Positions 1-64,000 of a stretch of 64,000 nucleotides of DNA are shown here, piece after piece. Within the stretch, counting starts at the first letter, position 1, and each line of letters starts with the position of its first letter. The stretch is from Curtobacterium sp. TC1. GTDB taxonomy: Bacteria > Actinomycetota > Actinomycetes > Actinomycetales > Microbacteriaceae. The notes beneath the pieces are model-generated. The model had not been told where the DNA came from, ran no database searches, and saw only the letters and a list, made by a program, of their open reading frames with translations. The stretch spans positions 186,001-250,000 of the forward strand of contig NZ_CP081964.1 of assembly GCF_019844075.1 (NCBI RefSeq), read 5' to 3'. The position numbers were made by a program, and so were the translations under genes.

Positions 1-654
1 CAGGCGCACCGCTTCGACCACGAGACCCCGCTCGAAGAGACCATGCAGGCGTTCGCCGACATCGTGCGCCAGGGCAAGGTCCTGTACGTCGGCGTCAGCG
101 AGTGGACCGCTGAGCAGCTCCGTGCCGGCGCCGCGCTGGCGAAGGACCTCGGCTTCCAGCTCATCTCGAACCAGCCGCAGTACTCGGCGCTGTGGCGCGT
201 CATCGAGGAAGAGGTGGTGCCGACCTCGAAGGAGCTCGGCATCTCGCAGATCGTCTGGTCCCCGATCGCGCAGGGCGTGCTGACCGGCAAGTACAAGCCG
301 GGTCAGCCGCTGCCCGAGGGCTCGCGTGCCACCGACGACAAGGGCGGCGCGGACATGATCAAGCGGTTCATGCGCGACGAGGTGCTGTCCTCCGTGCAGG
401 AGCTCGAGCCGATCGCGAAGGAGCTCGACCTGTCGATGGCGCAGCTCGCCGTCGCCTGGGTGCTGCAGAACGAGAACGTCGCGAGTGCGATCATCGGGGC
501 GTCGCGTCCGGAGCAGGTGCACGACAACGCGGGTGCCGCTGGCGTCACGATCCCGACGGAGCTGCTCAGTCGGATCGACGATGCCCTCGGTTCCGTGGTC
601 GAACGCGACCCGGCGAAGACGAACGACAGCAGCCCGAAGACCCGCGAGGCCTAG
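1..654 (+). CDS. Aldo/keto reductase, C-terminal part (5' end outside window)
   Basis: The window opens inside this gene. The visible 217 codons read in frame from base 1 and end at a TAG. The family reduces aldehydes or ketones with NADPH in a cytoplasmic TIM barrel. The visible part carries a GVSEW strand, a SNQPQYS segment, the loop SPIAQGVLTGKY and a C-terminal IIGASRPEQV stretch, which is the usual NADPH-binding end of the Kv-beta/YghZ-like subgroup. The catalytic Asp, Tyr and Lys lie upstream of the window, so substrate and activity cannot be judged. The tail after the barrel is short and hydrophilic. Confidence 0.9.
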   Translation, partial: QAHRFDHETPLEETMQAFADIVRQGKVLYVGVSEWTAEQLRAGAALAKDLGFQLISNQPQYSALWRVIEEEVVPTSKELGISQIVWSPIAQGVLTGKYKPGQPLPEGSRATDDKGGADMIKRFMRDEVLSSVQELEPIAKELDLSMAQLAVAWVLQNENVASAIIGASRPEQVHDNAGAAGVTIPTELLSRIDDALGSVVERDPAKTNDSSPKTREA

Positions 655-686
655 CGCCGCCCCGGGCCAAGCCGCTCAGCCAACGG

Positions 687-714
687 AAAAGGCCCCCTGC
701 CGAAGCAGGGGGCC
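687..714 (-). terminator. Terminator of the tRNA cluster
   Basis: A perfect 10-bp GC-rich stem (691-700 with 705-714) has a four-base loop. Read on the minus strand it is followed by TTTT (690-687). It lies just downstream of tRNA-Phe and probably ends the Glu-Asp-Phe transcript. It could also stop the aldo/keto reductase transcript from the other side. Confidence 0.8.
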
Positions 715-722
715 TTCACCGG

Positions 723-795
723 TGGCTGGACACGGCATCGATCCGTGGACCTTTCGATTTTCAGTCGAACGCTCTACCAACTGAGCTATCCAGCC
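723..795 (-). tRNA. tRNA-Phe (GAA)
   Basis: The reverse complement folds into a 73-nt cloverleaf with a 7-bp acceptor stem (GGCTGGA/TCCAGCC), discriminator A and anticodon GAA inside loop CTGAAAA. CCA is not encoded. It is the last gene of a three-tRNA cluster. Confidence 0.97.
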
Positions 796-796
796 G

Positions 797-873
797 TGGC
801 GACCCTGACGGGACTTGAACCCGCGACCTCCGCCGTGACAGGGCGGCACGCTAACCAGCTGCGCTACAGGGCC
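797..873 (-). tRNA. tRNA-Asp (GTC)
   Basis: A 77-nt cloverleaf on the minus strand has acceptor GGCCCTG/CAGGGTC, discriminator G and an encoded CCA. The anticodon is GTC (loop CTGTCAC) and the T-loop GTTCAAGTC is canonical. One base separates it from tRNA-Phe. Confidence 0.97.
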
Positions 874-926
874 ATGTTGAATTGCTGTGGTGTTGCTCGG
901 TACTACTTGCTCGCTCACTCGGAGAG

Positions 927-999
927 TGACCCCAACGGGATTCGAACCCGTGCTGCCGCCGTGAAAGGGCGGTGTCCTAGGCCACTAAACGATAGGGCC
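927..999 (-). tRNA. tRNA-Glu (TTC)
   Basis: A 73-nt cloverleaf on the minus strand has anticodon TTC (loop CTTTCAC), T-loop GTTCGAATC and discriminator A, with no encoded CCA. It is the first gene of the Glu-Asp-Phe cluster. Confidence 0.97.
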
Positions 1000-1257
1000 G
1001 CAAGTGGTGCTTCGCGCTACCGATGGACAAGCATACGGATGCCCCGGGGGGTTCGCAAATCGGGCCCCGTTCCCGCGGAATCCCCGGCGTGTCGCGCCCG
1101 TCCGGCACTGGGTGTCGAGGTTGCGGTGCGAGCATCGTCGTCGGCTCCGCGCCCCTCGTCCGAGGGGCTGCGGGGCTGCGACACCTGTTGTTACTGTTGC
1201 GTCTGTTAACAGTGTTACGTGCGTGAGCCTTGCCGCGCTGTTACGAAATCGAGATAC
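1000..1257 (+). promoter_or_regulatory. Intergenic region with GTTAC repeats and a CTGTTAACAG palindrome
   Basis: This gap separates the divergent tRNA cluster from the M23 peptidase. The last 70 bases hold three copies of GTTAC (1190-1194, 1214-1218, 1240-1244) around a perfect 10-bp palindrome (1203-1212). Cell-wall hydrolase genes of actinobacteria are often controlled by MtrA, which binds GTnAC-type repeats. Assigning these repeats to MtrA is inference. A c-di-AMP riboswitch was considered, but no recognisable ydaO core was seen. Confidence 0.35.
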
Positions 1258-2535
1258 ATGTCGACCTCACCTTCGCTCTCCCTCCGCAACCGCAGCCGCC
1301 TCGTCGCCGCCGCGGTCGCCGTCGCGCTCGCGAGCAGCACCCTCGCGGTCCTCGCCCCGGCGACTTCGGCCAGCGCCGCGAGCTACCCGAGCTGGTCCGA
1401 GGTGCAGAAGGCCAAGTCCTCGACGAGTGCCCAGCAGGCGAAGGTCACCGAGATCAAGTCGCTCATCTCGTCGCTGAAGACCGAGGCCGCTGCCAAGCAG
1501 AAGGCCGCGCAGGCCGCCGGCGAGGCCTACCAGGCCGCGCAGAACAAGTACGACGAGGCGACGCTCGAGCAGAAGACGCTCCAGTCCCAGGCGGACGACG
1601 CCGAACAGACCGCCGCCCAGTCCGAGGAGCAGGCCGGCCAGCTCGCCGCGCAGCTCGGTCGGGCCAGCGCCAACGACGTGACGACCGACATCCTCACGCA
1701 CCCCTCGGACTCCGCTGACCTGCTCTACGAGCTCGGCGCCATGTCGAAGCTCAGCGAGCAGGCCGACGGCATCTACTCGCAGGCGTCGCAGGACCGCGGC
1801 ACCGCCCAGGCGCAGGCCGACAAGGCGGACAAGGCCAAGGCGGCCCTGGGTGACCTCGCCGACGCAGCCCAGTCGAAGATGCAGCAGGCCCAGGGTGCTG
1901 CCGACGCGGCGCAGACCGCCGTCGACGCCCAGAACGACAACGAGTCGCGGCTCGAGGCCCAGCTGACCGCCCTCACCACCAAGCAGCGCGGGGTCGAGGC
2001 CGACTACCGCAAGGGCGTCGCCGCCGAGAAGGCACGACAGGCGCGCATCGCCGCGGCTGCGGCCAAGGCGGCAGCGAAGGCCGCGGCGACGAGTCAGGGC
2101 GGCACCGGCGGCGGGACGGCCAACTCGGCCGGGTGGGTCCGGCCGGCCGGCGGCTTCCAGACGAGCGGCTACGGCATCCGCGTCGACCCGTACACGCACT
2201 ACACGGCACTGCACGCCGGGGTCGACCTCGCTCCCGCCTGCTACGCCCCGATCTACGCCGCCCACGACGGCACCGTGACCTTCGCGGGCAACGGCGGCGG
2301 GTACGGCAACGAGGTCATCCTGGACAACGGCGGCGGCATCTCGACGGCCTACGGGCACATCGTCGACGGCGGGATCATGGTCGCGAACGGCCAGCACGTC
2401 TCCGCCGGGCAGCAGATCGCCAAGATCGGTTCGACCGGCTGGTCGACCGGGTGCCACCTCCACTTCGAGACCCGGGTCAACGGTGCTGCCGTCGACCCGG
2501 TCCCCTTCATGGCAGCGCGGGGGATCTCGGTATGA
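1258..2535 (+). CDS. Secreted M23-family peptidoglycan endopeptidase
   Basis: Predicted zinc endopeptidase (425 residues) that cuts peptidoglycan peptide cross-bridges outside the membrane. An Arg-containing N-terminus and a long Ala/Val core ending in SASA form a signal peptide. Residues about 45-290 are a long Ala/Gln/Lys/Glu-rich coiled coil. The C-terminal LytM domain has the zinc ligands H319 and D323 (HAGVD) and the H400-L-H402 pair. The start at 1258 puts the signal peptide at the N-terminus; an upstream GTG would add 13 unlikely residues. The coiled coil probably keeps the enzyme autoinhibited until a partner such as FtsEX recruits it, as in related proteins. It lies 33 bp before a second hydrolase with a similar layout. 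Confidence 0.93.
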   Translation: MSTSPSLSLRNRSRLVAAAVAVALASSTLAVLAPATSASAASYPSWSEVQKAKSSTSAQQAKVTEIKSLISSLKTEAAAKQKAAQAAGEAYQAAQNKYDEATLEQKTLQSQADDAEQTAAQSEEQAGQLAAQLGRASANDVTTDILTHPSDSADLLYELGAMSKLSEQADGIYSQASQDRGTAQAQADKADKAKAALGDLADAAQSKMQQAQGAADAAQTAVDAQNDNESRLEAQLTALTTKQRGVEADYRKGVAAEKARQARIAAAAAKAAAKAAATSQGGTGGGTANSAGWVRPAGGFQTSGYGIRVDPYTHYTALHAGVDLAPACYAPIYAAHDGTVTFAGNGGGYGNEVILDNGGGISTAYGHIVDGGIMVANGQHVSAGQQIAKIGSTGWSTGCHLHFETRVNGAAVDPVPFMAARGISV

Positions 2536-2568
2536 GCATCAGCGCAGCCGGGATGCGTTGACCCCGCC

Positions 2569-4029
2569 ATGATCCTGTCCGCTCGCTCGTTCTCCTGCGG
2601 GATCGCCACCGTCGCCGTGCTCGGCATCGGGCTGTCGGTCGTCGTCGCGGGACCCGCCCAGGCCGCGCCGTCGGCGCCGTCCTGGGACGACGTCAAGGCC
2701 GCGAAGTCGGATGCCGCCGACGCGCAGCAGACGGTGGACGAGCTGAGCGACCGGCTGACCGCACTGCAGGACGCCGCGGACCGCGCCGGCATCGTCGAGC
2801 AGCAGGCCGGGCAGGCGTACGCCCTCGCGGCATCGCAGCAGCAGGAGGCGAAGGACACCCTCGCCGACCTGTCCGCCCAGTCGAAGCGCGCGAAGGGCAA
2901 GGCGGACGACTCCGCTGGCCAGGTGGCCGCGCTCGTGGTCGAGCTGTCCCGCACGGGCGGCGGCGACCTGTCGACGACGATGCTCACGGACGCGTCCGAC
3001 TCCGGGGACCTGCTCTACCGCGTCGGCACGATGTCGCATCTGTCCGAGCGATCGGCGACGATCCTGGCGCAGGCCCGCTCCGACCAGAAGACGGTGGACT
3101 CGCTCGCCGACCAGCAGGCCGTCGCCACGACGGCGCTGAGCAAGGCGACCGAGGCGACGAAGACCGCCTTCGCCACCGCCAACGACGTCTCGGCCGACGC
3201 CCAGGCCCGGGTGCAGAAGCAGCAGGATCAGCAGGACGAGGTCCTCCGCCAGCTCGCGTACCTCAAGGGCACGAGTGTCGCGACGGAGAGCGCCTACTGG
3301 AGTGCGCAGCAGGCCAAGGCGGCGGAGACCGCCCTGGCGGCCCAGACGAGCGGCAGCAACGGCAGCAGCACCAACAACAGCAGCGGCAGCACCACCACCA
3401 ACAACACCGGCGGCGGCAGCACCGGCGGTACGAGCCCGAGCACCGGCTCCGGTACGAGCCCGAGCACCGGCGGCGGCACGACCACCCCGTCGCGTCCGAG
3501 CACCCCGTCGAAGCCGAGCACGCCGGCCGCACCGGCACCGGCACCGGCGCCCGCGCCCGCCAAGCCGAGCACGCCCACCCCCTCGAAGCCGAGCACCCCC
3601 GCGCCCACCACCCCGGCGCCGGCCCCGAGCAGCCCCTCGAAGGCCGCCGGTGCGATCTCCTACGCCCGCGGGCAGCTTGGCAAGCCCTACGTCCTCGGCG
3701 GCGCCGGCCCGAACACCTGGGATTGCTCCGGCCTCGTCATGATGGCGTACAGCTCGCAGGGCATCGCGACCGGCGGACACAACGTCGTCTGGCAGTACAA
3801 CTACTTCGGATCGATCGGCCGTCTCGTGCCGCTCTCGCAGCGCCAGCCCGGCGACATCCTCTTTTACTCGTCGAACGGAACCGCGTCAGGCGGTTACCAC
3901 GACTCGATCTACACCGGCAACGGGATGATGGTCGAAGCGGCCCGACCGGGTGTCGGCGTGGTCGAGCGGGCGGTCTGGACGCCGAGCCAGCTCCTGCCCT
4001 ACGTCGCCCGCCCGAGCGGCTCCCTGTAG
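2569..4029 (+). CDS. Secreted NlpC/P60 cysteine peptidase (RipA-like)
   Basis: Predicted D,L-endopeptidase of 486 residues acting on peptidoglycan stem peptides. It has a signal peptide ending near AQAAPS and a coiled coil at about residues 35-260. A long Ser/Thr/Gly then Pro/Ala linker (about 261-360) contains repeated TPSKPST-like units. The C-terminal NlpC/P60 domain has catalytic C386 in DCSGLV and catalytic H444 in YHDSIYTGNG, where most relatives have HVGIY. The coiled-coil plus NlpC/P60 layout is that of actinobacterial RipA/RipC-type septal hydrolases. Co-transcription with the M23 gene 33 bp upstream is likely, giving two complementary hydrolases, probably for division. Confidence 0.92.
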   Translation: MILSARSFSCGIATVAVLGIGLSVVVAGPAQAAPSAPSWDDVKAAKSDAADAQQTVDELSDRLTALQDAADRAGIVEQQAGQAYALAASQQQEAKDTLADLSAQSKRAKGKADDSAGQVAALVVELSRTGGGDLSTTMLTDASDSGDLLYRVGTMSHLSERSATILAQARSDQKTVDSLADQQAVATTALSKATEATKTAFATANDVSADAQARVQKQQDQQDEVLRQLAYLKGTSVATESAYWSAQQAKAAETALAAQTSGSNGSSTNNSSGSTTTNNTGGGSTGGTSPSTGSGTSPSTGGGTTTPSRPSTPSKPSTPAAPAPAPAPAPAKPSTPTPSKPSTPAPTTPAPAPSSPSKAAGAISYARGQLGKPYVLGGAGPNTWDCSGLVMMAYSSQGIATGGHNVVWQYNYFGSIGRLVPLSQRQPGDILFYSSNGTASGGYHDSIYTGNGMMVEAARPGVGVVERAVWTPSQLLPYVARPSGSL

Positions 4030-4071
4030 CCCGCGCCCGGTCGTTCCCAGAACGGCTGCGGTAGCAAGTGA

Positions 4072-4116
4072 GATCGGGCGTACCTGCCCGGATCAGAGCA
4101 CCAGGTACGCCCGATC
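4072..4116. repeat. 15-bp perfect inverted repeat
   Basis: The arms 4072-4086 (GATCGGGCGTACCTG) and 4102-4116 are exact reverse complements around a 15-base spacer. A further partial copy of the right arm follows at 4120-4130. It lies 42 bases after the NlpC/P60 stop and lacks a T-tract, so it may be a protein site or an mRNA 3' stem rather than a classic terminator. Confidence 0.6.
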
Positions 4117-4166
4117 CCACCAGGTACGCCCCCCGACTCCGCCCGACAAAGCAACCCCCGACACAG

Positions 4167-4204
4167 AACGGCGCCCGCCCTCCCGATGGAGAGCGGGCGC
4201 CGTT
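4167..4204. terminator. Bidirectional terminator between NlpC/P60 and ppa
   Basis: A 12-bp perfect stem (4167-4178 with 4193-4204) sits 13 bases after the ppa stop (minus strand) and about 140 bases after the NlpC/P60 stop. It is GC-rich with two T or A bases at the edges. It can serve both convergent transcripts. Confidence 0.65.
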
Positions 4205-4217
4205 CGCGTGCGGAGCG

Positions 4218-4709
4218 TCAGTGACCAGCGGGCACGTAGGCGGCCTGGCCGGCCTGCACGATGGCCTCGGCCTCGGCGGCGTCGCCCCAGCCCTCGGCCT
4301 TGACCCACTTGTTCGGCTCGAGGTCCTTGTACCGCTCGAAGAAGTGCGCGATCTCGGCCTTCGTCTGCTCGTCGACGTCCGAGATGTCCTGGATGTGCGT
4401 CCAGCGCGGGTCCTTCGCGGGGACCACGAGGACCTTCTCATCCTTGCCGGCCTCGTCGCTCATCTTGAAGACGCCGACCGGGCGCACCTTGACGCCCACG
4501 CCGGGGAACGTCGGGAACTCGAGGAGCAGCAGCGCGTCCACGGGGTCGCCGTCGTCGGCCAGGGTCTTCTCGAAGAAGCCGTAGTCGGTCGGGTAGACGA
4601 ACGACGTGAACAGCACGCGGTCGAGGTAGACGCGACCGGTCTCGTGGTCCACCTCGTACTTGTTGCGGCTGCCCTTGGGGATCTCGACGACGACGTCGTA
4701 CGCGGCCAT
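4218..4709 (-). CDS. ppa: Inorganic pyrophosphatase (family I)
   Basis: Cytoplasmic Mg2+-dependent hydrolysis of pyrophosphate to two phosphates, which drives biosynthetic reactions forward. The 163-residue length is typical. The N-terminus has the KGSRNKYE substrate-binding motif, a YPTDYGF stretch and the family I signature [10 protein letters not shown] with its metal-binding aspartates. The ATG at 4709 is the only sensible start. It is divergent from tilS with a 64-bp gap and convergent with the NlpC/P60 gene. Confidence 0.97.
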
Positions 4710-4773
4710 GTCTGCACTCCTGGTGTGTCGGTGGGGCTGTCGGTGGTCCCGAGAGCGCGGCTAACGTTACCGG

Positions 4774-5793
4774 GTGAACTCTCCGCGTCCCCGGCTGGAC
4801 CCTGCCGTCGCCGAGACCCGCCTGGCGGTCCGCGACCTGCTCGCCACCGCGCTCGACGACGGCGTCGTCGCCGCGGGCGACCTCGTCCTGGTCGCGCTGA
4901 GCGGCGGACCGGACTCGCTCGCGCTCGCCGCGGCCACCGCATTCGAGGCGGGCAAGCAGGGGCTCCGAGCCGGGGCAGTCGTCGTCGACCACGCGCTCCA
5001 GGCGGGCTCCGAGGCGGTTGCGAGCCGTGCCTCCCGGCAGGCATCCGAGTTGGGACTCGACCCGGTGACGGTCCGCAGGGTCACGGTCGGCTCCGACGGT
5101 GGTCCGGAGGGCGCCGCCCGGGAGGCCCGTCACGCGTCGATCGCGGACGTCGCGTCCGTCACCGGGTCGCGTCTCGTGCTGCTGGGACACACCCTGGACG
5201 ACCAGGCGGAGACGGTGCTCCTGGGCCTGCTGCGCGGCAGCGGGCCGGACAGCCTGTCGGGCATGCTGCCGCTCGCGCGGCGGGAGCCGGGGCCGGCGTA
5301 CGGCCGCCCGCTGCTCGCGGTGCGCCGGCACACGACGCGGCAGGCCTGTGCCGCAGCCGGACTGGCGCCGTGGCACGACCCGCAGAACGACGACGGCGCC
5401 TTCGCCCGGGTGCGCGTGCGGAACGCGCTCATGCCGGTGCTCGAGCGCGAACTCGGTGCCGGGGTACCCGAAGCGCTGGCGCGGACGGCCGACCAGCTCC
5501 GAGAGGACTCGGCGGCACTCGACCACTTCGCCGAGGAGATCGCGGAGGACATCGCCGAGCACACCGAGGCCGGCATCTCGCTGTCGGTGCGGGCACTCGC
5601 GGCGAACCCGCCCGCGCTCCGGCAGCGGCTCGTGCGCCTGGCGGTCGAGAGCGAGTTCGGGGTGACGCTGTCGCGGGTGCAGACGCTCGAGGTCTGCCGG
5701 CTCGTCACCGCCTGGAGCGGGCAGGGACCGATCGACCTGCCGGGCGTCCGGGCGTCGCGATCCGGTGACCGCCTGTCGTTCAGTGCCGGTTAG
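4774..5793 (+). CDS. tilS: tRNA(Ile)-lysidine synthase
   Basis: Attaches lysine to C34 of tRNA-Ile(CAU) using ATP, changing its codon specificity from AUG to AUA. The PP-loop motif SGGPDS is at residues 43-48, and later come HTLDDQAETVLLGLLRG and a WHDPQN stretch. At 339 residues it is a short actinobacterial form with a reduced C-terminal domain. The GTG start is chosen because a TAACGT -10-like hexamer (4762-4767) ends six bases before it, suggesting a leaderless mRNA. It is followed by hpt after 9 bp. Confidence 0.93.
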   Translation: MNSPRPRLDPAVAETRLAVRDLLATALDDGVVAAGDLVLVALSGGPDSLALAAATAFEAGKQGLRAGAVVVDHALQAGSEAVASRASRQASELGLDPVTVRRVTVGSDGGPEGAAREARHASIADVASVTGSRLVLLGHTLDDQAETVLLGLLRGSGPDSLSGMLPLARREPGPAYGRPLLAVRRHTTRQACAAAGLAPWHDPQNDDGAFARVRVRNALMPVLERELGAGVPEALARTADQLREDSAALDHFAEEIAEDIAEHTEAGISLSVRALAANPPALRQRLVRLAVESEFGVTLSRVQTLEVCRLVTAWSGQGPIDLPGVRASRSGDRLSFSAG

Positions 5794-5802
5794 GCTGGAC
5801 CG

Positions 5803-6354
5803 GTGGAACTCTCCGACGTCCAGGCAGACCTGTCCGAAGTCCTCTTCACCCCCGAGCAGATCGACGACAAGCTCGCCGAACTCGCGGCGGTCGTCGACGC
5901 CGACTACGCGGGTCGCGACCCCCTGCTCGTCGGTGTCCTGAAGGGTGCCGTCATGGTGATGGCGGACTTCTCGCGCCACCTGAAGATGCAGGCGCGCATG
6001 GACTGGATGGCGGTGTCGTCGTACGGCTCCGGCACGAAGTCGTCCGGTGTGGTGCGGATCCTCAAGGACCTCGACACCGACCTGCACGGCCGCGACGTCC
6101 TCATCGTCGAGGACATCATCGACTCCGGTCTGACGCTGTCGTGGCTCAAGCAGAACCTGCAGTCCCGCGGTGCCGCGAGCGTCGAGATCGTCGCCCTGCT
6201 GCGCAAGCCCGAGGCCGCCAAGGTCGAGGTCGACGTGAAGTACGTGGGCTTCGACATCCCGGACGCGTTCGTGGTCGGCTACGGCCTGGACTACGACGAG
6301 CGCTACCGCAACCTGCGCGGCGTGGGCGTCCTGGCGCCCCACGTGTACTCGTAA
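5803..6354 (+). CDS. hpt: Hypoxanthine phosphoribosyltransferase
   Basis: Purine salvage enzyme converting hypoxanthine (and guanine) plus PRPP to the nucleotide and pyrophosphate. The 183-residue protein has the PRPP-binding loop VLIVEDIIDSGLT, with E103 and D104 as the acidic pair, and the early loop LLVGVLKGAVMVMADFSRH. The GTG start lies six bases after TAGGCT (5791-5796), which overlaps the tilS stop. A second, leaderless promoter is therefore possible. The order tilS-hpt-ftsH is conserved widely in Gram-positive bacteria. Confidence 0.96.
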   Translation: MELSDVQADLSEVLFTPEQIDDKLAELAAVVDADYAGRDPLLVGVLKGAVMVMADFSRHLKMQARMDWMAVSSYGSGTKSSGVVRILKDLDTDLHGRDVLIVEDIIDSGLTLSWLKQNLQSRGAASVEIVALLRKPEAAKVEVDVKYVGFDIPDAFVVGYGLDYDERYRNLRGVGVLAPHVYS

Positions 6355-6489
6355 CCCGTCCAGGGGGCACGTCCCTCGGGTCGAGTTCGCCCGCAGAGGA
6401 CACCCATTCTCGCCACAGAATCGCGGCCGTATGCTGACCTGCACGCAACTTCGGCAGAGAAAGGTGTCGGGCACTCGCGCCCGGATCAC

Positions 6490-8478
<1,989 letters not shown>

Positions 8479-8487
8479 GGGGCCGGC

Positions 8488-9354
8488 ATGACCGACCTGC
8501 CGACGAGACGTGCTCGTCGGCTCGACACCCGCGGCGGTCCGACACCGGACCGCACGCGGGTGTTGGGCATCCTCAACGTGACGCCGGACTCGTTCAGCGA
8601 CGGCGGGCTGCACCAGGCCTACGACGCCGCTGTGCAGCACGCGCGTGACCTCGTCGCCGCGGGTGCCGACATCATCGACGTCGGCGGGGAGTCCACGCGG
8701 CCCGGCTCCGAGCGCGTGCCGGTGCCGGTCGAGCAGGAGCGCGTCCTGCCGGTCGTGCAGCAGCTCGTCGCCGAGGGCATCCCCGTGAGCGTCGACACGA
8801 TGAACGCCTCGACCGCCGAACGGGCCGTCGAACTCGGCGCCGCGATCGTCAACGACGTGTCCGGCGGCCTGGCCGACCCGGACATGGCCCGTGTGGTCGC
8901 GTCGACCGGGGCCGGGTTCGTGGTCATGCACTGGCGTGGTCACAGCGACCGGATGTACCGGAACGCCGAGTACGTGCACGCCGTCGACGAGGTCCGGCGC
9001 GAGGTCGAGATGCGGGTCGCCGAGCTCATCGTCCTCGGCGTACGACAGGAACAGGTCGTCATCGACCCGGGCCTCGGCTTCGCCAAGCAGGGCGTGCAGA
9101 ACTGGGAGATCCTGGCCGGGTACGAACGGTTCGCCTCGATCGGCCTGCCCGTGCTCGTCGCCGCATCACGCAAGCGGTTCCTGGACGGCGTCGGGAGCCC
9201 CGAGGGCGCCCCGCCGAAGGACCGCGACCTCGCCACCGCCGCCATCAGCCTGCTCGCCGCCGAACGCGGCGCGTGGGGGGTGCGCGTGCACGACCCGGCA
9301 CCGACCCGTGCCGTGCTCGACGTCTGGGACGCCTGGAGGGCAGCTCGCTCGTGA
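8488..9354 (+). CDS. folP: Dihydropteroate synthase
   Basis: Condenses p-aminobenzoate with 6-hydroxymethyl-dihydropterin pyrophosphate to dihydropteroate in folate synthesis; it is the sulfonamide target. The 288-residue TIM barrel carries the signature LGILNVTPDSFSDGG, then DVGGESTRPGS, then SVDTMNA and the late SRKRFL segment. An N-terminal Arg-rich extension of about 25 residues precedes the barrel. Its TGA overlaps the GTG of folB. Coupled translation of folP-folB-folK is likely. Confidence 0.96.
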   Translation: MTDLPTRRARRLDTRGGPTPDRTRVLGILNVTPDSFSDGGLHQAYDAAVQHARDLVAAGADIIDVGGESTRPGSERVPVPVEQERVLPVVQQLVAEGIPVSVDTMNASTAERAVELGAAIVNDVSGGLADPDMARVVASTGAGFVVMHWRGHSDRMYRNAEYVHAVDEVRREVEMRVAELIVLGVRQEQVVIDPGLGFAKQGVQNWEILAGYERFASIGLPVLVAASRKRFLDGVGSPEGAPPKDRDLATAAISLLAAERGAWGVRVHDPAPTRAVLDVWDAWRAARS

Positions 9355-9740
9355 ACGACACCATCCGCCTCGTCGGGGTCCGCGCGCGCGGCCACCACGG
9401 GGTCTTCGACCACGAACGCGCCGACGGTCAGGACTTCGTCGTCGACGTCGCCGTGGAACTCGACGCCCGCGCCGCTTCGGGCAGCGACGACCTCGACGCC
9501 ACCGTGCACTACGGCGTGCTCGCCGAGCAGGTCGTCGCCGAGATCGAGCGCGACCCGGTCGACCTCATCGAGACCCTCGCCGAACGCATCGCGGCCGCCG
9601 TGCTCACCCACCGCGCGGCCCTGGCGACCGAGGTCACGGTGCACAAGCCGCAGGCACCCATCACCGTGCCGTTCACCGACGTCTCGATCACCATCCGGCG
9701 TGCCCGTGGGGCGACCGTGCCGGACGAGGGAGCAGCGTGA
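9351..9740 (+). CDS. folB: Dihydroneopterin aldolase
   Basis: Converts 7,8-dihydroneopterin to 6-hydroxymethyl-dihydropterin and glycolaldehyde. The 129-residue protein begins IRLVGVRARGHHGVFDHER, containing the conserved Gly-His-His-Gly region. It ends with the KPQAPITVPFTDVSITIRR strand typical of the T-fold family. The GTG start at 9351 forms a GTGA overlap with the folP stop, and its own TGA overlaps the folK GTG in the same way. Confidence 0.95.
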   Translation: MNDTIRLVGVRARGHHGVFDHERADGQDFVVDVAVELDARAASGSDDLDATVHYGVLAEQVVAEIERDPVDLIETLAERIAAAVLTHRAALATEVTVHKPQAPITVPFTDVSITIRRARGATVPDEGAA

Positions 9741-10312
9741 GCCGCGTCGTCGTCGCGCTCGGCGCCAACCTCGGCGACCGGGGGAGCACCCTCCGCGCCG
9801 CTGCCCGGGCGGTCGCCGCGCTGCCCGGCGTGCACCCGGTGGCCTCGAGCCACGAGGTCGAGTCGGTCGCCGTCACGCTGGACGGCCGCGACGACACCAA
9901 GCCGCGGTACCGCAACGCCGTCGTGGTCGTCGACACCGACCTCGAGCCGCAGGCGTTCCTCGACGCCCTGCACGGCATCGAGGACGAGCACGGCCGCACC
10001 CGCGACGTCCGCTGGGGCGACCGGACCCTCGACCTCGACGTCGTCGCCGTCGACGACCTGCGCATCGACACCGCCACGCTCACCGTGCCGCACCCCCGCG
10101 CCGCCGAGCGGGCCTTCGTGCTCGCACCGTGGCTCGACGCCGACCCCGCGGCCGTCCTGCCCGGCGTCGGCCCGGTGGCCGACCTGCTCGCCGCCGTGGG
10201 GGACGACACCGAGCGCGTCGACGAGCCGCGCCTGTTCGCGGACGTGCGCCGGGCCTCCTGGACGACCGCGGTCCCCGCGACCTCCACGGAAGGGAACGTG
10301 ACCAGCGCGTGA
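9737..10312 (+). CDS. folK: 6-hydroxymethyl-7,8-dihydropterin pyrophosphokinase
   Basis: Transfers pyrophosphate from ATP to 6-hydroxymethyl-dihydropterin, making the FolP substrate. Residues 1-20 contain ALGANLGDRGSTLR. The HPPK signature RDVRWGDRTLDLDVV and the PHPRAAERAFVLAP segment follow. Length is 191 residues with a C-terminal extension of about 25 residues. The GTG start overlaps folB, and its stop overlaps the DUF3180 gene, so four genes are translationally chained. Confidence 0.95.
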   Translation: MSRVVVALGANLGDRGSTLRAAARAVAALPGVHPVASSHEVESVAVTLDGRDDTKPRYRNAVVVVDTDLEPQAFLDALHGIEDEHGRTRDVRWGDRTLDLDVVAVDDLRIDTATLTVPHPRAAERAFVLAPWLDADPAAVLPGVGPVADLLAAVGDDTERVDEPRLFADVRRASWTTAVPATSTEGNVTSA

Positions 10313-10797
10313 AGCCGACCCGTCTCTCCACCCTGTTCAGCATCGCCGTCGTCACCGCGGTGGCGGGCTTCGCGTTCGACGCGGTGCTGGCGTCGCGCCA
10401 GTCGCCGACGCTGCTGCTCGCCGTGCCGCTCGGCATCACGCTCGCGTTCATCGGGGTCGCCGTCGTGCTCATGGCGCGTCCCGTCCGCCGGCACGCCCGC
10501 GACGGCGCCGGGCGGCAGCGCCCGGTCGATCCGCTCTACGCCACCCGCGTCGTGGTCCTCGCGAAGGCCTCGAGCATCTGCGGCGCCCTGTTCGGTGGCT
10601 TCGCGATCGGGCTGGTCGTGTACCTCCTGACCCGCTCGGTGACGCCTTCGCTAGGCTCGACCCTGCCGAACGTGGTCGCCGTCGGGGGCGGGGTCGTGCT
10701 GACGGTCTGCGCACTCGTGGCAGAGCGCATGTGCATCGCACCCCCTGGTGACGACGACGAGCCGGGCGACCCCCGCACCGGCACGACGGCGAACTGA
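10309..10797 (+). CDS. DUF3180 family membrane protein
   Basis: Integral membrane protein of 162 residues with four predicted helices (about 8-26, 35-54, 84-108 and 117-138) and a charged C-terminal tail. The order folK-DUF3180 is conserved in Actinobacteria, which supports the family call; its function is unknown. The GTG start overlaps the folK TGA. A second conserved-context pair, the PH-domain proteins, follows after 27 bp. Confidence 0.85.
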   Translation: MKPTRLSTLFSIAVVTAVAGFAFDAVLASRQSPTLLLAVPLGITLAFIGVAVVLMARPVRRHARDGAGRQRPVDPLYATRVVVLAKASSICGALFGGFAIGLVVYLLTRSVTPSLGSTLPNVVAVGGGVVLTVCALVAERMCIAPPGDDDEPGDPRTGTTAN

Positions 10798-10824
10798 CCC
10801 GAGCACACCCCCTGGAGGCCCGCG

Positions 10825-11346
10825 ATGGCGCGTGAACGACTCGACGAGCCGGGGCTCGGCCTGACCGGCATCGACTGGACCAGGGTGTCCGCCAAGCTCG
10901 TGTGGACCGAACTCGTCACGACGCTGGTGATCGGGCTCGTGGTGACCGCCGGCCTGGTCCTGATCGGGATCGTGAACGACGGCTTCGGCTCGGGCGCCGG
11001 CACGGTCTGGTTGCTCATCGGCATCGTGGTGCTCGTCACCACGCTGGTCACCGCGGCCCTCACGCCCCGCCGTGTCCGCGCGATCGGCTACGCCCTGCGC
11101 GACGACGACCTGGTGGTCCGCCGCGGCCTGATGTGGCAGCGGTTCACGGCCGTGCCGTACGGCCGGATGCAGCTCGTCGACGTGGCCAGGGGTCCGCTCG
11201 ACCGTGCACTCGGCATGAGCGAGCTGAAGTTCGTCACCGCCGCGGCCGCCACGAACGTCCGCATCCCCGGCATCCCGGCCACCGACGCCGACGAGCTGCG
11301 CGACCGGCTCGTCGAACTCGCCGAGTCCCGCCGCGCCGGGCTGTAG
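10825..11346 (+). CDS. Bacterial PH-domain membrane protein (YdbS-like)
   Basis: A 173-residue protein with two N-terminal membrane helices (about 32-52 and 59-79) followed by one bPH2 domain. The domain contains the typical stretch RRGLMWQRFTAVPYGRMQLVDV and ends GIPATDADELRDRLVELAE. Relatives pair with a larger multi-PH protein, as here (next gene after 9 bp). In Bacillus the YdbS/YdbT pair protects against certain antimicrobial peptides; whether that holds here is unknown. Confidence 0.85.
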   Translation: MARERLDEPGLGLTGIDWTRVSAKLVWTELVTTLVIGLVVTAGLVLIGIVNDGFGSGAGTVWLLIGIVVLVTTLVTAALTPRRVRAIGYALRDDDLVVRRGLMWQRFTAVPYGRMQLVDVARGPLDRALGMSELKFVTAAAATNVRIPGIPATDADELRDRLVELAESRRAGL

Positions 11347-11355
11347 GGGGTCGCG

Positions 11356-13113
11356 GTGACCTTCCGACCCGCCCCGCCGCCGCCCGCCCCGCCCACACGC
11401 GGGAACGCCGCTGCAGCAGCGCCCCTGACCGACGGCGAGTGGCACCGCCTGCACCCGCTGACCCCGCTGCTGAAGGGCGGGATCTTCCTGATCGTCATCC
11501 TCGGCTACGTGCTGAACAGCCTGCGTGACCAGCTCGTCGAGTTCTTCATCCCCGGCGGCGAGCAGCCGGACGGCGACCCGGTCCGCTACGTGTACGAGCA
11601 CGGCGTCGTCGGCTGGGTGCTGCTCGGCGTCGCGGTGTTCCTGCTCGTGCTGATCGGGCTGTTCTACCTGTCCTGGCGGATGCACGAGTTCCGGGTGACC
11701 GGCGAGATCGTCGAGGTCCGTTCCGGCGTGCTGTTCCGGAACCACCGCAAGGCCCGACTCGACCGGATCCAGGGCATCAACATCTCGCGGCCGCTCATCC
11801 CGCGGGTGTTCGGCACCGCGAAGCTCGAGATCGCGCAGGCCGGCAACGACGCCAACGTGCAGCTCGCGTACCTGGGGGTGCGGGCCGCCGACGACCTGCG
11901 GTCGCGCATCCTCGTGCTCGCGTCCGGCGCGAAGGACGACGACCGCGGCAGCGGTCCGGCGCGTGCGTCGAACGGCGTGCTGCAGGACCGCGTCGACGAG
12001 ATGTTCTCGCCGGAACTCGACCCCGCCGCCGTGCACGCGACCCGGATCGTCAAGGTCAAGCCCGGACGACTGATCGCGTCGATGCTGCTCTCCGGCACCA
12101 CCGTCTTCATCCTGCTGGCCGTGGCGGCGATGATCGTCAGCGTCGCGCTCACCGGCGAGTACGGGATCCTGTTCGGGCTGTTCCCCGCGGTGATCGGTGC
12201 GGGGAGCTACTACGTCCGCAAGTTCTCGAGGTCGTTGCAGTACACGATCGCCGAGACCCGCGACGGCATCCGGATCGGGTTCGGGCTCGTCTCGACCTCG
12301 AACGAGACGCTGCCCCCCGGCCGCATCCACGCCGTCAGTGTCGCGCAGCCGCTGCTCTGGCGCCCGTTCGGCTGGTGGGACGTCCGGATCAACCGGGCGA
12401 CGAACGCCGGCAACGGTGCGTCGAGCAACCAGCAGGCGTCCGCGATCGTGCTGCCCGTGGGCACCGCGGCCGACGTCCGCGAGGTCCTCGACATCATCCT
12501 GCCCGGCCTGGTCGGCACGGTCGTCGCCGGCCCCGAAGCCTCGCAGGAGGCGCTGCGCGAAGGCTCCGCCGAGGCCGTCAGCGTCGTCGACGACAGCCTG
12601 ACCACGAGTGGGGACCAGGGCGGCTTCGTGCACTCCCCGCGCCGCGGCGCGTGGCTCCGACCCTTCGCGTTCCGACGCAACGGGTACCGGTTCGTGCAGG
12701 GCGCCGTGCTGCTGCGGCTCGGGGCCGTCTGGCGGTCGCTCGTCATCGTGCCGCTGCCCCGGGTGCAGAGCGTCAAGGTCGAACAGGGTCCGCTCGAACG
12801 TGCCCTGCGGCTCGCCGCCGTCCACGTGCACACCGTCGCCGGGCCGGTCTCGGCCCGCGTCGGTGCGCTCGACGCGCGGGACGCGCAGCGCCTGTGGTCG
12901 GAGACCACCCACCGCGCCGTCGAGGCGGCTGCGGTCGACACGTCCCACCGGTGGCGCGAACGGGAGGCCCGTCCCGCGTCCGTCACGCACGCTGCGGACG
13001 TGCCGTGGCCTGAGACCAGTGCCCCTGCCGGGCCCGACGCCGACCACCGGCCCGGCACCGTGCCTCCCGGCCCGGGGTGGAGCGACGTCCCGCCCACCGG
13101 AGCAGTCCGATGA
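11356..13113 (+). CDS. Multi-PH-domain membrane protein (YdbT-like)
   Basis: A 585-residue protein with paired membrane segments (about 38-58 and 90-112, then 235-285) and three bPH2-type repeats. Each repeat contains a local version of the motif seen in the smaller partner: RKARLDRIQGINISRP, ETLPPGRIHAVSVAQPLLWRPFGWWDVRI and VPLPRVQSVKVEQGPLERAL. The GTG start lies 9 bp after the smaller PH gene. The stop overlaps the ATG of the DUF2520 gene. The Pro/Ala-rich tail after about residue 530 appears disordered. Confidence 0.85.
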   Translation: MTFRPAPPPPAPPTRGNAAAAAPLTDGEWHRLHPLTPLLKGGIFLIVILGYVLNSLRDQLVEFFIPGGEQPDGDPVRYVYEHGVVGWVLLGVAVFLLVLIGLFYLSWRMHEFRVTGEIVEVRSGVLFRNHRKARLDRIQGINISRPLIPRVFGTAKLEIAQAGNDANVQLAYLGVRAADDLRSRILVLASGAKDDDRGSGPARASNGVLQDRVDEMFSPELDPAAVHATRIVKVKPGRLIASMLLSGTTVFILLAVAAMIVSVALTGEYGILFGLFPAVIGAGSYYVRKFSRSLQYTIAETRDGIRIGFGLVSTSNETLPPGRIHAVSVAQPLLWRPFGWWDVRINRATNAGNGASSNQQASAIVLPVGTAADVREVLDIILPGLVGTVVAGPEASQEALREGSAEAVSVVDDSLTTSGDQGGFVHSPRRGAWLRPFAFRRNGYRFVQGAVLLRLGAVWRSLVIVPLPRVQSVKVEQGPLERALRLAAVHVHTVAGPVSARVGALDARDAQRLWSETTHRAVEAAAVDTSHRWREREARPASVTHAADVPWPETSAPAGPDADHRPGTVPPGPGWSDVPPTGAVR

Positions 13114-13802
13114 GGGCCGGGCGCCTCGGCGTCGGCGTCGTCGGTGCCGGACGGGTCGGACCCGTGCTCGGTGCCGCACTGGCGAACGCGGAGCACGCGG
13201 TCGTCGGCGTCACCGCGGTGTCCGCCGAGGGGCGCGACCGTGCCGAGGCCATGCTGCCCGGCGCTCCCGTGCTCGCGACGCCGGACCTGGTCGAGCGGAG
13301 CGAACTCGTGCTCCTCGCCGTGCCGGACGACCAGCTGGCCTCGCTGGTGCAGGGCCTGGCGGACGCCGGCATCTGGCAGCCCGGCCAGCTCGTCGTGCAC
13401 ACCAGCCCGGACCACGGTGTCGGCATCCTCGCCCCCGCGATGGCGGCGGGTGCGATCCCGCTCGCCATCCACCCGGCGATGGCGTTCACCGGCACGAGTG
13501 TCGACCTGTCGCGGCTGCGTGACGCCTACTGCGCGGTGACCGCACCTTCGCCGGTGCTGCCCATCGCGCAGGCCCTGGTGGTCGAGATGGGCGCCGAGCC
13601 GTTCGTCGTCGCCGAGGGGGACCGACCCGCGTACGCCGACGCCGTCCGCGCCGCCGTGAGCTTCTCGACCGCGATCGTGGACCAGTCGGCGGGAACGCTG
13701 TCCGGCATCGGCGTGGACCACCCCGGCCGGGTGCTCGGTGCGCTCGTCCGCTCCGCCGTGGACAACGCGCTGACGGCGGCCGACGGGCAGTCGACGCTGT
13801 AG
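13110..13802 (+). CDS. Rossmann-fold and DUF2520 protein
   Basis: A 230-residue protein with an N-terminal NAD(P)-binding fold starting LGVGVVGAGRVGPVLGAAL, then the strand ELVLLAVPDDQL. The segment GAIPLAIHPAMAFTGTSVDLSRL is characteristic of the DUF2520/KARI-like family. A dehydrogenase role is assumed from the fold but no substrate is known. In many actinobacteria this gene sits directly before panC; here lysS follows instead. The ATG at 13110 overlaps the upstream TGA and is preferred over a start 11 codons earlier. Confidence 0.85.
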   Translation: MRAGRLGVGVVGAGRVGPVLGAALANAEHAVVGVTAVSAEGRDRAEAMLPGAPVLATPDLVERSELVLLAVPDDQLASLVQGLADAGIWQPGQLVVHTSPDHGVGILAPAMAAGAIPLAIHPAMAFTGTSVDLSRLRDAYCAVTAPSPVLPIAQALVVEMGAEPFVVAEGDRPAYADAVRAAVSFSTAIVDQSAGTLSGIGVDHPGRVLGALVRSAVDNALTAADGQSTL

Positions 13803-13873
13803 CGAGTCCGGGGCGGGAGCGCGGCGCGGGTAGCATTTCCCCCGACCCCCACGACCATCGGAGCCGCACCCGC

Positions 13874-15400
13874 ATGACCGACGAGACCGCCACCACCGAC
13901 ACCGCGATCGCCGACGCCGCCGCACTGGCCGAGCAGGAGACCAGCGAGCAGCGACAGGTCCGGCTCGACAAGCGCGCGAAGCTGCTCGAGTCCGGCATCG
14001 AGGCGTACCCCGCCGAGCTCCCGATCACGACGACGATCCCGGCGGTCCGCGAGCAGTACGCCCACCTCGAGACGGGTGAGGAGACCCAGGACGTCGTCGG
14101 CATCGCCGGCCGCATCGTGTTCTCGCGCAACACCGGCAAGCTCTGCTTCGCGTCGCTGCAGTCCGGTGACGGGTCCCGCATCCAGGCGATGGTGTCCCTG
14201 GCCGAGGTCGGTGACGAGTCCCTGGCGCGCTGGAAGGAGTTCGTCGACCTCGGCGACCACGTGTTCGTGCACGGCCGCGTGATCTCCTCGCGCCGCGGTG
14301 AGCTGTCGATCATGGTCGACGAGTGGGCGATCGCGGCGAAGGCGATCCTGCCGCTGCCGAACCTGCACAACGAACTCAACGAGGAGACGCGGGTCCGTCA
14401 GCGCTACCTGGACCTCATCGTCCGCGACGAAGCGCGCGCCACCGTCCGCGCCCGCGCCGCCGTGATGTCGTCGCTCCGCCAGACGTTCACCTCGCACGAG
14501 TACCTCGAGGTCGAGACGCCGATGCTGCAGACCCAGCACGGCGGTGCCTCGGCCCGACCGTTCGTGACGCACTCGAACGCGTTCGACACCGAGCTCTTCC
14601 TGCGCATCGCGCCGGAGCTCTTCCTGAAGCGTGCCGTCGTCGGCGGCATCGACCGGGTGTTCGAGATCAACCGGAACTTCCGCAACGAGGGCGCCGACTC
14701 GTCGCACTCGCCCGAGTTCGCCATGGTCGAGGCGTACCAGGCCTACGGCAACTACGAGCAGATGGCCGACCTGACCCAGGAGCTCGTGCAGAGCGCTGCT
14801 CGGGCGGTCACCGGCGGCTCGCTCGAGGTCACCCTGCCCGACGGCAGCACCTACGACCTCGGCGGCGAGTGGCCGCGCATCGACATGTACGGCTCGCTGT
14901 CCGAGGCCGCCGGACGCGAGATCACCCCCGAGACCCCGCTGTCCGAACTGCAGGAGCTCGCGGCGGCCGAGGGTGTCGAGGTCGCGCACGCCACGCACGG
15001 CAAGTACGTCGAGGAGCTCTGGGAGCACTTCGTCATCGACTCGCTCGACCGCCCGACGTTCGTGATGAACTTCCCGGTCGACACCTCGCCGCTCACCCGC
15101 GAGCACCGCACCCGTCCCGGCATCGTCGAGAAGTGGGACCTGTACGTGCGCGGCTTCGAGCTCGCGACCGCCTACTCCGAGCTCGTCGACCCCGTCGTCC
15201 AGCGGGAGCGCTTCGTCGAGCAGGCGAAGCTCGCGGCCGGCGGCGACCCCGAGGCGATGCGCGTCGACGAGGAGTTCCTGCGTGCCCTCGAGCACGCGAT
15301 GCCGCCGTCCGGTGGCATGGGCATGGGTGTCGACCGCCTGCTGATGGCGATCACCGGCCTCGGCATCCGCGAGACGATCCTGTTCCCGTTGGTGAAGTAG
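13874..15400 (+). CDS. lysS: Lysyl-tRNA synthetase, class II
   Basis: Charges tRNA-Lys with lysine in the cytoplasm. The 508-residue length is normal. An N-terminal OB-fold anticodon domain (about 65-165) precedes the class II core with motif 2 (FEINRNFRNEGADSSHSPEF) and motif 3 (GMGMGVDRLLM). The first 35 residues are an acidic, Thr/Ala-rich extension. A TAGCAT hexamer at 13831-13836 suggests a promoter with a leader of about 30 bases. Confidence 0.97.
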   Translation: MTDETATTDTAIADAAALAEQETSEQRQVRLDKRAKLLESGIEAYPAELPITTTIPAVREQYAHLETGEETQDVVGIAGRIVFSRNTGKLCFASLQSGDGSRIQAMVSLAEVGDESLARWKEFVDLGDHVFVHGRVISSRRGELSIMVDEWAIAAKAILPLPNLHNELNEETRVRQRYLDLIVRDEARATVRARAAVMSSLRQTFTSHEYLEVETPMLQTQHGGASARPFVTHSNAFDTELFLRIAPELFLKRAVVGGIDRVFEINRNFRNEGADSSHSPEFAMVEAYQAYGNYEQMADLTQELVQSAARAVTGGSLEVTLPDGSTYDLGGEWPRIDMYGSLSEAAGREITPETPLSELQELAAAEGVEVAHATHGKYVEELWEHFVIDSLDRPTFVMNFPVDTSPLTREHRTRPGIVEKWDLYVRGFELATAYSELVDPVVQRERFVEQAKLAAGGDPEAMRVDEEFLRALEHAMPPSGGMGMGVDRLLMAITGLGIRETILFPLVK

Positions 15401-15444
15401 CCCGCACACAGTTCGTCGGCGCCGGGGCGGGGTACGATGCTCCG

Positions 15445-15648
15445 GTGCCGCATGGAGTCGTGACCGGGATCATCTTCGCCCTGACGCCGACCATCGTCGT
15501 CGGCCTCATCTTCTGGTTCGTGATGCGCGCCATCATGCGGGCCGACCGCACCGAGCGTGCCGCGTACGCCAAGGTCGAGGCCGAGGAGCGCGCCCGTTTC
15601 GAGCGCGAGCACGGCGTCCCCGCGCCGGCACCGGCATCCGCCGAGTAG
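15445..15648 (+). CDS. Small single-pass membrane protein
   Basis: A 67-residue protein with one strong membrane helix (about 5-27, VTGIIFALTPTIVVGLIFWFVM). An Arg/Glu-rich helical tail ends in a Pro/Ala run. The GTG start is chosen because a TACGAT hexamer (15433-15438) ends exactly six bases before it, suggesting a leaderless mRNA. A short lysyl-tRNA synthetase neighbour protein of this type is common in Microbacteriaceae, but no function is known. Confidence 0.75.
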   Translation: MPHGVVTGIIFALTPTIVVGLIFWFVMRAIMRADRTERAAYAKVEAEERARFEREHGVPAPAPASAE

Positions 15649-15779
15649 CCGCGCCGCCACACCGCCGCACCCCGCAGGCTGCTGACCCCACCGCGGTCAC
15701 CAGCCTGGACTCCTGTGCGCCCTCGATCAGTCACGCCCCGTTCACCTCGCCGTCGCGCGCCGGGGTGAGCATCGTCCGC

Positions 15780-15911
15780 ATGGCAACCACACACCCCTTC
15801 GCGGGTCGCAGTCTCGTCGGCGACATCGAGAGCGAGTACGACGAGTTCGACCGAGACGCCGACCTCGAGGCGTCCAAGCGCCGGGACGGGTGGCTCGAAC
15901 CCTCCTGGTGA
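15780..15911 (+). CDS. Possible 43-residue acidic protein
   Basis: The reading frame from ATG at 15780 to TGA at 15909 encodes a 43-residue acidic peptide beginning MATTHPFAGRSLVGDIESEY, with Asp/Glu-rich sequence and a Trp near the C-terminus. It is followed 20 bases later by a strong Rho-independent terminator, which supports a real short transcription unit. There is no clear ribosome-binding site. Conservation is unknown. Confidence 0.4.
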   Translation: MATTHPFAGRSLVGDIESEYDEFDRDADLEASKRRDGWLEPSW

Positions 15912-15931
15912 CCCCCACCCCTTCGGTTTTC

Positions 15932-15979
15932 GGGGTACGACCACCGGATCGCACTGATCCGGGCGGACGTACCCCTTTT
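15932..15979 (+). terminator. Strong nested-stem terminator
   Basis: An outer 8-bp stem GGGGTACG/CGTACCCC (15932-15939 with 15968-15975) encloses an inner 7-bp stem CCGGATC/GATCCGG (15944-15950 with 15956-15962). TTTT (15976-15979) follows directly. It ends the transcript reading through 15445-15911. Confidence 0.8.
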
Positions 15980-16289
15980 GCATGTCCGGAAGGCGCGGTA
16001 CGGCGGGGTACAGGTTCGGAAACGCGTGAGAAACACGCCTGCAACGCCGGAAACATCACGTCACACCCTTGATCTGGCGCAGTTCGGGGGACCACACTGA
16101 CGGAAGTGCTGTACCCCACGGGGGACGGTTTCGACCGCGAATCACGGAGAAGCCTGAGAATCATTCCGATCGGTTTGTGGGGTACACCTCCGGACCGCTT
16201 TACTCGTGAACACCCCAAGCAGCACCCAGAAGCACCACCCCCAGCACCACCGCACGAAGCCATCACCGCCGAACGCAGGGAGCAACACC
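15980..16289 (+). promoter_or_regulatory. Sigma-factor gene leader with repeated GGGGTAC boxes
   Basis: This 310-base gap holds no convincing gene. The heptamer GGGGTAC or its complement occurs at 16005-16011, 16111-16117 and 16179-16185, besides two copies in the preceding terminator stem. A good ribosome-binding site (AGGGAG) precedes the ATG at 16290. The boxes could be operators for control of the sigma factor; this is inference. Confidence 0.4.
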
Positions 16290-17348
16290 ATGACGATCGC
16301 AACGGCTGCACCGAGCACCACCCGCCGCGCCACCACGAAGAAGGCAGCGGCATCCAAGACCCAGGGCGCCGAGTCCACGACCACCTCCCTCGACACCGAG
16401 GTCGAGGCCGACGAGCAGCTCGCCGGCGTCCGCGGTGCTTCGGTCGACCAGGTCGGCGACTACCTGCGCCACATCGGCCGTCTCTCGCTCCTCACCGCCG
16501 AGGAAGAAGCGCAGATCGCCCGCCGCATCGAGGTCGGCCTCTTCGCCGAGGGGAAGCTCGCGACCGAGAAGGGCCTCGCGAAGACCCTGCAGCGCGAACT
16601 GCGCTGGCTCGTCCGCGACGGTGAGCGTGCCAAGGAGCGCATGATCACCTCGAACCTCCGCCTGGTCGTGAGCATCGCGAAGCGCTACTCGCAGCGTGGC
16701 CTGCCGTTCATGGACGTCATCCAGGAGGGCAACCTCGGTCTCGTCCGCGCGGTCGAGAAGTTCGACTTCACGCAGGGCTACAAGTTCTCGACCTACGCCA
16801 CCTGGTGGATCCGCCAGGCGATCTCGCGTGGTCTCGCCGACAAGGCCCGCACGATCCGCATCCCGGTGCACACCGTGGAGCTGATCAACAAGATCTCCCG
16901 CACCGAGCGCGACCTGACGGTGGACCTCGGCCGTGCGCCGATGCCCGACGAGGTCGCCGCCGAGCTGAGCATGACCGTCGAGGAACTCGTCGACCTCAAG
17001 GGCCGCTCGCACGAGCCGGTGTCGATCCACACGGTCGTCGGAGACTCGGACGACAGCGAGCTCGGCGACTTCATCGAGGACGAGGACGCTGCGTCCCCGA
17101 ACGAGCTCACCGAGACCACGCTCCTGCACCGCGACATCCGTTCGATCGTCGCCGAGCTGCCGAGCGAAGAGGCCAACGTGATCCGCATGCGCTACGGCCT
17201 CGACGACGACAAGCCGATGACGCTCGACGAGATCTCGAAGATCGTGCACACGACCCGTCAGGCCGTCAGCCGGGTGGAGTCGCGCGCGAAGCTGCGCCTG
17301 TTCGCCAAGGCGGTCTCGCAGGACATGCAGCTGTACCTGACCGACTGA
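16290..17348 (+). CDS. Sigma-70 family RNA polymerase sigma factor (group 2-like)
   Basis: A 352-residue sigma factor directing RNA polymerase to promoters. A low-complexity Thr/Ala/Lys leader is followed by region 1.2 (VDQVGDYLRHIGRLSLLTAEEE) and regions 2.1-2.4 (NLRLVVSIAKRYSQRGLPFMDVIQEGNLGL and KFSTYATWWIRQAISRGL). Regions 3 and 4 complete it. Region 1.1 is absent, which argues against the main housekeeping factor. Region 4.2 reads ISKIVHTTRQAVSRVESRAKLRLFAKAV, unlike the usual TRERIRQIE helix, so -35 recognition may differ. The start at 16290 has an AGGGAG ribosome-binding site; an in-frame GTG 28 codons upstream is less likely. Confidence 0.9.
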   Translation: MTIATAAPSTTRRATTKKAAASKTQGAESTTTSLDTEVEADEQLAGVRGASVDQVGDYLRHIGRLSLLTAEEEAQIARRIEVGLFAEGKLATEKGLAKTLQRELRWLVRDGERAKERMITSNLRLVVSIAKRYSQRGLPFMDVIQEGNLGLVRAVEKFDFTQGYKFSTYATWWIRQAISRGLADKARTIRIPVHTVELINKISRTERDLTVDLGRAPMPDEVAAELSMTVEELVDLKGRSHEPVSIHTVVGDSDDSELGDFIEDEDAASPNELTETTLLHRDIRSIVAELPSEEANVIRMRYGLDDDKPMTLDEISKIVHTTRQAVSRVESRAKLRLFAKAVSQDMQLYLTD

Positions 17349-17432
17349 GGTCAGCAGGCTTCGGCCGGCGTCCGCGTCGGCAGGGGAACCCGGGTCGTTC
17401 TGTGGGAAGGCGATCCGGTGGGGTGATGGGAA

Positions 17433-17461
17433 GGCCCGCTCGAGCACTGCTCGAGCGGGCC
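17433..17461. terminator. Hairpin between sigma factor and nadK
   Basis: Two exact 14-base arms (17433-17446 and 17448-17461) form a GC-rich palindrome between the convergent sigma-factor and NAD kinase genes. It probably ends both transcripts. No T-tract follows. Confidence 0.65.
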
Positions 17462-17497
17462 ATTCGCCGTTCCGGGGGCGGAACGGCGCCGGGACCG

Positions 17498-18430
17498 CTA
17501 CTGGTCGAGTTCGCGACCGAGCTTCTGCCGCAGGTCGCTGGGGATCAGTTCGATGAGCTGGTCGGGCCGCACCGGCAGGTCGAGCAGGCTGAGCTTCACC
17601 CGGCCGGTGCGTCCGTGCCGCTCGGCGTCGAGCCGGACGACGCTGCCGGCGTCCTTGCGGAGCCGGACGTCGATCTGCGCCCCGGTGGCGACCTCGCCGA
17701 CGACGAGCCCGTCGACCTCGAGTGCAGCGCTCCTGGTGCCCTCGGCGATGTCGAACCGGTAGCGCTCGCGGGCGGCGAGCACCACGGCGCGGTCGATCCC
17801 CGCCATCGGTGCGACGGGCGTCACGACGGACCCGGACAGCGCGGGGGAGAGCACCGGGCCACCGGCGGCGTAGTTGTACGCGGTGGAGCCCGCCGGGGTC
17901 GCGGCGACGATGGCGTCGGCGCGGTAGTACCCGTAGCCGAGGCCGCCGACGCTGAGGTCGGCCGACACCTGGCCGGAGCCGGGGCGCCGCACGATGGTGA
18001 GGTCGTTGAAGGCCAGGTAGTCGGTGCGCGCGCCGCTCCAGGACAGGCGGGCCTCGAGCGCATGGTGCGGCTCGAGCTGGTACTCGCCGGCGGACAGTCG
18101 GTCGAGCGCGGCTTCGAGCTCCGGCGGCTCGATCTCCACCAGGAACCCGACGTTGCCGTAGTTCACGCCGAGCACCGGCACCGGACGCTTCGCCACGAGT
18201 CGCATCGCGCCGAGCATGGTGCCGTCACCGCCGAGGGCGACGACGAGGTCGACCCGTTCGGTGAAGTCGTCGTCCTCCACCGCGGTGATGCCCCCACCGA
18301 TCCGTTGTGCGTCGGCGCGGCGGGCGACGAGTTCGCCGAGCCCGGACGCGTTCCAGCGCTGCAGGGTCGTGACGGACTCCTGCACGTTCTTGGTCGGGTG
18401 GACGACGAGGCCGACGACGGGCTGATCCAT
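17498..18430 (-). CDS. nadK: NAD kinase
   Basis: Phosphorylates NAD to NADP in the cytoplasm. The 310-residue protein has the diagnostic GGDGTMLGAMRL loop, the NYGNVGFLVEI segment (canonical NLGHVGFL), and ATPAGSTAYNYAAGGPVLSP, which forms the NAD site. The ATG at 18430 is preferred to one 14 codons upstream because the kinase fold starts directly (VVGLVVHPTKN). Substitutions in the canonical motifs suggest an actinobacterial subtype, possibly a second copy beside the recN-linked nadK elsewhere. Confidence 0.85.
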   Translation of the reverse strand: MDQPVVGLVVHPTKNVQESVTTLQRWNASGLGELVARRADAQRIGGGITAVEDDDFTERVDLVVALGGDGTMLGAMRLVAKRPVPVLGVNYGNVGFLVEIEPPELEAALDRLSAGEYQLEPHHALEARLSWSGARTDYLAFNDLTIVRRPGSGQVSADLSVGGLGYGYYRADAIVAATPAGSTAYNYAAGGPVLSPALSGSVVTPVAPMAGIDRAVVLAARERYRFDIAEGTRSAALEVDGLVVGEVATGAQIDVRLRKDAGSVVRLDAERHGRTGRVKLSLLDLPVRPDQLIELIPSDLRQKLGRELDQ

Positions 18431-18500
18431 GACCGGATGGTACCGAGCTGTGCTGAACCGAGGGGTGTCCAATTGTCATTGCATGCGATATTCTGAATAC

Positions 18501-18977
18501 ATGCAGATCGCTCAGCTGTCCGTCGCCTTGCCCACTGTCCGCCAGGGCCGCGAGATCGTGCTGCTCGCCGACCTCGAGTCCCACGAGACGGGCTTCGGCT
18601 CCGTCGACGCGGAGCACCTCCTGCTCGCCGCCGTCACGCTCTGCAGTGGGATGCCCCGCTTCCGTCCGGCCCTCGACGCACACGGAGTGAGCCCCGAGGC
18701 GGTCCGCGCCGAGATCAGCGTCTTCGTCGGTGCGCGGGCGTCGTGCCCCGACGAGCACGACCGGGTCGCCTGCACGCCGGCGGCGGCACGGGTCCTCGCC
18801 CGGGCCGCCGTCCTCGCCGGCCCCGCCGAGCGCGTCCGCCCGGTGCACGTCCTGCTCGCCGTCCTCGACGGGGTCGACGACCCCTTCATGGGGTCGGCGC
18901 ACGACGTCCTCGGCGCCCTGGGCGTCGAGCCGCGCCGCTTCCGGCGTGCCCTGCGTCGAGCAGCGCGTCGCGCCTGA
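18501..18977 (+). CDS. Clp N-domain protein
   Basis: A 158-residue protein resembling two Clp N-terminal (R) repeats without any ATPase domain: AEHLLLAAVTLCSGMPRFRPALDAHGVSPEAVRAEI and a second copy RPVHVLLAVLDGVDDPFMGSAHDVLGALGVEP. Such proteins may modulate substrate delivery to ClpC, which is the next gene; that link is inference. The ATG at 18501 is chosen over an upstream start because TATTCT (18489-18494) ends six bases before it and a TGCATG/CATGCA inverted repeat (18480-18485, 18500-18505) overlaps the start region. Confidence 0.8.
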   Translation: MQIAQLSVALPTVRQGREIVLLADLESHETGFGSVDAEHLLLAAVTLCSGMPRFRPALDAHGVSPEAVRAEISVFVGARASCPDEHDRVACTPAAARVLARAAVLAGPAERVRPVHVLLAVLDGVDDPFMGSAHDVLGALGVEPRRFRRALRRAARRA

Positions 18978-19006
18978 GTTCGCTCACTGCGCACATCGCG
19001 CAGTGA
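18977..19006 (+). promoter_or_regulatory. ClgR-like operator and hairpin upstream of clpC
   Basis: Bases 18977-18994 (AGTTCGCTCACTGCGCAC) match my recollection of the actinobacterial ClgR consensus at most positions. Overlapping them is a perfect 9-bp inverted repeat (18984-18992 with 18998-19006). ClgR activates clp genes in Corynebacterium, Mycobacterium and Streptomyces. The hairpin could instead end the Clp N-domain transcript. Confidence 0.4.
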
Positions 19007-19132
19007 GGTCACGCCCACGGCGAACAGGGGCAGCCCCCACGGGGAGCGCTGGTTACTCTCGGAGTACGTGACCGGACTCAGACGAGACCGGACCAGCTGT
19101 CGGCTCCGTCAGAAAGGGCCAAGGGAGAGCAC

Positions 19133-21655
19133 ATGTTCGAGAGATTCACCGACCGAGCCCGTCGGGTTGTCGTCCTCGCTCAAGAAGAAGCGAAGATGCT
19201 CAACCACAACTACATCGGCACCGAGCACATCCTCCTCGGCCTGATCCACGAGGGCGAGGGCGTTGCTGCCAAGGCGCTGGAGTCGCTCGGCATCTCGCTC
19301 GACGCCGTCCGCGAGCAGGTCCAGGACATCATCGGCCAGGGCCAGCAGCAGCCGACCGGGCACATCCCGTTCACGCCGCGTGCCAAGAAGGTGCTCGAGC
19401 TGTCCCTGCGCGAGGCGCTGCAGCTCGGCCACAACTACATCGGCACCGAGCACATCCTGCTCGGCCTGATCCGCGAGGGCGAGGGCGTCGCAGCCCAGGT
19501 CCTCGTGAAGCTCGGCGCGGACCTGAACCGGGTCCGCCAGCAGGTCATCCAGCTCCTGTCCGGCTACCAGGGCAAGGAAGCGGTCGCCGTCGGCGGCGAG
19601 CAGCAGCAGAACGGCCAGCAGCAGGGTTCGCAGGTCCTCGACCAGTTCGGTCGCAACCTCACCCAGGCCGCTCGTGACGGCAAGCTCGACCCGGTCATCG
19701 GGCGCGAGAAGGAGATGGAGCGGGTCATGCAGATCCTCTCCCGACGCTCGAAGAACAACCCCGTCCTGATCGGTGAGCCCGGCGTCGGCAAGACCGCCGT
19801 CGTCGAGGGCCTCGCCCAGGCGATCGTCAAGGGCGACGTGCCCGAGACGCTCAAGGACAAGCAGCTCTACTCGCTCGACCTCGGGTCGCTCATCGCCGGG
19901 TCCCGCTACCGCGGTGACTTCGAGGAGCGCCTCAAGAAGGTCACGAAGGAGATCCGCACCCGCGGCGACATCATCGTCTTCATCGACGAGATCCACACGC
20001 TCGTCGGTGCCGGTGCTGCCGAGGGCGCGATCGACGCCGCCTCGATCCTCAAGCCCCTCCTTGCCCGCGGTGAGCTCCAGACGATCGGTGCCACCACGCT
20101 CGACGAGTACCGCAAGCACTTCGAGAAGGACGCCGCACTCGAGCGTCGCTTCCAGTCGGTGCAGGTCAACGAGCCGTCGCTGCCGCACACGATCAACATC
20201 CTCAAGGGCCTGCGCGACAAGTACGAGGCGTTCCACAAGGTGTCCATCACCGACGGTGCGATCGTCTCGGCCGCCAACCTGGCGGACCGCTACGTGCAGG
20301 ACCGCTTCCTGCCGGACAAGGCCATCGACCTGATCGACGAGGCCGGCGCACGCCTGCGGCTGTCTATCCTGTCGGCGCCGCCGGAGCTCCGCGAGTTCGA
20401 CGAGAAGATCTCGACGGTCCGCGGGCAGAAGGAAGCCGCCATCGAGGAGCAGGACTTCGAGAAGGCCGCCTCGCTGCGTGACGAGGAGAAGAAGCTCCTG
20501 GGTGAGCGTCTCCGCCTCGAGAAGCAGTGGCGTGCCGGTGACGTCGCCGCGTCCGGCACCGTCGACGAGGGCATCATCGCCGAGGTCTTGGCGCAGGCCA
20601 CGGGCATCCCGGTGTTCAAGCTCACCGAAGAGGAGACCTCGCGTCTCGTCTTCATGGAGAAGGCGCTGCACCAGCGGGTCATCGGTCAGGAAGAGGCCAT
20701 CTCGGCCCTGTCCAAGACGATCCGCCGCACCCGCGCCGGCCTCAAGGACCCGAACCGCCCGTCGGGCTCGTTCATCTTCGCCGGGCCCACGGGTGTCGGC
20801 AAGACCGAGCTCGCCAAGGCGCTCGCCGAGTTCCTGTTCGACGACGAGGGCGCACTGATCTCCCTCGACATGTCGGAGTTCGGTGAGAAGCACACCGTCT
20901 CGCGTCTGTTCGGTGCCCCTCCCGGGTTCGTCGGGTTCGAGGAGGGCGGCCAGCTCACCGAGAAGGTGCGCCGCAAGCCGTTCTCCGTGGTCCTGTTCGA
21001 CGAGATCGAGAAGGCCCACCCGGACATCTTCAACTCGCTGCTGCAGGTGCTCGAGGAAGGCCGTCTCACCGACGGTCAGGGCCGCGTGGTCGACTTCAAG
21101 AACACCGTCATCATCATGACCACGAACCTCGGTTCGCAGGGCATCGCCGGTGGCCCGGTGGGCTTCCAGGTCGAGGGTGACTCGGCCGTGGGCTACGACC
21201 GCATGCGCGGCAAGGTCAACGAGGAGCTCAAGAAGCACTTCAAGCCCGAGTTCCTGAACCGTGTCGACGACACGATCGTGTTCCCGCAGCTGTCGCAGTC
21301 CGAACTGCTGCAGATCGTGGACCTGTTCGTGAAGCGCCTGGCCGACCGTCTGCTCGACCGCGACATGACGGTGGAGCTCACGCTCCCCGCCAAGGAGCAG
21401 CTCATCAAGGTCGGGTTCGACCCGTCCCTCGGAGCTCGCCCGCTGCGTCGCGCGATGCAGCACGAGGTCGAGGACCAGCTGTCCGAGCACATCCTGCAGG
21501 GTGAGCTCAACGCCGGTGACCACGTGAAGGTCGACTTCGTCGACGGTGCGTTCCACTTCGAGACCGGGCGTCAGCCGGGCCGCGAAGAGGTCCTCGCCGG
21601 CGCAGCCGCGGTCGAGACCGCAGCGGACGCACCCCAGGGCGAGATCGAGTCCTAG
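19133..21655 (+). CDS. clpC: ATP-dependent Clp protease ATP-binding subunit ClpC
   Basis: AAA+ unfoldase that feeds proteins to ClpP and cooperates with adaptors in stress proteolysis. The 840-residue protein has two N-terminal Clp repeats ([20 protein letters not shown] and [19 protein letters not shown]). The first AAA module has Walker A GEPGVGKT, followed by a UVR-like middle region (about 415-450). The second AAA module has Walker A GPTGVGKT and a Clp D2 C-terminal domain. The ATG at 19133 follows GGGAGAGCAC. A perfect 38-bp palindrome terminates it. Confidence 0.97.
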
Positions 21656-21673
21656 GACCTGACGGTCTGCACG

Positions 21674-21711
21674 ACGGGAGGCCCGGTGCCAGCTGGCACC
21701 GGGCCTCCCGT
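21674..21711. terminator. 38-bp perfect palindrome after clpC (copy 1)
   Basis: Bases 21674-21711 are an exact 38-bp palindrome (19-base arms, centre at AGCT), 18 bases after the clpC stop. An identical sequence recurs at 24926-24963. It can act as a clpC terminator, but the exact duplication also fits a small dispersed repeat. Confidence 0.75.
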
Positions 21712-21794
21712 CTGTCATTGTGTCGGTCCAGATCCCGGATCGCCGATGCGCGCGTCCCGCGTCCACGGACCCCCGTCCGGGGGTACGGTGGAAC

Positions 21795-21901
21795 CAGCGC
21801 GCGAGACGTTCCCCCCAACTCCTCGCGCGTCGCACTCGATCGGTTCCCCCCAACGGATCGAGTCGCTGCCGGCCCCGGTCTGTTCGCAGACCGGGGCCGT
21901 T
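21795..21901 (+). ncRNA. 6C RNA
   Basis: Two adjacent 8-bp hairpins (21798-21805 with 21822-21829, and 21834-21841 with 21856-21863) each present a TTCCCCCCAAC loop with exactly six cytosines (21811-21816 and 21846-21851). A third stem of 12 bp with loop TTCG (21871-21898) resembles the 3' terminator. This is the defining layout of the actinobacterial 6C RNA. A TACGGT hexamer at 21784-21789 fits a promoter, so the 5' end is placed near 21795 by inference. 6C RNAs are trans-acting small RNAs implicated in stress and growth control in mycobacteria and streptomycetes. Confidence 0.85.
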
Positions 21902-21910
21902 GCACGTCCG

Positions 21911-22939
21911 CTAGGCGATGGCGGGCAAGGACCCGACGAAGCGGCGGACCGCGTCCTCCCAGCGCTCCGGGTCCTCGTTCCACTCGAGCGTGTGCGGTGC
22001 CGTGCGGAAGGCGACGGCGGTGGCGTGCGGGCGAGCGGTGATCGCGGCCACGTCGTCCGCTGCGACCAGCGCATCGGCCTCGGAGTGGACCACGAGCGTC
22101 GGCGTCGTCGCGTCCTGCCATGCCGTGGTCGTGACCGGTGCCGATGCTCCCGCCAGGCGGGACAGCACCGGGGTCGTCGCGATGCGCGCAGCGACGGTGC
22201 CGACGAAGGCGGGCAGGCGTGCCCCACGGACCGCTCCGCGGAGTGCTGACGCGACGTCGAGCAGCGGCGAGACCGCCACGATCCCATCGACGTCGACCCG
22301 GCCGGCCGCGACCGAGCAGGCGAGGGCGCCGGCGGACCACCCCTGCAGCACCACCCGGCGGGCGCCGCGGGCACGGGCGGCGCGGACCGCGGCGACGATG
22401 CGGTCTGCTGCCCCCGGGTCGAGCGACCGGAGCGGCAGGTCCGTGGTGTCGAGGACCTCGGACGTCGCGCCGAGGCCGCGCCAGACACCGACGCCGCGGA
22501 GGACCTGCCGCGGCCCGAGGGACTGGCCGTGCACGTGGACGACGTGGGTCGTGGCGGCCTCGGGCTCGGCGCCGGGCACGTCGGCCGGCCCGTCGTACCG
22601 CAGGGCGTCCCAGGCCCAGTCACCGGTCGCCACGGTTCCGGTGACGCGGCGGCGGATGGTGTCGCCGCTGGGCCCGGTCTCCGTGCTCGCGGCGACGATC
22701 GCGCCGACCGGGACGCGGGCGTCGTCGCGCTGCAGGTCGTACGTCCCCGGCAGGCGGGTGTCGCGTGTGGCGACGAGTTCGACCTCGGTCCCGGTGCTGC
22801 TCCGCACGGTGGCGGTCGCCGTGTAGGGGGCGGGGAAGAGCAGTCGTCGGGCGACGAAGGCGCCCAATCCGAGCGTCCCAACGGCGCCGACTGCCGTTCC
22901 GAGTGCGGTTCCGAGTGCGGTCGTGCGTCCGGCTGTCAT
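21911..22939 (-). CDS. Membrane-anchored alpha/beta hydrolase
   Basis: A 342-residue protein with an N-terminal hydrophobic segment (about 8-30) that may anchor it. The alpha/beta hydrolase core has the nucleophile elbow G200-W-S202-A-G, the oxyanion-type stretch VVHVHGQSLGPRQ, a late acid in VVHSEAD and the probable catalytic His in APHTLEW. The substrate is unknown. It is the last gene of a four-gene operon starting with an XRE regulator, and its ATG overlaps the stop of the upstream membrane protein gene (ATGA). The ImmA and XRE partners suggest regulated expression. Confidence 0.85.
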   Translation of the reverse strand: MTAGRTTALGTALGTAVGAVGTLGLGAFVARRLLFPAPYTATATVRSSTGTEVELVATRDTRLPGTYDLQRDDARVPVGAIVAASTETGPSGDTIRRRVTGTVATGDWAWDALRYDGPADVPGAEPEAATTHVVHVHGQSLGPRQVLRGVGVWRGLGATSEVLDTTDLPLRSLDPGAADRIVAAVRAARARGARRVVLQGWSAGALACSVAAGRVDVDGIVAVSPLLDVASALRGAVRGARLPAFVGTVAARIATTPVLSRLAGASAPVTTTAWQDATTPTLVVHSEADALVAADDVAAITARPHATAVAFRTAPHTLEWNEDPERWEDAVRRFVGSLPAIA

Positions 22940-23886
22940 GAGAGCTCCCTGAGTCGTGCGGTGGTGAGGGTCGCCGCAGCCGGGACGTCCTGCCCGGCCT
23001 CGCGTGCGCGGTCCTCGATCTCGACGGCCAGTCGGTGCAACCGACTGCGCCACTGGCGACGCTGCCAGGCGATCGTGAAGTAGAGCCCGGTGTTGCCCGA
23101 GGCCGCCTCGAGCCGCCGGAGCTCCGGCTCCAGGCTGCGGAACCGGTGCCGGGTGTCCCGCCAGTCGCGGAACTCCCGTGCCGCGTCCGGAAGCACGCCC
23201 CCGGCGGCGCCGACGGCGAGCAGCACCATGGACAGCAGGAACACCGGGGCGTACACGGTGGACAGCACCCGGACCGCTCCGTCGACACCGGCGACGTGGA
23301 CGGCGTCGAGCGCGATCGCGATGACGGCGAGCAGGACCAGCCCGACGGCCCCGACGACGAACAGCCAGTACATCCGGCCGAGGCCGTCGCCGCTCCGGAA
23401 CCCGCGCAGGACGGCGGCGGCGGAGCGGGCGATGACGACCGCGATGTACGTCATCTCGACCGCGGAGTACAGCGCGGTCGGCAGCTGGTTGCCGTAGACG
23501 GTCATGAACTGTGCCGTCGGCGTCGGTGCGTCGACCAGCGTGAAGAGCACGACGAGCGTGAGGAGCACGACCACGCAGACGACGATCCGGCTCACGCGCA
23601 GCAGCTTCGCGGAACGCGCGGCGGCCTCCACCGACTGCGCGAGCGCGAACATGCCGCACACCATGAGGCACCGTCCGACCAGGTCTGCGATGTTGGGCAC
23701 GTGCGTGACGCCCGCGAGGAACGTGGTGACGTCCGGTTGGTTGATCGTCAGGCCGACGGCGACGAAGCCGCAGCAGGCCATGAGCCAGGTGACGCTCGCC
23801 GACTGGGTCCGCACCAGCAGCAGCCGGACGACGAGCACCGTCAGGATGACCCACACCGGGATCGATCCCCAGACGTGCAGCGTCAC
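22936..23886 (-). CDS. DUF6545/MAB_1171c-like integral membrane protein
   Basis: A 316-residue protein with about seven predicted membrane helices in its first 240 residues. A cytoplasmic tail contains LEPELRRLEAASGNTGLYFTIAWQRRQWRSRLHRLAVEIEDRARE. This tail resembles the 'RLYRRVVEIRD' signature of the DUF6545 proteins annotated as MAB_1171c-type putative transporters, which I recall as neighbours of XRE and ImmA-like genes in Streptomyces and mycobacteria. The GTG start at 23886 overlaps the ImmA stop. Function is unproven; a signal sensor or transporter is possible. Confidence 0.7.
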   Translation of the reverse strand: MTLHVWGSIPVWVILTVLVVRLLLVRTQSASVTWLMACCGFVAVGLTINQPDVTTFLAGVTHVPNIADLVGRCLMVCGMFALAQSVEAAARSAKLLRVSRIVVCVVVLLTLVVLFTLVDAPTPTAQFMTVYGNQLPTALYSAVEMTYIAVVIARSAAAVLRGFRSGDGLGRMYWLFVVGAVGLVLLAVIAIALDAVHVAGVDGAVRVLSTVYAPVFLLSMVLLAVGAAGGVLPDAAREFRDWRDTRHRFRSLEPELRRLEAASGNTGLYFTIAWQRRQWRSRLHRLAVEIEDRAREAGQDVPAAATLTTARLRELS

Positions 23887-24341
23887 CGGAAGATCCCGGG
23901 CTCGCGGTCGTCCGGGTCGAGCAGACCGATCCGGAGCGCGAGCTCGTCGGCGACGAGTTCGACCGCCTGCTCGTGCGGGGTGTCCAGCGACCGCGTGAAC
24001 GCCGTCCGGCCGGTGAGCAGCCCGGTGTAGGCCTGGTGGTCGCAGCCGGGGTCCGCGAGGAACACGTGGGCGAGTTCGTGGAGCACGCACGCCACGCGGG
24101 AACGCTCGGACAGGTCTGGACGGGTCTCGAGGAGTGCGTGGTCGGCGCGCTGGATGAACCGTGCGGAGAGGTCACCGGGCAGGTCGGCCGTCCGCAGCCG
24201 GATCGGCTTGCCGAGGGTCGACTCGGCGCGGGCGAGGAGGGCGGGCAGCGTCAGCCGCCGTGGGAGCCCGAGTCGCCGCACGCTCCGCCGGGCGACGGCT
24301 TGCCGACGCCGCGCGCCGAACCGCTCGCGCACGCCGGTCAC
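23883..24341 (-). CDS. ImmA/IrrE-family metallopeptidase-like protein
   Basis: A 152-residue protein with the zinc motif H88-E-L-A-H92 in VACVLHELAHVFL and a downstream Glu-rich helix EQAVELVADELALRIG, typical of the ImmA/IrrE fold. Such proteins usually cleave an XRE-type repressor encoded next to them. Here the XRE gene is directly upstream and overlaps by four bases (GTG at 24341, TGA of xre at 24338-24340). The basic N-terminus (residues 1-30) may contact the partner. Induction by cleavage of XRE is a reasonable but untested model. Confidence 0.85.
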   Translation of the reverse strand: MTGVRERFGARRRQAVARRSVRRLGLPRRLTLPALLARAESTLGKPIRLRTADLPGDLSARFIQRADHALLETRPDLSERSRVACVLHELAHVFLADPGCDHQAYTGLLTGRTAFTRSLDTPHEQAVELVADELALRIGLLDPDDREPGIFR

Positions 24342-24781
24342 GGCGCGGATCCCGACTCGTCGAGCCGCCGGAGGTGCTCGGTGAAGTCCCGGATCTCGTC
24401 GGCGGAGGCGAACTCGCCGAGGCGTCGGGTCGCGAAGGCGACGACCTCGCGCTTGCGCAGCTCGAGGACGAGTTCGAGCTGCGCCTGCACCCGCTCGGGC
24501 ACGTCGGTGTTGCCCGCCGCGTCGGTCAGGTACTCCGCCGGGACACCGAAGTAGCCGGCGAGTGCTGCGAGCAGACGCTGGTCGCGGACGGCCGGGCCGT
24601 TGCCCCCGAGCATGTAGCCCCACCGCGGCCGGCTCATCGACGCACCCTGTGCCTCGATCTCAGCTGCGATCTCCTTGTAGGACGGTCGCTGCCCGGCATT
24701 CGCCTCGACGACGTCCATCAGCAACTGCAGCTTCCGGGAGAGTTCTCGCCGGTGTGCATCGTCGTCGTTGTACTCGATCAT
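24338..24781 (-). CDS. XRE-family transcriptional regulator
   Basis: A 147-residue protein with an N-terminal helix-turn-helix region: RKLQLLMDVVEANAGQRPSYKEIAAEIEAQGASMSRPRWGYMLGG, followed by AALAGYFGVPAEYL. The C-terminal half is helical and charged (LELVLELRKREVVAFATRRLGEF). It heads the operon xre-immA-DUF6545-hydrolase with four-base overlaps throughout. It probably represses its own operon through the operator-like repeat at 24802-24812, with ImmA as antirepressor. This is family knowledge plus inference. Confidence 0.85.
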   Translation of the reverse strand: MIEYNDDDAHRRELSRKLQLLMDVVEANAGQRPSYKEIAAEIEAQGASMSRPRWGYMLGGNGPAVRDQRLLAALAGYFGVPAEYLTDAAGNTDVPERVQAQLELVLELRKREVVAFATRRLGEFASADEIRDFTEHLRRLDESGSAP

Positions 24782-24801
24782 GTCTCCCCGCCCTGTACAT
24801 C

Positions 24802-24817
24802 TGTCTCAGACATGATA
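24802..24817 (-). promoter_or_regulatory. Promoter and operator candidate of the XRE-ImmA operon
   Basis: The interrupted palindrome TGTCT-C-AGACA (24802-24812) directly adjoins and slightly overlaps a minus-strand TATCAT -10 hexamer (24812-24817), about 20-30 bases before the xre ATG. A repressor bound here would block its own promoter. No clear -35 was found. Confidence 0.45.
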
Positions 24818-24925
24818 AAACTGGACCAGCGCGACGGCCAGTGTGACCACTCTGCCAGGCTCGCGCCGGACCGGCAGGTCGGCATGTCGTGGGGGGATGC
24901 CGAACGAAACCGGTGCACGGACGAA

Positions 24926-24963
24926 ACGGGAGGCCCGGTGCCAGCTGGCACCGGGCCTCCCGT
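24926..24963. terminator. 38-bp perfect palindrome after the SRPBCC gene (copy 2)
   Basis: Bases 24926-24963 are identical to 21674-21711. The symmetry here extends outward by seven more pairs after one mismatch (CGGACGA on the left, TCGTCCG on the right). It lies 30 bases after the SRPBCC stop on the minus strand and can act as its terminator. Confidence 0.75.
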
Positions 24964-24992
24964 CTCGTCCGCGCGGACGTCTCAGGCCGTGA

Positions 24993-25445
24993 TCACGCCT
25001 GCACGTCGCCGCGCCAGCCCGTGTCGGTCGGAGCGGACTCGACGCGCTCCTTGTAGTTCTGCAGGTCCTTCTTGATGGCGTGACCACCGACGCCGACCGC
25101 AGCGCCGAGCTTCTCGAGGAAGCCGGACGGCTCCCAGTCGATCTGCGCAGTGACGCGCGTCTCGTTGTCGGACAGCTTGTGGAAGGTGACGACACCGGCG
25201 TGGTCGGTCTCGCCGTCCTTGACGGTCCAGGCCACCCGCTCGTCGGGGTGCTGCTCGGTGATGACGGCACGGAACTCGCGCTCCTGGCCGGCGACCTTCA
25301 CGGTCCAATCGGTGGTCTTGTCGTCGACCTGGACGATCTTCTCGACCTCGTCGAGGAAGTGCGGGAACTCCTCGAAGCGGGTCCACTGACCGTACGCTGC
25401 GGAGACGGGGACGTTGACGTCGACGGTTTCGATGATCTGAGGCAT
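24993..25445 (-). CDS. SRPBCC-family protein (polyketide cyclase-like fold)
   Basis: A 150-residue protein with the helix-grip fold pattern: an opening strand VDVNVPVSAAYGQWTRFEEFPHF, then WTVKVAGQEREFRAVITEQHPDERVAW, and a C-terminal helix GGHAIKKDLQNYKERVE. Such proteins bind hydrophobic ligands; no enzymatic residues are evident. A monocistronic transcript is likely, since argA is divergent with a 98-bp gap and a palindromic terminator follows. Confidence 0.85.
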   Translation of the reverse strand: MPQIIETVDVNVPVSAAYGQWTRFEEFPHFLDEVEKIVQVDDKTTDWTVKVAGQEREFRAVITEQHPDERVAWTVKDGETDHAGVVTFHKLSDNETRVTAQIDWEPSGFLEKLGAAVGVGGHAIKKDLQNYKERVESAPTDTGWRGDVQA

Positions 25446-25543
25446 GGTGTGGACGGTAGGCGGCTGCGCCTGTGCACCGTCCAGCGGGGTGTCCCCCGGG
25501 AAGGTCCGCTGCCGCTCGACCCGGCGCGGCTATGGTTGTGGGG

Positions 25544-26086
25544 ATGACAGAGCACGGGAAGCACGCGTTCGACGTCCGTGACGAGCACGGGATCCTCGTG
25601 CGACCGGCGCTCGCCTCCGACGTCCCGCACATCCAGCGGCTCATCGCCCCCTACGTCGACCGACGCATCCTGCTCGGCAAGGAGAACGTCGCGCTCTACG
25701 GCTCGATCCAGCAGTTCCGGATCGCCGAAGGGCCAGACGGGATACCGATCGGCTGCGGCGCCCTCGCCGTCTTCTGGGACGACATCGCCGAGGTGCGCAC
25801 GCTCGCCCTCGACGCCGACTGGATCCACAAGCGCGTCGGACACCGGATGCTCGAAGCGCTCGAGCACGACGCCCGGGAACTCGGCGTCGCACGGATCTTC
25901 TGCCTGACGTTCGAGGTCGACTTCTTCGCGAAGCACGGGTACCTCGAGATCGGTGAGCAGGTCGTCGAACCCGCGGTCTACGCCGAGCTGGTGCGGTCGT
26001 CGGACGAAGGGGTCGCGGAGTTCCTCGACCTCGCCCGGGTCAAGCCGAACACCCTCGGCAACACCCGCATGCTGAAGATCCTCTGA
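25544..26086 (+). CDS. argA: Amino-acid N-acetyltransferase (ArgA-like GNAT)
   Basis: Predicted N-acetylglutamate synthase, transferring acetyl from acetyl-CoA to glutamate in the first step of arginine synthesis. The 180-residue GNAT domain has the CoA-binding region VRTLALDADWIHKRVGHRMLEALEHDA and the EVDFFAKHGYLEIG end typical of short stand-alone ArgA proteins. It lacks the amino-acid-kinase domain. The ATG at 25544 follows TATGGT (25531-25536) by seven bases, consistent with a leaderless mRNA. The family call is good; the substrate is inferred. Confidence 0.82.
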   Translation: MTEHGKHAFDVRDEHGILVRPALASDVPHIQRLIAPYVDRRILLGKENVALYGSIQQFRIAEGPDGIPIGCGALAVFWDDIAEVRTLALDADWIHKRVGHRMLEALEHDARELGVARIFCLTFEVDFFAKHGYLEIGEQVVEPAVYAELVRSSDEGVAEFLDLARVKPNTLGNTRMLKIL

Positions 26087-26150
26087 CGCTTTCGCGCGGC
26101 ACCCGGCGGGGGTCCCGCACCCGGCATCCGGGGTTGTCTACCCTGTGCGC

Positions 26151-26807
26151 ATGTCGTCGTTGCGTCACCCCGTCGGGCCCGAGAAGCCGGTCGTGTACTG
26201 GCGCCGTCGTGCAGCCGTGCTCGGAGCGCTCGTGATCATCGTCGTGGTGGTCGTGCTCATCGTCGTCGGACGGGGGAGCGCGTCGACCCCGACGGCAGCG
26301 CCCACGTCCTCGCCGTCCGCCTCGGCCGGTGGTGCGTCGTCCGCTGCCCCGTCCCGCTCGGCGTCAGCATCTGCGGCGGCGTCTGGTTCCGGCGCTGCCG
26401 ACGGGTCGACGTGCAGCAAGGACCAGGTCGTCCTCACGCCGGTGCTCGACAAGGAGGCGTACGGCCCTACCGAGGACCCGAAGATCGCCATGTCGATCAA
26501 GAACACCGGCACGAACTCGTGCCACCTCGACCTCGGGTCAGCGCAGCAGGTACTGACGATCAGCTCGGGCGAGGAGCAGTACTGGTCGTCGAAGGACTGC
26601 CAGACCGGCGGCACGAACCAGGACGTCACGATCAAGGCCGGCCAGACCCTGACCACGCCCGCGATCGCGTGGGACCGCACCCGGTCGTCCACCACGACGT
26701 GCGACGCGTCCCGTCCGGCGGTCTCGGGCGACGGGGCGAGCTACCACCTGCAGGTCGCGGTCGGGAACCTGAAGTCGAGGGCCTCGGTGCAGTTCATCCT
26801 GCAGTAG
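26151..26807 (+). CDS. Membrane-anchored protein with DUF4232-like extracellular domain
   Basis: A 218-residue protein with a short cytoplasmic N-terminus, one membrane helix (about 20-42), a Ser/Ala/Thr/Pro-rich linker and an extracellular beta-rich domain. That domain (about 85-218) has four cysteines and the pattern IKNTGTNSCHLDLGSAQQV, which resembles DUF4232-type domains. The ATG lies six bases after TACCCT (26139-26144), supporting this start over a GTG six bases upstream. Function is unknown. Confidence 0.7.
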   Translation: MSSLRHPVGPEKPVVYWRRRAAVLGALVIIVVVVVLIVVGRGSASTPTAAPTSSPSASAGGASSAAPSRSASASAAASGSGAADGSTCSKDQVVLTPVLDKEAYGPTEDPKIAMSIKNTGTNSCHLDLGSAQQVLTISSGEEQYWSSKDCQTGGTNQDVTIKAGQTLTTPAIAWDRTRSSTTTCDASRPAVSGDGASYHLQVAVGNLKSRASVQFILQ

Positions 26808-26859
26808 CTCTGGCGCCGCGTGGGCTGGCGGTCCCGGGGCGCGCGGCTCCGTGGCCGTT

Positions 26860-26921
26860 CGCACAACCAAAGTGTGACCGCGCCGCGCGTTGTGGTGGTT
26901 CGAGGTGCCTTTGGTTGTGCG
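26860..26921. repeat. 13-bp inverted repeat with a 36-base spacer
   Basis: Arms CGCACAACCAAAG (26860-26872) and CTTTGGTTGTGCG (26909-26921) are exact reverse complements. The spacer is very G+C rich and contains its own short repeats. It lies between two convergent genes. It looks like an intergenic repeat element or structured RNA rather than a standard terminator, since no T-run follows. Confidence 0.6.
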
Positions 26922-26956
26922 ACGGTGAAGAGCGCTCGGCGACCCCGGGGACAGCA

Positions 26957-26991
26957 AACGGCCCCGCCGTCCAGAGGACGACGGGGCCGTT
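26957..26991 (-). terminator. Terminator of the cold-shock gene
   Basis: An imperfect GC-rich stem of about 16 bp (26957-26972 with 26976-26991) lies 14 bases after the stop of the minus-strand cold-shock gene. Confidence 0.65.
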
Positions 26992-27005
26992 CGAAGCTGA
27001 TGTGA

Positions 27006-27215
27006 TCAGCCGAGGACGGTGATGTTCTCCGCCTGCGGGCCCTTGCGGCCCTCGGTGATGTCGAACTCCACCTTCTGGTTCTCCTCCAGCGACTTGTAGC
27101 CGTTGCCGGCGATCGCGGAGAAGTGCGCGAAGACGTCAGCGCTTCCGTCGTCCGGGGCGATGAAGCCGAAGCCCTTTTCGTTGTTGAACCACTTGACGGT
27201 ACCGGTAGATGCCAT
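27006..27215 (-). CDS. Cold-shock protein (CspA family)
   Basis: A 69-residue single OB-fold RNA chaperone. It contains RNP1-like [10 protein letters not shown] and RNP2-like DVFAHFSAI motifs. The ATG follows TAAGGAAACGCC, a good ribosome-binding site. The 280-base upstream gap contains a perfect 14-bp palindrome (27251-27264) in the likely 5' leader. Csp leaders are often structured and temperature-responsive; that is inference here. Confidence 0.96.
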
Positions 27216-27496
27216 GATGGCGTTTCCTTAGCTTTCTTGCGTTCCGCCATGGTGCGATCGCACCTGCGGAGCCCCGACGTACGTCGACGGGGGTGATGCG
27301 CCACGCGGGCAGGTGCCGGCGGGACGGGTTCGGGGTCAGGCCTGATGGCCAGTGACCCTGGTAGTCCGAGTTGAGGGGCAAACCACCTCGCTCGAACGTT
27401 GAGCGCCGCCGAAGCGGTTCCATCAGGCTAGCGTGCTCAGGGCCGACTGGCTACCCGTGCGTCACTGAACGACGAAAATCTGGTGGAATTGATCAG

Positions 27497-27880
27497 ATGG
27501 CAGACAAGGAACAGCGCTTCCGGAGCGAACAGCTCGAGGAGGCCCTCGCGAAGCAGGACGTCGCTGCGGTGGCGTTCGCGCTGCGCAACGACATCGTGAT
27601 CGTCCCCCGGCTCGTGACCGGCAAGAAGGACATGCAGGTGCGGGTGTTCGGGCGCGAAGGCTCCGAGAAGCGCATCCTGCTGCTGTTCTCGTCGGCTGAC
27701 GCCTACACGGCGATGGTGCCGGACGAGAAGATCCGACAGGTCATGGTCTACGACGGGCCTCGGCTCGAGGAGTTCCTGGCCGCCCACCTCGACATGCTCG
27801 AGGGCGTGTTCTTCGACATCGCCGGGCCGAACACCATGCAGGCGACCCCGGAGGACCTGCTGGCCGCATTGCGCGCTTAG
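27497..27880 (+). CDS. SseB-like protein
   Basis: A 127-residue cytoplasmic protein resembling the N-terminal domain of SseB: RSEQLEEALAKQDVAAVAFALRNDIVIVPRL, then LLLFSSADAYTAMVPDEKIRQVMVYDGPRLEEFL. The family is common in actinobacteria and has no agreed role. The ATG at 27497 is the first in the conserved part. It converges with radA, leaving only four bases between the stops. Confidence 0.7.
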   Translation: MADKEQRFRSEQLEEALAKQDVAAVAFALRNDIVIVPRLVTGKKDMQVRVFGREGSEKRILLLFSSADAYTAMVPDEKIRQVMVYDGPRLEEFLAAHLDMLEGVFFDIAGPNTMQATPEDLLAALRA

Positions 27881-27884
27881 TCGA

Positions 27885-29246
27885 TCAGAACGCGCGGTCG
27901 AGCTCGCGCTCGCGGGTGGACTGCGTCATGGAGAACGCCACACGCAGTGCTTCGCGCAGATGCCCGGAGTCGGCGCCGAGAACGGTGGTGAAGCCGAGTC
28001 GGCTCGCTTCGTTCACCCGTTGCTTGGTCCCCGTGGCCGGACGGATCTCGCCCGCCAGACTGATCTCGCCCACGGCCGCGAGCGTGTGCGGGTAAGGGCG
28101 GTCTCGTGCCGCGCTCGCCAGGGCCAGGGCGATCGCCAGGTCGGCGCCGGGCTCTGTCAGCTTCATGCCACCCACCGTCGAGACGTAGACGTCGGCATCG
28201 GAGAGCTTGAGACCGGCTCGGCGTTCGAGCACCGCGAGCAGCATCGCCACGCGTGACGCATCGACGCCGTTCACGACCCGGCGGGGCTGCGGAGCCGAGC
28301 TCGGGACGATGAGCGCCTGGACCTCGACCGGGAGCGCCCGGCGCCCCTCGAGCGCGACGGTCACGCACGTGCCGGAGACCGGAGTCGCGTTCTTCGACAT
28401 GAAGAGGCCGCTCGGGTCTGGGACCTCGTGGATGCCGTCCCCGCCCATGTCGAAGCACCCGACTTCGTCCGTGGGACCGAACCGGTTCTTCAACGCCCGG
28501 ACGAACCGGAGCGCGGTCTGCCGGTCGCCCTCGAAGTGGCAGACGACGTCGACCAGGTGCTCGAGGAGACGCGGCCCGGCGATGGTGCCGTCCTTCGTGA
28601 CGTGGCCGACGATCAGGACCGGGAGGGCGCGGTCCTTCGCGATCCGGATCAGGGTCGAGGCGACCTCGCGCACCTGCGACGTCCCACCTGCGATGCCGTC
28701 GATCGAGCTGGACGAGATGGTCTGCACGGAGTCGGCGATGAGCAGATCCGGTTTGACCTGGTCGATCTGGCCGATGATGACGCCGAGGTCGACCTCGCTC
28801 GCCAAGTAGAGGTCGTCGTGCATCGCGCCGGTACGCTCGGCACGCAGCCTGACCTGGTCGACGGACTCTTCCGCACTGACGTAGAGAACACGCTTGCCGG
28901 AAGCGGCAGCCCGTGAAGCGACCTCGAGCAGGAGCGTGGACTTGCCGACGCCCGGCTCGCCGGACAGCAGGACCGCGGCACCGGGCACCACCCCGCCGCC
29001 GAGCACCCGGTCGAACTCGCCGATGCCGGTCTGCCACCGCTGCACCGTCGTGCCGCGGGCCTCGGTGATGGGGCGCGCCGCTCGAGCCCCGGTGACGGCG
29101 ACGGCCGCCGTGCCCCTGGTGCTCGCCGAGACCGCCGAGGAGTCCTCGACCGTGCCCCAGGTCTGGCACTCGCCACAGCGACCGACCCACTTGACACTGG
29201 TCCAGCCGCACTCGGTGCATCGGTAGAGGGACTGCGGGCGTGCCAT
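27885..29246 (-). CDS. radA: DNA repair protein RadA
   Basis: RecA-like branch-migration helicase in recombinational repair. The 453-residue protein has an N-terminal zinc finger with C10, C13, C24 and C27 (CTECGW...CGECQTWG) and a RecA-type ATPase with Walker A GEPGVGKST. The RadA-specific KNRFG motif and a C-terminal Lon-like domain (YVSTVGGMKLTEPGADLAIALALASA) follow. The ATG at 29246 is preferred because the zinc finger starts ten residues later. An SGNH hydrolase gene lies 10 bp upstream in the same direction. Confidence 0.96.
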   Translation of the reverse strand: MARPQSLYRCTECGWTSVKWVGRCGECQTWGTVEDSSAVSASTRGTAAVAVTGARAARPITEARGTTVQRWQTGIGEFDRVLGGGVVPGAAVLLSGEPGVGKSTLLLEVASRAAASGKRVLYVSAEESVDQVRLRAERTGAMHDDLYLASEVDLGVIIGQIDQVKPDLLIADSVQTISSSSIDGIAGGTSQVREVASTLIRIAKDRALPVLIVGHVTKDGTIAGPRLLEHLVDVVCHFEGDRQTALRFVRALKNRFGPTDEVGCFDMGGDGIHEVPDPSGLFMSKNATPVSGTCVTVALEGRRALPVEVQALIVPSSAPQPRRVVNGVDASRVAMLLAVLERRAGLKLSDADVYVSTVGGMKLTEPGADLAIALALASAARDRPYPHTLAAVGEISLAGEIRPATGTKQRVNEASRLGFTTVLGADSGHLREALRVAFSMTQSTRERELDRAF

Positions 29247-29256
29247 GTCGTCGAGG

Positions 29257-30222
29257 CTAGGCCGTGCCGCCGACATCGTCGGCGCGGTGCGCCGGCTCGT
29301 CGGGCAGGGCCATCGACCCCGTCATCCGGTTGCGGATCCGCTCGACCGGACTCGGCCGGTTGGCGTGGTCGAGCGCCTCGGCGCCGTCGGTGTCCTGCTC
29401 GGCTCGGGCGTTCGCGACGGCGCCGGCCTCTCGCCCGAGGGTCTCCGCTTCCCGCGCCGACAGGTAGTGCCGGATCGCCGCGACCGTGTCGACCCGGGCG
29501 TCGACCGCGGGCTCGAATGCGCTCGCCCAGACCTCGTACCCCCGGTCGTTCGGGTGGAACAGGTCGCCGTAGCTGTTGAAGAACGTGCGGCGGACACCGA
29601 CCCGCTTCGTGATGGTGTGCAGCGGCGCCACGGTCAGCCCGAACTCCGCGGCCACACGGTGCACGATCTCGTTCGCCACCGCCACCTTGCGCTCACGGTC
29701 CGCCACGAACATACACGGCAGCTCGGCGACCACGGCGTGCGACGGCACCGCGCCGTAGATCGCCCGGATGTTCCGCTCGAACTTGTCCGGGTCGAAGTCC
29801 GCGATGTCGTTCGCCCCGATCGACACCGTGCAGATGTCGGGCGTGTACTGCCGGAGCTTCGGCAACTGGTCGCGCTTGGCACCCCACGTCGTCGAACCCG
29901 AGACGCTGAGGTTCACGACCCGCACCGACTCGTGCGAGCGGTGCCGGATCCGACGCGCCAGCAGACCCACGTACCCGCGGGACGGGACCGTCGCACCGAC
30001 GCCCTGCGCCGCCGAGTCGCCGATCGCCACGTAGAGCAGCCGTCCGTCGTGCTGCTGTCGCTCGTGCCACCAGTCCGCGTGGATCGGCAGCATGTCGACC
30101 ACCCGTTGCGCAGCCGCCCGTTGGCCCTTGACGCCGGCCCGGGCCCCGACGGCAGCAGCGCCGAGGACACCGGCCCCACCGAGGACGGACGTCAGGAGTG
30201 CGATGAGCGTGCGGGTCTTCAT
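29257..30222 (-). CDS. SGNH/GDSL-family hydrolase, membrane-anchored or secreted
   Basis: A 321-residue esterase or lipase-like protein. A hydrophobic N-terminus (about 5-28) acts as a signal or anchor. Block I is YVAIGDSAAQG with nucleophile S70, followed by a Gly in VSGSTTWG, the block III motif IGAND and the block V motif LFHPND, which supplies the catalytic Asp/His pair. The substrate is unknown; cell-envelope lipids or acyl esters are likely. The ATG at 30222 opens directly into the signal sequence; the frame is open much further upstream but without homology. Confidence 0.9.
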   Translation of the reverse strand: MKTRTLIALLTSVLGGAGVLGAAAVGARAGVKGQRAAAQRVVDMLPIHADWWHERQQHDGRLLYVAIGDSAAQGVGATVPSRGYVGLLARRIRHRSHESVRVVNLSVSGSTTWGAKRDQLPKLRQYTPDICTVSIGANDIADFDPDKFERNIRAIYGAVPSHAVVAELPCMFVADRERKVAVANEIVHRVAAEFGLTVAPLHTITKRVGVRRTFFNSYGDLFHPNDRGYEVWASAFEPAVDARVDTVAAIRHYLSAREAETLGREAGAVANARAEQDTDGAEALDHANRPSPVERIRNRMTGSMALPDEPAHRADDVGGTA

Positions 30223-30365
30223 GCCGTGGACGGTACGCCCGCAGGCCGAGTCGATGACGTGGGCGGCCTGTGGGTGGGGGAAGAGCCCTGGGGGTGACCG
30301 CCTGTGGAGGGCAGGCCGACGTCGGGTGGCGTGACGGGCCTCCCGGATCGTGTAAGATCTTTCCC

Positions 30366-30455
30366 GGTACCGTGTCCGAGCGGCCGAAGGATCATGTCTC
30401 GAAAACATGTGTGGGGGCAACTCCACCGTGGGTTCAAATCCCACCGGTACCGCCA
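30366..30455 (+). tRNA. tRNA-Ser (CGA)
   Basis: A 90-nt class II tRNA with acceptor GGTACCG/CGGTACC, discriminator G and encoded CCA (30453-30455). The anticodon loop CTCGAAA gives CGA. A long variable arm (TGTGGGGGCAACTCCACC) and T-loop GTTCAAATC are present. Accessory genes begin directly downstream, so it marks the left edge of a variable region. Confidence 0.97.
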
Positions 30456-30458
30456 CGA

Positions 30459-30477
30459 GGGCTCCTAACGAAACTCC
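30459..30477 (+). repeat. 19-bp repeat copy at left edge of the accessory region
   Basis: The sequence GGGCTCCTAACGAAACTCC starts four bases after the tRNA-Ser CCA. Its exact reverse complement lies at 52332-52350. ACGAAACTC recurs once more at 30490-30498, so the local DNA is repetitive. Confidence 0.75.
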
Positions 30478-30513
30478 GTGAAACTGTTTACGAAACTCGT
30501 TAAGCCCTAGCAA

Positions 30514-30546
30514 GAAGGCCCCCGGATCCGTCCGGGGGCCTTCTTC
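30514..30546 (+). terminator. Terminator after tRNA-Ser
   Basis: A perfect 13-bp stem (30514-30526 with 30531-30543) with loop TCCG is followed by a T-rich end. It terminates the tRNA-Ser transcript and could also end the minus-strand GHKL gene. Confidence 0.8.
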
Positions 30547-30560
30547 GTACTCTCGCGTGG

Positions 30561-32537
30561 CTACGCAGCCGATCCGGCGTCGCCTGCTTCGGCCGCCGCG
30601 TCGAGCGCCTCCTGCGGCAGGTACTCGCTGTACTTGTCGCGCATCGACACGAGGCCCTGGTCTCGGTTGGACTCGTACTTCAGCGACGCCTGAACGAACT
30701 TCAGTCGGTGCTCCGCATCGCCGATGACTTCCGCCCACGTCCGGACGACGATGCGGTACTTTTTGCTGCTCTGCACGACGCCATGTGGGAGCGTTGTCTG
30801 CGTCCGCTGATCTTCGACCGAGTCGGTGACGTCGTTGCCGATCAGCCAGAAGTCCCAGTGGGAGTTCGGCTGGTCGAAACGTTCGTCGTTCGTGATCGCG
30901 CTCGCGTAGCTCCTGATCTGGCTGACGTCTTCATCTGTCAGCTTGTGGCTCGGACGCTTCAGTTCGATGACGAGGTGAGCGAACTCGTTCTCGCGGGTTT
31001 CGAGGCGTCGTCCGAGTACGAGGTCTGGGATTGCGTCCGAGCCGTCTTCTCGGAGCAGCGGGGCGCTGCCGGCGAGTTCGACGTCGAGTCCGAGGAGCTT
31101 GAGGTGCTTCTTCAACACCTCGATGAGTCGTTCGTCATCGCCGGTGATGCCCCATTCCTCGCCGAAGAGCCATGTCTCGTGCGCGAGGATGCGGTGTAGT
31201 TGCCGCCGCTCGAGCATCCGCTTCTTGATGGCGCGCTCAAAGAGCACGGCGTTGAGTCCGGAGAGGAACTCGACCCTGTTTCCGACTTCGCGCCCGAGTG
31301 AGATCAGCTGCGACAGCGTCGTGTGCTCCAAGACCTCCTTCAGCTCGTCGATTCTCGCTTGCGGGAGCTGCGAGAAATTGCGAAGGATGGGGAGCAACGC
31401 CTCTGGGTCCGTTTCGAAGGTCTCTCGGAGAAGGCTCAACGCGAGCGCCTTCGACTTCGTGGCCTTGGCTTCGTCCACGGTTCGCGCTGCCGCCATGGCC
31501 ACTACCTTGAATGTGTCCTGCGTCGCTCGTTCCTGGTCGTTTCGCGGCGCTGCCTTGTACGGGTAGACGCCTTCCGACTTCCAACGCTGGATCGTCTCGG
31601 CTTCGCGGCGGCGGCCCGCATTCGCGAGATGATCCCGGAGCGCATCCTTGGTCGCTTCGATGACCTTCGCGGCGGGCGACTCGCCATCGAGTTCGATCAT
31701 CACACCTGATGCGTCACGGAATCCCTGCCAGCTGATGTACGCAGTGAACTCCGCACCGACGGCTCGGATGCCGGGCGCCATCTCGTCGATGATGGCGCCG
31801 TCCTCGGAGCACAGGTACAGACGTCGCTCGACTCCGGTCAGCTTCCAATCAATGATGGTGAGCTTCGCCTCGCCCGCGACTCCGTCTTGAGGCGGGAGCG
31901 AGAACTCCCGACGGTTCTCGATGACCTCACCTGGGCGGATCTCTTCGCCGAGGAAGTGGATGTGAAAGTCGTCGTGTCGCGCGAGGTGGAGAGCGAACTC
32001 CGTCAGGAGACGCCCTCGAAGCCCATCCGGTGCCTCGAAATCATGCGCAGCCGTCTTTCCGATGCCGACGATCCTCACGGTTGTGCCCGTGGCTGCGTCC
32101 GGATCGCTCGGCTCGATGTTGAACTTGTCGAGCGCGCTTCGGGATCCGACGATGCGGATGCCGGCGAGACCGCCCTCGAGCGCCTCGCTCGTCGATTCCC
32201 ACTCGACGGAATCGCCGAGCGCGAAAGCGGAGTAGCGCCCCCGACCGAGCCGTCCGTGAACGTAGCGGCCGGCCCCTGAAGTTGTGCCGGGCATTCGTTT
32301 CCAGCTGTCACCGACTCGCGAGAACGCGAGCTCGGCGCGCTCGACAGTCATGCCCCGTCCATCGTCGGCGACGGAGACTGTCTCGACTGCGCCGAGCTCG
32401 CTCCGAGTCACTGTGACGTAGACGTTGTGAGCGTCTTCGTCGAACGCGTTCCAGACGAGCTCGCAGATTCCGGTGGCCGGCGTCCGTGTGTAGGACTCAA
32501 GGAGCGGCTGACCGGCTGACACGTGTACTTCGGGCAC
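30561..32537 (-). CDS. GHKL ATPase fused to a PD-(D/E)xK-like nuclease domain
   Basis: A 658-residue protein of unknown role. The N-terminal GHKL (Hsp90/MutL/MORC-type) ATPase shows the N box E26-L-V-W-N30-A-F-D-E-D, the G1 box D58-D-G-R-G-M and a glycine-rich lid at about 88-103 (GRYVHGRLGRGRYS). A helical middle region follows. The C-terminal part has D505 in IPDLVLG and E525-L-K527 in VIELKRP, the pattern of PD-(D/E)xK nucleases, then a helix RSYASAI. ATPase-nuclease fusions of this kind occur in restriction or anti-phage systems, so a defence role is inferred. It is transcribed toward tRNA-Ser and is divergent from the recombinase-like gene. Confidence 0.75.
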   Translation of the reverse strand: MPEVHVSAGQPLLESYTRTPATGICELVWNAFDEDAHNVYVTVTRSELGAVETVSVADDGRGMTVERAELAFSRVGDSWKRMPGTTSGAGRYVHGRLGRGRYSAFALGDSVEWESTSEALEGGLAGIRIVGSRSALDKFNIEPSDPDAATGTTVRIVGIGKTAAHDFEAPDGLRGRLLTEFALHLARHDDFHIHFLGEEIRPGEVIENRREFSLPPQDGVAGEAKLTIIDWKLTGVERRLYLCSEDGAIIDEMAPGIRAVGAEFTAYISWQGFRDASGVMIELDGESPAAKVIEATKDALRDHLANAGRRREAETIQRWKSEGVYPYKAAPRNDQERATQDTFKVVAMAAARTVDEAKATKSKALALSLLRETFETDPEALLPILRNFSQLPQARIDELKEVLEHTTLSQLISLGREVGNRVEFLSGLNAVLFERAIKKRMLERRQLHRILAHETWLFGEEWGITGDDERLIEVLKKHLKLLGLDVELAGSAPLLREDGSDAIPDLVLGRRLETRENEFAHLVIELKRPSHKLTDEDVSQIRSYASAITNDERFDQPNSHWDFWLIGNDVTDSVEDQRTQTTLPHGVVQSSKKYRIVVRTWAEVIGDAEHRLKFVQASLKYESNRDQGLVSMRDKYSEYLPQEALDAAAEAGDAGSAA

Positions 32538-32839
32538 GACTCATCCTCACATACACCGCCGACTCAAGGGCGTCTCGACTCTGCCGTAGAACCCCTGTTG
32601 ATGGTGAGCAACCGACTAGAGCGGATGAAGGCTCATAAAAGTACATCGATCCGCATGTCTGCGCCGATCGACGGCGGGCGCGGCGCATGCCACCGCTGGC
32701 CCCAGGGTGCCGGCATAGCTCCGGCATGACCCATCATACAAGACCCCAACGCGCCACCCCTTCCTCTAACGACCTTCGCGTAGCACAATTTGCTGATAAC
32801 AATCAGCAGCGACACGCATCGGATGTGCGAGATGTCATC
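32538..32839. promoter_or_regulatory. Divergent promoter region with TGCTGAT/ATCAGCA repeat
   Basis: This 302-base gap between the GHKL gene and the recombinase-like gene holds no gene that I can support. It has a 7-bp inverted repeat TGCTGAT-AACA-ATCAGCA (32791-32808), 31 bases before the downstream ATG. The base composition is more AT-rich than the flanks. It probably holds both divergent promoters. Confidence 0.45.
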
Positions 32840-33727
32840 ATGAGCTACAAGCCTCGGATGCCCGAAGCCGACTGGGCCATCGTCCGTGACTTCGTCATCG
32901 CCTGCGTGCTTGACGCCGACTTCTCGAACACGAAGTACGTCCGCGAGTACATGCGACCACTCGCTGCACTCGGTCTGTTCGGCGTCCGAGAACTGGGACT
33001 CCCGCTGACCCAACACAGCCTGCTTCAGCCGTCGGTCATCCGCCGATTCGCCAGCATGCAGACGACGGCGGTCCAGCGGGGGACGTTCGAGAGCCGCCTC
33101 CTTCAGATTCGCGAGGCACACGGAGGCGAACGGGCGGGTCGGGTGTTCGGTGCGGAACGGTCCCTCGCCGTCACGCCGCTCAGCCCGCTCGAGCTGCGTG
33201 AGATGTCCACCTACGTCCAGAACTCGCGTTCCGAGGACTGGCGACGCGCTGGTCTCGCACTGATGGGCCTGAGCGGAGGGGCCGGTCTGCGTCGAAAGGA
33301 GGTCATCTACCTCCGCACGACTGACATCAACAGCAGCGAGGACGGCTACTTCGTTCGCGTCGCCGGCGAGCCGGACCGCACCGTGGTAGTCCGTCGAGAG
33401 TTCGAGCCGTACCTCGCCCGCGCTCTCAGGGACGCGGAGGCGGACGAGTACGCCATCTTCCCGTGGTTGACCAATCAGGCGAGCCGGGAGGAGAAGCTGC
33501 GGAAGTTCCACAACCCGGAAGGCGGCCGACTTCCGGACGCGTCACGCCTCCGCGCGACGTGGCTGGCCGAGGTGTGCTCGGTGCTCACCGCCGGCGAATT
33601 GGTCTACGCCGCGGGCTTCAAGCATCTGTCGTCGCTCGACCAGTACGAGGCGTACTTCACCGTCCCAGACCACGCTGAGCTCGCGACCATCCTCCGTGAC
33701 CCGCGAACCATCGAGGGTGCAAAGTGA
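32840..33727 (+). CDS. Tyrosine-recombinase-like protein
   Basis: A 295-residue protein with a weak but recognisable tyrosine recombinase pattern. R151 lies in GAGLRRKEV (box I), R238 in SRLRATW (in place of HxxR, the His being Ser235), H262 in GFKHLSS, and candidate nucleophiles Y269 or Y272 in QYEAYF. The N-terminal half is helical like core-binding domains. The ATG is chosen because the helical domain begins there. Its stop overlaps the start of a DDE-transposase-like gene (GTGA), implying coupled translation. A shifted active site makes this a divergent family; it could be a structural rather than catalytic subunit. Confidence 0.7.
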   Translation: MSYKPRMPEADWAIVRDFVIACVLDADFSNTKYVREYMRPLAALGLFGVRELGLPLTQHSLLQPSVIRRFASMQTTAVQRGTFESRLLQIREAHGGERAGRVFGAERSLAVTPLSPLELREMSTYVQNSRSEDWRRAGLALMGLSGGAGLRRKEVIYLRTTDINSSEDGYFVRVAGEPDRTVVVRREFEPYLARALRDAEADEYAIFPWLTNQASREEKLRKFHNPEGGRLPDASRLRATWLAEVCSVLTAGELVYAAGFKHLSSLDQYEAYFTVPDHAELATILRDPRTIEGAK

Positions 33728-35736
33728 ACCGCCGCGACGTGAACCTCCGAGACGACATCCTCGACGGGGTGTTCGACGAAGCGGCGCTCGCCATCTACGA
33801 GGCCGCTCGGGAGAGCGCACTGCTCGACGTCGACGAAGTGGCTGCTGCAGGGAACAAGATCACGCCGCTGGAGGCCAAGGTCTTCGAACTCTGGGGTGCT
33901 CGCGTTGATGCCAGCGACATCGTCCCGCTCGTCGAGCGGTACAAGCGCGAAGACAGCGCAGGTAAGCGCCCCGGAGGCCGCCCGCCTGTCCTGGACACGA
34001 GGAAGTGCATCATCCTTGCGCTCGTCCTCGCAGACGACAGAACCAAGCTCAACATCCACGAGTTCGCCGTGGCGCTCCAGCACCGGATGACGAAGGAGGC
34101 GCGCGTCTTTCTCGGCGTCGATGGTGTGAAGGAGACGGGAGACCCGCAGAACGACTACTGGAACTGGTACATGCGGCTTGAGCGTGCGCTCCACGCCATC
34201 ATCGACACGTTCGACGCATGGCCGGCCAAGCGTTTCCTGCACACGCGTCAGGAACGCGAGCAGGTAATCGCCGACAGAGACCCCGCTATGCGGGCACTCA
34301 AAGAACCGAGGGCGCGGGAGTTCACCAACACGATGCTCGACGTGAGCATCCAAGCCATCCCAGAGCCCTACGCGTCGGCATGGAAGGGTGCGTTGTCAGC
34401 CGACCAGAGCGCGATTCCCGCTCCGAGCCAGCGGATGCCGTGGAAGCGCGACCACGAACTCGACGGCAGCCCCGAAGTCCCGGATGAGATTGAGGTCTTC
34501 GACGAGGACGGCAACGCCGAATGGGTCGAGGCTCCCAAGAAGGTGCTCGAGATTGATGCGACTCCCTACCCCCGCGACAAGGGCAAGCAGGACAAGGACT
34601 ACAACGGACGCCCGAGCGAGTTCGACCACGCGTACGCGGCGAACATCATGATGATGATGACGGAACCCGACGACCCCTACGCACACCCGCAGATGGTCGT
34701 CGCAGCGAGCCTCCACAAGTTTGGACGAAGCATCGCCGAGCACACCATTGCAGGTGTCGACTGGGTTCTCGAGAAGGGACGGCCGGTCAAGCGACTCACG
34801 GTGGACCGCGGCTACAGCGCGGGTATCTCTCTGGACGAGTTCCACAAGCCCCTCGCGCAACGTGGAGTCGGTCTCGTCATCGACTACGCGAAGTGGCAGC
34901 TCACCGAGAGAAAGGAGACGGTAGCTGGGGGCCTCCAAGTTGAAGGCGACGTGCTCTGCCCCGCAACGCCCCTCGACCTCCGAACGCTCAGCGAGGACGC
35001 GCGAACACACAAAATCACTCCGAAGGAGTACTTCACGAAGATTCTCGAGCGGCAGAAGTACCGCGCCCGACCCAAGGGCACTCCGGACGCGAACGGCGGT
35101 GTCTACATGTTCTGCCCGGCTCGTCGCGAGAGCCCGATGGTGACCTGTGACCTCGTCCACATGCACGCCAAAGCGAGCCGCAACCCATCGGTCGCGCTGA
35201 AGCGTCCTCACATCGACCCGGACCTCCTGCCGGTCATCAAGGACACCATCTGCCTTGACGACACGTTCCGGCTCGAGTGGGACGACGCGCTGGACACGCG
35301 CCAGGTGTTCCCGTTCGCGACCCCCGAGTGGCTGAAGACGTACAGCCACGACCGTCGGTCACAGGAGAGCTTCAACGTGTACCTCAAGGACGTGCACGGA
35401 CTCGGCGACCCGGACCGCAGGCAAATGCGCGGGCTCGCCGCACAGAGCTTCATCTTCACGATGGTGCTCACCGTTGCGAACTTCTCGCGACTGAACAAGT
35501 TCCTCGCCGACCGCGCCGCCGGCATCGAGAAGCCCGAAGCCCCACGGGCCCGCGACGTCAACGGTGACTCGAACTACCGCCGCTTCTACAAGGCGCCCCG
35601 TCGCCGGAAGGGCCTGACGCTCAAGGAGCAACGCGCCATCACCGCGGAAGTGAAGAAGCAGGAGGCCGAAAAGGCAGCCGCCGCGTCGAAGCCCCTCGGA
35701 CGGGCCCGCGGCAGGAAAGCTGCCGACGCGCAGTAG
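33724..35736 (+). CDS. DDE-transposase-like protein
   Basis: A 670-residue protein with an RNase H-like DDE pattern. D278 lies in EIDATPYPRDK, D361 in LTVDRGYSAG, and E548 in Y540-S-H-D-R-R-S-Q-E548-S-F-N-V-Y-L-K555. The last motif is close to the Y-R-E-K signature of the IS4 superfamily. An Arg/Lys/Glu-rich tail follows. It is longer than most IS4-type transposases, with an extra N-terminal region (residues 1-270) that has a helical start. It is translationally coupled to a recombinase-like gene, a pairing I do not recognise from any named IS family. No terminal inverted repeats close to the pair were found. Confidence 0.75.
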   Translation: MNRRDVNLRDDILDGVFDEAALAIYEAARESALLDVDEVAAAGNKITPLEAKVFELWGARVDASDIVPLVERYKREDSAGKRPGGRPPVLDTRKCIILALVLADDRTKLNIHEFAVALQHRMTKEARVFLGVDGVKETGDPQNDYWNWYMRLERALHAIIDTFDAWPAKRFLHTRQEREQVIADRDPAMRALKEPRAREFTNTMLDVSIQAIPEPYASAWKGALSADQSAIPAPSQRMPWKRDHELDGSPEVPDEIEVFDEDGNAEWVEAPKKVLEIDATPYPRDKGKQDKDYNGRPSEFDHAYAANIMMMMTEPDDPYAHPQMVVAASLHKFGRSIAEHTIAGVDWVLEKGRPVKRLTVDRGYSAGISLDEFHKPLAQRGVGLVIDYAKWQLTERKETVAGGLQVEGDVLCPATPLDLRTLSEDARTHKITPKEYFTKILERQKYRARPKGTPDANGGVYMFCPARRESPMVTCDLVHMHAKASRNPSVALKRPHIDPDLLPVIKDTICLDDTFRLEWDDALDTRQVFPFATPEWLKTYSHDRRSQESFNVYLKDVHGLGDPDRRQMRGLAAQSFIFTMVLTVANFSRLNKFLADRAAGIEKPEAPRARDVNGDSNYRRFYKAPRRRKGLTLKEQRAITAEVKKQEAEKAAAASKPLGRARGRKAADAQ

Positions 35737-35744
35737 TGCAGGAC

Positions 35745-35780
35745 GCTTGACGGGACTACTGTCTGGTCGTCCCGTCAAGC
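35745..35780. terminator. Bidirectional terminator between transposase and decayed paralogue
   Basis: A perfect 12-bp inverted repeat (35745-35756 with 35769-35780) with a 12-base loop lies between two convergent genes. The stop codon of the minus-strand pseudogene is inside its right arm. Confidence 0.65.
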
Positions 35781-36679
35781 ACCACGCAGCCAGCGCCGTC
35801 GATCGTCGACATCTCGTATGGGAACGAACGGAATCAGCCTGTCGAGCGCTTCGCCCGACTGCAAGCCCGCCGCCTCCAGGAGGACGTCGAGCGGCGTTCC
35901 CTTCGCCAAGTGGTTGACAAGCCAGGTCGAACGCATCCGGCGGGCCTGCATGTGTACGCGTTGGCTGCTACGTGTGACGAAGTCGGAGATGAGGTTGGGA
36001 TTCCCACCCACCTGGCCCGCACGGAACATCCAGCCGTCACCGTCGATGAAGTCGAAACGATCCCGCACCCCGTCCTCCCAAGCCTCGTCGACGATCACGA
36101 CTCGCGCGATACCGCGCCGCACGCGAACGGAAACAGCGTCGCCGCTGATCGTTACGTCACCCGCAACGACGTCGCAAATCTCACGACCCGTCAGCCCGGC
36201 TCCGATCCCCAGTGAGAGCAAGCCCCGCGCGGACGTTCGTCGCTCGGGCGATAGCTGCGCGCCCGCCCAGGTGAGGAGCGCCCCGAGCTCGCGGTCGGAA
36301 TACGGGCGGAGCGGTGAAGTCGGTTGGATCGGCATGACGAAGTCGGGCGCCCGCTGCTTGTCAGCCAAGAGCGAGGGCGCCATGCTTCGGAGCTTCGGAG
36401 CTTCGACCGCATCGTCGCCCGACCTGAGTTTGTGTAGGTCAAGAGCGCCTCCGCGGAAAACCGGTCGATGGCTGACGATTGAAACAGCACGCTCGACTTC
36501 AGGGGGTAACCGACCTGCTCAACCGCCCATCGGGCGAGCTTCGCAGTGACGGGGTACAGCTGCTTCTCGGTGTAGGCCGTGTGCGGCGACGCCGTTCGAA
36601 CCACGTCGCGCACGAAGTCGCCGATCCGCGCCCAGAGTTCCGGCGGCATCACCGGCGTGTAGTCGTAGTGGTCGGGCAC
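35775..36679 (-). pseudogene. Decayed paralogue of the recombinase-like gene (8-bp duplication frameshift)
   Basis: The N-terminal part (start 36679) and the C-terminal part (to 35775) lie in different frames. Bases 36384-36391 and 36392-36399 are an exact tandem duplication of GCTTCGGA. Removing one unit restores a 298-residue protein colinear with the 32840-33727 product: YTPVMPPELWARIGDFVRDVV aligns to its start, GIGAGLTGREI to GGAGLRRKEV, and RRMRSTWL to SRLRATWL. The box I Arg is Thr and no Tyr aligns with the nucleophile region, so the ancestor probably had no recombinase activity. It may have been a non-catalytic partner before the frameshift. Confidence 0.8.
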
Positions 36680-36730
36680 GCTCGGGTCCTCAACTTCCGC
36701 TCGTCGTCGCTCGTGGTTACTGTAATCAGC

Positions 36731-37252
36731 ATGAGCGAGCTTGGTCCGGCGGCTATCCGAATCGTCCGCATCGGCGGATCGTCCATCGACTTGCGATGGG
36801 TGCGCGGGATGATCGTCCCGCCGGGTTATCAGACCGACGTCGCCGACCTCGGAACCCGGGCCGAGGTATCCGTCGTCCGGGGAAACGAGGTCGTCGGTGC
36901 CACCGTGGACCTCACGACAGGCGAGCGTCAGGTTGAGACGACTGCTCCCACCGGCTCTTCGGTCGTTCGCGTAGCGATGGTGTTGTTGGACCTGCTCATC
37001 GTTGGACGCGGGGTGAACGGTGCAGATCGGACATTCGCGCGTCTTCGAGACGTCGTGACCGTGTCTCCCGCGCTCCCAGCCGGCTCAGTTCTCCGCGCTT
37101 CGTCTGCTATTCCGCTGCCCTCGAGGGCTTCGACCGTGAACCGCCCGGCTTCCGCAACGGGGCGCGAGTCGGATACAGGTCGGCGTTCAGTCCGATTTCG
37201 AGCCGGGAGATCGTTGCGAGGTCGGGCCAGGCGCGGCCATGAAGAATCTTGA
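36731..37252 (+). CDS. Possible hypothetical protein of 173 residues
   Basis: An open frame from ATG at 36731 begins MSELGPAAIRIVRIGGSSID and has a plausible first 130 residues. The last third is Arg/Ser-rich and antisense to the XRE gene at 37107-37433, so the true end is doubtful. There is no known domain and no good ribosome-binding site. It may be an intact small gene, a truncated one or a spurious frame. Confidence 0.3.
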   Translation: MSELGPAAIRIVRIGGSSIDLRWVRGMIVPPGYQTDVADLGTRAEVSVVRGNEVVGATVDLTTGERQVETTAPTGSSVVRVAMVLLDLLIVGRGVNGADRTFARLRDVVTVSPALPAGSVLRASSAIPLPSRASTVNRPASATGRESDTGRRSVRFRAGRSLRGRARRGHEES

Positions 37253-37433
37253 GCAGCGTGACGTGGTGGATTCCAGCGTCTTCGGCGACCGAACGCAAGG
37301 AACGGCCCTCCATCGCGTCGTGGAGGTTGAGCACGAACTGTCGCGCTACCTCGGCGGATGGGTCGGTGGAGTGCCGATCTGGCCAAGGCGCGGGGGCGAG
37401 TTCAGCGGGTGTTGAGCGCGCGGTCCGTGCCAT
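37107..37433 (-). CDS. XRE-family helix-turn-helix protein
   Basis: A 108-residue regulator. The helix-turn-helix is at about 40-90: VLNLHDAMEGRSLRSVAEDAGIHHVTLLKILHGRAWPDLATISRLEIGLNADLYP. The N-terminal 30 residues are Pro/Ala-rich. It stands alone between mobile-element genes and the polyol cluster and may regulate either. Cro/CI-like proteins of this size often belong to mobile elements. Confidence 0.8.
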   Translation of the reverse strand: MARTARSTPAELAPAPWPDRHSTDPSAEVARQFVLNLHDAMEGRSLRSVAEDAGIHHVTLLKILHGRAWPDLATISRLEIGLNADLYPTRAPLRKPGGSRSKPSRAAE

Positions 37434-37630
37434 AGCTCAAGGGTACGAGGTGGGTGTCGGCTGCGGATCAACCGCGCCGCCCAGGACCGGTTGTCGCCGA
37501 CAGGCGACCATGATGCCGTGCGGTCCGAGCACGCGCGCCGTCAGTGTGTGGGAAAGAGTCGGTCGACGGCATGGCGGCGTTGGACTTCTCACTGTCGGCC
37601 TGCTGCCTAGATTGCTGCACTGGAAGTAGA

Positions 37631-37662
37631 ACGAGGGTGAACGCTGCTGCGTTCACCCTCGT
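37631..37662 (-). terminator. Terminator of the polyol MFS gene
   Basis: A perfect 14-bp stem (37631-37644 with 37649-37662) with loop TGCT lies 36 bases after the stop of the minus-strand permease gene. The minus-strand sequence after it is TTCTACTTCC. Confidence 0.75.
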
Positions 37663-37698
37663 CGTTCTCGGACGCCGAGCGGGGCGTTCGAGAATCTT

Positions 37699-39060
37699 CT
37701 ACTTCAGCTGCTCCGGGGTGCCGGCGGTAGCGGTATCCGAAACGGCCTCCGGGTGCTCGGTGAGGTCCTGGAGCGTGCCGCCGGCGGCAACGACCTTCGC
37801 GGACTCCTCCGGCACACGCAGCCACCGGACGGAGATGCCAGCGAGGACGTACAGTGCCGCGAAGATGATCGTCACGCCGCCAGCGCCGAGCGGGGCGAGG
37901 AAGATCGCGACGATCAGCGGGCCGACGAAGGTCGCTGCTCCGGCGCCGAGGTTGAGTACGGCGATGGAGTTCCCCTTCTGGCCGGGGGCCATTAGGGACA
38001 TGAGCACCGAGATCGGGGTGAAGCCGGCGAGGGTCACGCCGAAGAACGCAGCGCACAGGGCGGACACCCAGTACTGGTCGGTCGCCTGGGGGATGAAATA
38101 GAACGCCAGGACTGCAATCGCGGATCCGATGCATCCGAACCACCGGAGGGTGCGGTGCCAGCCGAGTCGGTCGGACAGGACGCCGAAGAACAGGTTCGCG
38201 AAGATGTTCGATGCGCCGAGGATGAACACCAGTTGCAGCCATCCGGCGGTGCCGAATCCGAGGTCCTTGGCGAAGATCGTCGGGAAGAAGACGAACAAGC
38301 CGAACTGCGGTGCGGTGTTCACGATGCGGACGAGGCAGCCAAGGCCGACGCGGGGTCGGGTGAAGGCGATCGCCACCGAGTTGACGATGCTCTTGCCGGT
38401 GGTGACTTCGGGGCGGGCAAGCCGGTTCCCGCCTTTCGCGCCTTTGAGTCCGATGAGGGACACGACTGCGCCAAGGGCGACGAGGACGAGGGATACCCAC
38501 AGCGTGAGGTACTCGCCGATGATCGGTTCTGTCCCGCTGGCGAGCAACGACCCGAGTGTGGGAAGGCCGCCCGTGAACGCGAAGTAGAACCAGCCGACAG
38601 CAGAGCCAAGTCGGTGCGCGGGACTTCCGGCGAGAACCCAGACGAGGAAGCCGTAAGCGAAGAACGGGTATCCAATGCCGCGAAGGCCGTAGATGACCAG
38701 CATCAGCCAGTAGCTCTGGGTCGGGAGCGCTACGGCGAGGAAGAGCACCTCGAGGGCGGCCCAGGAGACGGCACCGATGATCATGACTCGCCGCGGACCC
38801 CAGACGTCGGAGAGTGCTCCGGACAACCAGGATCCGATAGTGACGACGGCGCCGTACACGGAGATGATGATCGCCGCGTTCGTTTCGGTGCCGGCTCCGT
38901 TGTTGGCAAGGTACGGGGCGATGTAGCCGGATTCGACGCCGTCGCCGATCATGAACAGGAGCAGGCCGACGAAGCCCCAGACGAGCGGCCGGGGCAGGCC
39001 GATCCGGTCGATGAAGCCAGTGGGGGCGGGGCCGCTGGTGCGGATGTGCGTGGTGGACAT
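37699..39060 (-). CDS. MFS transporter, polyol permease type (copy A)
   Basis: A 453-residue, twelve-helix major facilitator predicted to import a sugar alcohol or ketose by proton symport. GDGVESGYIAPYLANN and the GYPFFAYGFLVWVLAGSP segment match the RbtT/DalT-type polyol permease subfamily. ALSDVWGPRRVMIIG is the MFS loop 2-3 signature. The ATG at 39060 is preferred over a start ten codons earlier. It lies 26 bp after the dehydrogenase gene, in one likely operon on the minus strand. A related permease is encoded at 41392. Confidence 0.9.
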   Translation of the reverse strand: MSTTHIRTSGPAPTGFIDRIGLPRPLVWGFVGLLLFMIGDGVESGYIAPYLANNGAGTETNAAIIISVYGAVVTIGSWLSGALSDVWGPRRVMIIGAVSWAALEVLFLAVALPTQSYWLMLVIYGLRGIGYPFFAYGFLVWVLAGSPAHRLGSAVGWFYFAFTGGLPTLGSLLASGTEPIIGEYLTLWVSLVLVALGAVVSLIGLKGAKGGNRLARPEVTTGKSIVNSVAIAFTRPRVGLGCLVRIVNTAPQFGLFVFFPTIFAKDLGFGTAGWLQLVFILGASNIFANLFFGVLSDRLGWHRTLRWFGCIGSAIAVLAFYFIPQATDQYWVSALCAAFFGVTLAGFTPISVLMSLMAPGQKGNSIAVLNLGAGAATFVGPLIVAIFLAPLGAGGVTIIFAALYVLAGISVRWLRVPEESAKVVAAGGTLQDLTEHPEAVSDTATAGTPEQLK

Positions 39061-39086
39061 GGCGGGTTTCTTCCGTGAGGGCAGCG

Positions 39087-40082
39087 TCACTGCTGCGGGA
39101 GGAGGTGCACCTTGCGGGCGGTTTCGGACTTCGCTGCCTCGAGGGCGGCCGCGTAGTCGTCGAGCCCGAAGGTGTGGGTGACGGTGCGGGGTGCGAGGTC
39201 GTCAAGAGTGACGATCTCGGTGACCGCGTCCGGGTAGGACGTGGCGAGGGACTGGGAGCCGATGATGGACAGCTCGCGGTCGAACAGGTCGTACGGTCGG
39301 AGGTCGATGGTGGCAGTGGGGCTGACAACGCCCATCTGGAGGAGCGTTCCGCGGTTCGCGAGTCGCGTCAGTGCGTCGGACACAGCGGCCGGATGACCGG
39401 ATGCTTCGATGACGAGATCGATGTTCTGTTCCCCGGAGTTCGTTCCGGGCTGCCCGGCGGAATCGGCTCCGAACTCGAGCGCGGCGTCGCGGCGCACCGG
39501 GCTTGGTTCGATGATCTCGATGGTCTTCGCTCCACGCGCCTTTGCGACGGCGAGGGCAAGGAGGCCAATGGATCCCGCCCCATAGATGAGAACGCGCTGG
39601 CCACTGATCGGCTTGATGCGGCCGAAGGCGTGGAGCACGCACGCGAGGGGCTCGATGAGCGCACCGGTCGCCCAATCGACACCTTCAGGCAGCTTGAAGA
39701 CGACCTTCTCGGGCACGGAGACGAGCTCAGCGCATGCGCCGTTCACCGTGACGCCGATCGGGTAGAGGTTCTCGCAGAGGTTCGTGGCACCGGCCAGACA
39801 TTCGACGCAGTGTCCACAGTTGACGTTTGGGTCGACGGACACGCGGTCACCCACGGCGAACTTGCTGACATCTGATCCGATTGCGGTGACCGTGCCGGCG
39901 AACTCGTGTCCGGGGACGATGGGGAACGTTCCGGTCGGGTAGTCGCCAGAGGCAAGATGGATGTCGGTGCCGCAGATCCCCACCGCTTCAGGGGCGATCA
40001 CGACGTCGTTTGCCCTGGGGGTCGGGGCAGGGATGTCGGCGATTTCGATCGAGCCTGTGCCATCGAGCACTACTGCGCGCAT
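39087..40082 (-). CDS. Zinc-dependent polyol/sugar dehydrogenase (MDR family)
   Basis: A 331-residue medium-chain dehydrogenase predicted to oxidise a polyol to a ketose with NAD(P). The catalytic zinc site is C37 in GICGTDIHLASGDYP, H59-E60 in PGHEFAG and a Glu near 142 in ALIEPLAC. The structural zinc site is CGHCVECLAGATNLC. The nucleotide-binding loop is IYGAGSIGLLALAVAKARGA. It is the first gene of a minus-strand operon with the polyol permease. Candidate substrates are xylitol, arabitol, sorbitol or galactitol; the exact one is not visible. Confidence 0.9.
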   Translation of the reverse strand: MRAVVLDGTGSIEIADIPAPTPRANDVVIAPEAVGICGTDIHLASGDYPTGTFPIVPGHEFAGTVTAIGSDVSKFAVGDRVSVDPNVNCGHCVECLAGATNLCENLYPIGVTVNGACAELVSVPEKVVFKLPEGVDWATGALIEPLACVLHAFGRIKPISGQRVLIYGAGSIGLLALAVAKARGAKTIEIIEPSPVRRDAALEFGADSAGQPGTNSGEQNIDLVIEASGHPAAVSDALTRLANRGTLLQMGVVSPTATIDLRPYDLFDRELSIIGSQSLATSYPDAVTEIVTLDDLAPRTVTHTFGLDDYAAALEAAKSETARKVHLLPQQ

Positions 40083-40223
40083 CTTCGTTGATCCTCTCGG
40101 GAGTCGCGTCGCGGACGCAGAGCATCCGCTTGACAGGTGCGTTCTCCCGGTGACTGCTACGTCATTGGGCGAGCCGCAGGAGTGACAGTACGACGTCTTT
40201 CACGCAATGTCCATACGCGTCGG

Positions 40224-40237
40224 ACTGTATAGACAGA
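40224..40237. promoter_or_regulatory. Candidate operator upstream of glpX and the dehydrogenase
   Basis: Bases 40224-40237 (ACTGTATAGACAGA) contain the near-palindrome CTGTATAGACAG. The core TATAGACAG recurs as TACAGACAG upstream of the GntR gene and as CTAGACA upstream of the aldolase. It is a candidate site for the GntR regulator at 48215. Confidence 0.4.
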
Positions 40238-40264
40238 ATCCGTTGGGCAGGACAGGATGGAGCC

Positions 40265-41269
40265 ATGTCCTCTCCCGTCGGTGAACCCACTGCTCATACC
40301 GGAACGCTGTTCCTCCAGCCCGACCGCAACCTGGCGCTCGAGCTCGTGCGTGCGACGGAGGCAGCGGCGATCCGGGCGCAGCCGTGGGTCGGGCGCGGTG
40401 AGAAGAACCTCGCGGACGGTGCCGCCGTCGACGCGATGCGGAAGTTCCTCGGCACGGTGAACTTCGACGGTGTCGTCGTCATCGGTGAGGGCGAGAAGGA
40501 CAACGCCCCGATGCTCTACAACGGCGAGCACGTCGGCAACGGACACGGTCCGGCCTGCGACATCGCCGTGGACCCGATCGACGGCACCTCGCTCACCGCC
40601 GCCGGCCGCCAGAACGCCATCTCCGTGATGGCCGTCTCGGACCGCGGCTCGATGTACGACCCGTCCGCCGTGTTCTACATGGACAAGATCGCCGCCGGTC
40701 CCGAGGGCCGTGGTGTCCTCGACCTCGAGAAGCCGATCGGCGACAACATCCGTGCGCTCGCGAAGGCGAAGGGCAAGGACCTCGAGGACATGCAGATCGC
40801 CGTCCTCGACCGTCCCCGCCACGACGAACTCATCCGTGCGATCCGTGCGACCGGCGCCGGCACCCGACTGCTGCTCGACGGTGACGTCGCCGGTGGCATC
40901 GCGGCGGCGCTGCCCGGGTCGACGATCGACATGTGCGTCGGTGTCGGCGGCACCCCGGAGGGCATCATCACCGCGTGCGCGATCAAGGCGCTCGGTGGCG
41001 TGATCCTCGGCAAGCTCCAGCCGAAGGACGACGAGGAGCGCGAGAAGGCCATCGCCGCCGGACACGACCTCGACAAGGTCCTCGACCAGGACGACCTCGT
41101 CACGGGCGACAACACGTTCTTCGTCGCGACGGGTGTCACCGACGGTGTCCTCGTGGACGGTGTCCGCCGGTCGCGTGGTGTCATCCACACGGACTCGCTC
41201 GTGCTCCGGTCCCGGTCGAACACGATCCGCCGCATCCAGGCGGACCACCGCGCCGAGAAGTGGTTCTGA
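40265..41269 (+). CDS. glpX: Fructose-1,6-bisphosphatase, class II
   Basis: Hydrolyses fructose 1,6-bisphosphate to fructose 6-phosphate in gluconeogenesis. The 334-residue protein has metal-binding motifs [14 protein letters not shown] and [16 protein letters not shown], then [20 protein letters not shown]. Codon use is high-GC and like the core genes. It is normally a housekeeping gene, yet here it lies between two parts of the polyol cluster. It may be the resident gene around which the cluster assembled, or it may have moved with the cluster. Confidence 0.96.
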
Positions 41270-41325
41270 TCGCGGCCCCTCGAACCTGACCTCGAACTGG
41301 CGGATCCGATCAACTGCGATCCGTC

Positions 41326-41362
41326 GGGGGTCGCGTCATCCGTGGTGTCTGGCGCGACCCCC
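41326..41362 (+). terminator. Terminator after glpX
   Basis: A perfect 10-bp stem GGGGGTCGCG/CGCGACCCCC (41326-41335 with 41353-41362) lies 57 bases after the glpX stop. No T-tract follows. Confidence 0.6.
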
Positions 41363-41391
41363 ACACCCCGTACTGTTCAAAGGAGAGCACG

Positions 41392-42714
41392 ATGACCATG
41401 GACGTCACACCCGGGACCGCGACTCGCGGTCTGCTCGATCGACTGGGACTTCCGGTGCCACTCGCTCTGGGATTCGTCGGGGTCCTGCTGTTCATGATCG
41501 GTGACGGCGTCGAATCGAACTACCTCTCGCCGTTCCTTGTGGACAGCGAAGGGTTCAGCGAGTCGGCCGCCGCTGTCACCATCAGCGCGTACGGAATCTT
41601 CGTCACCATCGGTTCCTGGCTGTCCGGAACGCTGTCGTCGATCCTCGGTCCGCGCAAGGTGATGATCATTGGTGCGATCACCTGGGTCGTCTTCGAGGCA
41701 CTCTTCCTCCTTGTCGGTGTCGAGGCAGGTGTGCACTGGGTGGCGATCGTCGCGTATGCCGTCCGTGGCGTCGGCTACCCGTTCTTCGCATACGCATTCC
41801 TGGTCTGGATCAATACCGCGACCCGGCCGGAGCAGCGTGGAAGCTCGGTTGGCTGGTTCTGGTTCGTCTTCGGGGCTGGACTCCCCACGCTCGGTTCGCT
41901 CATCGCGAGTTGGTCCATCCCGATCCTGGGCGAGGTCGGCACGTTTTGGCTTGCCACGCTGCTCGTGATCATCGGTGCGGTCATGGCGATTTTCGGTGTT
42001 CGGGACCGAGCGCACGCCGGCCCAGCGCGCACGGGTGAAAGCGCCTTCGGCGAACTCGCAAAGGGCTTGACCATCATCTGGCGACAACCACGGGTGGCTA
42101 TCGGGGCCGCCGTCCGCCTCATCAACACGGCACCGAACTTCGCCCTGTTCGTGGTCGCACCGTTCTTCTTCACCGAGCAGGTCGGGTTCAGTCAGTCCCA
42201 GTACCTGCAGATCGTGACCATCGTCTACACCGCGAACATCTTCGCCAACCTCTTCTTTGGAGTCCTCGGCGACCGTTTCGGATGGCAGCGCACAGTCCTG
42301 TGGTTCGGGTGCGTCACCAGCGCGGTTGGAGCGGCGCTGCTGTACTTCGTTCCGCTCCTCATCGGTCCCAATTTCTGGGCCACCGTCGCCTGCTGGGCGA
42401 TCTTCGGGATCGGCCTTGCCGGCTTCGTCCCGCTGACAGCGCTGGTGCCGTCCTTCGTCCCTGCCCGTGACCGCGGGAGCGCATTGGCCGTCTACACTCT
42501 CGCTGCCGGACTGTCGGCGTTCGTGGGACCAGTCTTGGTCGGCGCACTCGGCGGCGCTGCAAACCTCCCGGTGCTGATCTGGACCTTCATCGGAATGTAT
42601 CTACTTGGAGCAGTGCTCTGCCTGGCGCTCCACAGTTTGGAGGACCCGAGGAATCTTCGGCGCGGCTCCCCGAGCTCCACCAGCACGGACCGGCGCATCC
42701 CGCTTAGTGAGTAG
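41392..42714 (+). CDS. MFS transporter, polyol permease type (copy B)
   Basis: A 440-residue permease clearly homologous to copy A: GDGVESNYLSPFLVDSEG, VRGVGYPFFAYAFLVWINTATRPEQRGSS, IFANLFFGVLGDRFGWQRTVLWFGC. Twelve helices are predicted. The ATG has a strong ribosome-binding site (AAAGGAGA). Its end overlaps the end of a convergent FGGY kinase by 11 bases. Two permeases in one cluster suggest two related substrates or two affinities. Confidence 0.9.
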   Translation: MTMDVTPGTATRGLLDRLGLPVPLALGFVGVLLFMIGDGVESNYLSPFLVDSEGFSESAAAVTISAYGIFVTIGSWLSGTLSSILGPRKVMIIGAITWVVFEALFLLVGVEAGVHWVAIVAYAVRGVGYPFFAYAFLVWINTATRPEQRGSSVGWFWFVFGAGLPTLGSLIASWSIPILGEVGTFWLATLLVIIGAVMAIFGVRDRAHAGPARTGESAFGELAKGLTIIWRQPRVAIGAAVRLINTAPNFALFVVAPFFFTEQVGFSQSQYLQIVTIVYTANIFANLFFGVLGDRFGWQRTVLWFGCVTSAVGAALLYFVPLLIGPNFWATVACWAIFGIGLAGFVPLTALVPSFVPARDRGSALAVYTLAAGLSAFVGPVLVGALGGAANLPVLIWTFIGMYLLGAVLCLALHSLEDPRNLRRGSPSSTSTDRRIPLSE

Positions 42715-44068
42715 CTCCCAACGCGTCGGAGGCTGATATCTGCCAACCGATGGCCTCAGCAGCCAGAATGGCTGCTCCTACGGCCGCGACCTCCGGTTCC
42801 TCCACCACCCGCATCTGCTGATCGGTGACCCGCTCCTTGATCGCCACCCAGCCTCGGGCGCGTGACCAGCCGCCGGCCGCATAGACCGGAGCTGTTTCCG
42901 GCATCAGTGCCGCGACGTCCCTGATCGCGTCTGCGCCAACCCGAGCCAGAGCTCCGAGCACGGCCGAGGCTCTGGCCAACGGTGCAGCTGGAGCGTCGAG
43001 CGAGTAGCGGGGCCGCCCGCCGCCGGGGCCGCCTGTGATGAACGCGTCGGAATCAAAGGCCGGGTCCGGCGTCGAAACGCCGACGACCAGATTCCGCAAC
43101 TCGACCGCGACAGCAGGGTCGAGAGAGGCCCACTCGACGTTCCGTGTGAACTCCTCGACGCACAATAGCGACGTTCCGGGATGTCCCACGCCCGGCGCGA
43201 CATCGATGGTCGGCGTTCGGCGCAATCGAGAGCGACTCTGAGCCACGACGACCTCGGCCGTGCCCATCGAATCGAGGATCGCATTCGGTGCAATACGGTC
43301 GACGGCCCAACCGCCAACGGGATGGTCATGCCCACCGACGACGACGACCGCGTCAGCTCCGACACAACCCACGTCGGCGAGGCGATCCGAGCGCAGTGAG
43401 CCGACTACCGTTCCCGCGGAGAGCACGGGTGGGAGAAGGTCCAAGTTCCCGAGCGTTGCGTTCACCGACTCCGGTATCCACGATCGAGTATCGCCGTCCC
43501 ACGCTGCCGTCCGCGCTGCGATCGTGTCGCTCATGAATGCTCGGCCGCTCCAGGCGGCGCCGACGGAGTCCGTGACGGACACCCAGCTCGCCGCGCGTGC
43601 AAGTTGGCCTTCCTGGTGTGCCCATCGCCACCCGACGACGGTGCGCGCAGGGTCCGGCGTAACTCCGACGCTTGGGCGGTCGATCAGATGGTCTCGAATC
43701 GAGGTGAACATCCTGCTGCGCCTCGGATCGAACCAGGCCAGTGCTGGAGCCAGCGGCGACAGCGCGGCATCCAGCGGTACCCCGTCCTCCCCCACACCGA
43801 CCCCCGACGTCGCGACCACGGCGTAGGAGTCACCGCAGACCTCGATGACCATGTCCTCGACGAGAGTGCGGAGCCCACCGGCATCGATCGATAGATCGGC
43901 CGGGTCACGCGGTGTCGCCCGCTGCGTGCGCGCCACCACGGTGCTACGGGGATCGACGGCAACGACCTTCGTATTCGTGCTACCGATGTCGATCCCGCAG
44001 ACGATCGGAAGTCGATGTGTCGGGGCCACGACATCATTCTGGCCTATTGCCCGCACCGACTGCTTCAT
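42704..44068 (-). CDS. FGGY-family carbohydrate kinase (1)
   Basis: A 454-residue kinase with the phosphate-binding loop CGIDIGSTNTKVVAVD, a SDTIAARTAAWD region and the C-terminal YAAGGWSRARGWVAIKE loop (usually GGGSxSxxW). The Gly-rich C-terminal motif is less canonical than in the other two kinases, so its substrate may differ. The first ATG at 44068 is used; later starts are possible, since the conserved fold begins at about residue 20. It is convergent with permease B and divergent from the aldolase operon. Confidence 0.85.
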   Translation of the reverse strand: MKQSVRAIGQNDVVAPTHRLPIVCGIDIGSTNTKVVAVDPRSTVVARTQRATPRDPADLSIDAGGLRTLVEDMVIEVCGDSYAVVATSGVGVGEDGVPLDAALSPLAPALAWFDPRRSRMFTSIRDHLIDRPSVGVTPDPARTVVGWRWAHQEGQLARAASWVSVTDSVGAAWSGRAFMSDTIAARTAAWDGDTRSWIPESVNATLGNLDLLPPVLSAGTVVGSLRSDRLADVGCVGADAVVVVGGHDHPVGGWAVDRIAPNAILDSMGTAEVVVAQSRSRLRRTPTIDVAPGVGHPGTSLLCVEEFTRNVEWASLDPAVAVELRNLVVGVSTPDPAFDSDAFITGGPGGGRPRYSLDAPAAPLARASAVLGALARVGADAIRDVAALMPETAPVYAAGGWSRARGWVAIKERVTDQQMRVVEEPEVAAVGAAILAAEAIGWQISASDALGATH

Positions 44069-44075
44069 CTGGGTT

Positions 44076-44101
44076 GTACAGATGGACTAGACAATCTGTA
44101 C
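44076..44101. promoter_or_regulatory. Candidate operator between kinase 1 and the aldolase
   Basis: An 8-bp inverted repeat GTACAGAT (44076-44083) / ATCTGTAC (44094-44101) flanks GGACTAGACA. It sits eight bases upstream of kinase 1. The CTAGACA core relates to the TATAGACAG site before glpX. Confidence 0.45.
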
Positions 44102-44290
44102 TGGCCGACCTAGCATGACTCTCGTCACGAAACGGCGGACCACCATCGGGAAGGCCCTCGTCGCAGCGACGCGATGACGCTGTCATCGACGCTGCCGAAC
44201 GACTCTCCCTGGTCTGCGCAACTGCATTGCACGCGCCTAGAGGCCGCACCTCAACGAGGTGTCGGCGGTGCCGAACGAGAGGAAAGAACC

Positions 44291-45130
44291 GTGCCCCTGG
44301 TCAGCGGTATCGAAGTCATCAACGAGTGCACGACGCGAGGTCTCGTCGCAGGCGCCTTCAACACGACCAACATCGAGACGACCATGGGTATCGTCGCCGC
44401 CATCGAAAAGGTCGGCGTCCCGACCTTCATCCAGGTCGCCCCGACGAACGTCTCCCTGTCCGGCTTCGAGTACATCTACGACATGGTCAGCCGACGCCTG
44501 GAGCACACCGATGTTCCGGTCGCCTTGCACCTCGATCACGGGAAGTCGTTGGACGCAGTGAAGGACGCCCTCGCTGCGGACTTCACGTCCATCATGATCG
44601 ACTACTCCGAGTACCCGTACGACGAGAACGTCCGGGTCTCCAAGATCGCCCGTGAGATGACGCCAACGACCTTGGCGCTCGAGGCGGAGCTCGGCAGCAT
44701 CGGCGGCAAGGAAGATGACGTCGCCCCGGAGTTCGCTGCGCACACGAACCCGCAGCAGGCCGCGGAGTTCGTCGCGGCGACCGGCACCGACATGCTTGCC
44801 GTCTCGGTCGGCAATCAACACGGCTACATGCCGAATGCGGCGATCGACTTCGATCTCCTCGCTCAGGTCCGCGATGCCAGTCCCGTTCCCCTCGTCATCC
44901 ATGGCGGATCAGGGTTGCCCGACGCTCAGTTGGCGCGCCTGCACGAGTTCAACGTCGTGAAGGTGAATGTCGCCAGCGACCTGCGGAACGCGATGATCCG
45001 CACGTTTGGCGAGGCATACAACGCGAACCCGAAGGAAGCATCGCTCATCCGGGTGTCGAAGGACGCGGTCGCTGCCATCACGGACGTGGTCGAGAAGCGC
45101 ATCCGGACCCTCAACCCGTCCGTCGCCTAA
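44291..45130 (+). CDS. Class II ketose-bisphosphate aldolase
   Basis: A 279-residue zinc aldolase that splits a ketose 1,6-bisphosphate into glycerone phosphate and glyceraldehyde phosphate. D82-H83 lie in LHLDHGKSLD, followed by ALEAELGSIGGKEDD, SVGNQHGY and HGGSGLPD and the phosphate-binding NVASDLRNA. It resembles the tagatose/fructose bisphosphate aldolase family (GatY/Fba). The GTG at 44291 follows GAGAGGAAAG, a better ribosome site than the upstream ATG at 44174. It heads an operon with two FGGY kinases and GntR. Confidence 0.88.
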   Translation: MPLVSGIEVINECTTRGLVAGAFNTTNIETTMGIVAAIEKVGVPTFIQVAPTNVSLSGFEYIYDMVSRRLEHTDVPVALHLDHGKSLDAVKDALAADFTSIMIDYSEYPYDENVRVSKIAREMTPTTLALEAELGSIGGKEDDVAPEFAAHTNPQQAAEFVAATGTDMLAVSVGNQHGYMPNAAIDFDLLAQVRDASPVPLVIHGGSGLPDAQLARLHEFNVVKVNVASDLRNAMIRTFGEAYNANPKEASLIRVSKDAVAAITDVVEKRIRTLNPSVA

Positions 45131-45170
45131 CTCGCCGCCTCGTTCACCGTCGAACTGAAGGACTCACCCC

Positions 45171-46616
45171 GTGTTGCCCACGATCACCGTCGACATCGGC
45201 ACGACCAGCGTCAAGCTCTGCATGTTCGGCGCGGATGGCGTACTGGCTTCGGCCGCGAAGCGTCCGACGCCCACGATCCGAGATGCATTGGGTGAGATCT
45301 ACGACACGGACGCGCTCCAACGATCCATCGGCGACTTCGTCGGGTCGATCGACCCGGCCGTCCGCGCAACGGTGCGAAGGATCGCTATCGCTGGAGTCGG
45401 TGAGTCGGGCGGACTGGTTCACGGGGATGGTTCCTTAGCGTCACCGATGGTGCTCTGGCATGACCACCGCGGTGCCGACAGATTGGCTTCACTGAGCGAC
45501 GCGGATCGGGCGCGGGTGTACTCGATCACGGGGTTGCCGGTCAACGCGAACTACGGCTTGTCCAAGGTCGCGTGGGCCGTCGAAGCAGGTGGAGCGAAAG
45601 CAGAGGGTGCGCAGTGGTTGAACGTCGCGGAGTACGTCGCCGCGACACTCACCGGGCAACGGTGGTCCGAGTACTCACTGGCGAGCCGCACGATGGCGCT
45701 CGACCTCGAGGCGCGCACCTGGTCCGAGGAGATGTGCGCAATGTTCGAGCTCAACCCGAACCGTTTCCCGGAGTTGAGGACCGCTCTCGACGGCGCCGCC
45801 ATCGCGCCGGCAGTAGCTACAGCCCTCGACGTCGACACCAGCGTCGTAGTCCACGTGGCTGGCCACGACCACATGGTGGGGGCAGCGGGGGCGGCTCTGA
45901 CGACCGATGAGATGCTGAACTCCACGGGCACGACAGAAGGGGTGCTCTTCCTCTCGGACACCCCGTCACTCGGACCGGACTTCGCGAGCTCGAAGCTCGC
46001 GAACGGGATCTCTTGCACGGGAACAGAGTTCACGCTGTTCGCATCCATCCCGACGGGCGGGTCCGCGTTCGCCACGTTGCAATCGTTGCTCGGCCTTCCT
46101 GCCGACCGGCTTGGCGGCTGTATCGACGCAGTGCATCAGGAGTATGTCGAAGGGCGGATCGATCTCGACCGCATCCCGATGGTCTTGCCCCAGTTCCGCG
46201 GGAGTCCACCGCCGACGAAGAACGCCGCCGCGCGCGGCGTAATCGCCGGTATCGGCACGGACACGTCCACCGAAGAACTCGTCTTCGGCTGCTTCCTCGG
46301 CATGGTCATGCAATTCCAGGACGTACTGAACCTGTTCCCCGCTGCGGCAGGCGAGGTGAAGGTCATCGGGCCCGCCAGCGGGAACATGCTGTGGCAGCAG
46401 CTGAAAGCCGACCTGCTCGGTACCCCGCTGTCTGCGTCGCGGTTTCCCGAAGTGGTCAGTCGTGGAGCCCAAATCCTGGCCTCGGGCGACGCACCTCGAT
46501 GGAGCGACTGCGATCCGGACGACGTGACCGTCCAGCCCGAGCGCCACGCTGCATTGACCGCCTGGCGTCAGTCGATCATGCCGCGATGGGAGCACCTGAA
46601 GGCGCTCGCATCATGA
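45171..46616 (+). CDS. FGGY-family carbohydrate kinase (2)
   Basis: A 481-residue sugar kinase. The start loop is VDIGTTSVKLCMFG, then AGVGESGGLVHGDG and WHDHRGADRLASL, with the ADP-binding motif VAGHDHMVGAAGAAL and a late IGPASGNMLWQQLKADLLGTPLSAS. This last motif resembles the FGGY C-terminal signature. The GTG start at 45171 is 40 bp after the aldolase. Its stop region overlaps an alternative ATG of the next kinase. The substrate is not identifiable from sequence. Confidence 0.87.
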   Translation: MLPTITVDIGTTSVKLCMFGADGVLASAAKRPTPTIRDALGEIYDTDALQRSIGDFVGSIDPAVRATVRRIAIAGVGESGGLVHGDGSLASPMVLWHDHRGADRLASLSDADRARVYSITGLPVNANYGLSKVAWAVEAGGAKAEGAQWLNVAEYVAATLTGQRWSEYSLASRTMALDLEARTWSEEMCAMFELNPNRFPELRTALDGAAIAPAVATALDVDTSVVVHVAGHDHMVGAAGAALTTDEMLNSTGTTEGVLFLSDTPSLGPDFASSKLANGISCTGTEFTLFASIPTGGSAFATLQSLLGLPADRLGGCIDAVHQEYVEGRIDLDRIPMVLPQFRGSPPPTKNAAARGVIAGIGTDTSTEELVFGCFLGMVMQFQDVLNLFPAAAGEVKVIGPASGNMLWQQLKADLLGTPLSASRFPEVVSRGAQILASGDAPRWSDCDPDDVTVQPERHAALTAWRQSIMPRWEHLKALAS

Positions 46617-46651
46617 GGACCATCACGAGCACTAACGGAGGCGAGGCAAAG

Positions 46652-48112
46652 ATGCTGGTCGCAGGAATCGATTCGTCCACGCAGATGTGCAAAGTGACCG
46701 TCCGCGATGCGGCGACGGGCGAGCGGATCCGCGAGGGCAAGGCATCACACCCGAGCGGCACAATCGTCCACCCGAACGTGTGGTGGGAGGCGCTGTTGAC
46801 GGCGGTGCGGCGCGCCGGTGGCCTCGACGACGTCGTAGCCATCTCGGTTGGCGGGCAGCAGCACACGCCGGTCTTCCTGGCCGCCGACGGCGAGGTTGTT
46901 TGCGACTCCCCGCTTTGGAACGACACCGGGTCCCACTCGCAGATGGTGGATCTCAACCGCGAGCTCGGTCGCGATGAGTGGATCCGGCGCACTGGCCTGC
47001 CGTTGACCTTGTCCGACACGGTCGTGAAGCTGCGTTGGTTACGGGACACCGACCCCGCATCGGTCGAGCGAACCGCGGCGGTCGCCGTCGTCCACGACTG
47101 GCTGACCTGGCGACTGATGGGCTTCGGCCCCGGCAGCGGCGCCCTCGACCGACTCACCACGGATCGTTCCGAGGCGAGCGGCACCGCGTACTGGTCGCCG
47201 GAAACAGGAGAGTACTGCGAAGACTTGTTCGAGCACGCTTTCGGCAAGTCCGCGACTCTCCCGAAGGTGCTCGGCCCGACCGATAGCGCTGGCGTCACTG
47301 GCGATCGCATCCCCGGTATCCCCGCTGGCATCGTTCTCGGAGCCGGAAGTGGTGACAATGCCGCCGCGGCTCTTGCTCTGGACGTGAGTCCCGGCGACAC
47401 CGTTCTTTCCCTAGGTACCTCTGGCGTGGTCTACACCCGCTCGAAGGAGGCCGTTCACGATTACGCCGGCTACGTCTGCAACTACGCGGACGCCACCGGT
47501 GACCAGCTGCCCTTGGTCGCGACGCTCAACGCAGCGCGGAACTTCGAACTCGGAGCTGGACTCCTGGGCTGCACCTTTGACGAGCTCTCTGATCTCGCTC
47601 TCTCCGCTCCGGCTGGCGCCGAGGGGTTGACGTTGTTGCCGTACTTCGAGGGTGAACGCACCCCGGATCTTCCGCACGCGCGAGCGTCATTGCATCAGGC
47701 GTCGTTGACTAACTTCAACCGCGCGAATTTCGCCCGCGCCATCATCGAAGGCACCCTGGCAAGCCAGGTAGAGATGCTCGATGCTCTGTCCAGCTGCGGC
47801 ATCCGCACCGACCGCGTCGTCCTCATCGGTGGCGCGGCACAGAGCGAAGCCGTGCAGCACATCCTCACCCAGATGGTCGCCGTCCCGGTCGTGGTGCCAG
47901 AGCCCGAGGAGTACGTCGCCAAGGGCGCCGCTATGCAGGCCGTAGCGGCCGCAACAGGCGCGTTCCCAATCTGGTCTACGAACGGCTCGGAGCTCGCTCC
48001 GCGAACGCTCGAAGCTCAGATCTCCCGACAACACGACGCTGCCAAAGTTGCAATGGGCTACTTCGAAAAGGGACCGGCGGCAACCCCGACACGTTCGGAA
48101 TCGCCTGCGTAG
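46652..48112 (+). CDS. FGGY-family carbohydrate kinase (3), xylulokinase-like
   Basis: A 486-residue kinase with GIDSSTQMCKVTVRD, AISVGGQQHTPVFL and LWNDTGSHSQMVDL, the ADP site GAGSGDNAAAAL and the C-terminal IGGAAQSEAVQHILTQM. The GIDSSTQ and SVGGQQH pattern is close to D-xylulokinase. An ATG at 46613 would overlap the previous stop, but the ATG at 46652 has the better GGAGG ribosome site and begins at the conserved fold. The order aldolase-kinase-kinase-GntR suggests one operon. Confidence 0.87.
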   Translation: MLVAGIDSSTQMCKVTVRDAATGERIREGKASHPSGTIVHPNVWWEALLTAVRRAGGLDDVVAISVGGQQHTPVFLAADGEVVCDSPLWNDTGSHSQMVDLNRELGRDEWIRRTGLPLTLSDTVVKLRWLRDTDPASVERTAAVAVVHDWLTWRLMGFGPGSGALDRLTTDRSEASGTAYWSPETGEYCEDLFEHAFGKSATLPKVLGPTDSAGVTGDRIPGIPAGIVLGAGSGDNAAAALALDVSPGDTVLSLGTSGVVYTRSKEAVHDYAGYVCNYADATGDQLPLVATLNAARNFELGAGLLGCTFDELSDLALSAPAGAEGLTLLPYFEGERTPDLPHARASLHQASLTNFNRANFARAIIEGTLASQVEMLDALSSCGIRTDRVVLIGGAAQSEAVQHILTQMVAVPVVVPEPEEYVAKGAAMQAVAAATGAFPIWSTNGSELAPRTLEAQISRQHDAAKVAMGYFEKGPAATPTRSESPA

Positions 48113-48140
48113 AGCGGTCTCATCGGCGAGGTGCCTGGGC

Positions 48141-48160
48141 TGTACACCCTGTCTGTATGA
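48141..48160 (+). promoter_or_regulatory. Candidate operator upstream of gntR
   Basis: Bases 48141-48160 hold TGTACA followed by CTGTCTGTATGA. The reverse complement of the second half contains TACAGACAG, matching the site before glpX (TATAGACAG). It may provide autoregulation. Confidence 0.35.
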
Positions 48161-48214
48161 GATGGTCATATGATCGGCCAGTGACGGGTGAGGGCCCCGA
48201 GCGATGGAGACAAG

Positions 48215-48991
48215 GTGACCGAGCAGCAGATGATCGACCGCCAGTCGCCTGTGCCGTACTACCAGCAGGTGGCCGACGTCCTCGAGCAGCGCATCACGTC
48301 CGGAGCGATCCCTGTCGGAGAGCGGCTGCCGAGCGAGAACGATCTCTGCGCGGAATTCGGTCTCGCTCGCGCCACGGTTCGGCAAGCACTGCAGCATCTC
48401 GAATCGCGTGGGCTGGTGCAACGGGTCCCGAACCGCGGGGTGTTCGCCGCCCAGCCGGCGCCGACACAGGGTTGGGTCATCCAGAACACTGAGGGCTTCC
48501 TCGAGAACGCGGTCGGACGTCAGAACCGTGCCGTGACCACAACAGTTCTCCGGTCGGGCGCCGCGCCTCTTCCCGACTTCGCTGCTCGATTGCTGCAGGT
48601 GCCGGAAGAGACCGTCGGGTTCGAACTCGTTCGACTTCGCGACCTGGACGGCGTGCCGGCGCTGTACAGCGTGAACTACAGCCCCCCGGAAGTCGTACCC
48701 GTTGTAGAACATGCACGAGAAGTGCTCGACGGCACCGGCTCTCTCACCGACCTCCTTACGCGCGCCGGGTACCCGTTACGCGGCGCCCATCGAACCATCC
48801 GTGCGTTGCCGCCGACTCCCGAGGTGGCCGAGGCGCTCTCGATCAGCCCCACCGAGAACATCCTCTGTGTGCAGTCCACGTCCTGGACTCGGAACGATCT
48901 TCGATTCGATGTCTACGAGACATGGGTCCGAAGCGATGTTGTTCCTCTCGAAGTGAACGTCAGCACCGTCGACCTCGGCACCGCTCGCTGA
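48215..48991 (+). CDS. GntR/HutC-family transcriptional regulator
   Basis: A 258-residue regulator with an N-terminal winged helix (PYYQQVADVLEQRITSGAIPVGERLPSENDLCAEFGLARATVRQALQHLESRGLVQRV) and a C-terminal UTRA effector domain (LVRLRDLDGVPALYSVNYSPPEVVP). The GTG at 48215 is chosen because GGAGACAAG directly precedes it. It probably controls the polyol/ketose genes in response to a sugar phosphate; this is inferred from position. Confidence 0.88.
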   Translation: MTEQQMIDRQSPVPYYQQVADVLEQRITSGAIPVGERLPSENDLCAEFGLARATVRQALQHLESRGLVQRVPNRGVFAAQPAPTQGWVIQNTEGFLENAVGRQNRAVTTTVLRSGAAPLPDFAARLLQVPEETVGFELVRLRDLDGVPALYSVNYSPPEVVPVVEHAREVLDGTGSLTDLLTRAGYPLRGAHRTIRALPPTPEVAEALSISPTENILCVQSTSWTRNDLRFDVYETWVRSDVVPLEVNVSTVDLGTAR

Positions 48992-49170
48992 ACCTGGCGA
49001 CTCGTGAGCTCGACGTGCCGATCGTCGAACTTGCCGTTGGTTCCGTGCGCTGCGTGGTCGCAGTCAGGGGGGGCGAAGGCGCAAACCTGGGTGCCTACGG
49101 CGTTGCGTACTACCACGCGTCCGGGCCGGAGGAGAGAAGAAGCGGCACCGGCGCGTGCCGCGGTGGTTGA

Positions 49171-50274
49171 TCAGTCCGGAGAGTGGTACTCACGGCGGAG
49201 GAGCGCCCGACCCGCGGCGAGAGACGCGTGAATCATCGGCGCTGTGATGGGAATGCTTCCTTCTCCGCGTCGTTGCACGATGCTGATGAAGGCGCCCTCG
49301 GTGCGTCCGTCGGCGAGGATCGCGCCGTGCACGAGGAACGGTTTCAGCTCTTCGCCCTGAGGGGGCACTTCGATAACGATGATGGTCTTGCCCGCCGAAG
49401 TGGGGACCTCGTCTACGCGCAGCCCCGCAACAGGTGGGTACAGGCGTCGGTCAAGGGCACGCAGGTATCGGGCTGCGCTCCCCGGTCTCGCGTTCACACC
49501 ATCAACGGCGCGGATGACTTCGCCGCCGGGGACCTTTTTGGTCGCCGCGCCGAAGACGACCACGCCGCCAGCATCACCGTTGGCGAACCGCGCTACCGCC
49601 TGCGCCAAGGAGATCTCACCAGACGCTTCCCCGGCCGCGTATTCGAGTTTCTTCGCGTCCAACCAGTCGCCTTCGGGCAGACCGATCAGGAGGTCAGCGC
49701 CGCCACCGCGAACAAGGTCCGCGACGGTCATACGCGACGGCGCCGCGTTCATCAACGCGTCCAGAAGCCGAGCGGCGTCCTTCCCTAGTGCAAAGAGCTC
49801 CTGCGCGCTCCGGCCACGTGTGCTTGGCCGAATGACGAGAGTGACGACCAGAGTGGAAGATGCGGTCGACAGGTCATCGACGCGGGCTGAGTGCAGCACG
49901 GCGCTCCGGCGGGAGAGCATCGGGGTTAGCAGCGCGCGGACACGCTCAAGCGCACCCCTTTCGTCCTCATCAGGGCCGATGTTGATGACGTCGTCAAGGG
50001 TGACAACCAGCACGTCGCCCTGCAGTGCGAATCCAACGTTGTCAACGATTCCGTCCTCGTCGAAGTACTCGTCCGGGACGGCCGACACCAACGCGACCGC
50101 GTCGTCACTGTCGTAGAACGCTGCGTTCGACCGAAGTGCGGCCCGAAGCTCGGCCGCTTGGATGTTCGGCAGGTTGCCGACCTTCAAGACGAGCTCGCCA
50201 GCCGGGCCGTGATGCCCCCGTTCGCCCTGGACGACCCATTCCTCGTCACGGCGTGAGAAGTGAACCGACGGCAT
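49171..50274 (-). CDS. AlbA_2/Schlafen-like domain protein
   Basis: A 367-residue protein of unknown role. The segment GDWLDAKKLEYAAGEASGEISLAQAVARFANGDAGGVVVFGAATKKVPGGEV (about residues 198-249) matches the AlbA_2 pattern (ExKxx...AxxNxxGGxxxxG), which occurs in Schlafen-like and regulatory proteins. The ATG at 50274 has an excellent ribosome site (AAGGAGGG). It may be linked functionally to the divergent membrane protein, but this is not shown. A defence role for such proteins has been suggested elsewhere. Confidence 0.65.
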   Translation of the reverse strand: MPSVHFSRRDEEWVVQGERGHHGPAGELVLKVGNLPNIQAAELRAALRSNAAFYDSDDAVALVSAVPDEYFDEDGIVDNVGFALQGDVLVVTLDDVINIGPDEDERGALERVRALLTPMLSRRSAVLHSARVDDLSTASSTLVVTLVIRPSTRGRSAQELFALGKDAARLLDALMNAAPSRMTVADLVRGGGADLLIGLPEGDWLDAKKLEYAAGEASGEISLAQAVARFANGDAGGVVVFGAATKKVPGGEVIRAVDGVNARPGSAARYLRALDRRLYPPVAGLRVDEVPTSAGKTIIVIEVPPQGEELKPFLVHGAILADGRTEGAFISIVQRRGEGSIPITAPMIHASLAAGRALLRREYHSPD

Positions 50275-50541
50275 GAGAGCACCCTCCTTGAGTGATGAGC
50301 ACCTGTCGGCTCTAGACTTCCACAATGTCGTCGGCAGCCGCCCCAACATCGTCCGTAGCCATCTTCAGTGACAGCATGCCTCCGGCGGCACGGATTTGGT
50401 GCGTACGTCAACTGCCTGGAACGTTCTGATGTTTGAGCGACTGAAAGGCGTGCGCGGCCGTCATGAGAATCGTGATTCAGCTTCGGTGGATCTCAGTGCG
50501 AACCGCGCGGTGACGACGACCCTGCTTCGGAACCCGCTCGA

Positions 50542-51882
50542 ATGGCGGATCCGAGCCGTCGAGCACGTTGGGTTCGACACCGCCAGTACCTGCTCGCGGC
50601 ATCGCCTCTTCGCTCAACTCTCAACGAGCAGGTGCCGCCGACCGCGGAAAACGCGTTCATTGCGCTGTACTTCGCATCGGTTCCGCGCGGGGCACTCCTC
50701 GACCTCGATTTAGAGGGGCCCGACGGAGCGGTTGCGCACCTCTTGAAGCGAGAGGAGATTGCCGCCCGTGAGGAGGCGTACTTGTTCTCGCTTGCGTCTG
50801 ACGTCGGTCTCCCCGTTTCGTTGGTCGTCCGCAACCTCATCATGGCCACGCTTGCCTATACGAAGACGACCCACGAGTCGGTAACCGCTACCGCCCCACT
50901 GGAGAACCTCGCGGACTACTTGGCCGATGGGTTGGGAGTCGTCGTGCCGGAGGTAACTCTCACCCGGTGGAGGAACTTCGACGACCGCGCATCGGCCTCC
51001 CTCCGTTCATTCGACGACTCAGGGGACGCTGACTCTAGCCCGACGGCGCACCCGATCATCGCGCTTCCTTTCATGGATTTCGGTGGCGCTGTCGTGGAGC
51101 TCGAGGTCATTGAATCTGCTCTCCGCGGGTATGCGGAGCTCCTCGAGCGCCTTCGTTCGTCGGCAAGTGAAAGCACGCTTGAATGGGATTTCCTTTCGTC
51201 GCTTGCTGACTACGGCCACAACTATGACCTCATGGCGGCGACCGAAGTGCCGCTCGATAGGCCGTTCGTCATCAAGTACAGCGAGCGTCGCGATATCAAG
51301 GTCGAGCGCTATGGATACGTGAGCCAGGACATCGTCACGTCAGATGCCGGAAGTAATCACGTGGTGCTCTTCACGACCGACCCTTCGGTGGAGATTCGTA
51401 ATCCGAAGGCGCTAGTGCCTAACTCAACCGAGAAAGCATTCGGCCTCTTTGGTACGCGGTCCTCAACGCAGACGTTCGCGGTTTACGCCCACGATCAGGA
51501 TCGGGACTACCGTGCGACCTTCCGTGCTCAACTGAAGACCTCACGTCGAATCCGGGGCACTGTTTACGCCGCTGCAGGGCTCCTGGTCGCTCTGACGGTC
51601 GGAGTGTTCTTCCAGCCACCACACACGGTGAGCAATTTCGCACTGATTGTCGGCCCGACATCGCTCGCCGCATCCGTTTTGCTCTTCCGCGAGCAATCCA
51701 CCCTCGGAAGCACGCTACGGCGGCTCAGCACCGGGATCCTGACCGGGGCGCTCGTTGCTCTTCTGGTTGTCAGTGTTGTGTCGTACGTTTGGTTCACAGT
51801 CAACGACGTAGCATCTTCACATGCCCCGGTGACGGCGCCGGGTGCAACCACGTCGACGGTCGAGCCAACCCCGAGAGGCTAG
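50542..51882 (+). CDS. Membrane protein of unknown function, possibly frameshifted
   Basis: A 446-residue frame with a soluble N-terminal region (about 1-335) and three membrane helices near 343-361, 366-385 and 400-425. A Thr/Pro tail follows. The soluble part has no domain I recognise. The frame upstream, from ATG at 50429, ends in WRIRAVEHVGFDT and looks like the natural continuation of RQYLLAASPLRST, so a one- or two-base indel near 50575-50585 may have split the gene. The next gene starts 2 bases after its stop. Confidence 0.6.
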   Translation: MADPSRRARWVRHRQYLLAASPLRSTLNEQVPPTAENAFIALYFASVPRGALLDLDLEGPDGAVAHLLKREEIAAREEAYLFSLASDVGLPVSLVVRNLIMATLAYTKTTHESVTATAPLENLADYLADGLGVVVPEVTLTRWRNFDDRASASLRSFDDSGDADSSPTAHPIIALPFMDFGGAVVELEVIESALRGYAELLERLRSSASESTLEWDFLSSLADYGHNYDLMAATEVPLDRPFVIKYSERRDIKVERYGYVSQDIVTSDAGSNHVVLFTTDPSVEIRNPKALVPNSTEKAFGLFGTRSSTQTFAVYAHDQDRDYRATFRAQLKTSRRIRGTVYAAAGLLVALTVGVFFQPPHTVSNFALIVGPTSLAASVLLFREQSTLGSTLRRLSTGILTGALVALLVVSVVSYVWFTVNDVASSHAPVTAPGATTSTVEPTPRG

Positions 51883-51884
51883 TC

Positions 51885-52052
51885 ATGGCGAAGAACACTG
51901 GACGAGGATCGCGAGCCGGCGCTGTGACGGGTCGTTCCCAGGTGCGGTCATCTTCGAGCGGGATGTGGGTGAAGCGGGACACGACCACTGGTCGCTTCAT
52001 CCAAGCGAAGAAGAGCGGTGGAGACTTCAAGGGTGTCCGGCACGAGAGTTGA
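51885..52052 (+). CDS. 55-residue basic protein of unknown function
   Basis: Starts at ATG 51885, two bases after the previous stop, and reads MAKNTGRGSRAGAV to VKRDTTTGRFIQAKKSGGDFKGVRHES. The VKRDTTTGRF...KxxxxxFKGVRxE core occurs in a small, widespread family of proteins without known function that often sits beside mobile or accessory genes. The conserved core supports a real gene. Confidence 0.75.
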   Translation: MAKNTGRGSRAGAVTGRSQVRSSSSGMWVKRDTTTGRFIQAKKSGGDFKGVRHES

Positions 52053-52107
52053 GGGGCGACTCATCGCGAGCGGCCGGCGTCTGAGCTGACTGCCGGAGCG
52101 CCGCGAA

Positions 52108-52175
52108 CGGGCGAACGATCTGAACTCGATCCAGTCAGGCACCGGTTCCCCAACGAGCTAAGCGCTGGCCCGCCC
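52108..52175 (-). pseudogene. Possible degraded tRNA-like sequence
   Basis: The reverse complement begins GGGCGGGCC, contains TTAGCTCGTTGG (D-arm like), a 5-bp stem CCGGT/ACTGG with a short loop, GTTCAGATC (T-loop like) and ends TTCGCCCG. The 7-base ends can pair as an acceptor stem. Total length of 68 and a short anticodon loop make a functional tRNA unlikely. It lies at the right edge of the accessory region. The rest of 52053-52331 shows no gene. Confidence 0.35.
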
Positions 52176-52331
52176 ACAGAGGTTAGCGGGTCGCTCTCAG
52201 AGCTGCCCCCACAAGGTGCCCGGGGCAGCGCATCGGTCTGACCGGACCGTGGCTCTCGGGATAGTTCGGGGATGATTCTGGGATACCCCGGATTCCGGGA
52301 GCCAGCGGATCGGCTTGTTCATGCGGATCGT

Positions 52332-52350
52332 GGAGTTTCGTTAGGAGCCC
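52332..52350 (-). repeat. 19-bp repeat copy at right edge, inverted relative to left copy
   Basis: GGAGTTTCGTTAGGAGCCC is the exact reverse complement of 30459-30477. Flanking bases differ, so identity is limited to 19 bp. The copy sits between the degraded tRNA-like sequence and the terminator of the GntR gene at 52399. Confidence 0.75.
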
Positions 52351-52352
52351 CC

Positions 52353-52386
52353 ACGAGAACCCCCGGCTCCGGCCGGGGGTTCTCGT
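52353..52386 (-). terminator. Terminator of the GntR gene at 52399
   Basis: A perfect 15-bp stem (52353-52367 with 52372-52386) with loop TCCG lies 12 bases after the stop of the minus-strand GntR gene. Confidence 0.8.
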
Positions 52387-52398
52387 CGTTCCGGACGG

Positions 52399-53145
52399 TC
52401 AGACAGCGTCGCGGTGCCGGCGCAGGGTGTTGCTGATCACGATGAGGTCGCCCCGGTAGTACCCGACAGCGAACTCGATCGGTCGACCGGTTGCGTCCGT
52501 CAGGAGCCGGTGCTGCACCAGCAGGGGCGCGGACGGCTCGGTGGACAGCAGTTCCGCGACGGCGGGGTCCGCCGGCACGGCGCCGGTGCGCACCGCGGCC
52601 TCACCCAGTTCGATGCCTGCGGCCTCCAGGAAGCCCCACGTGCCGGCATCGACTCCGGGGGTCTCCTCGCCGGGCTCCTGCAGCCCGAGGTCGCTGCGGA
52701 AGTAGCTGGTCCACAGGACGAGCGGGTCGCGCGAGGCCGTGATCCGCTCCCACCGGATGACGGGTGTCCCGAGCGGGACGAGCAGGTTCTCGGCGACCAC
52801 CTGTGGTGCGGGGACGAGCTCCCAGGAGAGTTTGCGGTAGTGGATCGCGTTGCCCTCGACGGTGCTGTGACCTGGTTCGCCGATCGCGCGGAGCTGGTTG
52901 AGGTGGTGGACGATGACGTGCGCCGTCGGTTCGGTCCCTTGACCGCGGACGCGTCGGATGAGGCGCTCCGACACGAGTAGGTCGAGTGCTTCCCGGACGA
53001 CGTTCCGGCCCACCTGGTGCCGTCGGATCAGTTCGTCCTCGGAGGGGAGCGTCGCGACCCCGCCGTCTCCGCGCAGGAGCTCGTCGCGGAGCATGTCGCG
53101 CAGCAGCCGGGCGCGGTGGTGGCGACGTTCGAGGTACTTCGGCAT
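52399..53145 (-). CDS. GntR/HutC-family transcriptional regulator
   Basis: A 248-residue protein with an N-terminal winged helix (ARLLRDMLRDELLRGDGGVATLPSEDELIRRHQVGRNVVREALDLLVSERLIRRV) and a C-terminal UTRA domain (WERITASRDPLVLWTSYFRSDL and PLLVQHRLLTDATGRPIEFAVGYYRGD). It is divergent from the nitrilase operon, with a shared 184-bp intergenic region, so it probably senses the operon's substrate. No palindromic operator was certain. Confidence 0.87.
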   Translation of the reverse strand: MPKYLERRHHRARLLRDMLRDELLRGDGGVATLPSEDELIRRHQVGRNVVREALDLLVSERLIRRVRGQGTEPTAHVIVHHLNQLRAIGEPGHSTVEGNAIHYRKLSWELVPAPQVVAENLLVPLGTPVIRWERITASRDPLVLWTSYFRSDLGLQEPGEETPGVDAGTWGFLEAAGIELGEAAVRTGAVPADPAVAELLSTEPSAPLLVQHRLLTDATGRPIEFAVGYYRGDLIVISNTLRRHRDAV

Positions 53146-53280
53146 GGGACCTCAGGGTCGCACACGCCGGTCGCCGTGGCACGAGGACGCGTGGACTTCG
53201 TGGCGTTGCGTCCTCGGCGGAGCGCGGAAGTCCCGGTCAGGAGGCATTCGCGGACAGGTGCGTGGTGGCTTAGCAGGGGC

Positions 53281-53296
53281 GTAACGAGGGCGTGAC
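53281..53296 (+). promoter_or_regulatory. GlnR-like box before the nitrogen operon
   Basis: GTAAC (53281-53285), six bases, then GTGAC (53292-53296) gives the GTnAC-N6-GTnAC layout of actinobacterial GlnR sites (and of MtrA sites in Streptomyces). It lies 33 bases before the nitrilase ATG. The link to nitrogen control fits the genes downstream, but the short match could arise by chance. Confidence 0.4.
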
Positions 53297-53329
53297 GGAG
53301 TGGAAACCGCCGTCGATCACGCTCTCCTC

Positions 53330-54217
53330 ATGCCCCTCACCACCATCGCCACCGTGTCGATGCCGGTCGTGTACGACCCGGACACGAACCTCACCGTGAT
53401 GCTCGGCCGCATCCGAGATGCCGCCGAGATCGGTGCCGACCTGGTGGTGTTCCCGGAGCAGGCTCTGCAGGGCTACCTCACGGACACGCTCAGTCTGGAC
53501 TTCGAGAACGTCCGCTACCAGCAGCAGAACGCCGAGACGGTACCGAACGGTCCCCGGGTCAGTGCGTTGATCGAGGCTGCGGTCGAGCAGAGCCTGCACG
53601 TCGTGTTCGGGCTGACCGAGCGCGACGACCGGTTCGCTGACGTGCTCTACAACACGGTCGTCCTCGCCGGCCCGGACGGGTACATCGGCCGGTACCGCAA
53701 GGTGCACCAGCCCGGGGACGAGAAGCACGTCTACCACCCCGGTGCGGGGTTCCCCGTGTTCGAGACGGGCATCGGTCGGATCGGCATGCTCATCTGCTAC
53801 GACAAGTGCTTCCCCGAGACGACCAGGGCCCTGGCGCTGCAGGGCGCGGAGATCCTCGTCATGCCGACCGCGTGGGCCTACGACGACGCGACCGAGGCGG
53901 CCGAGGACGACGTCCGCGTCGACCAGTACACGCTCTTCGGCCGCGTCCGGGCGCTGGAGAACCAGGCGTGGATGGTCGAGTCGAACGTCGTGGCCCCGCA
54001 GGGGAACCTGAACTACCACGGGCACTCGCGGATCATCGACCCGAACGGCGTCATCCGCGCCGACACCGGGCCGACCGAGGGCATCGCGTGCGTCACCGTC
54101 GACGTCGAGGACACCATCCTCCGTGCACGCGGCATCGACTACATCGGCTACCACTTCCTCAAGGACTACGTCCCCGTGCCCGCAACAGTCGGGCCGTACG
54201 GGGCAGGAACGGAATGA
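53330..54217 (+). CDS. Carbon-nitrogen hydrolase (nitrilase family)
   Basis: A 295-residue enzyme that cleaves a nitrile, amide or carbamoyl C-N bond. The Glu-Lys-Cys triad is E43 in FPEQAL, K124 in YRKVHQPGDEKH and C156 in ICYDKCFPE. The ATG at 53330 begins MPLTTIATVSMPVVYD, the natural start of the fold. A GTG at 53300 adds ten residues right after the GlnR-like box and is less likely. Its TGA overlaps the ABC ATPase ATG. The substrate is unknown; N-carbamoyl compounds or small amides are likely, given the importer and amidase. Confidence 0.85.
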   Translation: MPLTTIATVSMPVVYDPDTNLTVMLGRIRDAAEIGADLVVFPEQALQGYLTDTLSLDFENVRYQQQNAETVPNGPRVSALIEAAVEQSLHVVFGLTERDDRFADVLYNTVVLAGPDGYIGRYRKVHQPGDEKHVYHPGAGFPVFETGIGRIGMLICYDKCFPETTRALALQGAEILVMPTAWAYDDATEAAEDDVRVDQYTLFGRVRALENQAWMVESNVVAPQGNLNYHGHSRIIDPNGVIRADTGPTEGIACVTVDVEDTILRARGIDYIGYHFLKDYVPVPATVGPYGAGTE

Positions 54218-54999
54218 CCATGTCCCACGCGATCGAGGTCCAGGGCATCGGGAAGCGCTACGGCGACGGCCCGCTCGTGCTGGACGGCATCGACTTCCAC
54301 GCGAAGGCCGGCGAGTTCGTCTCCTTCGTCGGCCCGTCCGGCTGTGGCAAGTCCACCCTCTTCAACATCATCACCGGTCTGCTCGCTCCCACCGAGGGAC
54401 GCGTCCTCGTCAACGGGACCGACACCACCGGCAACCCGAACCGCTCGATCGGGTACGTCCTGCAGAAGGACCTGCTGATGCCGTGGCGGACGATCATGCA
54501 GAACGTGGTCCTCGGCCTCGAGGTGCACGGCGTCCCACGGCGCGAAGCCCGGGAACGGGCGTCGGCGCTGTTCGACACGTACCACCTGTCCGGTCGCGAG
54601 GACAGCTACCCCGGTCAGCTGTCGGGCGGCATGCGGCAGCGCGCGGCGCTGATGCGGACGATGGTCACCGACCCCGACATCATCCTGATGGACGAGGCGT
54701 ACAAGGCCCTCGACTACCCGCTCAAGATCCAGCTCGAGAGCGAACTCATGGACACCGTGAAGGCGGCGGGCAAGACGGTCGTGTTCGTCACCCACGACAT
54801 CGAGGAGGCCGTCACCCTCAGTGACCGCGTCTACGTCCTCAAGGCCCACCCCGGTCAGGTCGTGCAGGAGATCGAGATCGATCTCGGCACCGACAGCCAC
54901 GCCATCAACGAGCGCCGTCTCGCGCCGGCGTTCAACGACTACTACGAGGCGATCTGGCGCTCCATCGGCACCGGGTCCCGGACGGAGCGCGCAGCATGA
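54214..54999 (+). CDS. ABC transporter ATP-binding protein (NitT/TauT type)
   Basis: A 261-residue cytoplasmic ATPase energising import. Walker A is GPSGCGKST, the Q-loop VLQKDLLMPWRT, the signature LSGGMRQRAAL and the H-loop VTHDIEEAV. Walker B and D-loop read LMDEAYKALDYP instead of the usual LMDEPFGALDA; the Pro is replaced by Ala, which is unusual. Start and stop overlap its neighbours by four bases. The permease and binding protein follow. Confidence 0.92.
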   Translation: MTMSHAIEVQGIGKRYGDGPLVLDGIDFHAKAGEFVSFVGPSGCGKSTLFNIITGLLAPTEGRVLVNGTDTTGNPNRSIGYVLQKDLLMPWRTIMQNVVLGLEVHGVPRREARERASALFDTYHLSGREDSYPGQLSGGMRQRAALMRTMVTDPDIILMDEAYKALDYPLKIQLESELMDTVKAAGKTVVFVTHDIEEAVTLSDRVYVLKAHPGQVVQEIEIDLGTDSHAINERRLAPAFNDYYEAIWRSIGTGSRTERAA

Positions 55000-55832
55000 C
55001 CGCTATCCAGATCGAAGAAGCAGCCACCGGGGCGGTCCGGACCGCACCCGAACGTCGCACCCGACCGCGGTCGTCGAGGCGACGCAGCGTCCTCGTGTCG
55101 ATCCAGATCGCGATCGTCGTCGCGTTCCTCGCGGCCTGGCAGATCGGCGCGTCCGCCGGCTGGATCAGCACGTTCCTGTTCTCCAGCCCCGGGCAGATCG
55201 TCACGGTGCTCGCGCAGAACACCGGGACCGGCGAACTGTGGACCGACCTCGGTGTCACGGCGCAGGAGGTGCTCATCGGCTTCGTGATCGGAGCCCTCGG
55301 CGGGTCGCTCCTCGGCCTCCTCCTCTGGTACTCACGGTTCGTCGCCGACTTGTCCGCGCCGTTCATCACCGCGATCGGTTCGATCCCCGTGCTCGCCGTC
55401 GCCCCGATGATGATCATCTGGTTCGGCACCGGCCTGGTGTCGAAGGTCGTCATCGTCGCGTTCTCGTGCGTCATCGTCTCGCTGACGAACGCGTACCGCG
55501 GGGCGCAGAAGGTCGACACGGACCTGCTCGACCTCGTGCGCTCGTTCGGGAGCTCCAAGACCCAGGCGTTCACCAAGGCCATCGTCCCCGGTGCGATGTC
55601 ATGGGTCATCGCCGGCCTCAAGCTCAACGTCGGGTTCGCGATCATCGGCGCCGTCGTGGGGGAGTTCATCTCGTCCTCTGCAGGAGTCGGACACATGATC
55701 GTCACCGGATCGTCGAGCTTCGCCATGAACCAGGTCCTCGCCGGCGTCGTCGTGGTGATGGCGATGGTCCTCGTCTTCGGCCTGCTCATCGACCTGCTGG
55801 AGCGCATCCTGCTCCGGTGGGACCACCGCTGA
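54996..55832 (+). CDS. ABC transporter permease (NitT/TauT type)
   Basis: A 278-residue membrane protein with about six helices. The EAA loop region AYRGAQKVDTDLLDLVRSFGSSKTQAFTKAIVPGAM is typical of nitrate/sulfonate/bicarbonate permeases. The N-terminal 45 residues are basic and cytoplasmic. The ATG at 54996 overlaps the ATPase stop. Confidence 0.92.
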   Translation: MTAIQIEEAATGAVRTAPERRTRPRSSRRRSVLVSIQIAIVVAFLAAWQIGASAGWISTFLFSSPGQIVTVLAQNTGTGELWTDLGVTAQEVLIGFVIGALGGSLLGLLLWYSRFVADLSAPFITAIGSIPVLAVAPMMIIWFGTGLVSKVVIVAFSCVIVSLTNAYRGAQKVDTDLLDLVRSFGSSKTQAFTKAIVPGAMSWVIAGLKLNVGFAIIGAVVGEFISSSAGVGHMIVTGSSSFAMNQVLAGVVVVMAMVLVFGLLIDLLERILLRWDHR

Positions 55833-55906
55833 CCCACACAGCGGATCGCGCCACCCTCCTCACCCGTCCTTCCCCGCACTCCTCCCACCGAAAGGGCTGT
55901 GCCCCC

Positions 55907-56962
55907 ATGCGATCTCCCCTGACCCGACGCGCCCGCGTCCTCACCCTCGCTGCGGCCAGCGCCGCAGCACTCCTCGTCCTCTCCGGATGCGCTTCCGGCT
56001 CCGACGCCGCCGACTCCGCCGACGGCGGAACCCAGGACGTCACCATCAACCAGGCCGTCCAGACCCTCCTGTACCTGCCGCTCTACGTCGCCGAGGAGAA
56101 GGGGTACTTCGAGGACGAGGGTGTGAACGTCACGATCGACACCGGCGGATCCGGCAACGCATCGTTCGCCGCGGTGCTCGGAGGCTCGGCCGGGTTCTCC
56201 ATCCAGGACCCGGTGTTCTCCGCCAAGTCCCACGAGCAGGGCGGTGAAGGCGTCATCGTCGCCGGTGTGCAGAACGCCCCGGCGGAGTTCCTCGTCGGCA
56301 AGGACGGCACGAGCGCCCAGGACGACCCCACGATCCTGAACGGCAAGAAGGTCGTCGTCTCCCCGTCCCCTGACTCGACGTGGGCACTCATGACGAAGAT
56401 GATCGACACCTACGACCTCACGGGCGTCAAGCTCGTCAACGTCTCGCTCGGCAACGAACTCGCCGCCGTCGCGTCCGGTCAAGCCGACTACGCGGTGGTC
56501 CCGGAGCCCTCGGTGAGCCAGGCCGTCGACCAGCAGGACATGCACGTCGTCTACTCGTGGCCCGCCGCCGGAGACGAGTGGAACCCGTTCGCGTTCTCGT
56601 CGCTCACCTCGACGCAGAAGTACGTGAAGGCCAACCCGGAGGCGACGCAGGGCGTCGTCAACGCCTTCCAGCGGGCGTACAACTACATCTACTCGGACGA
56701 AGCCGGAACGATCGAGGTCGCCGAGAAGTACTTCCCGAAACTCGACAAGTCCACGGTGGCCTCGGCCGTCAAGCGTGAGATCGATGCAGACGGCTACCCG
56801 CACGGTGCAACCGTCACCGAGGAGGCATGGGACCACAACCTCCAGCTCGCGGCGGACATCGACAACGTGGAGAAGTACCCCGCCGACGCCACCTCGTACG
56901 AGACGAACGTCGACACCACGTTCTCGGACAAGGCCGAGAAGCAGTATCCCGCGAAGAACTGA
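55907..56962 (+). CDS. ABC transporter substrate-binding lipoprotein (NMT1/SsuA type)
   Basis: A 351-residue lipoprotein. The signal peptide ends in the lipobox LVLSGC with C28 as the lipid-anchored residue. The mature domain has LLYLPLYVAEEKGYFEDEGVNVTIDTGGSGNASFAAVLGG, typical of the NMT1/ThiY-like fold that binds organic nitrogen or pyrimidine-like ligands. Later stretches such as GKKVVVSPSPDSTW fit the family. Ligand identity cannot be read from sequence. It lies 74 bp after the permease. Confidence 0.9.
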   Translation: MRSPLTRRARVLTLAAASAAALLVLSGCASGSDAADSADGGTQDVTINQAVQTLLYLPLYVAEEKGYFEDEGVNVTIDTGGSGNASFAAVLGGSAGFSIQDPVFSAKSHEQGGEGVIVAGVQNAPAEFLVGKDGTSAQDDPTILNGKKVVVSPSPDSTWALMTKMIDTYDLTGVKLVNVSLGNELAAVASGQADYAVVPEPSVSQAVDQQDMHVVYSWPAAGDEWNPFAFSSLTSTQKYVKANPEATQGVVNAFQRAYNYIYSDEAGTIEVAEKYFPKLDKSTVASAVKREIDADGYPHGATVTEEAWDHNLQLAADIDNVEKYPADATSYETNVDTTFSDKAEKQYPAKN

Positions 56963-57025
56963 CCCATCCCACCCTCGGCGGGGCCGCCACCCGGTGGTCC
57001 CGCCGTCCCCCATCAGAGGATCCCC

Positions 57026-57208
57026 ATGGACGACACCGCCCGCCAGGCGCTGACCGACGAATGGGTTGCGCGAGGCCGCTCCATCGCCGCGTTCGTCACC
57101 GCGAACGTCCCATCGGAGGTCGTCCCCGTCGCCGTCTTCGACCACCCGCACACCGACCGGTCGGGCCAGACCGGGGACACCGACGTCGACGACGGAGCTC
57201 GCTCGTGA
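57026..57208 (+). CDS. Small protein before the amidase (possible AtzG-like partner)
   Basis: A 60-residue protein beginning MDDTARQALTDEWVARGRSI. Its TGA overlaps the amidase GTG by four bases, which signals close partnership. Small helical partners of amidases (AtzG of the AtzE complex, DUF4089) have this size and position, but the sequence match is weak. The last 20 residues are acidic and probably unstructured. Confidence 0.55.
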   Translation: MDDTARQALTDEWVARGRSIAAFVTANVPSEVVPVAVFDHPHTDRSGQTGDTDVDDGARS

Positions 57209-58656
57209 CCGATCTGTACCGACCGATCGCTGAACTCGCCGGCATGCTCCGCTGCGGGCAGACCTCCGCCGTCACCCTGACCGAGCAGAGCATCGCCAGC
57301 ATCGACGAGCAGGCGGACCTCGCCGCGTTCGTCCACGTCGACCTCGAGGGCGCCCGGGCAGCCGCAGCCCGCGCCGATGCCGAGCTCGCTGCCGGCGTCG
57401 ACCGCGGACCGCTGCACGGTCTCCCGGTCGCGGTGAAGGACAACATCGACGTGCAAGGCCAGCACACCCGCGCCGGCAGCCTGCTCCTCGGCGACGAACC
57501 CGCTGCGCGGGACGCCACCGTCGTCACCCGCCTCCGCGCCGCCGGCGCGGTGCTCGTCGGCCGGACGAACATGCACGAACTCGCCTGGGGCGGCACCACC
57601 GACAACCCCCACACCGGCCGTGGGCGGAACCCGTGGAACCGTGATCGTGTGCCCGCCGGCTCCTCCGGCGGCTCCGGCATCGCCGTCGCTGCCGGCATGG
57701 TGGTCGCGGCGCTCGGCACGGACACGGGAGGCTCGGTGCGGCTGCCCGCGTCGGTCAACGGTGTCAGTGGGTTGCGCCCCACCATCGGGCGGGTCAGCAA
57801 CGCCGGCGTCGTCCCGCTCGCGTGGACCATGGACACCGTCGGTCCCCTCGCCCGGACGGCGGCGGACACCACCGTCGTGCACGACGCGATCGCCGGGTGG
57901 GACCAGCGCGACCGGACCACGCGGCGTGAGCCGGTCCGCCTGGCCGCCCCGGGCCTCCAGTCCGTCGACCCGGCCGCCCACCTGCGCGGCCTGCGCGTCG
58001 GTGTGATCGCGGACTACGCGCTCGTCGGGAACCAGCCGGACGTCACCGCCGCCGTGCGGGACGCGCTCGACGCGCTGGCCGCAGCAGGCGCCGCGCTCTC
58101 CGAGATCCACGTGCCGGGCGTCGACGAGCTCGTGGACGCGCAACTCGTCGTCGACGCCGTGGAGCCGAGCGCCATGCACCTCGACCTGCTGCGCAGCCGG
58201 CCGGACGACTACGGCGACGACGTGCGCACGCACCTGGAGATCGGACTCCGCTACTCAGGTGTCGAGTACGTGCAGGCGCAACGCTTCCGGGCGTGGTTCC
58301 GCGACGGACTGCTCGAGGCGATGCGCGACGTGGACGTCCTCGTGACCCCGACCCTGCCGTTCACGGCGCTGCCGCACGGTGCGGAGTCCGTCGAACTCGA
58401 CGGACGGCCCGCCTCGTTGACGGCGGGGAACATGCGGTACACGGCGATCGGCAGCATGGCCGGGTTCCCCGGGCTGAGCGTCCCCATCGGTCTCGACCAC
58501 GACGGCCTGCCCATCGGGATGCTGATCACGGCCCGCGCGTTCGACGAGTCAGCAGTCCTGCGTGCTGGACACGGTTTCCAGGCCGTCACGAGTCACCATC
58601 TCCTGCGACCGCTCCATCCGAGCCGGATCAGCGGCACGTGCGCTTCCTCGCTCTGA
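57205..58656 (+). CDS. Amidase (AtzE/GatA-like signature family)
   Basis: A 483-residue amidase. The Ser-cisSer-Lys triad is visible as K74 in PVAVKDNID, a Ser in DTGGSVRLP and the nucleophile in PAGSSGGSG. A Tyr/Arg-rich late region and PTLPFTALPHGAE complete the fold. It hydrolyses an amide to a carboxylate and ammonia. With the nitrilase and ABC importer it fits uptake and breakdown of a nitrogen-rich organic compound. The small overlapping gene upstream suggests an AtzE-type 1-carboxybiuret hydrolase, but the exact substrate is inference. Confidence 0.88.
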   Translation: MTDLYRPIAELAGMLRCGQTSAVTLTEQSIASIDEQADLAAFVHVDLEGARAAAARADAELAAGVDRGPLHGLPVAVKDNIDVQGQHTRAGSLLLGDEPAARDATVVTRLRAAGAVLVGRTNMHELAWGGTTDNPHTGRGRNPWNRDRVPAGSSGGSGIAVAAGMVVAALGTDTGGSVRLPASVNGVSGLRPTIGRVSNAGVVPLAWTMDTVGPLARTAADTTVVHDAIAGWDQRDRTTRREPVRLAAPGLQSVDPAAHLRGLRVGVIADYALVGNQPDVTAAVRDALDALAAAGAALSEIHVPGVDELVDAQLVVDAVEPSAMHLDLLRSRPDDYGDDVRTHLEIGLRYSGVEYVQAQRFRAWFRDGLLEAMRDVDVLVTPTLPFTALPHGAESVELDGRPASLTAGNMRYTAIGSMAGFPGLSVPIGLDHDGLPIGMLITARAFDESAVLRAGHGFQAVTSHHLLRPLHPSRISGTCASSL

Positions 58657-58840
58657 TCGTCGACCAATCGTCACGGTCAGGCAATCCATTCGTAACGCCG
58701 TGTTGCCTTCCCAAGTGGTGCACGATGCAACGCGCGCGTGCCTACCAAGAGCATTCGGATCCCGTCAAGGACCCGTCCTCCACCTGCCTGTCACTGTCAG
58801 GGAGTGGTTGGGCAACCTGAGTAACTGCTGTCATTGCCTC

Positions 58841-58899
58841 ACTGCGGGACGAGGAAGTTTCATGGTCAGTCAACCGACCTCCTCGTCCCGCAGTTTTTC
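58841..58899 (+). terminator. Long-stem terminator in the gap after the amidase gene
   Basis: The gap 58657-58963 shows no gene. It contains a perfect 15-bp inverted repeat (58841-58855 with 58880-58894), a 24-base loop, and the second arm runs into TTTTT. It stops the amidase operon about 185 bases after its end. The long loop and distance could also reflect a small RNA. Confidence 0.7.
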
Positions 58900-58963
58900 C
58901 TGTTCAGAGTGGGGGTTCTCCAGGAGCGCCTTCACCTGACGTTGAACAACTCAGGGGGTCGGC

Positions 58964-59647
58964 ATGAGCATCAGCACCGCAGAGAGACTGAACTTCGACA
59001 GCGCACTCGTGACGGCCGCGGTCCTCCGCGGTGCGATCGAGTTCCCGATCACCGAACGCACGGTCATCGTCAATCTCGCTCAGACGGACGCATTCACCGG
59101 GACGGCACAGCTCGCACCACTCCCGCCGTTGAGCTCGACGATCCTCGTCCACGGCACGGTCACCGGGGAACTGCTGCTGGCACTCTCCGTGCCCACTGCA
59201 GGAGATCAGGAACAACGCGCCCGCGACCTGGGCTGGCTCGACTTCTACGGCGACGGCGGACCGGTCCTGCTCAAGTCTTCGCAAGACACCATCGGAACCG
59301 TCCTCATCGACCGGCGCACCGTCCTGCGTCAGCCGACGGCCTCGTCGACCCCGGAGCGGTTCACGGTGAAGGCGAACCTCTGGTTCAGTCCCAGCGACAC
59401 GGACTGCGGCATCCACAACGTCCATCCGTTCATCGAGGTGCACACGCAGGTCAGCGGGCTCGGGCGCATGCAGAAGTTCGACGACGTAGCACAGTCGTCG
59501 CTGTACGAGGACCAGCAGCTCAGCCCGGGCACCACGAACCCCATCCCGTTCTGCATCGACGTGGACGGCACCTTCACCTACCCGTGCCACCAGTACCGGG
59601 CGGACACCGACTGCATCTGGCTCGCGCTCGAGTACCACGCGGCCTGA
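58964..59647 (+). CDS. Cupin-like protein resembling the aldos-2-ulose dehydratase cupin domain
   Basis: A 227-residue protein with no signal peptide. The conserved-looking core is at about 148-215: H151-N-V-H154-P-F-I-E158-V-H160-T-Q, LGRMQKF, LYEDQQLSPGTTNPIPF and YPCH209QYRADTDCIWLAL. H154, E158, H160 and H209 have the spacing of a cupin metal site. From memory, this pattern (EVHTQ, GRMQKF, HQY, DCIWLALE) resembles the C-terminal cupin of fungal aldos-2-ulose dehydratase. No search was possible. The ATG has a CAGGGGG ribosome site. It heads the last gene cluster. Confidence 0.6.
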   Translation: MSISTAERLNFDSALVTAAVLRGAIEFPITERTVIVNLAQTDAFTGTAQLAPLPPLSSTILVHGTVTGELLLALSVPTAGDQEQRARDLGWLDFYGDGGPVLLKSSQDTIGTVLIDRRTVLRQPTASSTPERFTVKANLWFSPSDTDCGIHNVHPFIEVHTQVSGLGRMQKFDDVAQSSLYEDQQLSPGTTNPIPFCIDVDGTFTYPCHQYRADTDCIWLALEYHAA

Positions 59648-59732
59648 CTCCCAGCACCTCCCACCCTCATCGACGCCGGCCGGTTCGTCACCGGATCCTT
59701 CGGCGTTCCCGAAAACAGGCAGGAGCACCACC

Positions 59733-60899
59733 ATGAAGACCATCGGCATCGTCTTCGGCACTCGACCCGAAGCCGTCAAGTACGCACCGCTCATCCACGC
59801 GCTCCGCTCCGATGAGCGTTTCCGTACCGTGCTCATCTCGACCGGACAGCACCGCGAGATGCTCACCAGCACCCTCGAAGAGTTCGGGATCACCCCGGAC
59901 GTCGACCTCGCCGTCATGAAGGACGGGCAAACCCTCTCCGAGGTCACCCACCGGATCCTCGAGGGCCTGTGCTCCGGTGACCACCTCACCGGCCTCGACG
60001 CGGTCCTCGTCCACGGCGACACCGCAACCACACTCGCCGGCGCACTCGCTGGCCTGCATGCACAGGTGCCCGTCATCCACGTCGAGGCAGGTCTGCGATC
60101 CGGGAACAACTCGTCCCCGTTCCCCGAGGAGGCCAACCGGAAGCTCGTCGGTCAGATCGCCGCTCTCCACCTCGCGCCGACGCCCGGGAACCACGCGAAC
60201 CTCATCCGTGAGGGCATCAAGGAAAGCGCGATCACGGTCACGGGGAACACGATCGTCGATGCCCTCGCCTGGGGGATGCAGAACCTCCGCTCCTACGGCG
60301 ATCCGCGTCTGGAAGACCTCGACACCGATCCGCGACGTGTCATCCTCGCCACCACGCACCGCCGCGAGAGTCATGGTCAGCCCATGCAGGAGATCGCCGA
60401 GGCGCTCGCTGACATCGCCACTCGTGATGACGTCCGCATCGTCGTGCCGTTGCACCTGAACCCCAAGGTCCGATCGGTGATGCTCCCGATCCTGTCGGGC
60501 ATCGACAACGTCGATCTGGTCGATCCCCTGCCCTACCTGTCGTTCTGCCGTCTGCTGCGTCGCAGCGACATCATCCTCTCGGACAGCTCCGGCGCCGAGG
60601 AAGAAGGCCCAGCGCTCGGGAAGCCGACCCTCGTGCTCCGCGAGATCACCGAGCGAAGCGAGTCGATCCTCACCGGGTCGTCCCGCCTCGTCAGTCGGCA
60701 TCGCGGTCAGATCGTTGCCGAGGTGCAACGGCTCCTCAACGACCACGAGGCGTACGCAGAGATGTCGAACGCGATCAACCCGTACGGCGACGGCCGCGCG
60801 ACCGATCGGACCATCGCTGCGATCGCGAACTACTTCGGGATGGGACCGGCCGTCATGCCGTTCGTTCCCGGTGCCGACGTCGTGCCGTCACTGGCATGA
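59733..60899 (+). CDS. wecB: UDP-N-acetylglucosamine 2-epimerase (non-hydrolysing)
   Basis: A 388-residue GT-B-fold enzyme interconverting UDP-GlcNAc and UDP-ManNAc. It has GIVFGTRPEAVKYAPLIHAL, HGDTATTLAGALAGLHAQVPVIHVEAGLRSG, FPEEANRKLVGQIAALHLAPT, and the late DSSGAEEEGPALGKPTLVLREITERSE. The usual active-site Asp/Glu/His positions are present. The neighbouring cluster does not look like a cell-wall or capsule locus, so the gene may provide a modified sugar substrate. The TGA overlaps the next ATG. Confidence 0.92.
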   Translation: MKTIGIVFGTRPEAVKYAPLIHALRSDERFRTVLISTGQHREMLTSTLEEFGITPDVDLAVMKDGQTLSEVTHRILEGLCSGDHLTGLDAVLVHGDTATTLAGALAGLHAQVPVIHVEAGLRSGNNSSPFPEEANRKLVGQIAALHLAPTPGNHANLIREGIKESAITVTGNTIVDALAWGMQNLRSYGDPRLEDLDTDPRRVILATTHRRESHGQPMQEIAEALADIATRDDVRIVVPLHLNPKVRSVMLPILSGIDNVDLVDPLPYLSFCRLLRRSDIILSDSSGAEEEGPALGKPTLVLREITERSESILTGSSRLVSRHRGQIVAEVQRLLNDHEAYAEMSNAINPYGDGRATDRTIAAIANYFGMGPAVMPFVPGADVVPSLA

Positions 60900-62119
60900 C
60901 CCGGCCGTCGACCGCACGGGTCCCGGTGGGGCTCGTCGCGTTGGCGCTCGGCGGGTTCGGCATCGGGTTGACGGAGTTCGTCATCCTCGGACTCCTCCCG
61001 GAGGTCGCGACCGACTTCGCCGTCACCATCCCGCAGGCCGGGTTCCTCGTCTCCGGTTACGCGATCAGTGTCGCGTTCGGTGGAGTGTTCGTCACTGCAG
61101 CCACCGCATCGATGCGGCCGAAGACGGTGTTGTGCGTACTGATGGTCCTCTTCATCGTCGGCAACCTCCTCTCCGCACTCGCCGGCGGCTACGGGGCGAT
61201 GCTCGTCGGGCGGATCGTCGCGGCCATGTGTCACGGAGCCTTCTTCGGGATCGGTTCGGTCCTCGCCGCGTCGCTCGTCCCGTCGAACCGGAAGGCGCAG
61301 GCCATCTCGATCATGTTCCTCGGGCTGACCGTCGCGAACGTGCTCGGCGTCCCGCTCGGGACGTTCCTCGGGCAGGCGTACGGGTGGCGGTCGACGTTCT
61401 GGACCATCACGGCCATCGGCGTGGTCGCGCTCGTCGGGCTCCTGGTCTTCATCCCCGCCCGGGCAGCGGAACGACGACCCGCGGGCCAGCTCCGCCGCGA
61501 GCTCGCCGCGTTCGGCAACGGGCAGGTGTGGCTGTCGATCCTCGTCACGGTCTTCGGGTTCGGAGCGATGTTCGGCACGTTCACCTACATCGCCCCGATC
61601 CTCACCGACGTCGCCGGCGTCCCCGCGACAGCGATCCCGTGGATGCTCGTGCTGTTCGGCTGCGGACTCTTCATCGGCAACCTCGTCGGGGGTCGCGCCG
61701 CCGACCGGCACCTCGATCGAACCCTCCTCATCCTGCTGAGCGCACTCACCATGGTCCTCATCGGATTCGCAATCGTCGCCGGGAACCCGTGGAGTGCCGG
61801 GGCCGCGCTGTTCCTCCTCGGTGCCGTCGGCTTCGCATCCGTTCCGGGGATGCAGATGCGCGTCCTCGAATTCGCGTCCACCGCACCGACTCTCGCGTCG
61901 GGCGTGAACATCTCCGCGTTCAACGCGGGGAACGCCATCGGCGCCTGGCTCGGCGGACTCACCATCACCGCCGGTCTCGGCTACCGGTCTCCGATCACGG
62001 TCGGCGCCGTCCTCGCGGCGACCGCGACGACCCTCATGGTCGCTGCGGCGACCACGCACCGACGTCGCACCGCCGTCGCGACGCCGGCTGCACCACGCAC
62101 CGTCACCATCCCCTCCTGA
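60896..62119 (+). CDS. MFS transporter (DHA1-like efflux family)
   Basis: A 407-residue permease with twelve helices. GIGLTEFVILGLLPEVATDFAVTIPQAGFLVSGYA is the typical start of the DHA1/AraJ-like subfamily, followed by GRIVAAMCHGAFFGIGSVLAA. Such proteins export drugs, sugars or metabolites. It is translationally coupled to wecB by a four-base overlap, so it probably exports a cluster product or a related sugar. Confidence 0.88.
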   Translation: MTRPSTARVPVGLVALALGGFGIGLTEFVILGLLPEVATDFAVTIPQAGFLVSGYAISVAFGGVFVTAATASMRPKTVLCVLMVLFIVGNLLSALAGGYGAMLVGRIVAAMCHGAFFGIGSVLAASLVPSNRKAQAISIMFLGLTVANVLGVPLGTFLGQAYGWRSTFWTITAIGVVALVGLLVFIPARAAERRPAGQLRRELAAFGNGQVWLSILVTVFGFGAMFGTFTYIAPILTDVAGVPATAIPWMLVLFGCGLFIGNLVGGRAADRHLDRTLLILLSALTMVLIGFAIVAGNPWSAGAALFLLGAVGFASVPGMQMRVLEFASTAPTLASGVNISAFNAGNAIGAWLGGLTITAGLGYRSPITVGAVLAATATTLMVAAATTHRRRTAVATPAAPRTVTIPS

Positions 62120-62135
62120 ACCGGAAGGCACCCTC

Positions 62136-63398
62136 ATGACACTCGACAGACTCCGCACCGCAGCACCGACGTTGGCCGTCACCCCTCCGACCTTCGACTC
62201 GGAGACCGTCACCGACTTCCTCCGCGACGGGTACTGGCTGGAAGCAGCCGACGTCGACGGCGACGGCAACCTCGACCTCATCGGCTACGGCCTGACCGTC
62301 GGGGAGATCTACTGGTACAAGTCCCCGACGTGGGAGAAGCACCTCGTCGTCGACAAGATCAAGGAACCAGTCGGCGCCGGTACCGGCGACATCACCGGCA
62401 ACGGGCTCCCCGACCTGGTCGTCTGCTACCAGCTGTACGGCCCCGGCGGCACGATCCACCACGCCGACGGAGCGGGTGGAAAGATCGACTGGCTCGAGAA
62501 CCCGGGCGACCCGGCCACGAGCACGGAGAACTGGAAGCGACACTACGTCGGCAGGGCGACCGGGATGCACCGGCTCCGCGTCGGGCACTTCTCCCGAACC
62601 GACCGCATCCAGATCATCGGCTTCCCGATCGTCGCCGTCGAGGACGTCCACGCGGTCCTCCCGGTGATGCTGTTCACCCAGCCTGACGATCCGACCCAGG
62701 AGTGGGACGCCGAAGTGATCAGTCGGGCCGACTTCCGGATGATCCACGGCGTCGCCAGCAAGCCCGGCCTCATCCCCGGCTCCTCCCTGGACACCATCCT
62801 CATGGCCTCGGACGAAGGAGTGACCTGGCTCTACCACGACGAGGCAACCGGGCAGTTCGCCTGGGAGCACATCGGTGACGGTGAATCGAGCCAGTTCGAG
62901 CAGACCACCTTCAAGGGCTCCGGCGACGTCGACGGCGGACGGATCGGCGACGATCCCCTCGCGTACGTCGCAGCCATCGAACCGTTCCACGGCAACACCG
63001 TCGCCGTCTACACGCGCACCACCACAGACGCTGCAGCCTCGACGTGGCAGCGGCACCTCCTCGACATCTACGGCGACCCGAACGAGAACGGTGAAGGACC
63101 TGGCCACACGGTCATGTGCCGCGACTTCGACGGCGACGGCGACGACGAGTTCCTCATCGGCCTCCGCGGGCCGGACCCCTGGCAGGGCGCCTACTACTAC
63201 AAGGCGGTCGACCTGGAGAAGGGGCTGTTCGTGAAGTGGAAGGTGTCCGGCGAATCCATCGCCCGCATCGTCGCCGGTGACTTCGACGGGCGCGGAGTCG
63301 TCGACTTCGCCACGATCTCGTACTCGGTGCCGCACTACTTCGTGGCACCGAAGGCCGAGATCACCCTCCACCGCAACCGCACCCCACAGGAAGGCTGA
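62136..63398 (+). CDS. FG-GAP/VCBS-repeat propeller protein (aldos-2-ulose dehydratase-like)
   Basis: A 420-residue protein without signal peptide, built from repeated beta-propeller blades with Ca-binding loops such as DVDGDGNLDLIGYG (about 39-52), GDITGNGLPDLVV, DFDGDGDDEFLIGL and GDFDGRGVVDF. Local strings GEIYWYKSP, WLENPGDP and HYVGRATGMHRLRVG resemble the N-terminal propeller of fungal aldos-2-ulose dehydratase, which carries both a propeller and cupins in one chain. Here the cupin-like part is encoded separately at 58964. This recollection needs a search. It may act on a ketosugar. Confidence 0.65.
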   Translation: MTLDRLRTAAPTLAVTPPTFDSETVTDFLRDGYWLEAADVDGDGNLDLIGYGLTVGEIYWYKSPTWEKHLVVDKIKEPVGAGTGDITGNGLPDLVVCYQLYGPGGTIHHADGAGGKIDWLENPGDPATSTENWKRHYVGRATGMHRLRVGHFSRTDRIQIIGFPIVAVEDVHAVLPVMLFTQPDDPTQEWDAEVISRADFRMIHGVASKPGLIPGSSLDTILMASDEGVTWLYHDEATGQFAWEHIGDGESSQFEQTTFKGSGDVDGGRIGDDPLAYVAAIEPFHGNTVAVYTRTTTDAAASTWQRHLLDIYGDPNENGEGPGHTVMCRDFDGDGDDEFLIGLRGPDPWQGAYYYKAVDLEKGLFVKWKVSGESIARIVAGDFDGRGVVDFATISYSVPHYFVAPKAEITLHRNRTPQEG

Positions 63399-63401
63399 CC
63401 C

Positions 63402-64000
63402 ATGCCGACCACGACCAGTACCGACGCTCCGTCGCCGAAGAGCAACGTCGGACGACGCGCCTTCCTGTTCGGCTCCGCCGGCACCGCGGCCGCGGGCGCG
63501 ATCGTCGCGCTCGAGAACAGCAACCCGCTCGCGGCGTTCGCTTCGGAAGCGACGGCCGCAGCAGGGAACGCGAGTGCTCCAACGGGTGCCGTGATCGCGC
63601 CAGGTGATTCCCGGTACCTGGACATGATGACGGGCAACAACGTCCGCTTCGTAGCGAAGCCCGATTACGTCCGGCTCATCGGCTCGGCCAAGGACGCCGA
63701 AGCGGCAGTGCGGACCGCCGTCCGCGCAGGCAAGAAGGTGTCCGTCCGGAGTGGCGGGCACTGCTTCGCCGACTTCGTGTGCAACCCGGACGTCGAGGTC
63801 ATCCTCGACCTGTCCACGATGACCGACGTCTCGTACGACCCGGAGATGCGCGCCTTCGCCGTCGAACCCGGCGCTCGGCTGCTGAACGTGTACGAGAAGC
63901 TCTTCAAAGGGTGGGGTGTCACCATCCCGGGCGGGATCTGTTACAGCGTGGGGGCGGGCGGGCACATCGCCGGAGGTGGTTACGGCCTCCTCACCCGAGC
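63402..64000 (+). CDS. Tat-exported FAD-dependent oxidase, BBE type (3' end outside window)
   Basis: The first 199 residues are visible. A Tat-type start NVGRRAFLFGSAGTAAAGA leads to the PCMH FAD-binding fold. H120 in RSGGHCFADF and C180 in GGICYSVGAGGHIAGGGYG are the His and Cys that form the bicovalent FAD link in berberine-bridge-type oxidases, such as glucooligosaccharide oxidases. The ATG at 63402 has an AGGAAGG ribosome site and lies three bases after the propeller gene stop. Export by Tat and flavin link fit extracellular oxidation of a sugar or small alcohol. The C-terminal domain is not visible. Confidence 0.88.
   Translation, partial: MPTTTSTDAPSPKSNVGRRAFLFGSAGTAAAGAIVALENSNPLAAFASEATAAAGNASAPTGAVIAPGDSRYLDMMTGNNVRFVAKPDYVRLIGSAKDAEAAVRTAVRAGKKVSVRSGGHCFADFVCNPDVEVILDLSTMTDVSYDPEMRAFAVEPGARLLNVYEKLFKGWGVTIPGGICYSVGAGGHIAGGGYGLLTR

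Follow-up and report, generated by a model that had tools for sequence, protein, structure and literature searches.

A two-gene bacterial relative of aldos-2-ulose dehydratase in a candidate sugar-derived natural-product operon of Curtobacterium

The window analyzed here, a 64,000-nucleotide stretch of the Curtobacterium sp. TC1 genome, ends in a run of closely spaced genes, with -4 to 85 bases between neighbors (Table 1). The original prediction for this DNA held that a cupin-like and a propeller protein in the run look like the two halves of fungal aldos-2-ulose dehydratase (AUDH), and the genes that it named are all present at the predicted positions on the plus strand. Cupin and propeller are encoded by two separate genes, 2488 bases apart. 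A scan for sigma-70-type promoters across positions 58600-59800 returned 0 sites, against 0.1 expected, and is therefore uninformative.

Table 1. Genes of the run at the end of the window, with assignments and predicted roles.
Feature	Coordinates	Strand	Basis and predicted role
Cupin-like protein, 227 aa	58964..59647	+	Remote homologue of the AUDH cupin part; predicted isomerase half
WecB-like UDP-sugar 2-epimerase homologue, 388 aa	59733..60899	+	TIGR00236; predicted UDP-sugar lyase feeding the pathway
MFS transporter, 407 aa	60896..62119	+	PF07690; predicted exporter
AUDH beta-propeller protein, 420 aa	62136..63398	+	PF22301; predicted dehydratase half
BBE-type FAD oxidase, 579 aa	63402..64000 in the window, end at 65141 (= L002:11142)	+	PF01565 and PF08031; predicted tailoring oxidase
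Acyltransferase-3, sixth gene of the run	starts at L002:11139, just beyond the window		Extended locus L002

AUDH converts oxidized sugars to small, antibiotic-like pyranones: it dehydrates aldos-2-uloses or 1,5-anhydrofructose and isomerizes to microthecin, its products being ascopyrone M and microthecin. Microthecin is known from fungi, and to our knowledge AUDH chemistry is known from fungi only; the AUDH structure paper is said to be that of Claesson et al. 2012. The propeller protein matched the Pfam family AUDH_beta_propeller (PF22301) at 181.5 bits, where the cut-off is 27, and resembles AUDH over its whole length, both by sequence and by structure. At 58 propeller positions a single letter is the most frequent in both groups, with a share of at least 97% among the 45 bacterial rows and at least 85% among the 31 AUDH-type rows. 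Four of these positions are histidines (145, 204, 285 and 324, corresponding to AUDH 155, 215, 295 and 337). This homology refutes the view of the propeller as a generic FG-GAP protein. No NCBIfam family matched the propeller or the cupin at E up to 1.

The cupin scored 14.5 bits against AUDH_Cupin (PF18637), below the curated Pfam cut-off of 25. At E up to 1, 66 of the 70 cupin homologues scanned matched this family (best 6.9e-6), and 3 of 116 carried a precomputed PF18637 label. A phmmer search of the PDB returned only PrgH (E 0.6-0.65), and a sequence search of the PDB with the cupin family profile gave nothing at E up to 1. An HMM built from a broader set of bacterial cupins matched two of 81 proteins (P0237-P0317; E 2.4e-6 and 0.013), a set that includes bacterial propellers without a cupin, and did not match AUDH itself (P0237). 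A link from sequence alone was therefore dropped, since these searches gave little or nothing. In structure comparison, the cupin fold superposes on the AUDH cupin region, residues 454-734, with 211 residues aligned, and profile-profile comparison also led from the cupin to AUDH; the PDB title in the structure comparison names ascopyrone M. The cupin and AUDH carry a similar motif of paired H, F-x-E-x-H, G and M, and Y-P-x-H and W, with an unequal distance between the first two histidines and the F-x-E-x-H stretch. Ranked by E-value alone, plain Foldseek placed AUDH 44th for the cupin, yet with the highest TM-score among the matches listed. With that rank as the one reservation, neither refuting condition set for the original prediction, unrelated best structural matches or a lack of co-occurrence, was borne out. 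The propeller, by sequence and structure, and the cupin, by structure and profile-profile comparison, point to the same parent enzyme.

We compared the best 80 of 117 loci that matched two short peptide patterns, a selection that may miss other forms. Cupin and propeller occurred together in 68 of the 80, which bears out the conserved co-occurrence expected of two halves. In 299 genomes from the family to which the strain belongs, with just part of each genome's first-look candidates scored for the cupin, the two profiles matched the identical 2 genomes and none of the other 297, so the pairing exceeds chance. When feeder genes were counted with profiles derived from these same 80 loci, 60 held cupin and a WecB-like gene, 8 cupin and a GH31 gene, 8 a pyranose oxidase without cupin, and 4 none of these; the partner of the cupin-propeller pair was thus WecB-like in 60 of 68 cases and GH31 in 8. 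The GMC profile also matched two WecB-type loci (L016 and L020), and genome G197 had a propeller, with neither cupin nor any feeder found. WecB-type loci are sporadic, spread over 23 genera and two phyla among the best 80.

One member each of the GH31 (L078), pyranose-oxidase (L059), IolE-like (L082) and GalU-type (L044) genes was compared with NCBIfam, and those of L078 and L059 also with the PDB. The GH31 protein of L078 resembles alpha-1,4-glucan lyase and has the glucan lyase stretch GL-x-FVWQDMT-x-PA, and the oxidase of L059 matched pyranose oxidase. Pyranose-oxidase loci also contain an IolE-like gene, which exceeded the TIGR04379 cut-off in the one member tested (L082). Of the 60 WecB loci, 17 contain a GalU-type gene, against none of the 20 others (best 80 of 117); in three it follows the propeller match at a distance of at most 10 bases. 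Three of these 17 GalU matches are partial, and two are on the opposite strand. It was not found in the other 43 WecB loci, some of which are incomplete. The one member tested, from L044, scored 325.8 bits against galU, for which the NCBIfam cut-off is 326.8.

The WecB-like protein belongs to PF02350 and scored 398 bits against TIGR00236 (cut-off 210). A housekeeping WecB was rejected, because this gene is the sole TIGR00236 match in its genome and the cluster proteins form a clade of their own (SH-aLRT 100, in a tree with long-branch warnings). The epimerase residues D95, E117, E131, H213, E295, E296, E312 and R313 (E. coli numbers, matched in this analysis to roles given in PMC8869731) are kept in 60 or all 61 of the 61 cluster members, the one gap probably being L063, which is filled in 27% of columns. 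The phosphate-binding D-S-G-G motif is replaced by D-S-S-G in 61 of 61 members; its G is retained by all 15 close homologues and by 13 of the 14 remote ones, with one gap. Relative to E. coli, all 61 members have S in place of G291, G in place of A297 and T in place of V304, and 59 have A in place of T97.

The full-length oxidase is of the BBE type (PF01565, 73.1 bits, cut-off 26.4; PF08031, 55.3 bits, cut-off 20.6), whose leader is twin-arginine-like and scored 13.5 bits for TAT_signal, below the cut-off. Inspection of the two AUDH halves by eye revealed no leader on either. The MFS protein matched PF07690 at 155 bits, with Cmx/CmrA as its best NCBIfam match (336 bits, below the cut-off of 400). 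Among the best 80 of 117 loci, MFS-related genes occurred in 50 and acyltransferases in 46.

Collectively, our results suggest, with a probability of roughly 55%, that a two-subunit relative of AUDH is the core of a small pathway, encoded by the operon, to a sugar-derived natural product. Propeller and cupin very likely function jointly as a split AUDH, probably in one complex like both parts of the fungal chain. A split enzyme of this predicted activity fits the two-gene layout, whereas the C-terminal part of AUDH (after about residue 735) has no counterpart in the cupin structure and profile comparisons. The substrate is probably an anhydro-sugar like 1,5-anhydrofructose, and that the WecB-like enzyme supplies it through UDP elimination seems to us an evenly balanced proposition. 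The enzyme would then stop after the first half-reaction of WecB, acting on a UDP-hexose; UDP-glucose would thereby yield 2-hydroxyglucal, which is 1,5-anhydro-D-fructose in its enol form. By homology, the propeller protein would take off water to give an ascopyrone-M-like enone, which the cupin may isomerize to a microthecin-like pyranone. Acylation by the acyltransferase-3 and oxidation by the Tat-type BBE oxidase might follow, with the MFS protein as the predicted exporter of the product.

The nature of the sugar is where another account comes closest. UDP-GlcNAc may instead be converted to 2-acetamidoglucal, the enamide analogue of 1,5-anhydrofructose, and the split AUDH would dehydrate it to a nitrogen-bearing pyranone. 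The retained catalytic residues are those of a UDP-GlcNAc epimerase. KasQ, a WecB homologue from the kasugamycin pathway, yields UDP-ManNAc and also 2-acetamidoglucal with UDP, rather than 2-hydroxyglucal, and bound UDP-glucose without turnover, according to PMC8869731, so UDP-glucose use by the WecB-like enzyme is a guess. Against the acetamido sugar, the GH31 loci have the same cupin-propeller pair, which implies oxygen at the sugar C2, and GalU-type genes accompany 17 of the 60 WecB loci; we consider it unlikely, if a serious competitor.

In the original prediction, the Tat-type BBE oxidase could produce an aldos-2-ulose for the AUDH halves. BBE-type genes do occur in 46 of the best 80 loci, every one of the WecB type, and elsewhere a pyranose oxidase accompanies the propeller. 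A feeder role was nevertheless rejected because of its distribution: the gene was not found in 14 of the 60 WecB-type loci (11 of these 14 stretches exceed 20 kb) nor in any of the 20 others, the 8 GH31 loci included. Moreover, the oxidase has a Tat-like leader, unlike the halves, and pyranose-oxidase loci have no cupin, which makes this role very doubtful. That the genes degrade 1,5-anhydrofructose or similar sugars, as catabolism or detoxification, is improbable as well: GH31 loci could break down starch or glycogen, and water loss may also be a degradative step, but the transporters, the acyltransferases and the sporadic spread of the WecB type agree better with synthesis and export of a product. 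Least credible is a chance likeness of two generic, unrelated proteins. The cupin's Pfam score and Foldseek rank would suit it, and the homology of both proteins to AUDH and their co-occurrence speak strongly against it. Taken together, the original interpretation as a whole is partly supported.

Returning to the pathway with a split AUDH at its core, we tentatively propose that the WecB-like proteins represent a novel kind of enzyme, namely a UDP-sugar lyase making 1,5-anhydrofructose or its 2-acetamido analogue, and that bacteria plug three feeders (UDP-sugar lyase, glucan lyase and pyranose oxidase) into one AUDH core for a widespread, undescribed pyranone class; we hold this somewhat less likely than not. 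If true, a two-gene bacterial AUDH, tied in 23 genera (among the best 80 of 117 loci) to a repurposed epimerase of sugar nucleotides, would give access to antibiotics of an unexplored, sugar-derived class and to a new enzymatic route from UDP-sugars into 1,5-anhydrofructose. Since the cupin is present with WecB or GH31 feeders and absent with pyranose oxidases, the loci give a genetic clue as to which AUDH part dehydrates and which isomerizes, and separate, expressible halves would let the two steps be assigned. Among the matches listed, the open-access literature showed no bacterial AUDH pathway.

The closest known system is AUDH of Phanerochaete chrysosporium (4a7k, 4a7y, 4a7z; P0237), with a propeller homologous over its full length to that of the window, the same cupin fold and similar H/E/H and YPxH motifs. 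It differs in that propeller, a cupin of about 280 residues and an additional C-terminal part share a single chain, where the window has two genes and a cupin of 227, and a sugar-nucleotide enzyme beside the AUDH relatives sets the window apart. Alpha-1,4-glucan lyase yields 1,5-anhydrofructose (PMC2974679), and a red alga uses it to make this microthecin precursor (PMC6003095). Eight of the best 80 loci, with propeller, cupin and GH31 gene, resemble that route; the window lacks a GH31 gene and has the WecB-like gene in its place. Pyranose 2-oxidase and AUDH together form the cortalcerone route, as cited in PMC11650716, and eight of the best 80 loci combine a propeller with a pyranose-oxidase-type gene in a layout unlike the window, having an IolE-like gene and no cupin. 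KasQ and the WecB/MnaA non-hydrolyzing UDP-GlcNAc 2-epimerases share TIGR00236 and the catalytic residues with the WecB-like protein, which is distinguished by its own clade, its changed residues and its constant partnership with the AUDH pair in 60 of the best 80 loci.

In the window, the cupin and propeller (PF22301) genes, separate-gene relatives of the two halves of fungal aldos-2-ulose dehydratase (AUDH), belong to a compact gene run that extends past the window's edge. The FAD oxidase (BBE oxidase) is complete only there, as a protein of 579 aa ending at 65141 in window numbering. The nearest named relatives of the propeller are from Curtobacterium (90-94% identity), and in three other Curtobacterium loci, as in the window, WecB and MFS genes sit between cupin and propeller. 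The upstream run at 52399-58656 contains a GntR-like regulator (minus strand) and a carbon-nitrogen hydrolase (PF00795), for which no NCBIfam model scored above its cut-off, along with ABC ATPase, permease, binding-protein-like and amidase-like frames recognized by eye. Judged from its sequence, it looks like an amide or nitrile uptake/use operon separate from the AUDH-like genes.

Gene run in the window and its continuation in the genome
Feature	Position	Strand	Remark
Cupin, WecB-like, MFS, propeller, start of FAD oxidase (5 genes)	58964-64000	+	intergenic gaps -4 to 85 bases
Acyltransferase-3	3' of FAD oxidase, beyond window		
XRE-type regulator with MLTR ligand domain	beyond window, after acyltransferase-3	opposite
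Second MFS-like frame	beyond window, after XRE-type regulator

To follow the pair, a collection with one genome per species was scanned with a propeller profile, and the best 80 of 117 relatives were retained. The cupin profile matched in 68 of these 80 stretches, on the propeller's strand in 65 of the 68 and within 300 bases of it in 47. With the cupin scored on part of the first-look candidates, both genes occurred in the same 2 of 299 genomes at family level, and at class level (394 genomes) the propeller occurred in 2 and the cupin in 1. In the class-level genome with a lone propeller, which lies near ThuA-like, GatZ-like, luciferase-like and MFS genes, neither cupin nor feeder (a presumed sugar-supplying gene) matched at E 1e-10; the propeller thus has other settings too.

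Using feeder profiles built from neighbour genes of the same 80 loci (threshold E up to 1e-20), we found cupin plus WecB in 60 loci, cupin plus GH31 in 8, pyranose oxidase without cupin in 8 and none of the three feeders in 4; WecB and GH31 never shared a locus (0/80). Three of the feeder-less loci (L075, L076, L083) carry an IolE-like gene together with a different GMC oxidase; the fourth (L030) is truncated, with 175 bases left before the propeller. Matches to the GMC profile also turned up in L082 and in two WecB-type loci, L016 and L020. WecB-type loci come from 23 genera in Actinomycetota and Pseudomonadota, GH31-type loci from 8 genera or unnamed lineages in Cyanobacteriota, Bacillota and Bacteroidota, and pyranose-oxidase-type loci from 4 such groups in Actinomycetota and Chloroflexota. 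By eye, a glutathione S-transferase-like gene directly precedes the propeller in proteobacterial loci L064, L065, L074 and L080.

The GH31 loci (L067-L073, L078; cyanobacteria, Paenibacillus, one Bacteroidota MAG), in which propeller, cupin and GH31 lie close together, are predicted to encode a bacterial starch-to-microthecin pathway. The sole member tested, from L078, matched alpha-1,4-glucan lyase 2x2h (E 5.7e-55) and shares with it a GL-x-FVWQDMT-x-PA stretch, where the glucosidase shown has W-x-DMNE. Its top PDB row by E-value was maltase-glucoamylase (7.3e-57), not glucan lyase, and its best NCBIfam model was alpha-glucosidase MalA (228 bits vs a cut-off of 800). Among the pyranose-oxidase loci (L053, L059-L062, L077, L081, L082), the sole oxidase tested, from L059, scored 543.5 bits with TIGR02462 (pyranose_ox), just below the cut-off of 544.9, and matched pyranose oxidase 9fl2 at E 8.4e-117. 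All eight carry an IolE-like gene (above the TIGR04379 cut-off in L082, the sole member tested) and seven a GH15-type gene.

The window's WecB-like protein passes TIGR00236 (398 bits), as the sole match in its genome. In a quick tree with long-branch warnings, one of them at the join of the cluster clade, it and 60 other cluster members formed one side of a branch (SH-aLRT 100) against 30 other WecB-like proteins. Catalytic residues are kept in cluster members. Three changes (E. coli WecB numbering), G291 to S, A297 to G and V304 to T, occur in 61/61 members, and T97 to A in 59/61; all four are absent from 15 close homologues. By our number matching, the residue corresponding to G291 in KasQ, the kasugamycin WecB homologue, contacts the beta-phosphate of UDP (PMC8869731). 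The same study describes formation of UDP-ManNAc, then rising 2-acetamidoglucal and UDP, and binding of UDP-glucose (Kd 9.5 uM) without turnover. A GalU-type gene was found in 17/60 WecB loci (3 of the 17 matches partial, 2 on the other strand) and 0/20 other loci, starting at most 10 bases from the end of the propeller match in L035, L038 and L044; the sole member tested (L044) scored 325.8 bits with galU, against a cut-off of 326.8.

Since WecB and GH31 both adjoin the same pair and are mutually exclusive, chiefly for this reason we propose the WecB-like enzyme as feeder. Glucan lyase acts by elimination at C1-C2. It converts starch and glycogen to 1,5-anhydrofructose (PMC2974679), and the first half-reaction of WecB is described as a similar elimination on a UDP-sugar (PMC8869731). 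The WecB-like enzyme would supply the pair with an anhydrofructose-type sugar bearing either O or N-acetyl at C2. Other genes vary across the 80 loci and look like tailoring and export functions: BBE oxidase is present in 46, acyltransferase in 46, SDR in 38 and MFS in 50.

A quick propeller tree was built from 67 rows, with the WecB-type loci thinned to every second one. On it the pyranose-oxidase type, which may have arisen more than once, needs three changes, all forced by starred branches, and its five Streptomyces loci nest in a branch of otherwise WecB-type rows. This pattern suggests that feeder and cupin were swapped together, more than once. Twelve rows labelled eukaryotic, including P0305 (source unknown), were split from all others by a single branch with support 99. 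Between fungal and bacterial rows lie P0302 (rotifer Rotaria, 745 aa) and P0305 (688 aa), single-chain propeller-cupin proteins shorter than AUDH.

Among the matches listed in an open-access literature search, none described a bacterial AUDH pathway, the split form or the WecB link. The domain call itself is not new, because some bacterial propellers are already labelled AUDH beta-propeller domain in databases and a VCBS survey groups AUDH with VCBS-like propellers (PMC8023676).
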